DNA of 64,000 bases from Apophysomyces variabilis (taxonomy: Eukaryota > Mucoromycota > Mucoromycetes > Mucorales > Mucoraceae): positions 124,001-188,000 of the forward strand of contig MZZL01000386.1 in the NCBI GenBank assembly GCA_002749535.1, given 5' to 3'. The notes under the pieces were generated by a model that did no database searches, had not been told where the DNA came from, and was given only the letters and a program-made list of their open reading frames with translations. Position 1 is the first letter of the stretch. The number at the start of each line of letters is the position of its first letter. Shown piece after piece: positions 1 to 64,000 of the stretch. The position numbers were made by a program, and so were the translations under genes.

Positions 1-350
1 TGTTGAAGGGTTGTGAGTTGTCGCAAGACGAAACCACAAGCTGTTCGAGTAGAAACCCATCCAACAACAACTCACCTAGTCCTTCTAGGGACTTCTCTGT
101 GATCACGAATACGACGGGCAGCGTGGTGCAGGATATTTATCAACAAGCACTATTGATCAATCCAACCGCTTCCCTTTTTGGCTCGGCCGAGAACCCTATG
201 CGTTTGCTGAAGACGTATGATGAAACTGGGCCAATGCTATCTGCCGAGATTGGTATGGATTTTCATGACCAGGTAGATATTAAATATGAAGACGTCGGTG
301 CTGGCATGGACGACTTTTCTGCTGACCCATTATTGAGTCAGTTATTTTAA
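1..350 (+). CDS. C-terminal part of an unidentified acidic protein
   Basis: The frame is open from the window edge and ends at TAA 348-350, so about 115 C-terminal residues are visible and the gene starts outside the window. The visible part is Ser/Asn/Pro-rich at first and then acidic (many D/E, ending DPLLSQLF), which resembles the activation tail of a transcription factor. No DNA-binding domain is in view, so this role is only an inference. It converges on the permease gene, with about 180 bp between the two stop codons. The real start cannot be determined here. Confidence 0.6.
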   Translation, partial: LKGCELSQDETTSCSSRNPSNNNSPSPSRDFSVITNTTGSVVQDIYQQALLINPTASLFGSAENPMRLLKTYDETGPMLSAEIGMDFHDQVDIKYEDVGAGMDDFSADPLLSQLF

Positions 351-529
351 TGAAAAATAATATATAAGAATATATATAAAAATTACTATTTATTTCTTCT
401 ATGTAACACGTTTAAGCATGTTCGACCTCGTGGACTTTGAACTTTGTGTCTTGTGTGTAACCATCACTGACAATGTAGAAAAGAGAAAGAACAAATGAAT
501 CTCTCGGCCTTTCAAAACTTTGGGATCCC

Positions 530-2789
530 TCACCTTGACTTGCATTGCGGATCGGGTTCTAAACTCTTGCCTGGACCATCGAACCATTGATAAGCCCGGA
601 AGTAATAGTATGCCACGGAACCGCCTAGGACAACAACAAGTGGAGCACAGGCATAATTCATGTTTTCTGAAAACAGTCAATAGATATAAGTTATGGTGTG
701 TTTGTTCAGGAAAAAAAAACTGTACCTGCTGTCACAGGAGCCTCTGTGGGACATAAGAAGAGAATGGACGTTAAAAGAATCCAAAAGCAACTGCAAACGT
801 TGATAAAATCCGAGAAAGGTCCCAAGTGGAAAGGGCCACGTTCGAACTTATTACGTGCCACGGTCAATCGAAGAGCAATGGGAATAAAATAGGCCAAAGA
901 CGAAGCAATGGTATTGATAGATACAATAGCGTTAAATGCTGTGGTGTTGACTATATACTAACAAGCGTCGACAAGCATTTAGTTATCAAAGATCTATTGC
1001 GATCGGCTCAATGCACTTACCAGTAGACCAACAATGACAGCAAAGAGAATATTAGCCCAAACGGCATAGACGGGCGTTTGTGTCGTCTTGTTAATCCGGC
1101 TCAGGTATTTACTGAAAGGCTAGAAAGTAAAGCATGTTTGTTTTTCTGTTTGAGCAAAAAAAGTAGTATGTTCTTTCTTTTCTTTACCATGGCGCCATCT
1201 CTTGCAAAGGCATACACCATACGCGAACTTCCTAATGTCAAGGCAGAGCCGGAGAAAAACATAGCGCCCATGATAATGACGGTAAAGACGATCGTCCATT
1301 GGTAGCCTACACCATCCAGAAAGACCTGAGTCATCTGTGGACTCATGGTGGTGTCCACGACCTGCGCTTGGAAATCCTGGACACAAAAGTTGATGGCCAG
1401 CATAAAACCGAGACCTACAATAGCCGCTGTGCCTATGGCATAAAGAATGCCCCGAGGAGCACTTCGTGCCGCATCACGGGTTTCCTCTGACATATGCGCG
1501 GCACTGTCAAAACCGGAAAGGGTATACTGGGATTGCAATAAACCAATCAGGAAGGCATAGCCGTTGCTTGAAAAGCCGGTGTCATTTTCGAAATAGGTAA
1601 ACTGAGAAAAAAAACGGAACAAAGATCAGATCTATTAAAAAGAACAGATGACATGCATCGGGACAGTCGTTTTCTTTACTTACCACCCATTTTGCGTCTG
1701 GTTTGTTCGGCGTAAGAACAAGACACACAATGATAATCATCAACGTGCCGATTAAATGCCAATATAAGGATGTCTGATTGAAGAAGCCATTGTATTTGAC
1801 ACTGATGGAATTGATTAGGCCGTGGATAAAAGCAATGACCAGGAAGATGCCGTATTGCCAGTAAATACCAGCATCGTATTCAGGATTCTTAATAGCAATG
1901 ACCGAAGACAGAAACTGAGCAAGACCGAGATCAGCCGAAGTAATGGCAACTATGATTTGTTGTTAATTCTGGAAAATAATGAAAACGGGGATCGGCAAAC
2001 AGGATGCATCGGTAGCTTCTACTAAGAAACAAAACAATAGACATGGCTACCTACCAGTCTTTTATAGATTGGCGTTAGATTGGCTAGTACTCTTTTCTTT
2101 GAAGACAAATAAAGTAAAAATTAAAAGGGAAGAATGCTTACCAGTCCAAGCCAATTACACCAGCCAGTTAGCCAACAAGCAATAGGGACCCATTTGGGAG
2201 GTGCCAATCGACTAACCCAGATATATAAGCCTGTCAAAGAGCGCGAGAGAGAGAGAGAGAGGAATGCTTTTTTAATACAAAAGAATTGCATAATAAGAGA
2301 GCTTAGTTAACGACTATTTACCTCCAGTCACTGGATAAGCTGAGCAAATCTCGGCAAGGGAAAGACCAACACCAAAGGTAAATACAGATACAAGTATCCA
2401 ACCCCAGATCACGGCAATAGAACCACCTGACATCATAGCATCTCCCCACATCTGTATACATCAAGAAGGGAATAAGATATCAAAGTGAGTTATTTAATGA
2501 TCGTAAAGGATGTACCGGTGTTAGACCAGAAAGAATAGAGCAGCAACCAAAGGCAATGGAAAAATTGGAAATAGTAGACATTGTCTTGTTCATTTCCTAT
2601 ATAAATGTATAGAGGACGTTAAATCATGATGTGTAATAGAATCAGTCTATTAATTCTATTGAGTATATAATTTTTACCTGTTTATAACCAAAGGAAGCAA
2701 GGATCTCTTCCTCGGTTTGGAAATGTCGCGTGCAAGTTTCTTCAGAGCCATCAATGGTTGAATTCAGGTCACGGTCCACGCTAACCATC
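530..2789 (-). CDS. APC-superfamily amino acid/GABA permease, 9 exons
   Basis: This is a polytopic plasma- or vacuolar-membrane transporter that would move amino acids or related amines. Exons (minus strand): 2789-2678, 2596-2516, 2451-2322, 2230-2142, about 1950-1684, 1601-1188, 1119-1021, 957-726, 666-530, giving about 520 residues, normal for the family. Diagnostic segments are GLTPMWGDAM near TM1, FGVGLSLAEICSAYPVTGG, and the hallmark loop GFDSAAHMSEETRDAA followed by PRGI. The start ATG is preceded by an in-frame TAA. The C-terminus ends DPQCKSR. The join between exons 4 and 5 is not settled: the obvious acceptor at about 1948 is out of phase by one base. Substrate specificity cannot be read from the sequence; GABA-permease-like and choline-permease-like relatives are both possible. 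Confidence 0.88.
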
Positions 2790-4339
2790 GATTGTACACT
2801 GGGATTGGCTTAATTTTCGAAAAAAAAAAAGTTGAAAAGGAAAAAGAAACGAACAAAAAGGGAAAAAAAGGGGAAAGTATAAGCAAGACACTGAGAATAC
2901 GAAAGAAGACAAGAATCTAATAGAACAGAGAGAAAAAGGGGCAGATAGTATAGCGTTAATTAACTGAAAATTAAAGAAGCAAAGGGACAAAAGAAGATAG
3001 AGAGAGAGAAAGCTAGAAGGCAAGAAAATGCAAAATACTGAATTTATAGATAAGCAAAAGGAAATACAGTTTGTTTCATTTAAAGTAAGGACAAAAGATG
3101 AAAAGGGCCACACAACGATCACCTTTTTCGTTTGAACCCACGGTATCATGGTGAATTTAACTTCTTTACCAGTAACATGGCAGCGCTGACAAATGAGTGG
3201 GACACTGGACCCCAAAAAAGACAACTGTGAGATTTTTAAAACAAACACCGCGAACCAAATCCACCGCATTACGACCGATATATAACCCAAAGCAGCGTTT
3301 AGTACGTTCGGATCTTCAATATGGGCAAAGCTTTTTTTCTTTCTGAATGATCGATCTATCTCGGCCGAAAGTTGGGCGCCTTCTCCCGCCCACTTTTCCT
3401 ACATACCGATTTGGGTAGCTACCCGAGACCTCAAAGTCCCTAACCCAGAAAGTAAATAAAACAAGAAATTGCCTTACAGTATGGGGAATCTTCTTACTAC
3501 TTCTTGTTTTATTCTGTTGAAAAGAAAAATAGAAGCTGCGAACTATTTCTATCTTACTTGCAAACCATCCACTTCAATTTTATCAAATCAAAACATTTCC
3601 GTGGGTTTTAAAATCCATCAGAAAAAGAATGGTTCCTTAAATCAACATGTAAGAAAAAGCGTTTGGCATAAAGATGACTATGCATACAAGATTTTTCATT
3701 CATTTCTTTTGTGTTGTCTCCTATTTGGATATCGAAGCAAGGTAGACAATCACTGGAAGCGGCTCTTCTATAGACGGAGATGGACTGAAAAGGGAATAAA
3801 AAACTGACCCACATTTGATCCACTAATTATCAATGAGTCACAAGGCAACGTTCTATGAAGCTCCGCGCTTCATTTCAGCATACAGAGAGAAAAGAGAGAA
3901 AGATTGGCATAATTCAGAAACAAGAGGGTTTAATAGGACAGCTGTCCACCGATGATTCTGCCTTTTCCATCCTGTCAAGAAAGCATTATTTGAGATCATC
4001 TATTGCCTATCAACAGAGATCCCACTCCCCGCTGTTTCAAGACCGGAAAGTTTGCATCACCAAGACACTCCTTAACCGACTTATTAACGGTGACTTGTTG
4101 CAACTTCCGCAACGTAAATCGGTTTCTACGGATCTTCCTTTTTTTCTTTCTTTGGCTCTTGCTGATTTCTATTGAAGACAAAAGAAAAACAAAGACAATA
4201 ACACAGAATTAGATAGAGTGAGGGTGGAAAACAAAAACAGAGATAGAGGAGATGGGTGGTAATTATTTTTTCTACGTAAGCAAATAAAAAAAGGGGGAGG
4301 GTTTGAGCAAAAGATCTAAGTTATTTTCTGGGAATGGCT
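2790..4339. other. intergenic: permease promoter side and Lon 3' side
   Basis: No gene is supported here. There are A-rich and GA-rich stretches (2820-3060) directly upstream of the permease start. Open frames on both strands (for example 3855-4175 plus, 3996-4181 minus) have no recognisable domain and no splice context. Confidence 0.5.
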
Positions 4340-7300
4340 CTAGTTTTTGTTGCTCGTCTTCTCTTCTTCTTCTTCAGTAAGCACTTGACTCCATACATTC
4401 TCTGCTTCGTCTTTGGACACCTCGCCGAAACAGACTTTGAATACATCATCGTAATGATCCACGGCAATGCCTGTCATGCCCTCCTTGATATGTTCTGGGA
4501 GCTCATCCCAATCGGACTGGTTATCCTTGGGAAATAGGATAGTATTCACTTTAGAACGTTTTGCTGCAATCGTCTTCTCCTTGAGACCGCCGATCTTCAG
4601 CACTTTGCCGGTGAGCGTGAGTTCACCTGTCATGGCTATATTTGGATTTACAGGCTTGTTCAATGCAAGTGACACAAAGGCGGTTGTCATGGTAATACCG
4701 GCAGAAGGTCCTACCGAAGCGGTCAGATCAGTAAATCACAAGACAATGTTCGCACGGTGGAATTGTCCAAAACGCTTACCATCTTTGGGAACTGCACCAG
4801 CTGGGCAATGAAGGTGAACCTGCGCCTTATCGAAGAACTTGTTCTTAGGGAATCGGGTAGCCATCAAAGATTTAGCAAATGTATAGGCAATACTGCTGGA
4901 TTCTTTCATAACGTCACCAAGTTGACCTGTCTTGGATAATCGAGGCGTTGACTTGGGTGTGAGAGAGGATTCCAAAACGGATTCGATGTAAAGAGCAGAT
5001 CCTCCTGTAATTTTAATTTAGCACACTAACTTCGGTCAAAGAAAAAGAATGCATCATGGCACTTACCCATGCTTGTCCAGGCAAGGCCCATAATAACACC
5101 AGGAGGCGTGTTTTCATATAATCGGTCGGATTGGAACACAGCGGGTCCAACGTAGTCTTTCAACGTTTCAGAAGTAATCTCAATGTTGATATCCTCTGGA
5201 ACCTTCAAAGGCTTTCTCTCTTCCCCCTCTGCCTTCTTCTCCTCCACAATATGCTCTTTCTTCGTTTCAGTAGCCTTCAAGTCCTCGGTGGAGGATTTAG
5301 ACTCCTCCGCTTGTTCCTCGCCCACTTGCTGAACTACCTTGAACGCAGCTTTACGATAGACCTTGTCAATATGCTTCTTCAAATTACGCACGCCACTTTC
5401 GCGGCAGTAGTTCTTAATAAGCGTTGATACAGCATCATCAGTGAGGTTGACGTTAACATTCTCTAGACCAGCTGCCTTCTTGGCTGCAGGGGCAAGGTAT
5501 TTGGAAGCAATGGCAGCCTTTTCTTCGGCAATGTATCCAGAAAGCTCGATGACTTCCATTCGATCCAGTAAAGGTCCAGGGATCGTATCGAGCACATTAG
5601 CGGTGCAGACAAAAAGAACCTTTGAGAGATCAACAGGAACGTCCATATAATGGTCCAAGAAACTGCCGTTCTGTTCCGGATCAAGCAATTCAAGCAAAGC
5701 CGAAGAAGGATCGCCCTGATTGCCTCGTCCAATCTTGTCCACTTCATCAATCAATATTAAGGGATTCTCGGTTTGGACTTTCTTTAAAGCTTGAATAACC
5801 TTGCCAGGCATTGCACCAACGTAGGTACGCCGATGACCCTTAATCTCGGCGACATCCGTCAAACCACCCACGGAAAATCGGTAAAATTCACGATCCAATG
5901 CGCGCGCAATACTTTTACCGATGGAAGTTTTACCCACGCCAGGTGGGCCAGACAAACACAGAATCTTTCCCTGAACAGTGCCTCGTAACTTTCCTACAGC
6001 GATAAATTCCAAAATACGATCCTTCACATCCTGGAGACCGTAATGATCCTCATCTAAAACAGCTCTAGCATGCTTGGTGTTGTAGTTCTCCCGCGATCGT
6101 TGACCCCATGGAATTTGCGTAATCCAGTCCAGGTAATTGCGTGTTACATTGAATTCAGAGGCTGCCGGTTCCAAGTGTGCAAGCTTATTGATTTCCTCGT
6201 CAAACACTTGCTTGACACCTTCCGGCATAGCAAGTTTCGTCGCCTTCTCTTTAAATCCTTGCACCAACTTATCCTTTCCATCGCTTTCCAAGCCCAATTC
6301 CTTCTTAATGCCTTTCAGCTGCTCCATCAAATAATACTCGCGCTGACGTTTGGCGATTTTGTTCTCGACTTCTTTGGATATCTTGTTCTGCAATTGTGCA
6401 TTCATCAACTCCTTTTTCAGAACGACTAGTGCATTCTGCAATCTTTCTTCCACGGGAAGAGTCTCTAGCACTTCCTGAAGTTCAAGTGGCTCACCTGCCG
6501 AAACGGCAGCAGCAAAGTCTGCCAATTTAGCAGGCTCTTCAAATACGTTGCCAGCCGATTGAGACATTGAAAAGCTTGCAATTTGATCACGGAAAAGTGG
6601 ATTCAGGGATGCGATTTCTTTGAAAACGGACACAATCTCGGAGGTAACAGCACGGATCAGTGGACTCTTTTTCGAATAGGGAGGATCGATTAGATTTTCA
6701 ACATTGACCAGAGACACTTCGTGGTCTTTCGTCAAAAAGGACGTAGCGTACTGATGGTCGTGCTTAGTCATCGCCTCTTCAGTTTCTAATTCAATATGTT
6801 TAGCTGGAAATGCTAACTTATTTTTCTAATCCTAACGCAATGGTCAACTTACCCTGCACTTCAGACGGCTCCATCTTAGTTTCCTCCGCAATCTTTTCCT
6901 CGGACACTACCGCTTCGACAGTTGCTGTGGACGGTTTGTTACTATTTGGCATAGGCACCAAGTCCGTTATTTGAATTCGTCGATGTGGATACAGAACGGC
7001 TGTCAGACCATTGTTGTCTTTGTTCCCATCCTTTCCACCCGAAGCTGGAAATACGCTCGTAATCTGAGCGAATACACCGACACGATGCACTTGATCCAGG
7101 TTGGTAATCGTATCCACATCGATCTCCTCGTCTTTCAGTAGGAAGGCACCCACATAAGGTTGGCCACGTTTCATCAATTCCTTAATGGCTTTTGTGACGT
7201 TAGGATCCTTCACCACCACAGCCTTGTAAAAGCCGGGGAAAAGGGGTCGGCGAGCAATGGGTAAGGCCAACACCTGTGGATACACTTCAGGCACTGATGG

Positions 7301-7732
7301 CTTCTGCAGTTGATTTTGAACCACTTCATGAGGTGAAGACCCTTTGCCTCCATCATGGCTATCCCCATTCTCACCTGCACCGCCTCCTAGGGCACTGCCT
7401 CCCGGTGCTTCTGAATGGGAATCCACTGGATCGTCCGCTGGATCGCGTTCCTTTAGCTGAAATGTCGAAGTGGATGCCATACGCTTGAAGGTGGCAGGAG
7501 ACCGGACTCGTTGAATAGCCACCACAACGGAACTCGAAGGACTGGAGCGCAATGACTGGGCTACTGTTTCGCCACCCCATATGGTCACAGAGGGATTGGT
7601 TCGTGTGGAAGAGATATGTCTCGCGCCGAGCGGTTTTCCAACACTCGATGACTGTAGCTGTGATAAGATCGTCTGCCCGACTTTATTCCGGGGGATCGTC
7701 TTTGAGACGTGGAGCAGAAACGAATGGTTCAT
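4340..7732 (-). CDS. PIM1: Mitochondrial Lon protease (ATP-dependent)
   Basis: AAA+ serine protease of the mitochondrial matrix that degrades misfolded and oxidised proteins. Exons: 7732-6853, 6803-5067, 5004-4780, 4710-4340, in phase throughout, 1070 residues. The first about 90 residues are Arg/Ser-rich with few acidic residues, as in a mitochondrial presequence. The LonN region follows, with an insert rich in Gly/Asp. Walker A is GPPGVGKTS, Walker B is [11 protein letters not shown], and the sensor region is VLFVCTAN. An acidic/Lys insertion ([21 protein letters not shown]) lies between the AAA and protease parts. The catalytic Ser is in GPSAGIT and the Lys in the [10 protein letters not shown] segment. 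The last intron falls between PKDG and PSAG, within the catalytic Ser motif. The gene ends with an acidic TEEEEEKT tail. Confidence 0.97.
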
Positions 7733-8197
7733 TATATTTTATGAGTATATATATTGAATCGTTTTCGTCAAAACGGCTGAAGAAGAAGACGAAATACCCC
7801 GCTTGCCGTAGCTTCTGGCAATTTTCTGGTCAGAGAGAAACGAAGTCAGAATAACGCATGCTGATTGGTTGCCGGACTTTGCTTGAAAGCAAAAGAGGAC
7901 GATAAAATGGGCTCCCTTGTTCTTCTATAGCCGTTTAGGTCGTCGAATAGCTCTTTAAACCCGAAAGGGACTTTAACATCAACATTCTAATAGGGGATAA
8001 AAACAATAGATGGCAGATAGGAAGTGGATTGTAGATAAGGAAGATCCCGATGACTTACGTAATACAAATGTTCACTTGCCTTTAAACCGCAAATTAAAAA
8101 AAAAATGTCACGATGTGTACAAAAACCCGCCTCCATTTTATTCACTTGCATATACTTGTACAGAAAGATAGATATGTTATATATGTATAGATAGGAT
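7733..8197. other. intergenic between Lon start and TMEM184-like stop
   Basis: This 465-bp spacer lies between two minus-strand genes and would hold the Lon promoter and the 3' end of the next gene. I see no open gene, RNA or repeat in it. Confidence 0.4.
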
Positions 8198-9837
8198 TTA
8201 GAAGTAATACTTTGTAGGATGAGATGTTTTCTCCGGTTCATGAGGTGTAAAATGGTCGGAAGAATGGGTTGCCGAATCCATGGCTTCATCATTGTGTGTC
8301 AGTGCTCGAGATTGCATGGGTGGTGGAGGGGGAACCGGAAGAGCGGGGATCAAAGGCTCTTCTACTACTGGTGTGCGTGCTCGATTGTCTAAGTTATTAC
8401 TAGGTAATTCTTTCATTTCCAACCCAGTCATTGTAGGATGATTTTCGTCTTCAGCAGACGTTCGAGATGGTCGAAATACGGAAGGCGTTAAAGGCTCCAG
8501 GGGTAGAGCATTCAATAATTGTGGTCGTGCAGTTGGTTCACCTTCGTTTTCATATAATTTAGATTGATGGGCACGTTCTGGCTGGCTCAGCAAGAAATTA
8601 TTATCATCGTCGTCTAGCCCACGCGGACCATTCATCTCGTCATCTGGCGTCAACAGATTTCGCTCGTCTTCGCTCAACCTACGTTGCCTTTTCCTCAGAT
8701 CACGTCGTTTCTTTGCCAACACGACTGTCTCCCCGCCACAGAGGAATACGTCTCGAAGAAAGTTAGGAATAAAAGCTAGATACCCATCTGCGAATGCAGC
8801 CCAGTAACCCAGACGAGCTTCGTCATCATCCATGATTAACTCTCGATGGTCAAGACTGAAGTACCATCCCATCAACGCGGCTACCACTGCCATCACTCCA
8901 CAGATCAATAAGACGTAATAACCATTTTTGACAGCGGCTGCAGTCCAGTATGTCCCACCAGCGTGGCTCGGCTGCTTGTCGTGGATCACGCCTGCATAAC
9001 TTAATATCGCCAGCCCGATGTCGCCGACATAGAAAATAAACATGATTGGCCCTTTGATGCACCAGAACATGCCGTGGGCTCGGATGCGACCTTGCTTCCA
9101 TTCCTCATCGAAGACAGCCAAATAAGTGAAGAGGGCCATAAGGATAATGGAGAGGGAAGTAAAGTTGATCGTTGCCAAGTATAAGTAAGCACCCTTGGGA
9201 TTAAATTGACCGTCGCAGTAAACACCTTTGATCTGCGTAATGATAGAAATCAGGGACTGCAGTATATTCCTAGTCCGTCCCGCATTTTTTTTGCGTCAAT
9301 AAACCCCCTGCGTCTTTGATATAACTGAATATAAAGTGGAATGACGTTACCAGACAGGAAACTGGAGAACAAGAATATCTGTAATCACTCGAAAATGGAG
9401 CCCCCACTTTGATTTTCTATGAGAAAACAGAGGTCAGTCCCGTTAGACGACCGGGCGAAAGAGTAAAGGAAATAGGATGGCGATACTTACAGTTTGAAAT
9501 TGTATATCCCGAAAACCTTGGTACTGATAGGTACTTTTTCTCCCGCATGTTGTTCTCGGTAGGGTTCTAAATAAGCTTGCAGACAGACATACAGATTATA
9601 GACGGCAAAGGATTCCATCAAACGCGCAAAGAACATGATCACAGTTTCATAGTTATATCTCAGGTAGGATAGCCATGCAAGCATTGCGTAGGCTGGTGGA
9701 TACGCGAGGACACGTACTTTATGCCTTTGTATTTCTGGGGTGTAGTAGTGGTTGAGATGCTGGGCAATGACATGACCTGCGATGGTGGCTGTCACCAGCG
9801 TCAGGAAACTGGACGCCAGCCAACCCCATATATGCAT
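8198..9837 (-). CDS. TMEM184 / organic-solute-transporter-alpha-like membrane protein
   Basis: Multi-pass membrane protein of the OST-alpha/TMEM184 (DUF300) family; the fungal members are poorly characterised, and roles at the vacuole or endosome have been suggested for relatives. Exons 9837-9491, 9416-9351, 9269-8198 give 494 residues. Family signs: an early HLNHYYTPEIQRHKVR motif, then YPPAYAMLAWLSY, then the MESFAVYNLY segment, KSKWGLHFRVITD in the small second exon, and GQFNPKGAYLYL. The C-terminal half, after about residue 320, is a soluble tail rich in Asp, Pro and Ser with KKRRDLRKRQRR next to the membrane part. The start ATG gives an N-terminus beginning directly in TM1. An additional upstream exon is possible but not needed. 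Confidence 0.88.
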
Positions 9838-11232
9838 AGTGGACCTTTACGTCTGCATAAGTATGAATGGGTCCATGTTGCTAAATTTCGGTTGTTGCAC
9901 TTTACCCTGGATCCAGAACCAGCTGTTTCAGGTCAAAGTCGGGGTTACTGAAAGCGACATAGCGAGAGTAGAACGCTTGTTAAGTCGTTTCGTCCATCAT
10001 CGTCAGAGGAGGCAACCAAGAAATACTTACAACCCATTTTCACCAAGTCCACCCGTTGTTGGACAATGTTCTTCGGATGACATGGCTGGTCAAGCGGCGC
10101 TTTGGAATAGAAGCAAGCAGTAAAAATAGAAGTGGATCCCCGTCCAGACGAAACACGTGAGAGTCCTGCTGGTATAAACATAGGGAAAAGAAAAAGGGAC
10201 ACTAGCCATTGCAGACGATTTTCATATTTATTGGGGTTACTCAAAGACAATAAGAAGAATTTCTTTTTGATCACAAAGCCGGGTCTTTCTTTTTGGTTGT
10301 TATGCTAGGTTAGCAAGGCTACAATAAAAAGAATAGGGGAGGAGTTGGGGTCAGTTTTCCGAAGTGTGTTCTGTACCTGATTTAAGACTGAGCATTTATG
10401 CTTGCAGTGAACTTTTTATTTATTTTAATCCTTTTTCCTCCAGCTCAGACGCGCATTGATACCTTTAGAGAGGCCTACAGCCCGTTTTATCTTGCTCTAT
10501 TTAAGTCATCCTTGTTTTACCGCTTGCATTCCATTGGAGATACGCGTTCCTGTCCTACACAGTAATAACTAAAAACGAAAAAAAAAATGAGAGACCTCTA
10601 TAGGCTGAATTGGGCTTTTTTAAAGTACAGTTAACAATGAAGTAAATCGAACGATAGACGGCACGAAACAAGAAAATCATGCCCTGACAAAAAAGACAAG
10701 CATACAATAACTCGGGAAGATCCTTTCCTCTTTTTTCTTTCATTACTGCTTTTCTTCTATTTTCTATCTCTCCTTTGTTTAGATGCACGTTGTATTTATT
10801 CTTGGTCCCTGATTTTGCCAACATGAGTAAACTTGTCAATTTTCATTCGTTCGATTGTATTCATTTGGACGGGGACGCAAAGATCAAGTGAAAACGTTTC
10901 TTGTGCAACGCAAGCCAAAAAAAAAAGCTTTGGAAGGTGCCATTCACAGTCTTAATGAAGAAGTCGACATTATTTGATTCCTGGATTGTGTAACCTCTTG
11001 GATATTGCACTTTTTCACCTTCGATCTGTTGATTGGATTATTTAAGTAAACCCTCTCCCCTAAAAGTCTTTTTTTTTCTCTTTTTATTCTTCCACGCTAC
11101 TCTCCCGTTCTTTTATTTTCTTTCCCCAACTTTCCTTTTGTGAATAATAATCGAAGCTAAAACTTTGCTCATACATCCCCTTTCTCCCGTTCCTTGGTTT
11201 TCTTTTTTTGGCCTGATCTTGTTATTTATAAG
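9838..11232. other. divergent intergenic region TMEM184-like / chitin synthase
   Basis: This is a 1.4-kb spacer between divergent genes. The 150 bp before the chitin synthase start (11065-11215) are strongly pyrimidine-rich with T runs, as in many fungal promoters and 5' leaders. No gene is supported; the open frames at 9945-10274 (minus) and 10555-10839 (minus) lack domains. Confidence 0.45.
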
Positions 11233-14199
11233 ATGTATCAAGACCAATATCATAACAACAGTAACTCTCCACTGGCATCGCCACCGCCATCTCGACCTCC
11301 TCCCATGTCGCGATATAACGGTGCCGAACAATATCCAATGCAACCTATGTCTTACGCCACACCACCACCTCATCGACAGAATAGTCACGGTACAGTGGGT
11401 TACCACGAGCAACCAGTGGATACAATGCAACAACCGTTACTAGCCGGACCTAATCCTCCTTCTCATGGTCCTATGAGAGGTCCTGTTGGTGGAGGTGTAC
11501 AATTTGCCGCCGCTCCCGTCATGCCAGGCGGTGGCCCACCCTTTCACAGCGAAATCCCACGACGACAACCCCGACGATACAAGACAGGTATATAGAGACC
11601 TTCATTGGACCCATGGATTTTCTCTCTTACAACATCGCTCCTTTTTAATGTACAGTGCGAAGAGTTCAATTGACTGGCGGTAATTTGGTCCTGGAAAATC
11701 CTGTACCCACAAGATACCTATCGCAAGTCCCTCGTAAGGACTCGAACGAATTCACGCACATGCGCTATACGGCAGCCACGTGTGATCCTTCAGAGTTCCA
11801 GTCGCAGAACTATAAGCTCAGACAGAACCTCATGGGAAGACGAACAGAATTGTTTATTGTCCTCACAATGTATAATGTAAGGTTACTTAAAAAGATATAT
11901 AGAAACAGGAGAACAAAAGAAAAAAGTTCGGAGCTGAGTCTTTTGCTGCATCGGTGAATTACAGGAAGACGAAGTCCTTTTCTGCAGAACCATGCATGGT
12001 GTGATGAAGAACATTGCCCATCTATGCTCCCGTGATCGATCGAAGGTTTGGGGCAAGGATGGTTGGAAAAAAGTGGTTGTATGTATTGTGTCCGACGGTC
12101 GTACCAAAATCCATCCACGCACCCTTTCTGTTTTGGCTGCGATGGGTGTGTATCAAGAAGGTGTGGCTAAGAATATCGTCGAGGGAAAACCCGTGACAGC
12201 CCACATTTACGAGGTAAGATTGCCGACAATAGAAGAATACAACGTGCTTGATCCTTATACTGAACCTCTTTTTGTTGTTCTCGTTGATGTTATTGATCTG
12301 TTTTAGCACACCACCCAGATCTCTGTCGATCCCGATATGCAATTCAGGGGATCAGATAAAGGAATTGTGCCTGTGCAAATCCTTTTCTGTTTAAAGGAAA
12401 AAAATCAGAAGAAGATCAATTCCCATCGATGGTTTTTCCAAGCTTTTGGTCCCCTCATTCAACCCAACGTCTGTGTTCTTCTCGATGTGGGTACAAAGCC
12501 TGGCGGTAGATCTATTTATCATCTATGGAAATCCTTTGATATTAATGCCAACGTTGCTGGTGCCTGTGGTGAGATCAAGGCTATGTTGGGTCCTGGTGGG
12601 ATTCATCTTTTGAATCCTCTCGTTGCATCCCAGAATTTTGAATACAAGATGTCAAATATTCTTGACAAGCCATTGGAATCTGTGTTTGGCTATATCTCTG
12701 TCTTGCCCGGTGCTTTCTCTGCCTATCGTTATGTTGCCCTGCAAAACGATGTGAATGGTCATGGTAATGATATCCATGAACACGAAGCTCCGGACAAAAA
12801 GGAACTAATATGGGAAAATAGGACCTTTGGAGAAATATTTCACTGGTGAAACGCTACACGGAAGTGATGCGGATATCTTTACGGCCAATATGTATCTCGC
12901 TGAAGATCGTATTCTGTGTTACGAACTTGTAGCTAAGCGGAATGCGGCCTGGATATTGCATTACGTATCCAGTGCCTATGGTGAGACAGATGTGCCGGAC
13001 AATGTTCCAGAGTTTATCTCTCAGCGTCGAAGATGGCTTAATGGTTCTTTCTTTGCTGGTATCTATTCCATGGTTCACTGGCGCAAAGTGTGGAGCTCAG
13101 ATCATAATATTCTGCGAAAGTTGATGTTCATGTTCGAAGACATCTATTCACTTTACAATCTCATTTTCTCCTGGTTTGCTATCGTAAGTTTATTGTTTCT
13201 CTTTAATCATTGTATTATGAACCAATGGATTGATATTAACGGATCTAAAAATAGGGCAATTTCTATTTAATCTTCTATATCATGACAACGTCAATGACTT
13301 CGGACACTCTGGATCCCAAACCATTCTCTGCACAGATTGCTAGTATCCTTCACACAAGTCTGGATTATATCTACACCGTGCTTCTGATCGTTCAGTTTAT
13401 TATTGCCATGGGTAATCGTCCCCAGGGTTTCAAATGGGCTTACACCTTGAGTATCGTGTTCTTTGCGTTACTGATGGGCTACATCTTGTTCTGCACTGGT
13501 TGGATTACCGCTGTCGGTATTCGTACTGCGTATAAACAAGCAAAGCAATCCGATAACGTGGGCGATAGATTCATGGCGCTTGTGAAACAAAACTCTTTCC
13601 GTGAAGTGATTGTATCTGTATGCTCAACATACGTGATGTACTTTGTTGCCAGTTTGCTTTTCATTGATCCATGGCATATGTTCACAAGCTTGCTTCAGTA
13701 CATCTTCATGTCCCCTAGCTATATCAATGTACTCAACATCTACGCCTTCTGTAACACGCACGATGTATCATGGGGTACAAAGGGTGACAACGGTGTATCG
13801 ACCGAACTGGGTGTCGTCAAGTCGCAAAAGGATAAAGATGGTACTCATATGGTCGAAATCGATGCACCAACCGACCAAAAGGATTTGAATGAACAATATG
13901 AAGAAGCATGTCTGGACCTGAAAAAGATAGTGGAAGCCCCTGTGCAACATCGCGACGCGAAGACAAAGCAAGAAGATTACTACAAATCTTTCCGTACGCG
14001 CCTTGTACTCTCCTGGATTATCAGCAACATGGCGCTGGTCGCCGTAATTGTCAACGGTCAAGATTTGCGTTGGTTTGGCACGTATGATCAGCGTAGTACC
14101 GTTTATCTTGGATTCATTCTTTGGTCAGTGGCCGGCTTAGCTGCTATACGCTTCGTGGGCGCAGTATTGTATCTAATCACTAAGATCTTCATGGGATAA
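11233..14199 (+). CDS. Chitin synthase (division 1, CHS1/2-type), 6 exons
   Basis: Family-2 glycosyltransferase that polymerises UDP-GlcNAc into chitin at the plasma membrane. Exons 11233-11587, 11656-11876, 11965-12213, 12307-12763, 12822-13183, 13255-14199 give 862 residues, normal for class I-III enzymes. The N-terminal about 115 residues are Pro/Gln/Met-rich and probably disordered. Then come [14 protein letters not shown], the catalytic core with [26 protein letters not shown] and YLAEDRILC, and the product-binding motif [11 protein letters not shown]. The C-terminal third holds several membrane segments (for example [14 protein letters not shown]). A frame break near 12840 is explained by a 58-nt intron (12764-12821) lying inside the conserved NGHGPLEKYF segment. 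A start further upstream in frame has no ATG. Confidence 0.96.
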
Positions 14200-14599
14200 A
14201 ACTGTGCTGGCTCACAGTAGGAGGAAATGAAGAAAACAGACAGTTAGAAATTTCTTACTTAGCTTCGAAAAACACTCTTATTTAACATTTTATTATATTC
14301 TTTCTTTATTTGTATCGGTTTTTTTACCATACCTATTCAAGTTCAGGATATTTCAACCACCACTCGTTATGATCCCATGGCGTAACCAACCAATGCGTTC
14401 ATTCTCAACTAACATATATTGTGCCTGTGGAAGACATAGATTTGCAAATCTAGCGTCATAAAATCATACTGCGGTCAAATTATTAGCAAACCGTTTGTCT
14501 TGTAGTACAGCATTTAACAAGAGTTTTACAAAATTCTAACAAGATTGGAATGCTTTATTGAAAAAGTAGTAGGAAAACGAGTGAAACATGTAAGGTGAA
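14200..14599. other. convergent 3' spacer chitin synthase / NOP15
   Basis: This 400-bp AT-rich stretch lies between two convergent genes and would hold both polyadenylation regions. I see no coding or structural feature. Confidence 0.4.
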
Positions 14600-15909
14600 T
14601 TAGTCTTTCTTGCTTGCCTTCTATACAGATAGAGTTAGTACGGATGATTTACAGTAAAAATCCAATACTTACATAGCCCGGGAAGTCATATTCGATACCA
14701 GCCTTTGCTAACCGTGCACGTCTCCTTTGATCTCGGTTGAGGAGCTTACGTGTGTGTTTTTGTTTTTGTTCTTCGCTTCTTTCTTTATTACGTTGTCTAC
14801 GCGTGATCTTCTTCCATAGGTTCACCTTGAACTTTTTGTCTATGCCGTTGAACAACTTTGGATGGACCTTTTCCTCTGGTATAAATTTACCTACAGTAAC
14901 CAAAGAAACATTCAGAAAAAAATTGCCCTGACAACTTAGAAACCTTACATTTCAACATATGTTCAAGCAACATGTAATTATCCATGGTTTCAGCGACGAT
15001 CTTTGCAACTTCTTCGGAAGCAAACTCGATAAATGCGTAATGCTTGGATTTACCGGTCTTTTTGCTGCGGGACAATCGAAGACGGGTCACATCACCGAAC
15101 TGAGTGAAATAGCCTTTCATTTCCTCTTCGTAAAAGCCGTGGGGGATTCTACCCAAGTAGATGACACCAGGCTTATCGCTGTCTCCTTTTGCTTTTTGCG
15201 CGTGCTTATCAAACTTTGCCTTTGTTTCCAATTTGCTCTGTTCGACCTTCTTATTGCTCAACGCAACCACGCTCTTGTTCGCACCAAACGTATCATCTTC
15301 AACTTCTTCCTCGTCCGAACTGTCTTCACCCTCACTGCTGCTGCCCATATCACCCAAAATCTCTTTCCGTAATGCCTCTTCTTGCTCTTCGGTCAGTTCC
15401 TCAAGTTCTTCGTCGTCATTCTCATCTTCCTCCTCCTTCAGGTCCCTATCATTCTCGTTTGAAACAGTTTCCGCTTGTTCAGGAGCCTTCTTCGCCTGTT
15501 TTGGTTTTACTGCTGTTTCCTTGGGTTCGGCCTGCTTTTTCACTGCCGCCTTCTTAGGCTCGGTCTTCTTAGGTGCTGCCTGTTTAGCTTCAACTTTCTT
15601 AGGCTCGGCTTTCTTAGGCTCGGCTTTCTTAGGCTCGGCTTTCTTAGGTTCTATCTTCTTAGGTTGCTCATTCTCCACTACTTTGGTGTCCTGTTCAGCC
15701 TTTGCGTTACCCAACTTAATAGCGGGTTTTGTCTTCTTGCTCTGTGCAGCTGGCTCGATCTTCGCCTTCTTTGCAGGCGATGCCTTTGCAAGATCTTTTC
15801 CTTCGGCAAAGGTCACTCTTTTGCCGGATTTGGCTGCAACTTTCTCGGTCTTTGCTTCATTCTTCTGCGATGTAGCTTTGGTGGGAGCTTTTCTTTTGAT
15901 GGCAGGCAT
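14600..15909 (-). CDS. NOP15: Ribosome biogenesis RNA-binding protein NOP15/NIFK-like
   Basis: Nucleolar RRM protein needed for 60S subunit assembly and ITS2 processing in yeast. Exons 15909-14949, 14890-14673, 14620-14600 give 399 residues. The N-terminal about 240 residues are a Lys/Glu/Ala-rich extension with repeated EPKKA units and two acidic blocks, much longer than in yeast Nop15. One RRM follows (RNP2-like [12 protein letters not shown]1-like KHYAFIEF), then the family-specific [12 protein letters not shown] and a basic helix. The C-terminus reads YDFPGYKASKKD because of a 21-nt last exon. The start is taken at MPAIKRK; an in-frame ATG 18 nt upstream would add MITYFT. The complementary strand is open for a long way only because of the repeats. 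Confidence 0.9.
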
Positions 15910-17411
15910 GGTGAAATATGTGATCAACCTTTTAGAAAAAAAAATTTGTGAGGTATTCAGACATGAAAAAGTAAGTCACGATCAAGGCACAGCGGCGTCC
16001 AGTTTTTGTGGGTGGTGCACAGAAATTGCATATCTATCCACCAATGATTACACTCCGCTTTGAGATGTGATAATGGCACTCTCACCCACGCTTTTTTTTA
16101 TTCGTAGAATGACTTAAGTCGCAAAATGTTCTACAATTGTTAACCTTAATTCTAAGATGCCTGTTCTTTTTTATATCTTTTAATTGCGACAATCGCCTTC
16201 TTCTTGGGTAACGTAGTAATCCGAATACCCTTCGGTATCAAGATGCGCGAGCCACATCTCCTGGCTCCCTCCGTTAACTGACCTATTTATCTTGCTGGAA
16301 TCAGTCAACAGTTTGAACGATCGTTTATTGCACGTTTCCACTTACTAGTGAAGAAGATGTTTGCCACTGTGGCACTAGCAGATACATTATCGTCACCAGG
16401 TATTCAAGCAACAATATTGAATGCATCCTTCAATTCCCCGTCTTGTATGGTGTCGTTCAAGCCTCAAAGGATGCAGACCTAACCCTTCTCTCTACAAACC
16501 GATTGACGATACGTATGGATTTTCGAGGAAGGAATGTGAGATAGTATGCCTGTATGTGTCTGCATGTTCAAGTGACCGTGTCTACGCCATTGACGCTCGG
16601 TCGGAATATCAATGTCTGGATGTCGAGCAACGTGGGTTTTCTTGCTGCTACTCTTATTACAGCCTTCAAACGCTCGATTCCTTGTACCTAACTGAGTACC
16701 ATATCATGACTCTATCTCGATGAGCGCTATTCGCCACTTTTAGATCGAACCAACATATATTCGTTGTGAAGCCAGGAAAATCCTCGTTCATAGCGGTGCC
16801 TCACTATTCCTGCTACAAATCGTGTTGAATTTGTTGCTTTGCCATGATTGGTACGCACAATAGAGCAGAACATTTTGGGAAAACCTTGGTCCTTAAAATT
16901 AAGCGGAAAGAGATCAAACAAATCCATGTGGCGCGTTATTTCGCCGCAAAGTAGCTCGACATTTCATAAGATAGACGCGTTCTGTCTCTGCATGATCATT
17001 GTTTCTATTGTTAAAGAGAAAGAAGGGAAAGTTTCAACAATTTTCCGGAGAGTATCCATGCAGCCCACTGTCGGTAGCGCGACGCTGGTAACATCTACGG
17101 TGGCGTTTTCTTTTTCCATGCTTGCACGGCATCAGCCCTGCCTTCAGACTTTGACATAACAGTTCAGTCTCTGTTTTCAGGAAAGAATGTTACAGCGTCT
17201 TTTTCCATTACTTGAACAAAAGCTATAAATTTAATAACATGATATTCATCCATTTCAGTAGTGCCGCATTTGCCTTCTTGGCTTCCTAATGATACTCATT
17301 TTAAAAATACTCAGATGGAACAGAGTTTAACAGCTATCAGCTGAAAAAAGATTCAGGCACAACAGCGATCTAATGCATACAACAAGTTCATTATTGTAAG
17401 TTCACGCTAAT
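15910..17411. other. gene-poor interval between NOP15 and bZIP genes
   Basis: This 1.5-kb interval would contain the NOP15 promoter. An open frame at 16421-16723 (plus) has no ATG-proximal context or domain. I see nothing else I can support. Confidence 0.4.
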
Positions 17412-18227
17412 TCATTTTCTACTGCATTTTCTAGCGTGTGGTGTGTTGGCCATATTCTGCTTCCATTGTGTCTCCGGTTGACTATAAGCATCATCTTCTG
17501 ATAGGTTATCCAAATCACTATCCAAGCTATCCAAAGCCTGTTGGTCATATATCCTATCAGCTGGATAAGAAAGGTGATTATCTTCGCCGTATTCGTGGCT
17601 GTCTTTGCCATTGCGATCAGACTGTTTCTCATTTCCAAGAAAATGTTTCAGCATCCTCTCAGCCAGCATCTTGCCACGTAATCGATCGCATGTCATTTTC
17701 AGCTGGGCATTCTCTGCTCGTATATTATCAAGCTGATGCATTAACAATTCGTTCTCCTTGGTTAATGATGCGATGAGTGAACGCATCTCAATATATTTCT
17801 GATTCTTTTTAGCGCGATATTTAGCGGACGCCGATTTGTTGCGCTGCCGACGTTCGTCTAAGGAAATTGTGCCTGTAGTTTTTGTACTTATGAGTTTTCG
17901 ATTGTAGCAAGTTGACGATAAGTCAAAGCTGTGATGTTGGTATTGTTGTGGTGTTGGACATGATAGCGATGAAGTAGGGATAATCGCTGCTCGGATAATC
18001 TCGCCGCTTGTGCTTCGCTGGCGATGAAATGGGTAGGGGCGTTCGGGAGAGTCTGGGGTTGACGAGCATACGGCTGAGGACGCATAAGGCGGTGTTGAAT
18101 TGGGCGAATTGCTCGGAGAAGAGGAAGAATAAGTGACAGATGGGGGTCCCTCCGGATATTTAGAAGGAGAACCTATAGCTTGAGATGTAATGGTAGAAAT
18201 AGCCATTGGCTTTGAATGAGAAGTCAT
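17412..18227 (-). CDS. bZIP transcription factor, ATF4/Cys3-like basic region
   Basis: Single-exon nuclear regulator of 271 residues from ATG 18227. The N-terminal half is Ser/Pro/Tyr-rich. The basic region ERRQRNKSASAKYRAKKNQK is followed by a leucine zipper with heptad Leu/Met residues (LIASLTKENELLMHQL and onward to LKMTCDRL). The NKSASAKYR core resembles ATF4 and fungal Cys3/Met-type factors, which control amino-acid or sulfur metabolism; that role is an inference. The tail is acidic (DSLDSDLDNLSEDD). A frame without ATG continues upstream to a stop near 18270. A short upstream exon ending at a good donor (about 18402) could supply an alternative start, but the acceptor would be weak. Confidence 0.85.
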   Translation of the reverse strand: MTSHSKPMAISTITSQAIGSPSKYPEGPPSVTYSSSSPSNSPNSTPPYASSAVCSSTPDSPERPYPFHRQRSTSGEIIRAAIIPTSSLSCPTPQQYQHHSFDLSSTCYNRKLISTKTTGTISLDERRQRNKSASAKYRAKKNQKYIEMRSLIASLTKENELLMHQLDNIRAENAQLKMTCDRLRGKMLAERMLKHFLGNEKQSDRNGKDSHEYGEDNHLSYPADRIYDQQALDSLDSDLDNLSEDDAYSQPETQWKQNMANTPHARKCSRK

Positions 18228-19183
18228 TGCAAGCGGCGGCAAACCCAAATCCGGTCGGGCGCAAGCTAGCTCTTTTTATAGAGCTATACTATTATGCGAA
18301 AACAAGGAGTATCAGCAACGCCATTATAACTACAAGCGCTGATCTTGATGTAGGCTGAGAATATAGCCGAGGAAGCATATCTTCAACAATAATAAGGACT
18401 TACCCTTGAAATCATGGATCAATTGATAATGACACTGATGGTCCTTGGATTGCTAGCACGGAGTTACGTTTGTCTAGTGTATCACCTTTTGCAAGTGTCA
18501 GAACTGGATCATATAGGTATAATGTAGCGTTGTATTGTGGTATATCCATCCAAAGGAATGGGACATTAAATAACTAGAAATGGATCGCCCTGTGTTTTTA
18601 GGCATAAATAATAAAGGAGGGAGTGTCCGATCAACAATTGCATTACAACGGACAACGTGGTTAGTACTGAAATCGTCATGCTTAGTCATTTTGGTAGCTG
18701 CATCATGGACTCGCATCTAGCTAAGTCATAGACGGAAACATGCTTTGTTGACGAAAGCAAATCTTTACTGAATTATCGGTTTTCGTCTCTTTTCTATAAA
18801 TGACACACGTATTCTTAGAAAATGGTTACTTGTTTCTTGTTTTTTCCTTGTTTTCAGTTGACGGTGTATTAATTGGCTAAGCTAACGTTGGTATCATGTT
18901 AATAACCGGACACGCATGTGTTTCAGGATGGCGACAGTGTTAATTAAAACGGCTTAGCCATAGAATGACAGCAATAACACAAAAAAGTCTATGACTTATA
19001 ATTCTAGCAGTTTATCGCACAAAAAATCCAAGAAGGGCATGAACGTTACAATTGCTATCCTTCTTTTCCCGCTGCACATGATCGTATAAATTCAAGTTTA
19101 AACATAATATACATAATAGTATGAAAAGGAAAAATAATGCAAATACATATACAATATACATTTACACAACAGGTGATAGAGCT
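18228..19183. other. bZIP upstream region
   Basis: This 0.95-kb AT-rich spacer is upstream of the bZIP gene and downstream of the small basic protein gene. No gene is supported. A perfect donor-like site (AAGG/GTAAGT on the minus strand, near 18400) hints at a leader exon of the bZIP gene. Confidence 0.35.
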
Positions 19184-19823
19184 TTATGGGCGAACCTTTA
19201 CAGAGCGGATCGTGGGTGGCTCTGCAAGAAGTGCATTGATAAGGACAAGATTAGGATGTCCAACTAATTTCCTTTGCGGGACTTGGCGTTTCCGAATGGT
19301 ATGCCGGGGAGACGTTTTCTTAGTTCGCGAACGAGCTAGCAATAGTCGATCTTCAGGTGTGTTAAGATGAGCCGCAACATCAAGCATCTGCGAGGCCAGC
19401 ATTTGCTTTTCCAATGCCAACTATGTTAACTATGGATCAAAGCTATTCAAAAATAAAACCTACATCCATTTGACCTATTCGACATTCTCCAGCGCCCAGA
19501 TGACCTGTATGCTAAAAGAAACATATCAATATCTGCGCTGAGTACAATTGCTTTGAAATGCGTCAATATACCTTGAAGTTTGTCGGCCTCCCAATGATGC
19601 TCTTGGTTACTTTTTTGTATCTTGGCCTTCGCCTCACCGCTGTGCTACCACCATGGCGAGATACTTTTTGCCGACGACGAGATGGGGTTGCACTTGGTTT
19701 ATTGATTCCTGGATCGCATCCCACAGTAGCCGCAGTTCGACTGCAATTGATATGATTTGAGCTTTTTACTGCAGTAGACAGTATAGAAGACAGTTGTTTA
19801 GCTTTAGAGATAGTACCACCCAT
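19184..19823 (-). CDS. Small basic hypothetical protein with N-myristoylation signal
   Basis: Three exons in phase, 19823-19572, 19511-19464 and 19420-19184, encode 178 residues. I do not recognise the family. The protein begins MGGTISK, which fits the N-myristoyltransferase consensus (Gly2, Ser6, Lys7), so the mature protein may be lipid-anchored. The middle is very basic (PSRRRQKVSRHGG, VRRRPRYKK), and the short second exon encodes HTGHLGAGECRIGQMD. The third exon starts with a helical stretch (LALEKQMLASQMLDVAAHL) and ends with another basic tail (SVKVRP). The gene is divergent from the mannosidase gene, with 425 bp between the start codons. Splice sites are canonical and the three-exon structure keeps one frame, which argues for a real gene. 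Confidence 0.65.
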
Positions 19824-20248
19824 GATTGCTAGAGAAAAAAAACCCGCGGACTTAACAGTTCTTTACCGTCAAGTCTTTATACATATTCCAACTGGCTGTA
19901 AAAGGCAAGAATAAACAACGAAATTGAAAACAATTCCTTTTTTTGTATCTTTACTCAGCAATTTATTATATGGCCTTTATATTACACATGACAGTTCGTC
20001 TATGGACATCTGCCTAAAGCTAATATTTCTGTCATCTCGTTTCTTTTCTCCTTTTTTTTCTGTGTATCTCAGCGGCTGTGCAGACACAGAAGAAAGAAAT
20101 GAAACACCGCTTTACAATTCCGATGGTTCACGGTGATACGACTGAGGTCACACAGGGGAGAAATAAAAAAAAGTGAAGGGGGCACAGATAGACTGATCAG
20201 AAATAGGCGACGCCTCTTTCTTTCTCTTTCAACACAGAATCGTTATTG
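19824..20248. promoter_or_regulatory. shared divergent promoter region
   Basis: 425 bp separate the divergent starts of the small basic protein and the mannosidase. The stretch is T/C-rich on the mannosidase side (20030-20070, 20210-20235). No specific binding site can be claimed. Confidence 0.4.
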
Positions 20249-22539
20249 ATGCTACACTACGTATCTCAAATCCCCTACCGCTGGCGGATAGTTATAATAG
20301 GTCTAATAACTATCCTGTTTGTCAGCCAAACATGGTTAATAACACAGTCGTCAAGCCAGTTGCTGGCATCGTCAACTGGTCAAAATTCCGTGGTTGAAAG
20401 CGACGACACACTGGATAAACAATCTCAATTCCGGCGTCCATTGCCACCGATTCAGTATCCGTTTGATAAAGAACCTGCAGGATTCGCAAATAAACGGGAA
20501 AAACGGCGAGCAGCCGTAAAAGACGGTTTTCTTCATGCATGGAATGGCTATAGTGAGTGGAACGTTGTAAAAGAGGAAAGCCCCATAGTTAATTTGACGT
20601 AGAAAAATACGCTCTTGGCCATGACGAAGTAAAGCCACTGACCAATTCGTCCAAGGATCCATTCGGTGGTTGGGGAGCGACATTGGTAGATTCTCTCAGC
20701 ACATTGCTCGTTATGGATTTAAAGGAGGAAGTAGAATCTGTGCTTTCTGAATTGGATAAAATCGAGTTTGATTTGGACAGAAACGTGAGCGTGTTTGAAT
20801 CCATCATTCGGTACCTCGGCGGATTGTTGAGCGCATACGAATTATCGGACAAACAAAACAAGATTTTACTTGACAAAGCCAAACAACTCGCCGACGCACT
20901 CCTACCCGCATTTGACACTCCATCTGGATTGCCTCACTCGCAATGGAATCCACATCAGTAAGCAGTATGTGTTGCTGTAGGATCACCTCGCTGAGACATC
21001 TTTTCAGACGAACTTCACCGAGCAATTTTACTGTGCTTGCGGAGATTGGTACCGTACAATTGGAATTCATGGTATTGTCCGAGCATACTGGAAATCCTAT
21101 TTATAAATATACGGTATGTATGCAAGACCTTTTATGACATGCTTGTGTGACGTATCCTATATAGGCCCAAGCTATTACTGACTTTCTTGACAACGTGGGT
21201 TTCGAGCATGGCATGGATATCGCTGGACTGTACCCAACAAGTGTGGATGTATCCAAAGGGCGATTCAGAGACAGTGAGTACTTGATCGCCATAAAGCACG
21301 CAATGGTCTGAAAATGTAACGTGAATTACAGGTACATGCACGTTTGGTGGTGCTGGGGATAGTACATTCGAGGTAACATGCGGGAGAACCAATTCATCTT
21401 ATAATTCTTATTACCTACATAGTATTTCCTAAAAGAATATTTGTTAGTCCAAGGATCCGTTTCGCAATATGCCAGAATGTGTAAGAATTCCTCATTCTTG
21501 TGCCTTTTCCACGTAACAGTTGCACCAAAGACATAGAATCCGTGGATAATATGAAGCACCACATGCTCCGTCAAGTGATTGGATCTGAACTTTTGTTTCT
21601 ACCACCCTACAACACAAGAATGGGCAAGCCATCTAATAACAATATGGAGCACTTGGTACAAACTATGGAAGGAAAAGCAGCAATCGCTCATAAAATCAAT
21701 TATTGTAGACATGTTTTGTACCTGGGATGCTGGCCATCGGTGCAAAAATATTCGATAGGCCCGATGATCTTACCGCAGCGAAAGGGCTACTAGAAACATG
21801 TGTGTATATGTACCGCACTTCACCCACAGGGTTATGCCCTGAAGCTTGGTCGATGATGGGTACAGTTCCATACAATCCTCTCACTTATAATCGACCCCAG
21901 GAGGAATTAGAAAAGTCTCGAAACTGGTGGTATTCGGATGGTCCCATTACGCCGCCAAAACGGAAACATGAAAATGTCCGCATGCCGTACGATGTTAACT
22001 ATAAGTTACCGTCGCCAACACCGCGACCAAGCACAATAAAACCTTTTAACCGAAACTATCTATTACGCCCAGGTAAAGCGTTTCGTTAGCTTACACCAGC
22101 TTACTGACGTCTTTTGACAGAAACGTTAGAAAGTATATTCATTTTATACCGGATCACAGGTGATCTAAAATATCAGGTAAGGCTCTGGCTCCTAATTAAA
22201 GAAAAAGCAGTTACAAACCCGGCATTGGTTAGGAATATGGATGGGAAATATTCCAAGCTATTGAAAGGCATTGTAAAACCAAGTCTGCCTACGCAGCAAT
22301 CCGTAACGTCGAAGAAGCAAACAAAGATGACATTAACTCTAATCAGCTAGACTCTATGGAAAGGTAAGTGAGCATGGGAACGATCCTCTGAAAGCTCATA
22401 TTTTCTGCATAGCTTCATGCTTGCTGAGACTCTCAAATACTTGTACTTGCTGTTTAGCCCGCCAGATGTGATTTCACTCGATGAATTTGTTCTCAACACC
22501 GAAGCTCATCCTCTTAGACCCATCAGATCAAAAGCTTGA
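20249..22539 (+). CDS. Class I alpha-1,2-mannosidase (glycoside hydrolase family 47)
   Basis: Secretory-pathway enzyme that trims alpha-1,2-mannose from N-glycans. Eleven exons: 20249-20552, 20603-20957, 21008-21113, 21165-21273, 21332-21372, 21423-21478, 21520-21655, 21709-22072, 22121-22176, 22233-22363, 22413-22539; total 1785 nt, 594 residues. A type II signal anchor lies near residues 12-32 ([18 protein letters not shown]). GH47 landmarks in order: [75 protein letters not shown] and, at the end, LNTEAHP with the Ca-binding Thr. Two details differ from the commonest pattern: GGAGDS where many have GGRGDS, and a less ideal donor (GTGTAA) for intron 6. Whether it acts in the ER or Golgi cannot be told. 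A long Pro-rich insert lies at 21960-22070. Confidence 0.95.
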
Positions 22540-24654
22540 TTGATACAAGCATGATCTGATTTAGAAATAAAACCACTGCCGGACACACATATGGAAAAAA
22601 AGAAATAATGAGGGAACCAGATTAGTATCTTTGTTACTGTAGCATAGCTAAATTATAAGTATATTGCTTTGAGCAAAGAATTAAGGCAGAGCCAAGAAAT
22701 GACATTAAGGTTTTGCGCTGGTGTAAATAAAAGTCTTTGCGAGTATGGCATAACAGTCAAATGTGCCTTTAGTATGACTAACTACATATCAACCTTTAAC
22801 TTGTGTTCTGTTTGCTTATGAGAGTTTGAATAGCAAAAAGTATGACCGTACAAATTGCATATATATACCATACCGGAAGCGTTGTACTTCATATCAGTCA
22901 TTAATATTAACAAAGCATCATATCAAACCTTTAACAACAATGGCGGCGAGTCTAATCAAAGCCAGATTGCGTAATGACCATGAATGCCCTTGCATTCATC
23001 TTAGATTGTAGGTTCTTTTTGTTGATTAACATATTCTAGCGGTGAAAAGAAAAGAGAGTTGGGTACAATTAATCAGATACTAGCAAAGAAAAAATCCACT
23101 TATTGCAATCTCTTCGGTACACACCATTGGCTTGGAATTTCGTGCACGTACGAAATGACACCGTGAATATTCCTAAATATTTCTAGGAATTTCTAACATT
23201 TCACATTCTCAAATTTTCTGTATCACTTTAATAAGAAATTTGTTCAGGTCGTCGCCAATGACACGTGAGCTATTAGAGCTCTTATTGCTACTATCTGTAA
23301 CTGCCCAATAACTGCTTGCTGTATGCTACTGTTGTGATAACGATGCTGGTTGCCTTAGCAATACTGCTAATTCTATTAATAAAAGTGTAGCGAGCTGAAC
23401 AAATTACTCGATTTAATAGTGAAAATCTTTTAAAGGTAAAAGAGATTGTTGTTTATTTGCCGCTAAGTTATTGTCTAATATTATTGTGCAGTGCTGGGTG
23501 TAGTTGTCAAAAAAAAGAAATAAAAACTAGGTCACACAGATCAATAATCAACTAAGTGGTAAAACTTTGACAAAACTTTATGATCAGATATATCGTCAAC
23601 CATGCAATCTAGGACATCGAGACCTTCACCATTCTGTGTCTTTCTGTTGCCTCTTTCCTTTATAATGCTCTTGTGTTCTAATAGTACAAGTGGTAGTTTT
23701 TCCTGCATCTGCTACACACTGTGTCACCATTGATATATGCGGTGCTTATGTACTATGACAAGTAAGTACAAAAAGAATGATGGGGGTAGAAGTAAATAAA
23801 ATAGTACAAGACACAAAAGTACAACAACAACAAGTGTGAATAATAGATTCACAAAATATCAACTGTTCAAATGAATACAATTGAGGGAGGGTCGGATTAA
23901 GGAAAAGATATAACGAAGGGTAGTAGAAGAGTGTGAAAACAAAATAAAATATATGAAGGAAGATAACAAAGGGAGTTCACCAAATAAACAATGTCACTTC
24001 AAACGATCTTAGCAGTAAAGATGAGTTCCTTAGATCCTTTCTCAAAAGTAATCTCAAAGACACTCCAAATTCACTGTACCCAGAAAAGATGTTTGCAAGT
24101 ACAATGCGGTTCCGGTTCTTTTTGGTTCAAAAGGTTCTTTTTTCCAGGAAATTCCTCCTCCTCCTTTTTTTGCAAAAGAGGTCCTTTCCCGTGTCTTTAT
24201 TTCCTCTGAAACTATTCGACCAAAGAGGGGAATTCACTAGAACTAACTTAAAATTGAAACCATACAAAACGGAGGTAAACGCTAAGGACATGGGTTAGGA
24301 AAAGCATGCGATCACTGGGAAAGAATGGGAGGAAGGATTCAGTTGTGTTTTCCAAGTTACACCAAATGACCATTTACGTCCGAAGCGGATGTGCGTGTAC
24401 AAATAATTGATTGTGGTGTACCAACCAGGTCCGTAGGAGTTGTGCACGTACAAGGCAGGTGTGCACCAAACCAAGAGCAAAGGTCGCGCACCTAGGCCAA
24501 CGTGTAGTGTACCTAGCCGTGTACTTCTTGAAGATCAAGACAAACTTTCCACCATTCTTACTCCCAAAGGCTCCATCTTTTCATTCTTTCCATGTTGCAT
24601 TTACTCGGGTGATGAGGCCGGAAAAATTATCACACAAGGTGTCAACCGTGGTGG
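22540..24654. other. AT-rich intergenic stretch left of the LINE insertion
   Basis: 2.1 kb with no supported gene. It is AT-rich with scattered short A runs. Its right end (about 24600-24654) would be the original 5' flank of the tRNA-Ser gene before the LINE inserted. Confidence 0.45.
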
Positions 24655-24669
24655 GACAACTTGCCTGAG
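24655..24669. repeat. target-site duplication, left copy (15 nt)
   Basis: GACAACTTGCCTGAG here is identical to 30019-30033, which are the first 15 nt of the tRNA-Ser gene. It marks the 3' boundary of the LINE. Confidence 0.9.
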
Positions 24670-25120
24670 ATGAAGTGTTTGTTTATTATTGGGCTTAATG
24701 GGCATTGTCTATCATGAGCAAATCACCCACCCATTGATCTTTTGGCATAGGAATGTAAAAAACCTCAAACACAAGGTAAAAAAATAAAAAACATAAAGGA
24801 GGGTAAGTGGGGCACAGACCAAGTGACACAAAGATCGGCATGATACTTTGGCCAAATGCGGCAAATGGGAAACAGTAAGTAAAAGGGGAGCGAAAGGTAA
24901 GGGAAAAGCATAGAGATAGCATAGGTACATAGTAGAAAACATAAATAAAAATAAAAAACCCACACGGGGATAAAAAACATAAAAGTAAAAACTGCACAAT
25001 GGAGAGACATCAAGCCTTTGGATATAAGAACCAACCGAACCAGTGAGCATCGTCATTGGCCCAGCAGAAGACCTGCAAAACATCTAACGAGATACTTACG
25101 CATTCACGACAGGCACACAA

Positions 25121-28100
25121 CTACAGAACAGGGTCAGTAGAGCTACAAGCCATGGTGGGAGAAGAAGAGAAAGATATAAGGGAAAGAGAATTTTTTGATT
25201 TTTTCTTTTTTTGTTTTTTTAGCAACTGACGCTGGTGTTCATCAAACGCATCCGCAAGGATGGATCCAGGAAGAGGTTCAGGATCAAAAGCCGAAGTAGA
25301 CGTGCACCGATCGATTTCACGAAGGATAAACAACAGCTGACGCCATATATTCACCAACTTTTCATCAAACCGGCGGAGAGACAGTGGAAACTCATTCAAC
25401 ACATGGTCAAGAATATGCACATCATCCAGGACAGGAGACAGCAGCAAATCCGACAGCGAACGAATGTGAGAAGAGAGGATAGAACATCCATCCACAAAAT
25501 GCACGCGGTTAGCCCTTTTACTACCACATAAACAGGATACAGACGGAGTCGGCGGGAGCCAGGCAATACGCCACTTGATCAGACGATAGCGTTCCTTAGT
25601 AGTGCATGGAAGTAACAAGGTGGGATCCCATCCAGGATATGGCAGAGCCCTCCTCACCGTGACAAACTCAGCGCGCTGTTGATCATGGATCTGCTGGAGC
25701 CTATCCAAGATCGCACATTTGAGAGGGTCAGGCGGTGGATCAGGACTACGCTGGAGTCGTCTGCTTGCACGCCAAAGAGGATTGGTGACAAGTTTCGACC
25801 AGGCGTAGGGGCTTTGGAAACCCTCTATCTGTGGTATCATCACTTTCAGCAGGGTGGTGCGTGGGAGAGAATAAGCACGTTTTACAAATTTTGCTTGCAA
25901 AATCTGAAAACGCGCATACATCGTGGGTAGGCCAGCAAGTGAAGCAACCTGGACCGTACCAACTGGGCTAGCAGGGTTCCGCCGAAGACACATCCTCAGA
26001 CAACGTCTTTGGGTATCATCCAGTGATTTCGCTATATCCGCAGTCAAGTGGCAAATTGCCACGCCATACTCCATAATTGGACGAGCAAATATTTTGTAGG
26101 CACGAAGAGCTGCAGTAAGACCGAATCCATACATATGAACACCCGAATCCCTCAACAACCGCATTGCTGTGATTGCTTTGGTATTCGATTGCCGTAGTAA
26201 TAGATCACGATCCATACCGCCAGAAGAAAAAGGTATACCGAGGTAACGGAAACTTTTGCAGATAGGAAGAGCCTCACCATACAGCAAGAACTCATCCTCC
26301 TGTGACGCATTAAGCACTTCACATTTGCTAGGACTCCATCGATAACCGAAAAGAACAGAATGGACCTCTGCAGCCTTCAACATTCTATGTACGTCAACGG
26401 GGCGACCCACAAGAGCCACATCATCAGCGTACATAAAACAGTTGAGAGGCACGTAAGAGTAATCCGGAACGGGAGACCGTCCTCTCGCACCAGGAACGCC
26501 GGGGACAAAATAAGGATTATGTGGCTGCCGCATCTCATTAAGCAATGAGATGGGATCACCACTCCTTACGAGAGAAGCAAAAGGAAAGTCGCGTCTGGTG
26601 GTCCAATTGAGAGAACGGGTAGAAGGATCAACTGGCACGCGCACCAAGTGTGGATGCAACGATACCGAGCGAAGTAAACGGGGTAATGTATCAATAAAGA
26701 TTGAATACAAGAAGGGAGAAAGAATAGATCCTTGCAACACACCTCGCTTAGGCGTAATAGCCCTAGACGAGTAGTTGGCCAAAATGACCCTTACCAGTAT
26801 ATCCTCGAACATATTGCTGAGCAAACGAAGTAAATGCGGTGCAATGTAATGTCTCAATGTCTCCCAGATGATCACCCTGTTGGCACTATCATAGGCCGCC
26901 TTGATATCCAAGAACGCAACTACTGGTGGTTCACCAACGTGAGAAAAAGCGCGCATTGTCTCGTGCAAGCACAAGGCCTGATCCAGTGTACCACGGTGGG
27001 ACCGAAATCCACCCTGGGAGAGATCTAGCTCCGGCATGGTCGTCAACAGGGAAGGACAAATACACCGTTCCAACAGTTTACGGAAAACTGAGGTCAGGCT
27101 GATCGGACGATAACTCGCCGGATCGTCTATCTTTCCCTTGTTTTTGTAAATGGGGACTACTTGGGCTGTACGCCACAGCACCGGCGTCCAAGACCAATGC
27201 CAACACAAGTTGAACAAGCCAAGGAGCACTGGGCCAAGGTTGTTAGCGATCGGTTTAAGCATTTCTGCACGGATATGGTCAGCACCAGGTGCCTTCCGAT
27301 TCGGCAGTTGCTTTACCGCGTCAAGTACAGTTTCTAGTGTCCAAGGACTGTCCACTTCGTACATATCCAGGTACCACCCTGGCTTCTGACAAAGTGACAC
27401 AGAGCCTCCGAACACTCGTTCCAAGTGATCCACCATTTGATTGGCAGCATGCTGTGGGCCGTGACGTGACGTTAGGGTGACGGTGGGCCTTCGGTTCAGG
27501 CGCATACGTTTGATTGCACTTGCCATCTCCTCCGGACCCCCCTTACGTATCTTGTCGCAGTATGCCTTCCACGTCTTAGCACGAGAGCGACGTACTGCCC
27601 TTTTGAATTCAACGCACGCATCCTCATACGCATGTTTCGCCATCACTTGCTCCAGGTCGTCATCGCATGTCCGTTTCCAACGACGGTACAGACGGCGTCG
27701 CTCGTCAACTAGCTGTTGAAGCTCGTCATTCCAGAACCACTTCCAAGCCTGCTGGCGAGGTCGCGATACGCCAACACTCCTATCCAACGCTGAGTAAATC
27801 GACTCATTGAGCCTTTTCACCAGGTTTTCCATTTGTGCGGCATCTGGGGAACAACGACTGTTAAAAGTACGTTGTATATCCGCAAGTAAGGGTGACGCCT
27901 GCTCCTCAAAAAGATTCACATAACGTTCCTTGACTTTTGGGTCGCTTAGCCTTTGTAATCGCCATTGTCTGCGGGCAGCATCAGTAGGGGGCAGTGTGGG
28001 AAGATCAGTTGCAGGCAAAAACGAGAATTCGCACAAGTGATGATCAGACCTCAAGAGGTCTATCTCATCGCGAATCACAAGTTTAGGCAAGAGGAATTGT

Positions 28101-28684
28101 GGTTCATTCGAAATGAAGTAGTCGATGATGCTTCGCCCGTGGTCGCCATCAAACGTGTTGACGCCATAAGCCAATTCCGCATTCCAAAGCGTTAAACCGT
28201 GGTCGTCTAACCATGCTTCGAAATGATCCCGCCTATGAGGAGTTACACGCGTGTCGCCCGTACGTCTACCCAGTCGAGTGTTGAAGTCTCCAAGGATCAA
28301 GGTATGTTCATCCAAGGGAAGCGTTGAGTACCGTTGTCGTGCTGTTTCAAGATCGAGTTTTGGAGGTAAGTAAAGTCCATGGAGGGTGTATTTCCCTATT
28401 CCAATGGAGAGAGTGTCGGGATTAGTGATAGGAAATTCTTTGTGAGGATAAGGAAAATTAGGTCGAATAAAGAAGGACAAACCACCACGACAATTCACCC
28501 CACTCATCACCTGTCCGTAATTGTGTATCTGCTTCCAAGGACAAGATGGAATCTTGCCCTTAGAAAGGAATGTTTCAGTAACAAGTAGAATGTCTACAGA
28601 ATTTTGTGAGCACAATTCAAATAACTCAACTGGCTGGCGGCCTAAACCGCGAGCATTGAACAATCCAATTGTGAGTCGCTTCAT
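25121..28684 (-). CDS. LINE ORF2: endonuclease / reverse transcriptase
   Basis: 1187 residues, intact. The N-terminal apurinic-type endonuclease (about 1-225) shows FNARG with Asn10, VTETF with Glu37, LILGDFNTR near 131 and SDHHLCEF near 214. The reverse transcriptase (about 450-800) shows NRKAPGADHI, SYRPISLTSV, FLDIKAAYD near 595, GVLQGSILSPFLY and the catalytic FMYADDVAL (YADD at 752-755). A C-terminal Cys/His knuckle of C-x-C...H...C form (CLCGSKRANRVHFVDGC, about 1050) and a Lys/Ser-rich tail finish the protein. The start ATG overlaps the ORF1 stop in an ATGA arrangement, suggesting termination-reinitiation. I see no RNase H domain. Confidence 0.95.
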   Translation of the reverse strand: MKRLTIGLFNARGLGRQPVELFELCSQNSVDILLVTETFLSKGKIPSCPWKQIHNYGQVMSGVNCRGGLSFFIRPNFPYPHKEFPITNPDTLSIGIGKYTLHGLYLPPKLDLETARQRYSTLPLDEHTLILGDFNTRLGRRTGDTRVTPHRRDHFEAWLDDHGLTLWNAELAYGVNTFDGDHGRSIIDYFISNEPQFLLPKLVIRDEIDLLRSDHHLCEFSFLPATDLPTLPPTDAARRQWRLQRLSDPKVKERYVNLFEEQASPLLADIQRTFNSRCSPDAAQMENLVKRLNESIYSALDRSVGVSRPRQQAWKWFWNDELQQLVDERRRLYRRWKRTCDDDLEQVMAKHAYEDACVEFKRAVRRSRAKTWKAYCDKIRKGGPEEMASAIKRMRLNRRPTVTLTSRHGPQHAANQMVDHLERVFGGSVSLCQKPGWYLDMYEVDSPWTLETVLDAVKQLPNRKAPGADHIRAEMLKPIANNLGPVLLGLFNLCWHWSWTPVLWRTAQVVPIYKNKGKIDDPASYRPISLTSVFRKLLERCICPSLLTTMPELDLSQGGFRSHRGTLDQALCLHETMRAFSHVGEPPVVAFLDIKAAYDSANRVIIWETLRHYIAPHLLRLLSNMFEDILVRVILANYSSRAITPKRGVLQGSILSPFLYSIFIDTLPRLLRSVSLHPHLVRVPVDPSTRSLNWTTRRDFPFASLVRSGDPISLLNEMRQPHNPYFVPGVPGARGRSPVPDYSYVPLNCFMYADDVALVGRPVDVHRMLKAAEVHSVLFGYRWSPSKCEVLNASQEDEFLLYGEALPICKSFRYLGIPFSSGGMDRDLLLRQSNTKAITAMRLLRDSGVHMYGFGLTAALRAYKIFARPIMEYGVAICHLTADIAKSLDDTQRRCLRMCLRRNPASPVGTVQVASLAGLPTMYARFQILQAKFVKRAYSLPRTTLLKVMIPQIEGFQSPYAWSKLVTNPLWRASRRLQRSPDPPPDPLKCAILDRLQQIHDQQRAEFVTVRRALPYPGWDPTLLLPCTTKERYRLIKWRIAWLPPTPSVSCLCGSKRANRVHFVDGCSILSSHIRSLSDLLLSPVLDDVHILDHVLNEFPLSLRRFDEKLVNIWRQLLFILREIDRCTSTSAFDPEPLPGSILADAFDEHQRQLLKKQKKKKSKNSLSLISFSSSPTMACSSTDPVL

Positions 28685-29970
28685 AGGTCTTCATCCGCAT
28701 CATCAATTATAATCTCTTCAGAGCTATCCATGTCAAGGTCAACATCTGAAGGATTGATGTCTGTGGCAGGGTCTTGGAAGTCAGCAACTGTTAAAGGTTG
28801 AGATGGTGTTTTGTTGGAGGTGGAGCTGGCACGGCGTTGTTGGATATATTGTTCCATCAGTTCTTGTGGGAGGCGGAGGTTAGTTTCAGTAGTCATTACA
28901 AAGGCTCGCATAACGCTAAGACCTAAGTGTGAGGGGAGACGGAGACATGTACGAAGCATACGATCTTCATAAATCTTGTGGGCCAGTTTGGTGCGTTCGG
29001 TTATAGTACCGGAAGCCAATTTGGGATCACCCAAAATATCAGCATTTGTAGGGTCAAATGCGGGCTTCACTGGTACCTTATTTTGAGTTAACAAGCCAAT
29101 AAGCTCATTTTTATAGTCTGTATGCACCAAGAGAGCAATAGTACCACGGGCAGGGAACTGGATATCGATAATACGAGATTGTTGAATCTTAAGTACACTG
29201 AGAAACTGGCGCACTTGAGAGTAACGAAGATGATGGCGACAAGACAGATATACAAAAGTGTACATAGAGGGACCAGAAGGAGCAGTAAGGGTTCGCTGAA
29301 TTGTTTCTAATGTCACTTTGGTTTTTTTAGGCTTTTGAGGACCTAGATTCTTCGCGACAGTTTTTGCATAGCTGAGTTTCACACTTGAAGCATGGATAGA
29401 ATCGGCGGAGCTTGATCCATTACCACTTTTTTGGGTGACAGTGATAGGGGCAGGGGGAATAGTTGTGTTTTGATTTTCTTTTTTCGTTTTTGTAATGGTT
29501 TCTTTTTGTGTTATATTTTCTAATGGTTGACGCGCTAGAAGGAGGGCCATAAACTCCTTTCGTTCCTCATCCCATTTCGCTTTTTCAGCTGTATGTTGTT
29601 GTAGCTGTTTTCGCAATTCAGCAATCTCCTGATTGAGATTTGCAATTAATGTAACCAAGTGTTCAGTCATCTCAGTTGTTGGTGGCAAGTTATAAATGCC
29701 AGAGTCAATGTTAACACCCTCTGTGTTAGAGTTATTTGTGTTTGGTGCCAATGGGTTAGGGGAAAGTATACAATTTGATCGGGTTCGTTTGTTGAGATTA
29801 GTATGTGTATCAGCTGAAATGAGTTTTGTTGAATTATTAAGAGTTCGCTTCTGTTGTAGTGGGGATTTTTCGATTGTTTTCGACGTTCCTGTGATGGATG
29901 CGTTGATTTCCTTGACGGATGGACGTTTCGATGGTGTTGTTTTGTTGGTGTTGATGGTTATTTTCGGCAA
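28681..29970 (-). CDS. LINE ORF1: nucleic-acid-binding / coiled-coil protein
   Basis: About 430 residues, open from before 29970 to TGA 28683-28681. The first about 95 residues are Asn/Thr/Ser/Lys-rich. A coiled coil follows (about 100-145, LVTLIANLNQEIAELRKQL). The middle region, about 225-345, may form an RRM-like fold (YTFVYLSCRHHLRYSQVRQFL, then ALLVHTDYKNELIGLL). The tail is acidic. No CCHC zinc knuckles are present. No ATG lies in frame before residue 101 (29670); the frame is open through the element's 5' end up to a stop inside the tRNA. The start is therefore either non-AUG or lost by slight 5' truncation. Confidence 0.85.
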   Translation of the reverse strand: MPKITINTNKTTPSKRPSVKEINASITGTSKTIEKSPLQQKRTLNNSTKLISADTHTNLNKRTRSNCILSPNPLAPNTNNSNTEGVNIDSGIYNLPPTTEMTEHLVTLIANLNQEIAELRKQLQQHTAEKAKWDEERKEFMALLLARQPLENITQKETITKTKKENQNTTIPPAPITVTQKSGNGSSSADSIHASSVKLSYAKTVAKNLGPQKPKKTKVTLETIQRTLTAPSGPSMYTFVYLSCRHHLRYSQVRQFLSVLKIQQSRIIDIQFPARGTIALLVHTDYKNELIGLLTQNKVPVKPAFDPTNADILGDPKLASGTITERTKLAHKIYEDRMLRTCLRLPSHLGLSVMRAFVMTTETNLRLPQELMEQYIQQRRASSTSNKTPSQPLTVADFQDPATDINPSDVDLDMDSSEEIIIDDADEDL

Positions 29971-30018
29971 TGTGATATATACTTCTTTGTGTAACCGTAC
30001 AAAAGCGGAAGAAGAAGT

Positions 30019-30033
30019 GACAACTTGCCTGAG
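30019..30033. repeat. target-site duplication, right copy, inside the tRNA gene
   Basis: These 15 nt form acceptor-stem strand 1, positions 8-9 and the start of the D arm of tRNA-Ser. They match 24655-24669 exactly. Confidence 0.9.
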
Positions 30034-30100
30034 TGGTTAAAGGGTATGACTCGAAATCATATGGGCTCTGCCCGCGCAGGTTCAAATCCTGCAGTTGTCG
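30019..30100 (+). tRNA. tRNA-Ser (anticodon CGA), intronless
   Basis: 82 nt. The acceptor stem GACAACT/AGTTGTC pairs over 7 bp, with discriminator G at 30100. The D arm has a 3-bp CCT/AGG stem, and the anticodon stem is TATGA/TCATA. The loop CTCGAAA has anticodon CGA at 30052-30054. A serine-type long variable arm is present (GGGC/GCCC), and the T arm is GCAGG-TTCAAAT-CCTGC. The B box (GGTTCAAATCC) is canonical; the A box has C instead of the usual G at one position, compensated in the D stem. A T7 run at 30101-30107 is the Pol III terminator. There is no intron. Confidence 0.97.
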
Positions 30101-30107
30101 TTTTTTT
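30101..30107 (+). terminator. Pol III terminator of tRNA-Ser
   Basis: Seven T residues follow directly after the tRNA discriminator base. Confidence 0.85.
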
Positions 30108-30119
30108 GCGCCGATCAAA

Positions 30120-30680
30120 ATTTTGACCAATCAAAACGATGTCGTGTCAATCCCGATCTGAAATAGTCCGCACAAGATCTTCAAGGATGATCGACGAGTC
30201 CAATGAATAAAATAAACGATAGATAAAAGGATGCCGTTTATTCTGTCTTGTCTGTCTAATATTTATATCTTTTGATTCTAGCTACATTATGTAATCCTTG
30301 TCGGCAATGGGATGCAAAAGGAAACCAATTGAGAGCATTAAATCAAAGTCGATAACCGAGAGTACTTCTTGTAGTTCATGACATTTTTGGAAGAGGGCCG
30401 AAGATTACCATCTTAAGCTCTTGACCGTGATTGGTGGAACAGTTTGTGTTACGACAACGATAGCTACCGTGTCGTTGCCGTATTCTGAGCTGGAAATCCA
30501 ATGGCCAGATAGGGTTGAGACAGGTGTAGAAGACAATGAAATAAAAGATAAACGGATATGATGATCCTTTATTCTTTTCGATCGTCTGCGTATTTATATC
30601 TTTTTGCTACAATTGTAATTACATAATAATAGTGGTGATAACTATAAGAAAGGAAAACTATGACGATATGGTGAAACTGT
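30120..30680 (+). repeat. decayed tandem copies of a small gene unit
   Basis: Blocks near 30210-30300 and 30540-30640 resemble each other (a GAATAAAA-like stop context, then CNTTTATTC, then TATTTATATCTTTT, then a TACATTATGTAAT-like block). The block 30376-30470 resembles 30735-30835 in the intact unit (GGCCGAAG, a GTGATTGG core, TTCTTGAC/TACGACAA). I read this as two or three diverged tandem duplicates of the 30685-30930 unit. Exact limits need alignment. Confidence 0.45.
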
Positions 30681-30684
30681 AACC

Positions 30685-30930
30685 ATGAAGAGGGGCTCAG
30701 CAATGTACGGCGACAGATCAGAAATGGACTTCTTGAAGATGCCTGTTTTTGGAATGATGGCCGAAGCAAAAAGGAAGTTACCCTTTATGGATCTTGGCTG
30801 TGATTGGTCGGAAGTTCTTGACTACGACAAGCGCAGTAATTGTTTTGGATCGGAGACTTCATCTACTGAAGGCATTGACTGCGACACATTAGAGAATAAT
30901 ATAAATATTGTAGAACTAGACAGTGAATAA
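30685..30930 (+). CDS. small hypothetical protein, 81 aa, last intact unit of a decayed tandem family
   Basis: The frame starts with a true ATG and ends at TGAATAA-like sequence (SE stop). It has no recognised domain, with Met, Lys and Asp/Glu rich stretches and a Trp in DLGCDWSEVLDYD. Its surroundings repeat upstream in degraded form, which suggests it was duplicated. It could also be one exon of a larger gene or a transposon-derived piece. Coding status is uncertain. Confidence 0.35.
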   Translation: MKRGSAMYGDRSEMDFLKMPVFGMMAEAKRKLPFMDLGCDWSEVLDYDKRSNCFGSETSSTEGIDCDTLENNINIVELDSE

Positions 30931-31676
30931 AATCATCATTCGTTTACATTCTATTCTCTATTATTCGTTTTGCCTTGGATCCGCAGTGGATTTGACCGAG
31001 ATCAATCATCAGAAGAAAATCCAGATCAGGCCCGCATAAAAAAGGAACCGACAGGCCAATCATATTTCGATTTCCTTTTTGGGTTAAAGTTTCAAAGTTG
31101 ATTTGGCAATTCCAGTGCAGTGACTGGCTTAATGGCTGTGGATCACAAGAAGGTACTACTTCGAAGTTTTTATCAGGTATAGTTTGTAAAAAACTTCGTT
31201 AGACATAGATATGTTAGTTTGGTACCAAGTGGAAGACAGTTGCATGTACTGGAATGGGTTAACTAAAGCTTGAACTCCAAACGTAGTAAGTCTTGACTAG
31301 GTACATGCCATGTAATTTAGAGCTGTTTAGACTAGCAACAGCTCGTTTTATTCATATAGTGGTAAATGTGAATCTATAAACTGCGAAACAACTTGTCAAA
31401 GTTTCTGTTTACTATAGATTGATTGAACTTTATCAGATAGGTTTAGAAACAATTCCTTTTATATATGACCCATGCTCGCTTTGGGTCCAGCAGATTCAAT
31501 AGTCTGGTGTCAATGGGTAGACAGGCTCAGGTCACAAAATTCCCACGCATTAATTCCGATGTGACAAAAGGTCCGATTTTTTTTTTCACACGGTAACCAG
31601 CTCTGACCAAAAACCGAGACACAAAATATCCAAGAATGACGGCTTGTCTCCCTCTTCCTTATCTGTGTGTCATACC
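30931..31676. other. intergenic, promoter side of BCKDH E1-alpha
   Basis: 0.75 kb with no supported gene. It is AT-rich. Confidence 0.4.
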
Positions 31677-33175
31677 ATGCTTCGAACAACGCATTTCTTC
31701 CGAAATACATCATCGACTACATATCTCGCCAGCAAAAGGTTATTCTATGTAACAAGACAAGTAAGCATAGACCAACGAACCTCATCCAGTGCCTTCTGAT
31801 TAGAGCGAAAACAATTCTAGAGACAAAATGCATTGTCAGCTAAGCAAGCAACGGATGCGTCATCTCCCAGCTGGTCTTCCGCAGAAAAGTTCACAAAAGA
31901 CATGACATTCATACAGAATATGGAACCATTAAAGGCTTATCGGGTGATGGACCACACCGGCACCGTCTTAGATGAGAAACACGATCCCAATCTGCCAAAA
32001 GAGATGGTTCTAGACTGTTACAAGAAAATGGTGAGCCTACATACCATGGATGGAATATTATATGAGGCACAACGCCAGGGCCGTATCAGTTTCTATATGA
32101 CGCATTACGGTGAAGAGGCCCTGATCGGAAGCGCCGCAGCTTTGCAGCCCGAGGATGTCGTTTTTGGTCAGGTAGGATATATAAAAAACAATATCTAGCT
32201 CATCATCTCTCCCGAAGAAGCGATTATACTTATTCAAGATAAAAATTTACTAGTACCGTGAAGCATTCATGCTCTTATATCGTGGCTTTACAATGGATGA
32301 GATTACGAATCAATGCTTCTCCAATGAACTGGACTACGGCAAAGGAAGACAAATGCCCATCCATTATGGTTCTAAAAAGCACAACTTTCAAACTATCTCT
32401 TCACCGTTAGGAACTCAGATCCCCCAAGCTGCTGGTGCAGCCTATGCCCTCAAGCTATCCGGAAAACAGGCCTGTGCTATATGTTTCTTCGGAGAGGGTG
32501 CTGCATCCGAAGGTGACTTTCACGCTGGATTAAATATGGCTGCCACTTTGGGTAGTCCAACGATCTTCTTCTGGTAAGCACCGTGTATTTATCTAGTATT
32601 TGCAATATCATTTATGACCCAGAAACAGTCGTAACAACGGATATGCCATTTCCACACCTTCATCCGAACAATACAAGGGGGACGGCATTGCGAGCAGAGG
32701 TGCAGGTTATGGTATCGATACCATAAGAATTGACGGCAATGACATCTGGGCTGTCTATAACGCTACCAAAGCTGCACGAACAATCGCTTTAGAGGAGAAA
32801 AAACCCGTTCTGATTGAAGCAATGACCTACCGTATTGGCCATCATAGCACATCCGATGATTCCACCAAATATCGAGACCGTAAAGAGGTGGAGGAACGTG
32901 CACAGTTTGATAATCCAATTACCCGTCTCAGACGATACCTGGAAAATAAACAATGGTGGAGCCAGGAAGAAGACGACAACTGGAGAAAGGAAGTAAAGAA
33001 ACAAGTGCTCACCAGTTTTGCTGCAGCAGAGAAGAAGAAAAAGCCAGCGATCCGTAATCTATTCACAGATGTGTACGATGAGATGACTCCGAATTTGGTT
33101 GCACAGCATCGGGAATTGGAAGAACTGATCAAGAAATATCCAGAATACTACTCAACCAAAGAATTTGCTTCCTAA
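31677..33175 (+). CDS. BCKDHA: Branched-chain 2-oxoacid dehydrogenase E1 alpha subunit
   Basis: Mitochondrial thiamine-diphosphate enzyme that decarboxylates the ketoacids of Leu, Ile and Val. Exons 31677-31760, 31821-32171, 32254-32573, 32629-33175 give 433 residues. Exon 1 encodes a 28-residue basic presequence ([13 protein letters not shown]...), and joining it to exon 2 at the TTCTAG acceptor keeps the frame. Family motifs: [41 protein letters not shown], the TPP-binding [15 protein letters not shown]...RNNGYAIST, and the phosphorylation loop [12 protein letters not shown]. The presence of the regulatory serines suggests kinase control as in animals. The next gene in the same direction starts 357 bp downstream. 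Confidence 0.97.
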
Positions 33176-33532
33176 TATGTATTTGATATAGTGTCTACTT
33201 GCTAGAGTAGATGAATAGATATGTATTACGTTGTATTTAAAGTATTCATTGAAATATATATCCTTTCCTTGGAGCAACTAGATTTGCTGAAAGTACATGG
33301 AATTGCAGTACGTTAGAGCAACCGAACGGGATAGATGTATATACTAACTGCTCAAAGGAGCTCGCCTCACAATCTCAAGCCAGGCAGATCGCAATATATT
33401 AACTGCAGAAAAGGGTGCAAATAAAGGGTGAGGCCCGTTTTGCCAAACCTTACTGGGCACGTCACTAAGCGCGTCTGTGGCCTGCGAGTCCGACGGGAGC
33501 TTTTTGTCCTCCGGTTCTTAATCTTCATCAGA
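33176..33532. other. spacer between E1-alpha and ArfGAP genes
   Basis: 357 bp that would carry a terminator region and a short promoter. No other feature is visible. Confidence 0.35.
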
Positions 33533-36683
<3,151 letters not shown>

Positions 36684-37413
36684 CTATTACTATATTTCAT
36701 AGCAACACCTGTTATTAGACAACATCATGCCTCGTTCTATAAGCAAGATACTTTTTTCTCACTTTTCTAATACAACATGTCAATTAAATTCTGAACCATG
36801 TATGTATGTTGCCTTCCAAATGTAACCTGTTCTCCGTATGAGCCACTCTGATTCGAGCCACTATCACCCCATTGTACTTCTCCGTGGTGCTTTACTGGTA
36901 TTTTCTAGTCCAATGTTTCACTTACACACTGCTCCATTAAAGCGATTGAATGAGCTAGAGTTACTCTATTACTTTGAACATGTTCCTGCCATCTCTCGCA
37001 AAGAGTCTGTACTGATTTCATACTCGAAATAACAGTTTTAGGCGAGTTTTGGTTTCACTTGTCCATTGCCTCAACTAAAATTCAGTGCAACAGAGCATTG
37101 GAAACGCTTTGATTCCTTTCTGAACCTGATGAACTTTAGCGACCAACATCTTTTTACTGCAATATGTGCTTGTACCATAGCATTAGATATGTATTTCCAT
37201 AACAGCACGTAAGTTAAGGCATATATTTCAGTCTATTAAGTGATGTATAGAGTAGGAATCTCCGGTTGCCGATTGCTGGCAAAAGACTAAGGCTGATTGA
37301 TTTCTGCTACTTGTAATCGCTTAGTTTCTGCAAGTAAAGAGAAAGAAAAGGCAGAGTGAATTTAAGTGGCACATTTACTCATTGGCCGTTGTTCGTGGTA
37401 ACCGGCCATCGGG
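36684..37413. other. interval with a possible small gene (36838-37250, plus)
   Basis: ATG 36838 opens a frame rich in His/Leu that could splice over a 33-nt interval near 37000 to ASFGFTCPLPQLKFSATEHW, continue to a good GTAAGT donor near 37206, and end shortly after. No domain is recognisable, and the required first intron is unusually short. I list it as a candidate only. Confidence 0.3.
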
Positions 37414-38448
37414 CTAGAGTTGTGTTTTATTGAGTCTTGGTCGACCTCTAGGCTTGTGCTCAACATCTTTGCAACCTATCTTTCCTGTGACAATGCAGCG
37501 ACGGCATGGTCGCATGTTGTCACAGCGAAGATGGGATCGTTTACAATGATTGCAAGCCCTATCGACATTTCGTCCTTTGTCCAAACACTGTCTTTTGTCT
37601 ACACTTCGTCGTTTTTTACTGCTGGTAGTGATACTGTTGACGGCAATGCTCTGATGATGGTGATGGTGATGGTGATGCGATCGTTCGTGTTCTTGCTGTG
37701 GTTGTGGCTGTGGTTGCTGCTGCTGCTGGTACTCGCTTGAATGGACTTCACTGTCTAGGTCATCTTCAAATTCATAGTCATCGATTTTCGTATTATCTTC
37801 GTCGTCATCCGACAGTCTTTGGCGAGATAAATAGCTGCTGATACTGATCGACCGTGAAGGTGACTGAATCCGTTGGATTTGCGAGAGATGAGGTGCACTG
37901 ACTCTCTTTTTTACCTTGGGGAACTGCCAGTCTCCAAAGGTAGAGTTGAAATACTTGTGTTGGATGGATGATGCATCGCTACTGTCACCATCGTCTGAGG
38001 ATGGAGAGCGTGATCGTAAGACATGCTTTGAATCGGTCTCTGCCACATAAGCATTTACGTCCTAATTGGGTCGTAATATTATAGATTATAGTAGTAACAA
38101 TGAAGAAGTGCTGGTTATGTGAGCGTACAGTAGGAAAAGAAAGAAACTTACACTCAGACTCACGTAACCATTCATATCTGTTGATGGCCATAGATCATCC
38201 AGATAATGGGAATCAAGGCTAGAGGAGGAATCAAAGTGAGCACCTAAACCGGAGCGGCCCATAATGGGTTCATGGAGATAATTCAAGTATGACATATCGT
38301 CGAAGCCAAGTAAATCATCTATTGTATCGTTTGGCACCAGATCAGGCGTATAAGCCAGAAATGCTTTGGCTGTATCGTCGCAGGGCAGCACTTCCTCCTC
38401 CGGGGCGGAAGTGTCGGGAAAGTTATAACGTGGGTAGGTCGTGTCCAT
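37414..38448 (-). CDS. C6 zinc-cluster (Zn2Cys6) protein with C-terminal DNA-binding domain
   Basis: Two exons, 38448-38152 and 38061-37414, give 314 residues. The N-terminal part (about 1-100) is acidic and Tyr/Asp-rich (DDLLGFDDMSYLNYL). The middle is Ser/Asp-rich with a basic patch, then poly-Gln/Pro and an eight-His run. The zinc cluster sits near the C-terminus: C269-x2-C-x6-C-x5-C-x2-C-x7-C296 (ACNHCKRSHLRC...CRRC), followed by the AT-hook-like PRGRPR. Zn2Cys6 proteins are fungal transcription factors and usually carry the cluster at the N-terminus. The finger core (HCKRSHLRCD..RPC.RC) resembles the AcuK/ERT1 group. Targets are unknown. Confidence 0.88.
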
Positions 38449-40246
38449 GCTGCGCAATTAAGACAGGGAAAAGGGGACGATCGGCAATAAAAAAGGGAAA
38501 GTAAAGAAGGGGGGAAAGATCGACATTCCGCCGATTCCCCCACACACTCTTCTTTCGTGTTGGGTCTCTCTCTCTCTCTCTCTCTCTCACACCGCCTTCT
38601 TTCGCTCTTAAACAGATTGCATAATTACATCTGCATTCTCTTCCGGTTTAACATAAAAAAGAATTTCAAAATAAGCCGTAAAATAATTCGAAACAGATAC
38701 AGTGCGTCTTTATATTCTCTCTTTCCTAAAACATGATAACCCGGCTAAAAGCTGATGGAAATTGTCAAGGATACTTTAATCCAATGTCATATCCGGGATA
38801 GCAGCCATCGATAGCTTAGGTTTCGCCAAGGAAACATGATGGGGACATAAAAAATTTATCACAGTTGATATTCAATTGTAGATGAAGATGATAGGAGTAT
38901 TTCCAAAGAGCACAGTAAGGTCTTGCTTCTGCTAAATCCAGTCTCTCTCGATAATTCTTCTTAAGCTGCAGGGACCATTGTTGCGGAGATCCAATCAGCA
39001 AGCATTAGACTGCGTAATGGAACGCACCTTAATAATTGATCTACATATGTCACGCACATATCTTGCATAAATGATTGTAATCACTTTGCTTAAAGTTGTT
39101 GTGTTCGAGTTCCTGAAGAGCTAGTGTTTGGTAATTCCGCATTAGACATTAGATTGACTGAAAGCAGCCATGGAGCACGTCCCACCGGATTTGGTAGAGT
39201 CCTACTATGGTTTATGTGTGTCTTGATCGCCATATCGCCCAGCTTCCTTACCAGCAAATCATGTAATAAGAAGTCCTAAAGTAATATCATCGTAAAAAAA
39301 AAGACGACGTTTTGCTTAGACATCTCCGCATTATCGAGAATTCAGTATCCCAATATGCTCTCAACTCCACTTCTATTAATATCGATTGTATGAACTAAAG
39401 CAATGAACATGATTCGATTGCGAAGAATGCTAGGTGCTTTATTTTTTCCTAACCAGATTTTGCAAAAATGGTTATTCAGCCAAAAGGGGAAACTTAATTT
39501 TTTTTTCTTGATCTGCAAAGGCCTGCAGAACGATAGACAGTATATGAAATTGAGAAGGGCCAATAAAGAACATTGTAGCAGAACATTGTACGAGCTGGTG
39601 ATGCCGTGGCAGATGTAAACCACATTCTGACGATTAACACCTGTCATTCTTAGCTCTTCCTTCAAACGCCAAAGATAGGAAATTTATAGTTCAAACGGAC
39701 AAGAATATCAATATTTCAATAGGAAAGAAAGGAGTAAGCAGCACTTCTGGAAATTTGTCAAATGTCGGTACAGCTTTCCTGCTGATCTGCGTGTTGAGAT
39801 CCTTTTTAAAGCGGCAAACTCAGATGCTACGCAAAATATATTGGCTTTTATTATAGACATCCATTATCAGTTGTTCAATGAAGAGTTTTACAATCAATAT
39901 ATTTATTTAGTTTTTGCGGCTTCCCCTGAAAGAAGCAGCGTCATTCAAAACGTAGGCACACGGTAGTTATTACAGTGACAGTGGCTGACTCTCAGTTACG
40001 ATGCTATTTTTAACGTTCATCTCTGTAATCCAGCGTCATCCAGCTGCCTAGGCTTACTAAAGATGACTCAAGGCACCATTGAAAAGTACACTATAGCAAT
40101 GGTGGGCTCCCAGTGTCTACGCGGGTAAATAGTTGTTCCTTGACTGCAGTATGACGCACTTTTTATCTCCGCCAAAAGTTGGAAATCACTAAGCAACGCG
40201 AACCTTGGAACGCGCTTGCCAGCATTCCGAGTTTCGCAAAAACCCA
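38449..40246. other. intergenic with (TC)n tract and unexplained coding-like fragments
   Basis: A (TC)n microsatellite lies at about 38568-38590, upstream of the zinc-cluster gene. A stop-free frame without ATG runs at 39679-39963 (plus), and a second frame of about 45 codons ends at TAA 40126-40128. See the separate entry. Otherwise AT-rich and empty. Confidence 0.4.
39679..40128 (+). pseudogene. orphan coding-like fragment with an F-box-like start
   Basis: 96 codons are open from 39679 (just after TAG) to TAG 39964-39966, containing FPADLRVEILFKAANSDA, which resembles the first helix of an F-box. A following frame, 39991-40128, reads WLTLSYDAIFNVHLCNPASSS. A 30-nt gap with GT..AG ends could join them in phase, but that is short for an intron. 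There is no credible start exon. It is either a decayed gene or a gene whose first exon I cannot find. Confidence 0.3.
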
Positions 40247-42295
40247 ATGTCCAACAGCGAGCAGTCTGCTAATCTAAGGGCATACATCTGCCGTGAAGTC
40301 AAGTCATTGTACAGTCTTTAGCAAATAAGTTGACCTCTTTCATTAACCTTTCCAATCGTTAGATGCGATGCAGATCCGGAAGTTCTAGCGCAGTACATCC
40401 TCGCCCTTGTTAGTACCGGCGAAAGCACAGATACATTGAAAACCTCACTTGCCGAAAAATTGAACGAGTTTTTCGATGATCGTATGTTATTGCGCTTGTT
40501 GTTGATTTGGAAAATGTGGCTGATTAGGAGCTGTAGAGACGGGCCCTTTCTTGGACAGACTTTTCCAAGAGATCGAGCGTGAAAAAGCTGAATCTTCTGA
40601 AAAGCCTTTACGTCTAAGCGATTATTCTGAGGACGAAGATGATGGCGATCGCAACTTTAAGCATAGACGTCCTCGATCCCAGACCGAAGATTCAAAACGT
40701 CGTTTGCCCGCAGATTCTCAAGAAGAACCACCTCAAAAGTATTCGAGGAGCGAGGGGACAAATAGAGATCGAGGATCAGGACGGACGTTTGCAATGGAGC
40801 ATCGACCACGATGCCGAGACTACAATGGTATAACTTTACCTTGCGTTCTATTCATTCATGCTGAGACTTTCGAACATTAGAGCGAGGATTCTGTATGCGG
40901 GGAGATGCATGTCCATATGACCATGGAGAAGATAGGATTGTTGTAGAAGATGGACTGCATCATTTAACTGGAATGGGAGGACCTATGGCTATGCCACCAC
41001 AGCATGTTATGGCTCCTCCAGCATTCTATCCCATGCCTCACAATGCTCGTAAGTGGGACAGTTTGGAAGTGATAATACCGGATGACTTATGTTTGGTTTG
41101 GAATTAGCTATGATAATTGGGTCAGATACCGCTTATGATCCTGAGTACGCAACTGCTATCAATGACAGTGCTCCGGATGCCCATACACAGCGAGGAAATA
41201 TGCGAACGAGAGGCGGTAGAGGTCGAGGTCGTGGCATTGGTCCTTACGATCGAAGAAGCGTGCCCTTTGATCGCACCAGCACTACGATTTCTGTACAGAA
41301 TATACCTTCGGAAATGTGCCAGTTGGCGACCGTAAACGATTATTTTAGTCGGTTTGGAACGATTACGAACATTACGATCCACGCGCCTCAGCAAAAAGCG
41401 ATTATACAGTTCTCCACCCGAGCTGAGGCCGAGGCAGCTCACAGCTCACCTGATCCTATCTTTGACAATCGGTTTGTGAAAGTTTTCTGGTATAGAGAAA
41501 ACAAACCTGCCGAGACAAAGCCTCCAGCACCTGTAACAAATGAACCAGATCCGGAACTATTGGCTGCACGCGCAGCTGAATTTGCCAAACTGAGGGAAGA
41601 AAAGAAGAAAATGCGTCAGGAACGCGTGAAGAGTGTATTAGAGGCCCACAAACAGAAACAGGAATTATTGGAACGACAGATTGCTGAACAAAAAAAACTG
41701 ATGGAGAAGCTGACATCTAGCAAAGATATGAGTCGAGCAGAGAAGGAAGAGCTGCTAAAAGCGTTAAAGAAAATAGCAGCAGAGATCGACAGCAGCAAAG
41801 CGGCAGCCGCAACATCAGCATCTTCTTCCACGGTAAACTTGATGATGCTTTATTGAGATAGCAATAGCTAAACAAAGGAAAACTCTAGACGGGGTATGGA
41901 TATGCTCCTACCTGGCCTCCTAGGCGATTTACTCTGGACAACCGACCAACATCATTGTTAGTCAAAGATATTCCTGATGATCGCAAAGAGGAGCTGCGCA
42001 AGCACTTTGAAGTAAGCTGTACTCAAATTTAAAGTCATGTATTAATGTTGAACCTTTCACAATAGCAATATGGCCGTATTACAGCATACGATACGAAGGA
42101 TAACCAGTTAATCGTTAAATATTCACAACGCTTCGAAGCTGAAAAGGTAAAGACGAGGATAGGAACCGTGTGTGGTACTTTGTTAACAAGCATCTGTAGG
42201 CACTGGCCATGGCCGCTAAATATCTTGGTGAAACTTTGCAGTTATCATGGTACACTGGGGCTACTCCTAGTGATGGCCAAACAGCTAGCAATTAG
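40247..42295 (+). CDS. RBM26/RBM27-like RNA-binding protein (PWI-like, CCCH, two RRMs)
   Basis: Nuclear RNA-decay or RNA-processing factor related to animal RBM26/27 and fission-yeast Rmn1. Eight exons: 40247-40308, 40363-40481, 40528-40827, 40881-41048, 41108-41832, 41889-42011, 42066-42146, 42200-42295; 557 residues in one frame. The N-terminal PWI-like fold reads CDADPEVLAQYILALV. A Ser/Asp/Arg-rich linker follows, then a CCCH finger C-x8-C-x5-C-x3-H (CRDYNERGFCMRGDACPYDH), a Pro/Met-rich stretch, an RGG-type segment (RGGRGRGRGIG), a first RRM (TISVQNIPSEM, AIIQFSTRAEAEAA), a Lys/Glu coiled coil, and a short C-terminal RRM (TSLLVKDIPDDRKEE). Partners in relatives are exosome-adaptor complexes; here that is inference. 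Confidence 0.9.
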
Positions 42296-42643
42296 CATGT
42301 ACATATTTTTACAATATGAAATATTCCTTGCCTTGCCTAAAAACCAAAAAAAAAAGAGTCAGAAAAAAGCCTATTCGTTCAAAGGCAATGTGTGTTAAAC
42401 GTTATTAACAGAACCCCATAGAAACATGAAGTTCATGTATGTGAGCTAAATTGGCCAAAATTAAACGTTGGCCACCACGTATATAAACGCATTTCATTCT
42501 CAAGATATCATTATGCATTGCATCATTCTGTGAGCAACATTCGTCGAACAAATAGCCCAAAGTCTGTTCTTCTTTACATGGATTAGGAACAGTAGACTCG
42601 AAGTTTGACGAAATCAATATTGGTTATATTTTATTGAATGCAG
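42296..42643. other. convergent 3' spacer
   Basis: 348 bp between the stop codons of the RBM26-like and aldo-keto reductase genes. AT-rich with no further feature. Confidence 0.35.
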
Positions 42644-43819
42644 TTAATCCCACAAAGGAAGGGACAAACCATAGCTCACGGTGTCGTTAAACCTCAGCTT
42701 CTGATCCAAACCAGCAATTTCTTTCAAGTCTTCTTCATCCAAAGACCAGTCCAACACGTCCAGGTTGTTGCGCATACGGTCAGGGTTCAAGCTTTTTGGG
42801 ATGACAATCACGTCCTTCTGCACAGACCATCGTAGAAGGACCTGAGAGGGTGTCTTGTTATGCTTGTTGGCAATGGCAACGATCACCTTGTTTTCCAGCA
42901 AAGGTGGTGTGTTCTTGGCTTCTTCTGTCATTTCAAGGTAGGAGACAGGTCCGAACGAGGAATAGGCCATGACAGCGATACCCTGTGCTTGAACCCATTT
43001 GACTAATCTCGGTTGTTGAAGGTAGGGGTGGAGTTCAACTAAGGTAGGATAATCATTATTAAGGATGTTGGAACTAACGCTTAAAGACGTAATTTTTTTT
43101 TCTTTTACCTTGCAAAACGGCCGGTTTATATTTACAGTAGGTAAGGAGATCCAAGATGGTTTGCACATTGAAGTTGGAAATGCCAATGTTGCGAGCCAAT
43201 TTGGCATCTACCAGCTTCTCTAATTCACGCCATGTATCTTGAATGGGAGAGTTTTCGATAATCAACTCATTGGTCTTCTCATCGGCCCAGCCAAGTGTGT
43301 TGTCATCGACATAAGCAAGTGGAACAGGGACTTTGATAACAGAATTAAAGAAATTATCAGATATACATATATATCACGCGTCAACACGCTTATCCTTTCA
43401 CGAGAGATAGACTTACAATGAATTAAGTAAAGATCCACATAATCCAAACCTAGGTCCTTGAGCTGTCGGTCGAAGGCAGGTCGTACGCGATCCTTGTGAT
43501 GGAAGTTGTTCCACAGTTTAGTCACCACTGCAACGAACGTTCTGTGAGATTCCTGGCTATATGGATAATGTTCACTCACAAAAGAGGGAATCTTACCAAA
43601 CAAATCTTCGCGTTTGACAATGCCTTCGTTGATAGCCTTCTTAATGCCACGGCCGACTTCAACTTCGTTGCCATACACAGCCGCACCATCCAATAACCGA
43701 TAACCAATCTTGATAGCATTGTAGACGGCTTCTTCTGCATCCTCGTTAGGGATCTTCCATAAACCGTAGCCAACCTTGGGCATCAAGTCATGAGTACGGT
43801 TCAACGTGATATGGCTCAT
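42644..43819 (-). CDS. Aldo-keto reductase (xylose/glycerol-type)
   Basis: NAD(P)H-dependent cytosolic reductase of sugar aldehydes and related carbonyls. Exons 43819-43597, 43527-43417, 43330-43109, 43038-42644 give 316 residues, standard for the family. Catalytic tetrad context: [13 protein letters not shown] (Asp, Tyr), TKLWNNFHH (Lys), LIHFP (His). Cofactor-site motifs follow, [11 protein letters not shown] and [13 protein letters not shown] (the Lys-Ser-x-Arg-type NADP patch). The closest known pattern is fungal xylose reductase or glycerol dehydrogenase. Intron 1 (69 nt) has no stop and is a multiple of three, so its retention would insert 23 residues. Stop TAA is at 42646-42644. Confidence 0.95.
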
Positions 43820-46800
43820 TCTTTCTTATTTTTTGGTTAGAGTGTGTCAAAAACAGGTTATGGTTGAAAAGGATCAGGGTTCTCTGTCCGCAGCAAAAGG
43901 GCGGTCGTTATATGTATGATTTCATTCCCAGATTTGCTTTCTAAGCTAAAAAAGAAAAAAAGCTGGGAAGGTTTGGGGTTTCTTTTTCCCTCTGAAAAAA
44001 AAAGGACGCCTTCCCATTCATGGGGAAGTTCCAGTGAGTCACGCTGTCCTTGCTTCCTCCGCAGCCAGGTGACACCAACTACCGAATGAGGAAAATTGAT
44101 TTTGAGTAAGTAATCATTTAGACCCTTAACCCCGGAACGTTGATCACCCAATGAATGCCGACATCGAAACTATTCTGATATTGGCCAATAAACAAGGATA
44201 AGATTGAAAGCTTCCTTTGCTCTGTTCACTGCCTTCTATTCTTTTGTCATCAAAAAGCATTTGGTTCCGGATGCTCATGAGACTGGGGACATAGTGTAAC
44301 TTTCTACATGCTAGTGCAAAAACTTTGAACTTTATTCAAAACCCATTCCCGAGATATTCAGAGTTTCCCGCTTTTTAGAACCCTCAGACGCGTAATATTC
44401 TCTCTCTCCGTGTGTGTGTAGCAACTACAGTGATCCCATAAAGTAATTGTACGGTAAAATTGAGTCTCGCTCTTTCAAAAATGCCTGTCGTAGTTGTGTG
44501 ATCGTGTGCTTCGAAATCAAAAGTAGCACCATCCAGGAAATGTGTTGGCGTATTTTCTGTTGCATGAACAAGATCTTAGCGCTACCAAGAGCGATATATA
44601 TCATATGCGCTCTATTCTGCAGCGTTTAGTTCCTTTTTTTGCTACATTTTCATGGTTTTTTAAATGCGTATTCAATATTTATTTGAGGATGAGCAAGGAA
44701 ATCTTTTTAACGAGAATGGTAGACATGAGCCCATGGAGGACATTGTTAATCAGGAATAATTAATTATCGTACTAGAGATCAATCTTGTCAAGCTAACGTG
44801 CCGCGAATAGATAAGCCTAGAGATGAAGATTCTCGTATGGGAGGTATGACGGATAAAAGTGCTTCGACTTCCTACACTTTTCAGAACAAGCCTCGATTCT
44901 TCAACCGGAAACGTTGACAGGTATGTGAGTGCCTCTGCTGCGTTGAAACAATTACCTACTCATGTTCGGGCAGTCGAGAGATGAACCGAACAATATGAGA
45001 TACGCCACTATAGCATTTTTAAAAGTAGTAATAAAGTAAGTCGTAGGAGCATCCTCACTAAGACACGCATGAAGAGCGTTGCCGATTTTTATCAATGCTA
45101 ATCCCTCTACCCTGATGTTGTTGAAATGACCAGATATTTAATGCAGCAAGTGGATGGTCCTCAAACGCTCGTAGCATTGTTTCTAACTTCATGAGAAATC
45201 CGTACAACCTTTTCTCTTGATAAACCCCATGAAACCTCTTTTGATAAAACTGCACCATTCTAAGTCCCGATGCGGTCAATGCCACACCAAGCTATATGGT
45301 TAGTGATCTAACAGTGGACACTCATTTTGAGAGGTCTGGTATTAACCTTCAAGAAGCACAACCAAACAGCTTATCACTGCCATGGGTTGTTCGGATAGTA
45401 AACGTGAGAGACGGAATAAAGTGAATCTTCTGAACCTAAACATTCAACATCTTCGTCACAACAAGCACACAATTTGATAAGCGTGCCGAAGCTGAAGTTG
45501 GTCCTTCGACAAAAAGTTTGAGTTTGCAAGATGGATGTCATACAAGAATACATAGCGGACAGAAATTATGGATTGCAGCGCTACAGCTAGCGCAAGGACC
45601 AAAACCAACTGCTGTTTATCCACTCAATAAGGCATATCAGATTCGACAACTGCGGTGAAAGTTTGACGAAGCTTTCACTTATAGCTGTTGCTGAGCCAGC
45701 TATTTCCATACCATAGACAGTTGGCCTTGTCCTGCCTCTACATACTATGCGTCTTCCTACGCAAACTTGATGTCCATGTTTCTATAAAAAATAGATATAC
45801 AAGTCATTGAAAAAAAAGGGCTGTGATTAGCTAAGAGCTGATAAATCACCTTGCTAGCATGGCTAAATCTGCCGGCAGATTTGACAGACTAATGCAGGAG
45901 GTGAAGTCAATGAGCAACCCATCCTGTTTAGACAACCAAGAGTTCAACGTAGTTATCCAGATGGTGCCCTATGACTTACTAGTACCGTATTTGAGCAAAG
46001 CAAATAGAACAGTGGCACTGTCATGGGAAGAACATTAATTATTACTGCAAATTGCCATATTCCAGTCAGCTTTTCTATGTCGATATAAACCAATATAGCT
46101 ACACTATGGTGTATAGTGTGAAAGGTGCCCTTTTTCATTCAACTTGTCCACCTATTTATAATTATTCGATCTTCTGCGGTATTCTAATTAGTGAACGTTC
46201 TTCTCGATGATAGGTGTATTACTTAGCTAAGTGTACTAACTGTGATAGAACAGTGTTACCTTGTCTTCTACCTCGGTGATAGAGAAGGACCGCAGTAGGT
46301 GTTCCAAACCAGAGAAGTTCATTGCAAATGGAAACACTTTGATTCCGATCATCCTGTTCATGGAACACAAAGTACTAGAAAGACAAGTCATACTACAATA
46401 TCCACTTATACCACAACAGTAAATATCTTATGTGAGCGTTTGTCGTGTTGCGTGCAAGCAGTTTATTCAAAGGTCAATCAGCAGAACTTTTCACCAAAAG
46501 TAGGGGTCTTCACTATGGCATATGGCTATAGTATAGGACCACTGTTCGTCGTCGAAAACATTTATCTATAGCTGAATTGTATAGCCTAAAGACTATAAGA
46601 CCGACTGCTTGATTGAAAAAAAAGTCTTTCATGTGGAAAGCAGCATTTTCTGCGTTTTATGTAGAGTTTATGGAAATTTTGTTTTCGATAATCAGTTTAC
46701 TTCGACATTTGGCAAGGTTACCAGAGCCAGAGCGCTTAGAAAGTCCGGCATTAATGGTAAATCGCTGGGCTTGTCAACGCGCAGCAATTAAACCACACCA

Positions 46801-46916
46801 GTCACGTTGCTAAACCGTGATTAATATGACATCAAATTTACGTCGTGCTAATTGATTTCTTGTCTGTGTACGTCTCTTCCTTTTACGTTTATTCCTGTTC
46901 TCTCATAACGTTCTCA

Positions 46917-47095
46917 GTCATCCTTGTACATGGTTCAGCTTGGTAGGCTGTGTAGTTTCGTGCTTCACGCTTGTTCCTTTCGGATCAAGTGGGCCGTCAC
47001 GGTTTCTAAACTACAAATCTTCATGCCATTCGGCTCCGTACTTGGCCCCTTCAGCGCTATTTTTTTTTATAATAGCGAGGCCGTGGGTTAGATGA
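46917..47095. repeat. direct repeat unit 1 (179 bp)
   Basis: It is almost identical to 47175-47354, differing by a run-length change of one T and one base. Near its right end it has an inverted repeat AGCGCTAT...ATAGCG around a T9 loop. The function is unknown. Confidence 0.85.
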
Positions 47096-47174
47096 TTTGG
47101 ATCTTGTTGTTAGTTTTCCAGCCAGTTCAGGTAATGCTTGGTCTTGATATTACTCTCATCGTGCTGTGATCCTG

Positions 47175-47354
47175 GTCATCCTTGTACATGGTTCAGCTTG
47201 GTAGGCTGTGTAGTTTCGTGCTTCACGCTTGTTCCTTTCGGATCAAGTGGGCCGTCACGGTTTCTAAACTACAAATCTTCATGCCATTCGGCTCCGTACT
47301 TGGCCCCTTCAGCGCTATTTTTTTTTTACAATAGCGAGGCCGTGGGTTAGATGA
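47175..47354. repeat. direct repeat unit 2 (180 bp)
   Basis: Second copy of the 46917-47095 unit, 79 bp further right. The spacing (period 258 bp) and near-identity suggest a recent duplication or two insertions of one element. Confidence 0.85.
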
Positions 47355-49827
47355 ATCAGAGATATATTGCCGTAAGAGTTGGTTTTACCAGCATGGTTAT
47401 TTGATTGGCATACGTAGGAATGTGGCTGTATATCCGTAGACTACTTATGTTAAATTTTCTCTATTTGGCACGTTTGCTATCTTGTATAAACTTTGGCTTG
47501 TTTAGTAAACATGCAGTTTGTCTGCTTGTCATTATATTAAGCATATATCCAAACATGCAATGTCAAAAAGGGACATGTAAGACCACCAATTTTGTTTGAA
47601 GGTAACAGCGCTTGATCAGTCTTCAATGAACAGTAGAGCAGGCTAGCTGTTTTCGTTGATGTTCCACGAGGAACAAGCACGATGTTTTTGTATAATGTCC
47701 TTTGGAATATTTGCGAATAGAGGCGCAAAATGCATCTTCTGGAATTGCAGCATTATTACTTCATTGCGGTTAGACGGTTCATTCGTGTTTCTGCATCCCA
47801 GTTTCCCGTCTTAATCAAATGTCCAGCTATGCTATCCGTATCCAATCGAAGCCAGCACAATTGCTCAAAAAAGCTGACTTTGTAATTTAGGATGAAGCCC
47901 CACGGCTCATCGTCTCACGATAGAGCTTGTTGACAAACTTTTCAGAAGCATCTTAGGTACTGTATCACTAGTCAGAAGAAGTTCTATTTGTTGAAAAAAT
48001 GGTTTTCTGCGGTGGCGACTTTAGCCGAACATAGCCAGAGGCTCTACATACATCTCGTGCGGAAGTAGTCGATGCTTCCACCAGAAGATCTTATGAAGAC
48101 GTATTACATTGCTACGTTTGACAGAGAATATGCAGATGTATTAGGACGGGCTAGAGACCGAAAAATCAGGAAGGTGGCAGAAATGCCACCATCAGCAGTT
48201 TTTCCATCGCACCAGTTATCCTTTTACTGTCGAAACTACAGTCGTCTGTCCATTTATGAGCTTGATTTCTGACCAGCACACGGGTGGAAACTGCAAGAGA
48301 TTGGGCAATGAAAACCAATCAGTGCAAAATACAGTAGCATAAAACAGATCTTTGTTGGTCAAAGTCGTTTCATTGCCTAGTTAATAAAGGATAGTCAAAA
48401 CCGCATAATTGCTTCGCATAGATATCCATGAAGAGTATTTCCTGAACACTTTTCTCATAGATTCATAGCAGTTTTATAATTGCGCTCATATGCGGGGTTT
48501 TTTCCCGCTGAGCAACCGTAAAAGTTATTCTGGTTGAAGCATCTTTTTTCCCGCCTACCTGACTGATAGCGATGTCTATAGGGTGTAATGCCAATTAGAG
48601 TCATACTTGCCCTGGAGATCTGATATACAGATACAGGGTGAAAGGCGCGACTACGAATCACAGTTCATGTATCCCCTCAAAAAAAATCTTTCGTCTAGCA
48701 ACTAAGTCCAGTGGGAAATCTGAAACAGGAATTCCCGATCATTTACCTGAAAATGTAATTTCACGTATTGTTGGAATCGTTCGCTAGAGCGACAGACAAA
48801 CGACGTCTGTCACAAACTAACAGAATACTTATATTTCCTTTTTGGTATATACTATTGAACATGTCACACAACGGTGCTCCAAAACTTTGAATGAGGGCAA
48901 CGTTGGTGTTTTTAAGACTAAAAAAAGGAAGAATTGATACTGGACGATATCAGAAGATGCAAACCTCAGAACCGATTATTTATACGGAAACTACATGGTT
49001 GTGGCGGACTAGTACCGAAAATGTCCGAGAATTTGCTGAAGACTTAACGATTAGTCACCTGAAGATGTCAAGAAACGGTGAATAGTCGGTAGTATAAATC
49101 AGGTAACTTGTCGAAATTGACAGGGAGTAGTCGTTCGCTTTCCCATAGTGCTTTACTTACCAATGCACACTCATAGCCGCTACACAGGGAATTGCCTCGA
49201 GCAATTGCGTGGGGCACTTCTCCCCCAAATTATTTGAGCACCATGAGACAAAGTAGACATTGGCAGTAACAATATCAAGAGAAGAGCGGAGAACCAAACC
49301 ACAGGTAGCATCTCTGCAACTGATGGAGCTCGAGAGCTCACTAGGCTATACAAAAATACAAACGGTAAGGATCAGGATGGAATGGTAAACAAATAGTTTT
49401 ATTCAATTAACAATATTGCATCAGAGAAATCAAAATGATACACATGGAAAGTACAGGCACAAATACTAGAGAAGGTACCTTCTGGGCACTCCCTCTGCGA
49501 TGCGATGAGTTGCTGTAGCGCTACCAGTGCTTTATTCCTCCACTTCTTTCGTATTCTTATTGGCTAGTATATCAAACGGTGTCTACTTTATTATAACTGC
49601 GTTAAAATAACTAGGGGGAGGGCTTTCCAAGATTCATGCGGTCGCGAGTAAAAAAAAAGATAAAGTGCAGTAAGAGATTTCATGACAAAGGCAGCTAACG
49701 ACATCTTGTAACAAGCTTACATGTTAACTCAATGCCAATTATTATATGCAATCAAAAGAATTCCGGTCTTAGAAATAAAACTTGGCATTGTGAAGTTTAG
49801 TGTTTCTTGTCAGTGTCCTTTTTCCAA

Positions 49828-52294
49828 ATGCCATTATCTCGTATGAAACAGCCTTCGCAATACTTTTACACCACGTCTCCAAAGCACTGGCCCATAGCTG
49901 AAGCTGTTGATATGTATACGCAAGCTTTGAGAACTCCGTTTGATGATAGGCTGTACTCCATTATGAAAGGTGACATTGCCAAAGTTCAGACATCAGAAAA
50001 GTCGTACGAAAAGCATGCTCAGTTAATGCTGTCAGATTCAGAGGTAAAAGAAACAAAGAAGTTAGCTAATTAGTGACATGAGTCTTAATGGTTGGTTTTT
50101 TTGGTTTTCTGTCTGTATTAGCTCTTTAGGAAGACATGGAATCGGCACGAGCAATCAGTGGTCATGACCATCAATAAACTCGCTGACTCCATCCATAGTA
50201 TAAGCAATGTCACACAGAATAGCTATACATCATTACCGGTATGCATTCACCAGTAGATCCTTATACGATTATATATAATTTAACCTGTATTTGATCCTGG
50301 CTCTTTAAGATACCATCCACAGGTAGAGTGCCGTGTAAACGTTGCTGACTCTGCCTCACGCTCGTTATTTTCCTGTAGGTCTACCGATATATCTGTCTTT
50401 CCAAAAAGCAGCGAACAACGACAAGAACCATCGCGAGCAAAAAGACCCTTATCAACCACAGGCTTGTATCCATTAGTAAGGGTCATGGTTTGAATCCATT
50501 TGATATCGTAGACGACGTTACCTCGAGGCGCGTAAAGCGACCAACGGTAGTACAAGAGGAAAAGTAAGTCTTCAAAAGGTACTTCTAGTCCCCTATTAAT
50601 CAGAAACGAAAGCAGATCATACCCCGATGATGCTAGCTCAATATCTGGAGTGGAACACGCAGTGACGCAATCGGAAGATGTAAGCAGGTGTGTGCATTGT
50701 TCTGTTGTTTCATATTTTTCTTTGCCTATTTGATTAGGCCAGCTTTGACCCTCAAAAGATATTTGCAGATTTCATTGTACAAGCAGATTTCACCAATTCC
50801 CACCACTACAGGTATATACATAACTGACTTCTGCCGAATTTACAAACAATCTAACAAAAAAAAGGACTGGAAAAGTACGGCATGATTCAGTGCGGCTATG
50901 GCATCCAAAAACAAGAGGATGTTCCGGACAACCTATACAGTATCGTCGCATATGAAAATCCATTACCGGAATTTTGATTGGTCTATGTGGAAATCTTACA
51001 TTTCGACAGTACTCTCTAGCAACACCTATGCACTACCCAATGAAGTGGAATATGTGCACATTCATCGTCTTTTGTTTTATATAGAGAACCGAAGGTTGCT
51101 CTTCGTTGATTTATTCAACCAAGCTGATTCCAGAGAAATACGATGAGAATATTTACAATATACTCTCACGAATTCTTTTTGCTTTGTAAGTCTTTCTTGT
51201 GCTTGTATTTGAATGCATCAACAAGCTTAATTTTCACATTTCTCGACAGTTCTGAGCACATACACCACAGGACGCGACCTTGTGATCTAAACGCGTCGGA
51301 ATCTACACACTGCCATTACGTGATTTGGCCGTTTCTAAAGCTAGCTGCAAATAACATAACAGGTCTCCAATGCGATTTCCGAGTGGGGGAAACCCCACTG
51401 AAAGCAGTACTGGACGGTCGGTATAACGCAGACGGCACAGTGTACCTCAGTAACTCAGACCTCGAGGTATTGGTGTTGGAAGCCTCGGGTCCCCGCGGAA
51501 TACGTGATAAAGGCCGCCATGTATTTGATCATATCAAGGGCGCTTTCGGATGCTTTAACATGCTTACGAGGATTTTGACTACTTACCGAGATGCAGACGC
51601 GTTCCTGATGAACGACGTCCGAGTATTCTTCGTGCATTCAAGAGCGAAAGGTTAGCAAGTCCGTTCAACTGATGTATTAAAAGAACTTGATACTTTTCAC
51701 AGACGAATATATCCGCCTGTGGGTGATGCGTCCGGTCTTGGAAGGTCAATTTGTTTCTTTCGAGCGCCACAGCAAGGTCAAAATCAGCAGAGACCCGGAT
51801 GACAAGCGGGCGATCTACGCAGTGGTGGAATTCTTTTTAGGTGTAAAGGTACGAAGTGGGCAATGGCAGTTTAGAACTGTGTATCTGATACCTATCACAG
51901 CATTTGCTGGAACGCACACATCACTATGGGAAATGTGGGTCCCTTCTGGTCTTCATCAGTTCCTATTGAGTTACTTCTGGTTCCTGATGTACTATTTTCT
52001 ATTGAGTAAAAGGTAGTCCATTGGGAACCAATGTTGCATTCTGCAGCGGACTCGGAAACTTTGGTTCCTGATGTACTATTTCTTACTTAATGAAAAATAG
52101 TACATTAGGAACCATTTCCCATAGTGCATGACGCAATTATGGCGTCAAAAAGATCGCATGAGGACTACATTTTCGAAAAAGACAGAAATCGGACGCCAAT
52201 GAACATATTACTCAAACCTAAGCCCATTAAACCGAAAAAGGAAGACAGCTGCAAGAACATTGCCGATCTGGATCCCGTCTCGTTTCGGTCTTAG
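49828..52294 (+). CDS. Orphan multi-exon protein, last exon disrupted by a MITE
   Basis: Exons, each phase-consistent: 49828-50043, 50122-50238, 50379-50563, 50604-50679, 50738-50811, 50891-51008, 51085-51185, 51250-51650, 51703-51848, 51901 onward. I recognise the pattern from hypothetical proteins common in Mucoromycota, but know no function. The C-terminal half has an ADG motif (D357-G358) followed 16 residues later by LEAS (E373-A-S375) and an E343 before it, resembling a PD-(D/E)xK nuclease core with Ser in place of Lys. It also has DHIKGAFGCFNML and YIRLWVMRPVLEG. The present frame runs into the MITE at 51922 and stops after 15 foreign codons (TGA), at about residue 500. Exon sequence resumes at 52130 in the same frame up to TAG 52292-52294, so the intact form would have about 539 residues. 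The function is therefore probably impaired or altered. Confidence 0.75.
51978..52030. repeat. MITE internal hairpin 1 (53 nt)
   Basis: It starts TGGTTCCTGATGTACTATTT and ends GGGAACCA; the arms pair imperfectly. Confidence 0.75.
52062..52114. repeat. MITE internal hairpin 2 (53 nt)
   Basis: Same 20-nt left arm as hairpin 1. The right arm pairs at 19 of 20 positions, giving a strong stem with a short loop. Confidence 0.8.
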
Positions 52295-52992
52295 ACATTT
52301 TCATTTCCCTTAAGCGTCGGATATCTGTGAAGCATTTATCTATTGAGCAATGTTAATTTCCGAGAAATAAAAGCCAAACTTGGAGAGTTAAGTCAGGTTA
52401 ACGCGGAAGGCTCATCTCCCAGTCTTGAAGAAAATCAGTACGAGGGACTCAACTTTTAAATGAATTGACCGTAATAAGTATGTAAACACTACTACTTCAT
52501 GAATATCGAATACATATATCGTATGATTTAGTAGGTTATGGGACAATCCATCGTACCGCCTCAGCTTTGTGTATGTCTTCCCTTGGTACCGCATTCTTGT
52601 GCTATGCTCCAAACGCCTTAACCTACAGCGTCTCAATCAGAGAAGTTGCTTTTGTTTATCTATATTCGTTGTATAAGTATACTGACAGCTAGTTGCAGTA
52701 CTTGACTTATGGTCATGATACATACGAACCCATCAAAGTATCACTGGATCAGCTCGCTTTCAGCGTTGTGGCTCATGTTGGATAAGCTGGATCAAGATAG
52801 CGTCATTGCATTTGGTACATTTATCTCTATCTTTGTATGCGTCGCCGACATGTATGAGTCACAAGCCAAATGTGAAAGCGGATTTCAAAAAGCATGAGCG
52901 GGCTTGCCTGGCCACATTCTGGTGACCAGCCGAGAAAAGATAACTTTTTTTTTTGTTGACCTTTTTGCTTGTTGTTCCTCCCATCTATTACG
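52295..52992. other. intergenic, promoter side of the USP gene
   Basis: 0.7 kb with no supported gene. The last bases before the USP start contain a T10 run (52946-52955). Confidence 0.4.
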
Positions 52993-54049
52993 ATGACTGC
53001 AAAGACAGATCAGAACTATGTGCGTGGCGTATCATTTGATACCATGACCCACACAGACCTTCCCAATTACTCTTTCACCTTGCGAGGCAAAACACCAGGC
53101 TATAAACGATCAAGACGCTCTCGGACATTCATGGTCGCAACCGACCTGGCTAACTACAGTGAATACGCCCTTAACTGGGCTAGTGAAGTAAGAACCAACT
53201 AAAGCATAGTGTATTCAAGTCATCTCATCTTCATAAACGAAACAAGGAAGTGATGGATGACGGTGACGAACTGATCGTACTGCGTGTCGTAACAGTGGAT
53301 ATGCACGGTAAATAGAATCATAACAATAGAAAAACTGTCTGTTCCTGTGTATTATGTTGCACTGACGAGAAGGATTGATCGTTAGACAAAAAGGCCAATA
53401 TCCAGTCCGTGTTGCGCCATGAGGAACAACAGTCGAGAGAGAATGCCACTAAAGTGATGGAAAAGATCATGCAAGGAAGCAGTCCGGAGAAACGAGTAAG
53501 TGAAGGAAAAGGAAAATGATGCGGGAAGATAAGGCTTAAGCTGTTCTGATTTACTAGGTGAGCGTGATCATAGAGTTCGTTATCGGCAAAGTACAAGAGA
53601 CAATTCAGCACATGGTGTGTTTGCACGTCGTTTTATGATGAATAACAATCGGACTCATTTCCTATCCATTCTTGTGTTTATAGATTGCGATGTATCAACC
53701 GTCCTTGTTAATTGTGGGAACACGAGGATTGTCGGAATTTAAGGGCATGTTACTGGGAAGTGTTTCAAAATATTGTTTGCAGCATTCTCCCGTACCAGTG
53801 ACAGTAGTGCGACCAGATGATCAGATTAGAAAGTACAAGGTTAAAAAGAGTCGACTAAGTGGTTTGATGCGTCTTGGCAGCCATAGCAGCATTGCAACCC
53901 TGAGTAGCTTCAAATCCACAACGAGCGAATCATCCAGTGACGATGAACAGGAACAACCGGTCGATAAAAAGCTACAGAGACTTTCTCTCATTGAACGAGT
54001 TGGTCGAAGATCACGGTCACCCTCGCCAGGTCCTACGAAAGCGCGCTAA
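52993..54049 (+). CDS. Universal stress protein (UspA domain) with Ser-rich tail
   Basis: Exons 52993-53187, 53247-53307, 53386-53495, 53558-53614, 53684-54049 give 262 residues. The UspA fold begins at RTFMVATDLANYSEYAL (about 47-64), continues through LIVLRVVTVD, and ends with the ATP-binding signature SLLIVGTRGLSEFKGMLLGSVS (G-x2-G-x9-G-S). The C-terminal about 80 residues are basic and Ser-rich (SLIERVGRRSRSPSPGP) and likely phosphorylated. UspA proteins bind ATP and act in stress tolerance; the exact role in fungi is unclear. The acceptor of intron 1 is AAG rather than the usual CAG/TAG. Confidence 0.92.
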
Positions 54050-55449
54050 ACAAGTGGGCAATGGTAGAAAATCAGTTGATTCCAGACTATTCCTTTTTTT
54101 TTTATGCTAGTTTCAATATCTCAAAAACAAATGGACCCATGTTTATACTTATACTATTATTTTTTGTAACAATCTATATTATGTATTAGACGATTGATTA
54201 ACATTTGCTTTTACTTAATGTGAAATCAGTTTTATGAAAGCAGTCAAAGGATGTGTCTTTTTCTTCTCATGTGCAATGTTGAGAGGGAGTGCCAGCAACG
54301 TGCATGAGAAACCTTGCGAGTGTTTTGTGAGACGGTACTTGTTCACACCACTTGGTTTTTTGACTGATGAACACTTTATTTCTTTTGCATGCATAGTAAA
54401 TCCGTTTCTATAATTCATTCTGCGTCTCAAATTTGCGGGGATTGGAAGAATCTATCACTTCGTGTACGATTTGCATGACGCAGGAGATCTCATATACAAT
54501 CATCTCATGGTTTGAACTGCACATTGACATGAAGCGCATGCCAAGCATGGAAAGCTGTCTTCCCATTTTTAATTTTATGGATATAAAATTCATTCGGTCT
54601 GTCGTTCAGTAAATTTTCTTTCTAGATCCATGGAAACGGAAGTTAATCTGCGTAAAAGTGATATTTCTAAAGCAAGTGCAGCATTCCTTCCTTTTCCCAC
54701 AAACTGTTTTGTTTATGTCTTATCAACTTTAATTTGCATGGGTAAAAGATCCTTTAGTTGACCATGGGGTACGTTGCACAAAGGAAGAGGGAAATAGCAA
54801 GCTGTAATGTAGAAACGTGTAAGCAGTGGTACTTAACATTGCTTTCCTGTCTAGTACTCTATTTTTTGAATCATTTTTCCACATCCGTATCAATGGTAAT
54901 CTAGCAATTTCCCTGGACATTGTAGCGTTTAATAAGATTGGTTCAGTTATGTTACACAGAATCCAAAAGACAACCTGTATTAATTGATTGAAGTGCTTGT
55001 GGCAACAGAACTATTAAAGTTTTGGCTCACCAGTCGGCTATTGCATGTCTATGCCGTTCAATCCAGGGATTGAGTGTTTCAAAAATTAGAGTTCTATCAG
55101 TGATGCACTTTGATAGATGATTCCATGCGTTTTTCTTTTGTTTAGATCCACGTCTGATGATGTTATTTACAGATATCGAACCGATGAAGTATTGATCGTT
55201 CTAGCAGTGATTAATTGTATCCCATGATTACATGATCCACGAGCAACCACAAAAAATGAGCTAATTGTCCAAATGGAGTTAGGGTAGCGTGAGCATCTCT
55301 TCAATACTCAAACCTGCCTTTCCGTTGTAGTGCAATACGTTTTTTTTTTGAATAGCCGATTTCTAAATGTCGGGCACGCATAAAAAAGTTGCGCAAGGTC
55401 AGATTTCTTCGTCTTCTTTTTTGTTTTTTCTTCTCCGTATCCTCTCCCC
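54050..55449. other. intergenic, 1.4 kb
   Basis: AT-rich spacer without a supported gene. The 70 bp before 55450 are pyrimidine-rich, a likely core promoter or leader of the next gene. Confidence 0.4.
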
Positions 55450-57261
55450 ATGGCGGATAATATCACTGTCAGCCTTTCCCGACTAGCATTGGCCCGAGCG
55501 ATCAAGACGCCCGACGCGGATGAAAATGCGGAACCATGGAATAAGAGCGTCATTTTCCAACAACCCCACATTGTGTCCAAAATGCGCGAACAGCAACAAA
55601 AGAAACAATCCTCTTCTTCCTCTCGTCAGAGACAGGGTCGATCGAGGTATTCCACTCAGCCGCTTCAACAACAACCCCATTACCAGCATCACCAATATCA
55701 ACATCATGGACACGCTCAGGCCACCATGCGAAGGAACCAGGTGCAACAACGTCAACCCGACCAAGTTCGGCCCAGCTCTCGGCCAAGTAGTCAAAGCATC
55801 AGTAGCGGTGGCCGCTCCTCGTTCTCTTCGCAAGAAAACATTCAGACAGGCCCCTTGAGCCGCTCCTTAGGTGCGGCGAAAACACGACAGCAACAAAAAT
55901 ACATGCCGAGTGATGATGAGGACGACGATGAGGAAGAGGACGATGAGGAAGAAGAAGACGAGGAAAGTGCGGACGATGAACCTGTGATTGCGGCAGCTGC
56001 TCCGCCGAGGCAGCCAGCTACACCAAAACTAACATCTAAAAGCGTGCCACCCCCAGCCAGTGACAATGAAGATGAAGAGGACGAAGAAGAAGAAGATGAT
56101 GATGATGATGAGGAGGAGGAGAAGTATAAGCATGCCAGTGAAGAGGATGAACAGGCAGAACGTCCAAAACATGACGAGAAGAAGATTATCCCGTCTGTCG
56201 GGTCGAGTGAACCAAAGAAGACAACGCCACCCGTCATGGAAGACCAAGAGGGTAAGTGTACCACGTTGTGCGGCACGTGTGTCACGGAAGCAAAGAGGGC
56301 GGGAAAGGAAATATAAGCACCGATCATATTATCTGATTTTCATTTTTTAGGAGAAGGAAGTCGCGACTACATGACACGAAGAATGTTTACCCTGCGTCAG
56401 TTGGAACGAGGGCCTAGTTTGCACAAATCAAGGTCCATGACAGACCTTTCCATGCCACAGTCAAGACAAAGTTCCATTGACCAATGGCGACAGACCCTTC
56501 TTGAAACTGATTCTAGCGCTTCGTCAGAAGAAAGACCTTTGCCGGACAGACGGATGTCGAGACTATCCAGCTTTACTGGAATGGAAGATACCAACATGCT
56601 TGCGCATCAACAATTCCAACTGCAGCAACAAATACAACTTGCTAAAATCCAGCAATATCAAGCCATGCAGGTCATGCACCAACAACAACAGCAACAGCAA
56701 CAATTCATGAATAGAATGATGGTACCACCTCAAGAAAATCGGAGACAGAATATCAAGAGTGTGAGTGCCATGGACCTTATCCAACAGTACGAACAAGAAA
56801 AAACGACCGATGTGAGACGGAGAAAACAAAAGAAAATTGACCCATCCAAAGCGCAGATTGATGGGTTATTGGGCAGATTACCCGAACATAACACTCACAG
56901 CATCAGTTTCCAACATCAACAACAACAACAACACCAGCAGCACCAGTCATTCCATCAGCGGGCCAATCCATCGCGTCATAGTCAACGACCAGACCGAAAT
57001 AACAACCATAACGCGAGACGATCTCAAATGGTGTGGCCCGAAGGAGGAGGAGGTCCAATGCCTACACCTAGTATGTCCACTCCTGTCTATGGTTACCCGA
57101 TGCAACAGACACCCTACATGACGACGGGGATGCCTATGGTGCCTATGGGCATGCCCATGATGATTCCCACTTCAATGAGTATGACCAATCTGAATACAGT
57201 AGGACAACGACCGCATCCATCTACAGGAAGAAGACAAAGCACCGCTTGGGGTCAGCGATAG
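55450..57261 (+). CDS. Low-complexity Gln/Glu/Asp-rich protein of unknown function
   Basis: Two exons, 55450-56251 and 56351-57261, encode 570 residues. A conserved-looking N-terminus (MADNITVSLSRLALARAIK) is followed by Gln/His/Ser tracts and two long acidic runs (about 155-175 and 200-225). In exon 2 come MTRRMFTLRQLERGPSLHKSRSMTDLS and STDSS-like phospho-motifs, poly-Gln with coiled-coil character (QLQQQIQLAKIQQYQAMQ), and a Pro/Met-rich C-terminus ending RRQSTAWGQR. No catalytic domain is visible. The composition suggests a scaffold or cytoskeletal/cell-polarity adaptor, which is speculation. Confidence 0.75.
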
Positions 57262-57575
57262 AAAAAAGCTGCATGCTTGCTCCCCCTTCTTCCTTCATCA
57301 CTTCTTCTCTCTCTCTTTCTCTCTCCATCCATTCCATCTTTTTTATAGACACACACCCCTCTGTCTTCCTCTCCATCTTTTACGTCTAATCGTTTAGTTT
57401 TTTTTCATTTTTTATAGTAATTCTTACCATTCATCCCATCTTAATGTTGTCGTGGCGACGTCGGTCTTTTAACATAGCCGTAAATGGAAACAAAAATTTG
57501 GGGATCAGAGTGGTTCCCCTGTAGTTTTCTTCATTCCTCTTCACCTTTTTTCCTATATTGTCGTTGTTCCGCCGA
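57262..57575. other. pyrimidine-rich spacer
   Basis: 314 bp, C/T-rich in 57280-57420. It serves as 3' end of the previous gene and promoter of GUP1. Confidence 0.45.
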
Positions 57576-59711
57576 ATGACGGATGTGGTTCCATTACGCG
57601 ATTTGAGACTTGAAGAACGTCATCCATTTCTTCCTCATACATCTACAGAAACAAAGCCTTCATCACCATCGCGATGGCGAACGTTGGGTAAAAGAGTTGA
57701 GAACAAAAACAAGAACCTCTGTACCTGATTTGGATGGAATGTTTATTATATTCTTTCCCCTCCCCAGAATTCTATGTGTATTATGCATGTGTTGCTATAG
57801 TGATTCCGTACATGATCTATGTGACATACAAACTTGGAAACGAATCACATCCGAACTATTCCCGATTTGAATATCTATTGTCGGAAGGATGGTTATTCGG
57901 TCGAAAGCTGGTAAAAAGGCTAAGCCGGGAATGTTCTCTGTATTCAAACCCGATATATTTCTTTTAGGACAACAGTGATGCACAATATCGCCATTTTCGA
58001 GATCATATTCCCCAGCTTACGCTTTTAAGCATCTTCTATTTATGCTTGAGCCATCTCTACCGGCGTCTATGGGGTCGTCAACAGATTCAGTACTTTTTTC
58101 TGTCCTCTTCGCTCCTTATCACCTCGGTGATCCATGGTGCGAATATGATCAAAATCATGTCGATTGCGTCCTTCAGCTATCTCATTGGACGTATCACACG
58201 TCAATCCATACTAAACCCGGTGCTGACATGGACCTTTGGCGTCGGTATTTTGTTCTTAAACAGTTATTACCAAGGATACACATTTGCATCGATCCACCCT
58301 GAATTGGCTTGGCTGGTAAGGTAAAGCTTTGCCAACGAAACGAATGGAAGGATTTATCCCATTGTTTGGTCTATCTGCTCCCTATCATTGTATGATACAT
58401 TGTCAAATCCAGGATGCCTACCAAGGGATCCAGACACGGTGGCATGTCTTGTTTAACTTTGTGATGTTGCGACTCGTTTCCTATAATATGGATTATTACT
58501 GGCAATTTAAACAACGAGGCATTTTGGTTAGTTGACCTGTCAAAAGAGGCGATTTTTTTGTTCCTGACGCTTCGGGATATCGTCATAGGATCGTTCAGAA
58601 CCACCCTTGACAAGCAAGGACAGAATGATCACTTCATGCGTGGAATCCGATTATAATTACCTCTTCTTTCTTGCTTACGTGTTTTACATACCTCTTTATC
58701 TCTGTGGACCCATTGTGACCTACAATGATTTTATATCGCAGGTAAAAGAAAAAAAAAGCTCTTCACTTCTAAATCTCGCCGTCCTTTTTCCCAACTAGAT
58801 ACGGCACCCTTGTAAGATTGACCTTCGCTATATAGTGCTCTACGCCTTACGCTTAGCGGCAACAATATTTTTGATGGAATGGACGCTGCATTATTTGTAC
58901 GTGGTGGCCATCAGTAAGACGCAGGCTTGGGAGGGAGATACAGCGCTCGAGATCAGTATGATTGGCTATTTTAACTTGCTGATCATCTGGATGAAGCTTC
59001 TGATTCCCTGGCGTTTCTTCCGGCTATGGGCCTTAGCGGATGGCATGTGGGCCGAGGAAAATATGGTTCGTTGCATGAGTAACAATTTCTCTGCTCAACG
59101 ATTCTGGAAAAGTTGGCATCGAACCTTCAACCGATGGACGATTCGGTACATTTACGTGCCTTTGGGTGGATCAAAGTATCTGATGCTCAACATGTGGGTG
59201 GTGTTCACCTTTGTTGCACTATGGCATGATATTGAGCTCAAGCTACTTGCTTGGGGCTGGTTGATCTGCTTTTTCTTGTTACCTGAGCTCATTGCTTCCA
59301 GGGTCTTCACTTACAAAAAGGTAAATGTTCATTTATTTCTCTATTATTCTCGTGTATTGAGGAAAGAAACTACTGTGAATAGTATGGTCATCAACCCTAT
59401 TATCGATTCGTCTGTGGTATCGGTGCAGTGGCCAACATCTTGTTAATGATGACGGCCAATCTGGTAGGCTTTTGCGTCGGACTGGATGGTATGAAGAGTA
59501 TGCTGAGTCAAATCGTTGGTACAGTGGATGGTAAGCTTTATTTATAGGATAAAAAGGGTATATGCATCGTGGCTGACACACCTATTCTTGGTTTTAATTA
59601 GGCATTATCTTTTTTATATCTGCATGCATTTGTTTATTTGTAGGCGTGCAGATCATGTTCGAAATCAGAGAAAGTGAAAAGCGGCGAGGTGATCCAAAAT
59701 GGACAATGTAG
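57576..59711 (+). CDS. GUP1: GUP1-type membrane-bound O-acyltransferase
   Basis: MBOAT enzyme of the ER; yeast Gup1 remodels GPI-anchor lipids by acylating lyso-PI. Eight exons: 57576-57687, 57768-57910, 57968-58315, 58413-58526, 58589-58741, 58799-59320, 59383-59530, 59644-59711; 535 residues. Family motifs: [90 protein letters not shown], and the catalytic-His region [16 protein letters not shown]. The N-terminal soluble 35 residues are Ser/Pro-rich. The C-terminus ends RRGDPKWTM. It converges on SPT5, with 103 bp between the two stops. Confidence 0.95.
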
Positions 59712-59814
59712 GAAACCAGAAAGAAAAGATTTGCTCTTTTTCTCTTTAATAAATGATAATAACGATAAAAAAAACAATGTGTAAAGCGGAAAATAGCCAG
59801 GATTTGGCTTTTAT

Positions 59815-62800
59815 TTACATAACATCCTCGTTGCCTGTGTACTTTCCAACGGCTCCCATTCCCATAATCTTGAAACCGCTGCCACCTCCTTTAAGACGAA
59901 CAATACCGTCATGGCTGTCAACGCCAATCAACGATCCTAATTCTCCACGATGCTCACCCAGTATAACTTTAACGTTATCCTTTTTGCTGGGCCGGATCGG
60001 TTCTAAGCTATCGTACGGAATTTCGATGGTAGAGCTGCTGTCGTACAGATGCACCTGACAGGTCCTATTAGACGAGCTGAAGCTGACAATAGAACCGATT
60101 TGTCCTTCCGAAACACCAGAGTGTGCAGAGGTAACTTTGACCTCAATTTCTTCAATGGGCCAATCCTCCCTACGTTCTTCTACGTAACATTAATATAAAC
60201 AGCTTAGAGAGTGTCAACTTATTATACTTGCCTTCTTCCACCTGATGATAATCACCGCCACTAGGCATAAATGAGGTTGGGTGATTGCCCGTTACCGCAG
60301 GTGTTGTTGGCATGTATGAACCAGGTGTAGGGGCAGTTAACATATGCGCTGCAGGTGTTGGTGCACTAACTGCTTCATATGGTGTGGGTGCAGTTTCATA
60401 AGGTGTTTGTGCGAAATTAGCGGCTGGTGTTTGAGGGAAAGGAGCAGGTGATGGCGCTGCATTGTATGTTGGCTATTTACGTTGATGTCAATCTTCCATA
60501 AATCGCAGGTGCATTACAAATACTTACTGCTGGTGTTGGTGCAACGAGTGAATGCGCTGCTGGGGTAGGAGCTACTTCGTTATCGTTATAACGGTTTCCC
60601 CACATCGGTGTCTTGTTTCCGGAATCTGTGAAGCCGGGAGTCTTTGCACTCATACCACCCCAGCGAGGTGTTTCTGCTCCCCACATAGGAGTTTTACTGC
60701 CCGAGTCCCAGGAAGGCGTTTTAGAGCCATCATTAAACGCGTATGGATTTGGTGTTTTGCTACCAGAGTCCCATGCAGAACTTTTGCTTCCATCCACAGA
60801 GTAGGGATTTGGCGTTTTCGCGCCTGAATTCCATGCGGGAGTGCGCGACCCAGACGAATAATGCATTGGTGTCATAGCACCGTCTCCATACCGTCTTGGG
60901 GTTGCTGAAGGATTAGCAAACTCGTTGGCACTGTTTGCGAATCGGTCATTTTCAACCGCTGGTCCGATCGTTCCACCCTGAGCATCGACAAGCACAAGTT
61001 TAGACTTGTCAACGCTGATAATTTTGCAGTTTGTATGTAATTCCACTCTTGCCATCGTATCCGTTGTATCTTTAACAATACCAAGATATCCTTTATGAGG
61101 TCCTTGGGCAATTCGTACAGTCTTTGCTACCAAGTTATCACGCCCGCCTTGGCCTCGTCCATAGAATCCGCCGCGTCCTCCTCTACCACGGCCTCGACCA
61201 TCATGACCTCCTCTAAATCCCGGAGCGTTACCAAATGGTTGTGGTCTTGATAAATCGCGCCCTTGCTGCTGATTCATTGGCTGCAACACTCAGTTAGCAC
61301 AACCTGCCATTCACGGTTTTTCGTTCACATTTCTACTTACTGGTCCTGTCTTATTTTTTGCAGCAACACTTGCCACGGATCTCGTAGTTGTCACCCGGAC
61401 GCCATAGTTTTCTGAATTTTCTCTGGAATACAGAAATACTAAGTTCCTGAACAGATGAAGAATAGTGCTGGTCCGCTTTTCTCCGTCCACTTCAATTACA
61501 GTGTCTCCTGAACGGATGCTATTCCCGCTAGCATCTGTTGCAAATGCTCTTTTGCTGTCACGTTTGTTTGTGATCTGATGAGGAGATACTGTTCGCACTT
61601 CTTCATGTTGTGTCAGTACCTTGAAAGTGTCTCTGTCCACTTTGATAATCACACCAACAGTGCCGAAGCTAAATATCGTTAGTTACACAATAACCTAGCT
61701 TCTCAATACACTGTACTTACTCAAGTTGCACCAAATCATGCAGTTCATAGTTGCCAATCACGGTTCTGCCCAAGGTGATTTCGGCAGCTTCACGTAAATC
61801 TTTAGCAAAAACCTTCACTTCTTTCATGGTTGCATCTGATAGCATGGTGATTACACTGTCCTTCACGTTCAGAACCATGCCACTTTCGTCTTTGTACCGT
61901 CCATTGATCACCTTCACGTGGTCACCCTCCTTAAACTTCTTACGGATTAGCTTAGGTGGCAAAGTTACACGTTTCTCGAAGCCTTCCACTTGCAAGGAAA
62001 CAATGACATCCGAGTCTTTGACAAACTGAACCACACCGGTACTATGGATCATATCACCCTCAATGACTTCGACGGTATCGCCTGGTTGGAAAAGTGAAGA
62101 AGCTTGAGCGTTAGTGACGCTTTGAACTGACAGCATCGTCAAATCCGGCATTCGGTCGCCTTCTTCTGGGTTCAATTCTCCTCCACCAGCAAATTTAGCT
62201 ACTTCATCCAGCGTAGGTGTTACATCTTCTATTTGAATGGTCGCGACTTTCATATATTTCTCCAGATATCCATCACGGAACTGATCCCCATTAAAAAGCC
62301 AATAAGGTCCCTTCTTTTGCAGACTAGAAATATGCCGGCTTCCCAAACGTTCTGGGTTGAACAGTCTTTGTGGCGGTCGTACTGAGGCTCCCTTCTTTCT
62401 TTTTCTGGTCGCATCATCTTCATCCGACTCCAGTTCCAATCGAGGTACGAGCTTAAGACGAACGTTGTCTTGAGAATCGGTGACTTCCAGAACCTGTGCA
62501 AGATCACCCGCATACTTTCCACGCCTGACACGGACCCATCCACCCAACGGTATCTCTACATCTTTCCGTGGTATGTTGATAGAATCAATCATATCCTTAA
62601 TAGGTACAAGCATAAGACTGGTATGATACACAAAAGGCACATTTGCTATCGCCTAGAAAGACACAATTAGATCGGTTGCCATGGCTCTTCCATGTTTTTA
62701 CCTGCTGCACGTGTGCTTGACGTTTTGCTTCAATGTACACATATCCCTTCAAGGACTCTCTTGCAAAAGCGGAAAAGGTCTCAAGTGGATTATCGCTGTA

Positions 62801-63486
62801 TTGCCGGTCAAAATAACGTTTCATCAAGCCGAAAATAATGTCTTTCTCTTTGCCAGGCTAAAATCCCAAACACATTTTTCAGCATCTATGCTTTTTTCAC
62901 ATGTCTGCATAATTTTCCTACCTTGCATTTCACCATCCAAAGATTCGGATCATTCACACTAGGAAGAAGCAATTGCTGCGGAATTTCTTCCGATGTCTTG
63001 TACGCCTGCGTTTTCCGACCACCGTATTTCTGAGTATAGAAAGCAGCAACCTGCTCATCGTCCATGTCCTCAACCTCCCGTCTTCGGCGATCTAAATCCA
63101 AATGACGTCTCTGAATAGCAGTGGCTGAAGGGACTTCCTCCGATTCCTCAATGAAGCCATCTACAATTGCAAACATGTTAAATCCTGTCGCTTACATTGA
63201 AGGTTGATCGAATGTACCTTCTCGGGTGTAATCATCCTCTTCTTCTTCCTCTTCTTCATCATCGTCAACGACAGCCATTTCATCAATGAACGGATTGAAC
63301 TTGCGTTTTGTGGGCCGCTATTCCATCGATCCTTATTAGTGACTTATATAACAAAGCTTGCTTTATACCAATACGTACTGCATCATTTTCATCCTCATCC
63401 TCATCTTCGTAGTCTTCTTCCTCATCGTCATAAGGTTCTTCTTCTTCCGGCTCGTCGTCGACGTGGTTTGATCTCTTGCGTGCCAT
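59815..63486 (-). CDS. SPT5: Transcription elongation factor SPT5
   Basis: DSIF large subunit that binds RNA polymerase II with SPT4. Nine exons: 63486-63379, 63317-63218, 63160-62922, 62857-62702, 62652-61721, 61668-61341, 61280-60528, 60472-60232, 60179-59815; 1073 residues in one frame. An acidic N-terminus (DDEPEEEEPYDDEEED) precedes the NGN domain (LWMVKCKPGKEKDIIFGLMKRY). Several KOW domains follow (GGWVRVRRGKYAGDLAQV, GDTVEVIEGDMIHSTG, GDHVKVINGRYKDESG, KTVRIAQGPHKGYLG, a last one near DNVKVILGEHRGELG). An RGG-rich linker lies near 61200. The C-terminal repeats are of two sorts, GSKTPxWDSGSKTP-like and APTPY/AAH-like. Intron 8 is GC-AG (GAAG/GCAAGT). The start is MARKRSNHVD. Confidence 0.97.
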
Positions 63487-64000
63487 GTGAATGTGGGTTG
63501 GAGTGAAACGGGCACTTTTTTTCGACAAAAGCGAATTGCCCGTTTTTCAATGTTGTCGTCACTTCACTGAGCTCCAATAAGTAAATTTTTTGATCTCCGG
63601 AAGAATCGGTTGCCTATTTTGGTTACAAATAAGGCAGGATCAAAGAAAACGGACCAACTGGAAATAAGACATCTTGGGGAACCTTACGGGGTTTTCAGTT
63701 ATGCTTCTATCCGAAGCATATCTTAAGACTGTTTCCGAAAATTTTAAACCACTCCTTTCCTTGGTGAGGATAGTCATGAACCCGTCCACTTATAATGAAT
63801 GATAAAGCAGGTATATGTATTAAGAGAATACTAAAGGAGCAAGAGAAAAGGCCGGATATCACTGGAATCGCTCAGTTACTCATATAGCTATTTTCGATCC
63901 ATTAGGATTCGGACTATTGAGTATCAGAACGTTAGCGACGCTGTGCTGGAGGCCACACTTACAGTGAAAATAGATGATGAGAATGCGCCAGTTGCAAAGC
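63487..64000 (+). other. SPT5 upstream region and possible 5' end of a divergent gene
   Basis: ATG 63701 opens MLLSEAYLKTVSENFKPLLSL with a donor GTGAGG at 63764. Near the window end, 63907-64000 is open and reads like protein (RTIEYQNVSDAVLEATL). The exons in between are not resolved, and a 31-nt gap is needed for one phase solution. It is a plausible divergent gene cut by the window edge, of unknown product. Confidence 0.4.

Follow-up and report, generated by a model that had tools for sequence, protein, structure and literature searches.

A LINE of Apophysomyces variabilis inserted within a tRNA-Ser gene that is rebuilt by a 15-nt duplication

We analyzed a 64,000-nt stretch of the genome of Apophysomyces variabilis (Mucorales; GCA_002749535.1, contig MZZL01000386.1, positions 124,001-188,000 of the forward strand; hereafter, "the window"), in which a LINE sits between nucleotides 15 and 16 of a tRNA-Ser(CGA) gene, antisense to the tRNA, with nucleotides 1-15 duplicated and the tRNA rebuilt. 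Judged from its sequence, the element is a site-specific LINE, as independent copies share one defined target. We consider it very probable that it belongs to the EEP-type (APE-like) LINEs and that its target is the head of tRNA genes. It would clearly exemplify a LINE that cuts into a low-copy, presumably essential-type gene and yet spares it.

The 15-mer GACAACTTGCCTGAG flanks the element on both sides (Table 1), and no third place is found in the window, even when two mismatches are allowed; across the whole 38.7-Mb genome, the exact 15-mer occurs only at these same two positions. The first-pass annotation had described a two-ORF LINE between perfect 15-nt copies, one heading a complete tRNA-Ser(CGA) and the other forming a stub at the LINE 3' end, and had placed the insertion within the tRNA coding sequence, with the duplication restoring the whole tRNA. 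Each of these points holds for the 5,349-bp element, and a chance recurrence of the 15-mer, which had been raised as an objection, was checked in the searches just given. The single tRNA that ARAGORN reports for the window is tRNA-Ser(CGA), at 30018-30101. We take G 30019 as the first mature base because, by comparison with other copies, the LINE itself ends with T 30018; the last tRNA base is G 30100, and the acceptor stem (GACAACT/AGTTGTC) pairs perfectly over its 7 bp. As the bases preceding the two copies differ (g 24654 versus t 30018), the duplication is exactly 15 nt. The original gene was cut between nucleotides 15 and 16, and the wordings "5' end" and "inside the gene" therefore describe one insertion. 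A paralogous tRNA-Ser(CGA) gene at C94:1877193, from which the tRNA of the occupied locus differs at three positions, has no match to a LINE over the 1,400 bp that precede it.

Table 1. Features of the occupied tRNA-Ser(CGA) locus (positions in the window)
Feature	Position	Strand	Basis
Distal target-site duplication copy: 15-nt stub of tRNA-Ser(CGA) nt 1-15, at the LINE 3' end	24655-24669	+	exact match
Proximal target-site duplication copy, forming nt 1-15 of the complete tRNA gene	30019-30033	+	exact match
Intact tRNA-Ser(CGA) gene, directly followed by a T7 run (30101-30107)	30019-30100	+	ARAGORN and sequence
Complete Ser-family LINE, 5,349 bp, lacking poly(A); 5' end (ACTTCTTC...) at 30018 and 3' end (...AACACTTCAT) at 24670	24670-30018	-	
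3' tail common to a 408-bp SINE elsewhere in the genome (88-98% identity over 49-73 bp of the SINE)	24670-24738	-	
ORF2: endonuclease (PF03372/PF14529) and reverse transcriptase (PF00078)	25121-28684	-	Pfam
ORF1, from the first in-frame ATG	28681-29670	-	

The presence of EEP and RVT_1 in a single ORF identifies the element, at the level of predicted domains, as a LINE (non-LTR retrotransposon) with an EEP/APE-like endonuclease. The ORF2 frame is open over 25121-28690 on the minus strand (1,189 aa), with Pfam matches to the exonuclease-endonuclease-phosphatase (EEP) domain at 11-217 and to RVT_1 at 519-675, and the closest solved structure chain is human LINE-1 ORF2p (3.3e-13). The ORF1 frame is open over 28681-30036, running past the LINE 5' end, and its stop TGA (28683-28681) is overlapped by the ORF2 ATG (28684-28682). 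Against Pfam, ORF1 has no match at E 0.1; it has seven relatives, of which the six named ones come from Apophysomyces, Spinellus and Rhizopus. Relatives also occur in Circinella, Lichtheimia and Mucor, whereas viral contigs, when scanned, yielded none. Further LINE hallmarks are the 15-bp target-site duplication and the copies in C38 and C93 that occupy the same site but are truncated at the 5' end.

Site specificity had initially been proposed from one copy, and a search of the genome for other copies bears it out. Among 16 Ser-family 3' tails, a tRNA-Ser(CGA/AGA) head (up to 4 mismatches) comes next in 14, versus 21 of 20,000 random positions; the two 3' ends without a matching head are C79:368778 and C61:114999. 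At the 5' side, a tRNA-Ser head adjoins 8 of 10 ends by script and one more by eye after correction of its end point (C38:55952, given 10 mismatches by the script as the alignment began at element base 5; the stub at 55949-55963 has 2 mismatches, counted by eye), in a count that omits C61:151964, a member of the Ala family described below. The 5'- and 3'-end counts overlap, because one stub within a stack of copies is the 3' flank of one copy and the 5' flank of the next. Intact genes bearing the Ser LINE are a Ser(CGA) gene at C70 and Ser(AGA) genes at C38 and C79, and at C16 a Ser(AGA) gene adjoins the first 25 bp of the LINE, where the contig ends. Overall, a LINE or SINE lies at nucleotide 1 in 5 of the 6 tRNA-Ser genes found. 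This occupancy is for tRNA-Ser genes and not genome-wide, as a tRNA family search scored 63 of 1,464 candidates.

Some variation surrounds this junction. The 15-nt spacing has two extra bases at three 3' ends and 1-4 at some 5' junctions; at three 5' junctions, the extra bases read GTC, GAGC and GGC on the sense strand, and the element may have brought them along from its donor locus as 3-4 nt of the tRNA head in antisense. Two Ser-family pieces without a 5' part lie ~18 bp or less upstream of tRNA-Ala(AGC) (C61 and C120); the C61 piece is just upstream of the gene, where base -1 has a GAGAG^TGG site, a placement compatible with either sequence reading by the endonuclease or guidance by the Pol III machinery. 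When the genome was searched with the Ser(AGA) head, all five exact matches were tRNA genes or stubs adjoining LINE or SINE elements, and four of six one-mismatch places were at known junctions (the other two are on C29 and C52); at 2 mismatches, the search returned 47 places versus 28 for a reversed control and is too loose for stub counting.

The self-sparing reading of the first-pass annotation is strengthened by the same junction in other LINE families, which are ~40-50% identical to the Ser family and lie at tRNA-Ile, tRNA-Phe and tRNA-Ala. The Ala family (48% identity) is found at tRNA-Ala(TGC), and its stub matches nucleotides 1-15 except at one position. Family 2 (~40%) is found at tRNA-Ile(AAT) and tRNA-Phe, with exact stubs of nucleotides 1-15 at its 3' ends (C71:39240, C87:849306) and a tRNA head or stub adjoining 6 of 7 of its 5' ends, the exception being C95:906211, which has no matching head. 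A third family (43%) on C71 is flanked by two exact Ile stubs. The 408-bp SINE, of which 3 full copies were read, combines the LINE tail with the same stubs at the same insertion site; its A-box-like and B-box-like stretches are identified by eye only, since Rfam gave no tRNA match when a locus with the SINE was scanned. A search with a narrow A-box pattern found 5 places; the Ile gene that is occupied was among them, but no place was close to the C92, C35 and C113 elements. tRNA homing is established for only some LINEs of this genome, namely those whose ends were read, a set that does not extend to the families C92/C35 and C84/C113. Several related families with differing tRNA preferences in one genome would offer a natural system for studying target choice by LINE endonucleases.

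The same junctions bear on how copies came to lie at tRNA genes. One might suppose that blocks of tRNA plus LINE were duplicated, so that the apparent specificity reflects one old event; several copies do share tRNA-Ser(AGA), and the stacks are tandem. However, the LINE of the window and the C38 copy nearest the tRNA, which differ at 6 of 4,020 aligned ORF2 and 3' UTR positions, lie at different tRNAs (CGA and AGA), each with its own matching stub; the 30 bases 3' of the tRNAs differ by eye, and other families and the SINE have the same junctions. We regard block duplication as very improbable, and as the main cause we reject it on the locus-specific stubs and the differing 3' flanks. A lower probability still, close to nil, attaches to the idea that the LINE inserted at random and that the 15 nt recur next to it by chance. 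No point in its support was found, ~0.07 occurrences would be expected per 38.7 Mb (both strands, equal base use), and this origin is refuted by the presence of the 15-mer at just two places and by the recurrence of the same structure, a tRNA head at the junction, at many elements.

A less readily dismissed alternative, though in our judgment an unlikely one, is that the Pol III machinery is the main guide. LINE proteins would dock on TFIIIC/TFIIIB at tRNA genes, and the endonuclease would cut at a fixed distance while itself reading little of the sequence. This would change the guide and leave the outcome as it is. In its favor, the ORF1 protein of the Dictyostelium element TRE5-A is described as binding TFIIIB proteins (PMC5911963). 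Family 2 also targets several tRNAs with little in common beyond the A box, and the C61 and C120 pieces of the Ser family lie upstream of tRNA-Ala(AGC), outside any tRNA-Ser. On the other hand, TFIIIC would be expected to cover the very A box proposed to be nicked. The Ser family, family 2 and the third family also share the exact base of the junction, as does the Ala family with one mismatch, whereas TRE5-A inserts within a window. Moreover, the Ser family keeps to tRNA-Ser in 14 of 16 3' ends, and the families therefore distinguish tRNAs.

In the preferred reading, a site-specific LINE that targets the tRNA head, nicking, strand order and tRNA expression are inferred. The endonuclease would make its first nick in the A box, after A14-G15 of the tRNA-sense strand, and the freed 3' end would prime reverse transcription of the LINE RNA (target-primed). 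The other strand would then be cut 15 bp away, at the mature tRNA 5' boundary (nt 0/1), and fill-in would restore the gene, which is left whole because the length of the duplication equals the distance from the nick to the gene end. As the tRNA and its internal promoter remain whole and LINE sequence replaces only the 5' leader, the cost to the host is expected to be low. Somewhat more tentatively, we favor a broader view, in which a Mucorales LINE clade has ancestral homing to the tRNA A box: the nick spacing would make the duplication equal to the missing tRNA 5' end, such that the target would never be exhausted, even low-copy tRNA genes would be safe to target, the SINE rides along and a layered record of insertions builds up at each gene. 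Insertion without breaking the target gene would also be of interest for safe-site DNA delivery.

Bacterial genomic islands likewise restore the tRNA gene into which they integrate, although they use integrase recombination at the 3' part of the tRNA, unlike target-primed reverse transcription. tRNA-associated LINEs are already known; a gene-rebuilding A-box LINE was not found in the open-access literature searched. TRE5-A of Dictyostelium discoideum resembles the present element as a tRNA-associated two-ORF LINE with tandem insertions at one tRNA gene and extra nucleotides at 5' junctions, but it is described as inserting outside the gene, in a window centered ~47 bp upstream (80.2% of insertions within 47+/-3 bp), and as having an oligo(A) end, whereas our LINE lies within the gene and has no poly(A) (PMC5391098, PMC5911963). 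Dictyostelid TRE5 elements are placed 40-54 bp upstream; here, the distance is 0, with nucleotides 1-15 duplicated. NLTR-A of D. purpureum is also a non-LTR element directly upstream of tRNA genes, reported 2-6 bp before the mature tRNA sequence (PMC5006619). It differs in this small upstream window and in an RNase H domain after the RT, for which ORF2 of the window has no Pfam match, while our LINE starts exactly at nucleotide 1, duplicates nucleotides 1-15 and has a fungal host. A term search of the main text of PMC5006619 gave no mention of target-site duplications for NLTR-A, which may therefore be geometrically closer than it appears.

Other target-specific LINEs of tRNA genes are NeSL-1_TV (tRNA-Pro), LIN15_SM (tRNA-Arg) and LIN25_SM (tRNA-Glu), which we compare by target tRNA; they are presented as relatives of NeSL/Utopia, of which Utopia has a restriction-like endonuclease (PMC4640811). 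NeSL/R2-like elements carry such an enzyme in place of EEP, whereas the N terminus of our ORF2 is an EEP by Pfam. Dewa of zebrafish is likewise target-specific and tRNA-linked, with a stated target in the tRNA-Leu spacer, outside the gene (PMC3706591). Dada DNA transposons do occupy fixed sites within tRNA genes, but with a DDE transposase and a 6-7 bp duplication, and their authors ascribe tolerance to the high copy number of tRNAs (PMC3706591, PMC8869645).

Under the proposed mechanism, the rebuilt gene could be targeted again, shifting older copies outward and leaving one 15-nt stub per insertion. Repeated insertions do form stacks with 15-nt stubs between copies, and decay is greater outward in 2 of 3 stacks. 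With one tag per event, such stacks would record in what order insertions took place and how C-to-T decay proceeded. From the tRNA outward, differences from the window copy are 0.1, 2.0, 3.5 and 3.7% in the C38 stack, and 1.2, 0.3 and 2.1% in the C93 stack, where there is no steady rise in divergence. The 5' part of the proximal C38 copy is only ~73-77% identical to the window LINE.

Two copies of the first 15 nt of a tRNA-Ser(CGA) gene, with a two-ORF LINE between them, had been described in the first-pass annotation, and the sequence of the window (C70:124001-188000) places gene, LINE and both copies where that reading had them. The 15-mer does not recur by chance: across the 38.7-Mb genome searched (126 contigs), exact matches occur at these two places only. 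Hereafter, we refer to tRNA nt 1-15 as the head and to the detached copy at the 3' end of an element as the stub. The window LINE carries no poly(A) at its 3' end, and its ORF1 stop and ORF2 start overlap in a shared ATGA. The first ATG of ORF1 lies at 29670, with none farther upstream in the open frame to 30036; P0053, a related partial Apophysomyces protein, likewise reaches upstream of this Met. The closest ORF1 match is a protein of Apophysomyces ossiformis (66%). For the Lon protease of this genome, the top hit among 120 listed out of 7,916 comes from Apophysomyces sp. BC1034 (92%), and the two matches together make an Apophysomyces or a near relative (Mucorales) the probable host. ORF2 contains EEP (exonuclease-endonuclease-phosphatase) endonuclease and RT domains, and in a sequence search of solved structures human LINE-1 ORF2p ranked at the top (3.3e-13) with R2 proteins not far below; this ranking leaves the LINE clade unfixed.

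Site specificity had been proposed from this single copy. With ORF2 as query the genome gave at least 55 matches, from the 39 candidates scored out of 205, and with the 3' end 18, and a tail pattern (the last 24 tail bases plus the next C, at most 3 mismatches) was found at 16 places, its reversed control at none. The relatives of the window LINE (the Ser family) do not lie at random sites: when the next 15 nt were compared with the tRNA-Ser head at offsets of 0 to 3, the head followed 14 of 16 Ser-family 3' ends with 0-4 mismatches, the misses being C79:368778 (8 mismatches) and C61:114999 (9 mismatches). Among 20,000 random positions, with the real sites left in, 21 matched equally well. Of the ten Ser-family 5' ends examined, the head adjoins eight as scored by script and, by eye with its end point corrected, a ninth (C38:55952), while C61:114983 fails; these counts are not independent of the 3'-end counts, since within stacks the same stub is scored on both sides. 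Five of the six tRNA-Ser(CGA/AGA) genes found are occupied, in a list from one DNA search that may be incomplete; the Ser(CGA) gene C94:1877193 has no LINE match within 1,400 bp upstream, and neither the head nor the tail pattern of the SINE occurs there.

Coordinates of the elements, occupied genes, stacked layers and variant junctions (C38 layers run outward from the tRNA)
Feature	Location	Strand	Remark
Window LINE	24670-30018	minus	5,349 bp; 5' end adjoins tRNA nt 1, 3' end adjoins stub
ORF1 frame	28681-30036	minus	open through element 5' end and tRNA head
Intact tRNA-Ser(CGA)	C70		LINE at nt 1
Intact tRNA-Ser(AGA)	C38		LINE at nt 1
Intact tRNA-Ser(AGA)	C79		LINE at nt 1
Intact tRNA-Ser(AGA)	C16		LINE at nt 1; 25 bp of LINE left before contig end
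tRNA-Ser(AGA)	C15		SINE head at nt 1
Layer 1, LINE	C38:62586-67925		nearest tRNA-Ser(AGA), then stub
Layer 2, SINE	C38:62163-62570		then stub
Layer 3, 5'-truncated LINE	C38:61746-62145		then stub
Layer 4, LINE	C38:56388-61730		then stub
Layer 5, SINE	C38:55964-56372		then stub
Layer 6, further LINE sequence	C38		outermost
Ser-family piece lacking 5' part	C61:116640-116700		locus L013, upstream of tRNA-Ala(AGC)
Ser-family piece lacking 5' part	C120:46987-47080		locus L046, upstream of tRNA-Ala(AGC)
3' end, 17-nt spacing	C38:62163
3' end, 17-nt spacing	C38:22063
3' end, 17-nt spacing	C79:571131
Extra 5'-junction bases GTC	C67:250851-250853	sense
Extra 5'-junction bases GAGC	C79:325547-325550	sense
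Extra 5'-junction bases GGC	C87:854144-854146	sense

At several sites insertions are stacked, on C38 as LINE and SINE layers with stubs between them. Counted over aligned ORF2 and 3' UTR, the four C38 LINE layers differ from the window copy, from the tRNA outward, at 6/4,020, 8/400, 140/4,020 and 65/1,745 positions, and the C61 layers outward from tRNA-Ala(AGC) at 134/1,667 and 165/1,333. Where divergence grows with distance from the tRNA, new copies more likely entered at the intact gene, time after time, than at stubs already present; on C93 the layers, from the contig end inward, show 14/1,179, 10/2,904 and 84/4,025 differences, with no steady rise. Because C>T or G>A accounts for 905 of 1,037 differences pooled over 12 Ser-family copies, cytosine decay may add to age in these figures. 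This excess resembles a cytosine-decay or RIP-like process. Contigs C93, C67, C16 and C15 end inside or within ~450 bp of LINE or SINE insertions at tRNA heads, so that the assembly may have collapsed stacks or cut them short. On C79, the LINE match breaks off at 564380; ~6 kb of other sequence follows before a matching 3' end, more diverged, is met again at 570429.

The same site is used by a SINE, present in three full copies (408, 409 and 408 bp, mutual identity 94-96%) that begin GGGGCATGTCCCC. Stretches resembling an A box and a B box can be made out in them by eye, and their last 49-73 bp resemble the LINE tail. They are flanked by 15-17-nt tRNA-Ser stubs and oriented as the LINEs are. 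A fourth SINE head adjoins the C15 tRNA-Ser gene, and an apparent decayed fifth copy was seen by eye on C79 between 570708 and 571131. A SINE at the LINE site is as expected if the LINE machinery moves tail-bearing RNAs to its own site.

Diverged LINEs of the same genome adjoin other tRNAs. The Ala-family element on C61 (ORF2 48% identical to that of the window) adjoins tRNA-Ala(TGC) with one extra G at the junction, and its 3' stub has one mismatch to tRNA-Ala nt 1-15. Family 2 (ORF2 ~40% identical) adjoins tRNA-Ile(AAT) on C71 and tRNA-Phe on C87; at its 3' ends stand perfect copies of nt 1-15 of Ile and of Phe, and the bases outside them differ, so the duplication is 15 here too. Its 5'-end pattern (at most 2 mismatches) occurs at seven places, five of which have a tRNA gene or head (Ile, Phe twice, a GCA-anticodon head, Cys by its anticodon, and a GCCCGGTTAGCTCAG head), one an Ile stub and one, C95:906211, no tRNA head. 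A third-family element on C71 (43% identical) sits between two exact Ile stubs. The target strings are GACAACTTGCCTGAG^TGG, GTCGATATGCCGGAG^TGG, GGGGATGTGGTGTAG^TGG, GCTCGCTTAGCTCAG^TTGG and GCGGGTTTAGCTCAG^TTGG, and in all five the cut falls directly after A14-G15 of the A box. Two Ser-family pieces without a 5' part are found upstream of tRNA-Ala(AGC) genes, no more than ~18 bp away, and for the one on C61 the cut was likely GAGAG^TGG at tRNA base -1, not within the tRNA.

Position, orientation, duplication length, recurrence and sharing by the SINE can be read directly from the assembled sequence. The insertion itself would begin with a nick in the tRNA-sense strand after G15, with priming at that nick and a second cut at tRNA nt 0/1. 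With a nick after G15, 15 bp would be the minimum duplication able to restore the tRNA gene. At three 3' ends two extra bases precede the stub, giving a spacing of 17 rather than 15 nt. The extra 5'-junction bases GTC, GAGC and GGC equal the antisense of the first 3-4 nt of tRNA-Ser(CGA), tRNA-Ile and a GCC-starting tRNA, respectively; with n = 3, either carry-over from the donor locus or untemplated addition could account for them, the latter being reported for TRE5-A in an excerpt of PMC5391098.

Searches of open-access PMC papers turned up neither a LINE that enters a tRNA gene and restores it through its own duplication nor, for Mucorales, any LINE homing to tRNA genes; an earlier description may exist outside these papers. 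Excerpts of PMC5911963, PMC5006619 and PMC5391098 give the distances of TRE5, TRE3, NLTR-A and NLTR-B from tRNA genes. According to passages of PMC3706591 and PMC8869645, Dada, too, inserts inside tRNA genes, whereas the target of Dewa is a tRNA-Leu spacer; NeSL-1_TV, LIN15_SM and LIN25_SM are specific for tRNA-Pro, -Arg and -Glu, respectively (excerpt of PMC4640811).

An ORF2 tree of 36 rows (13 elements of this genome and 23 of 52 database proteins, reference LINE clades left out; midpoint drawing root; ten rows of unlike composition) contains a 30-row clade with support 100/99. It includes all named Mucorales rows used (Circinella minor, Lichtheimia ramosa, Mucor velutinosus and Mucor saturninus). 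Its first split, which is not strongly supported, separates the Ser, Ala and third families (94/95) from family 2 (88/90); if this split is right, tRNA homing would be ancestral to the clade or would have had multiple origins. The nearest neighbours of the third family are two proteins, one of them from Lichtheimia ramosa.
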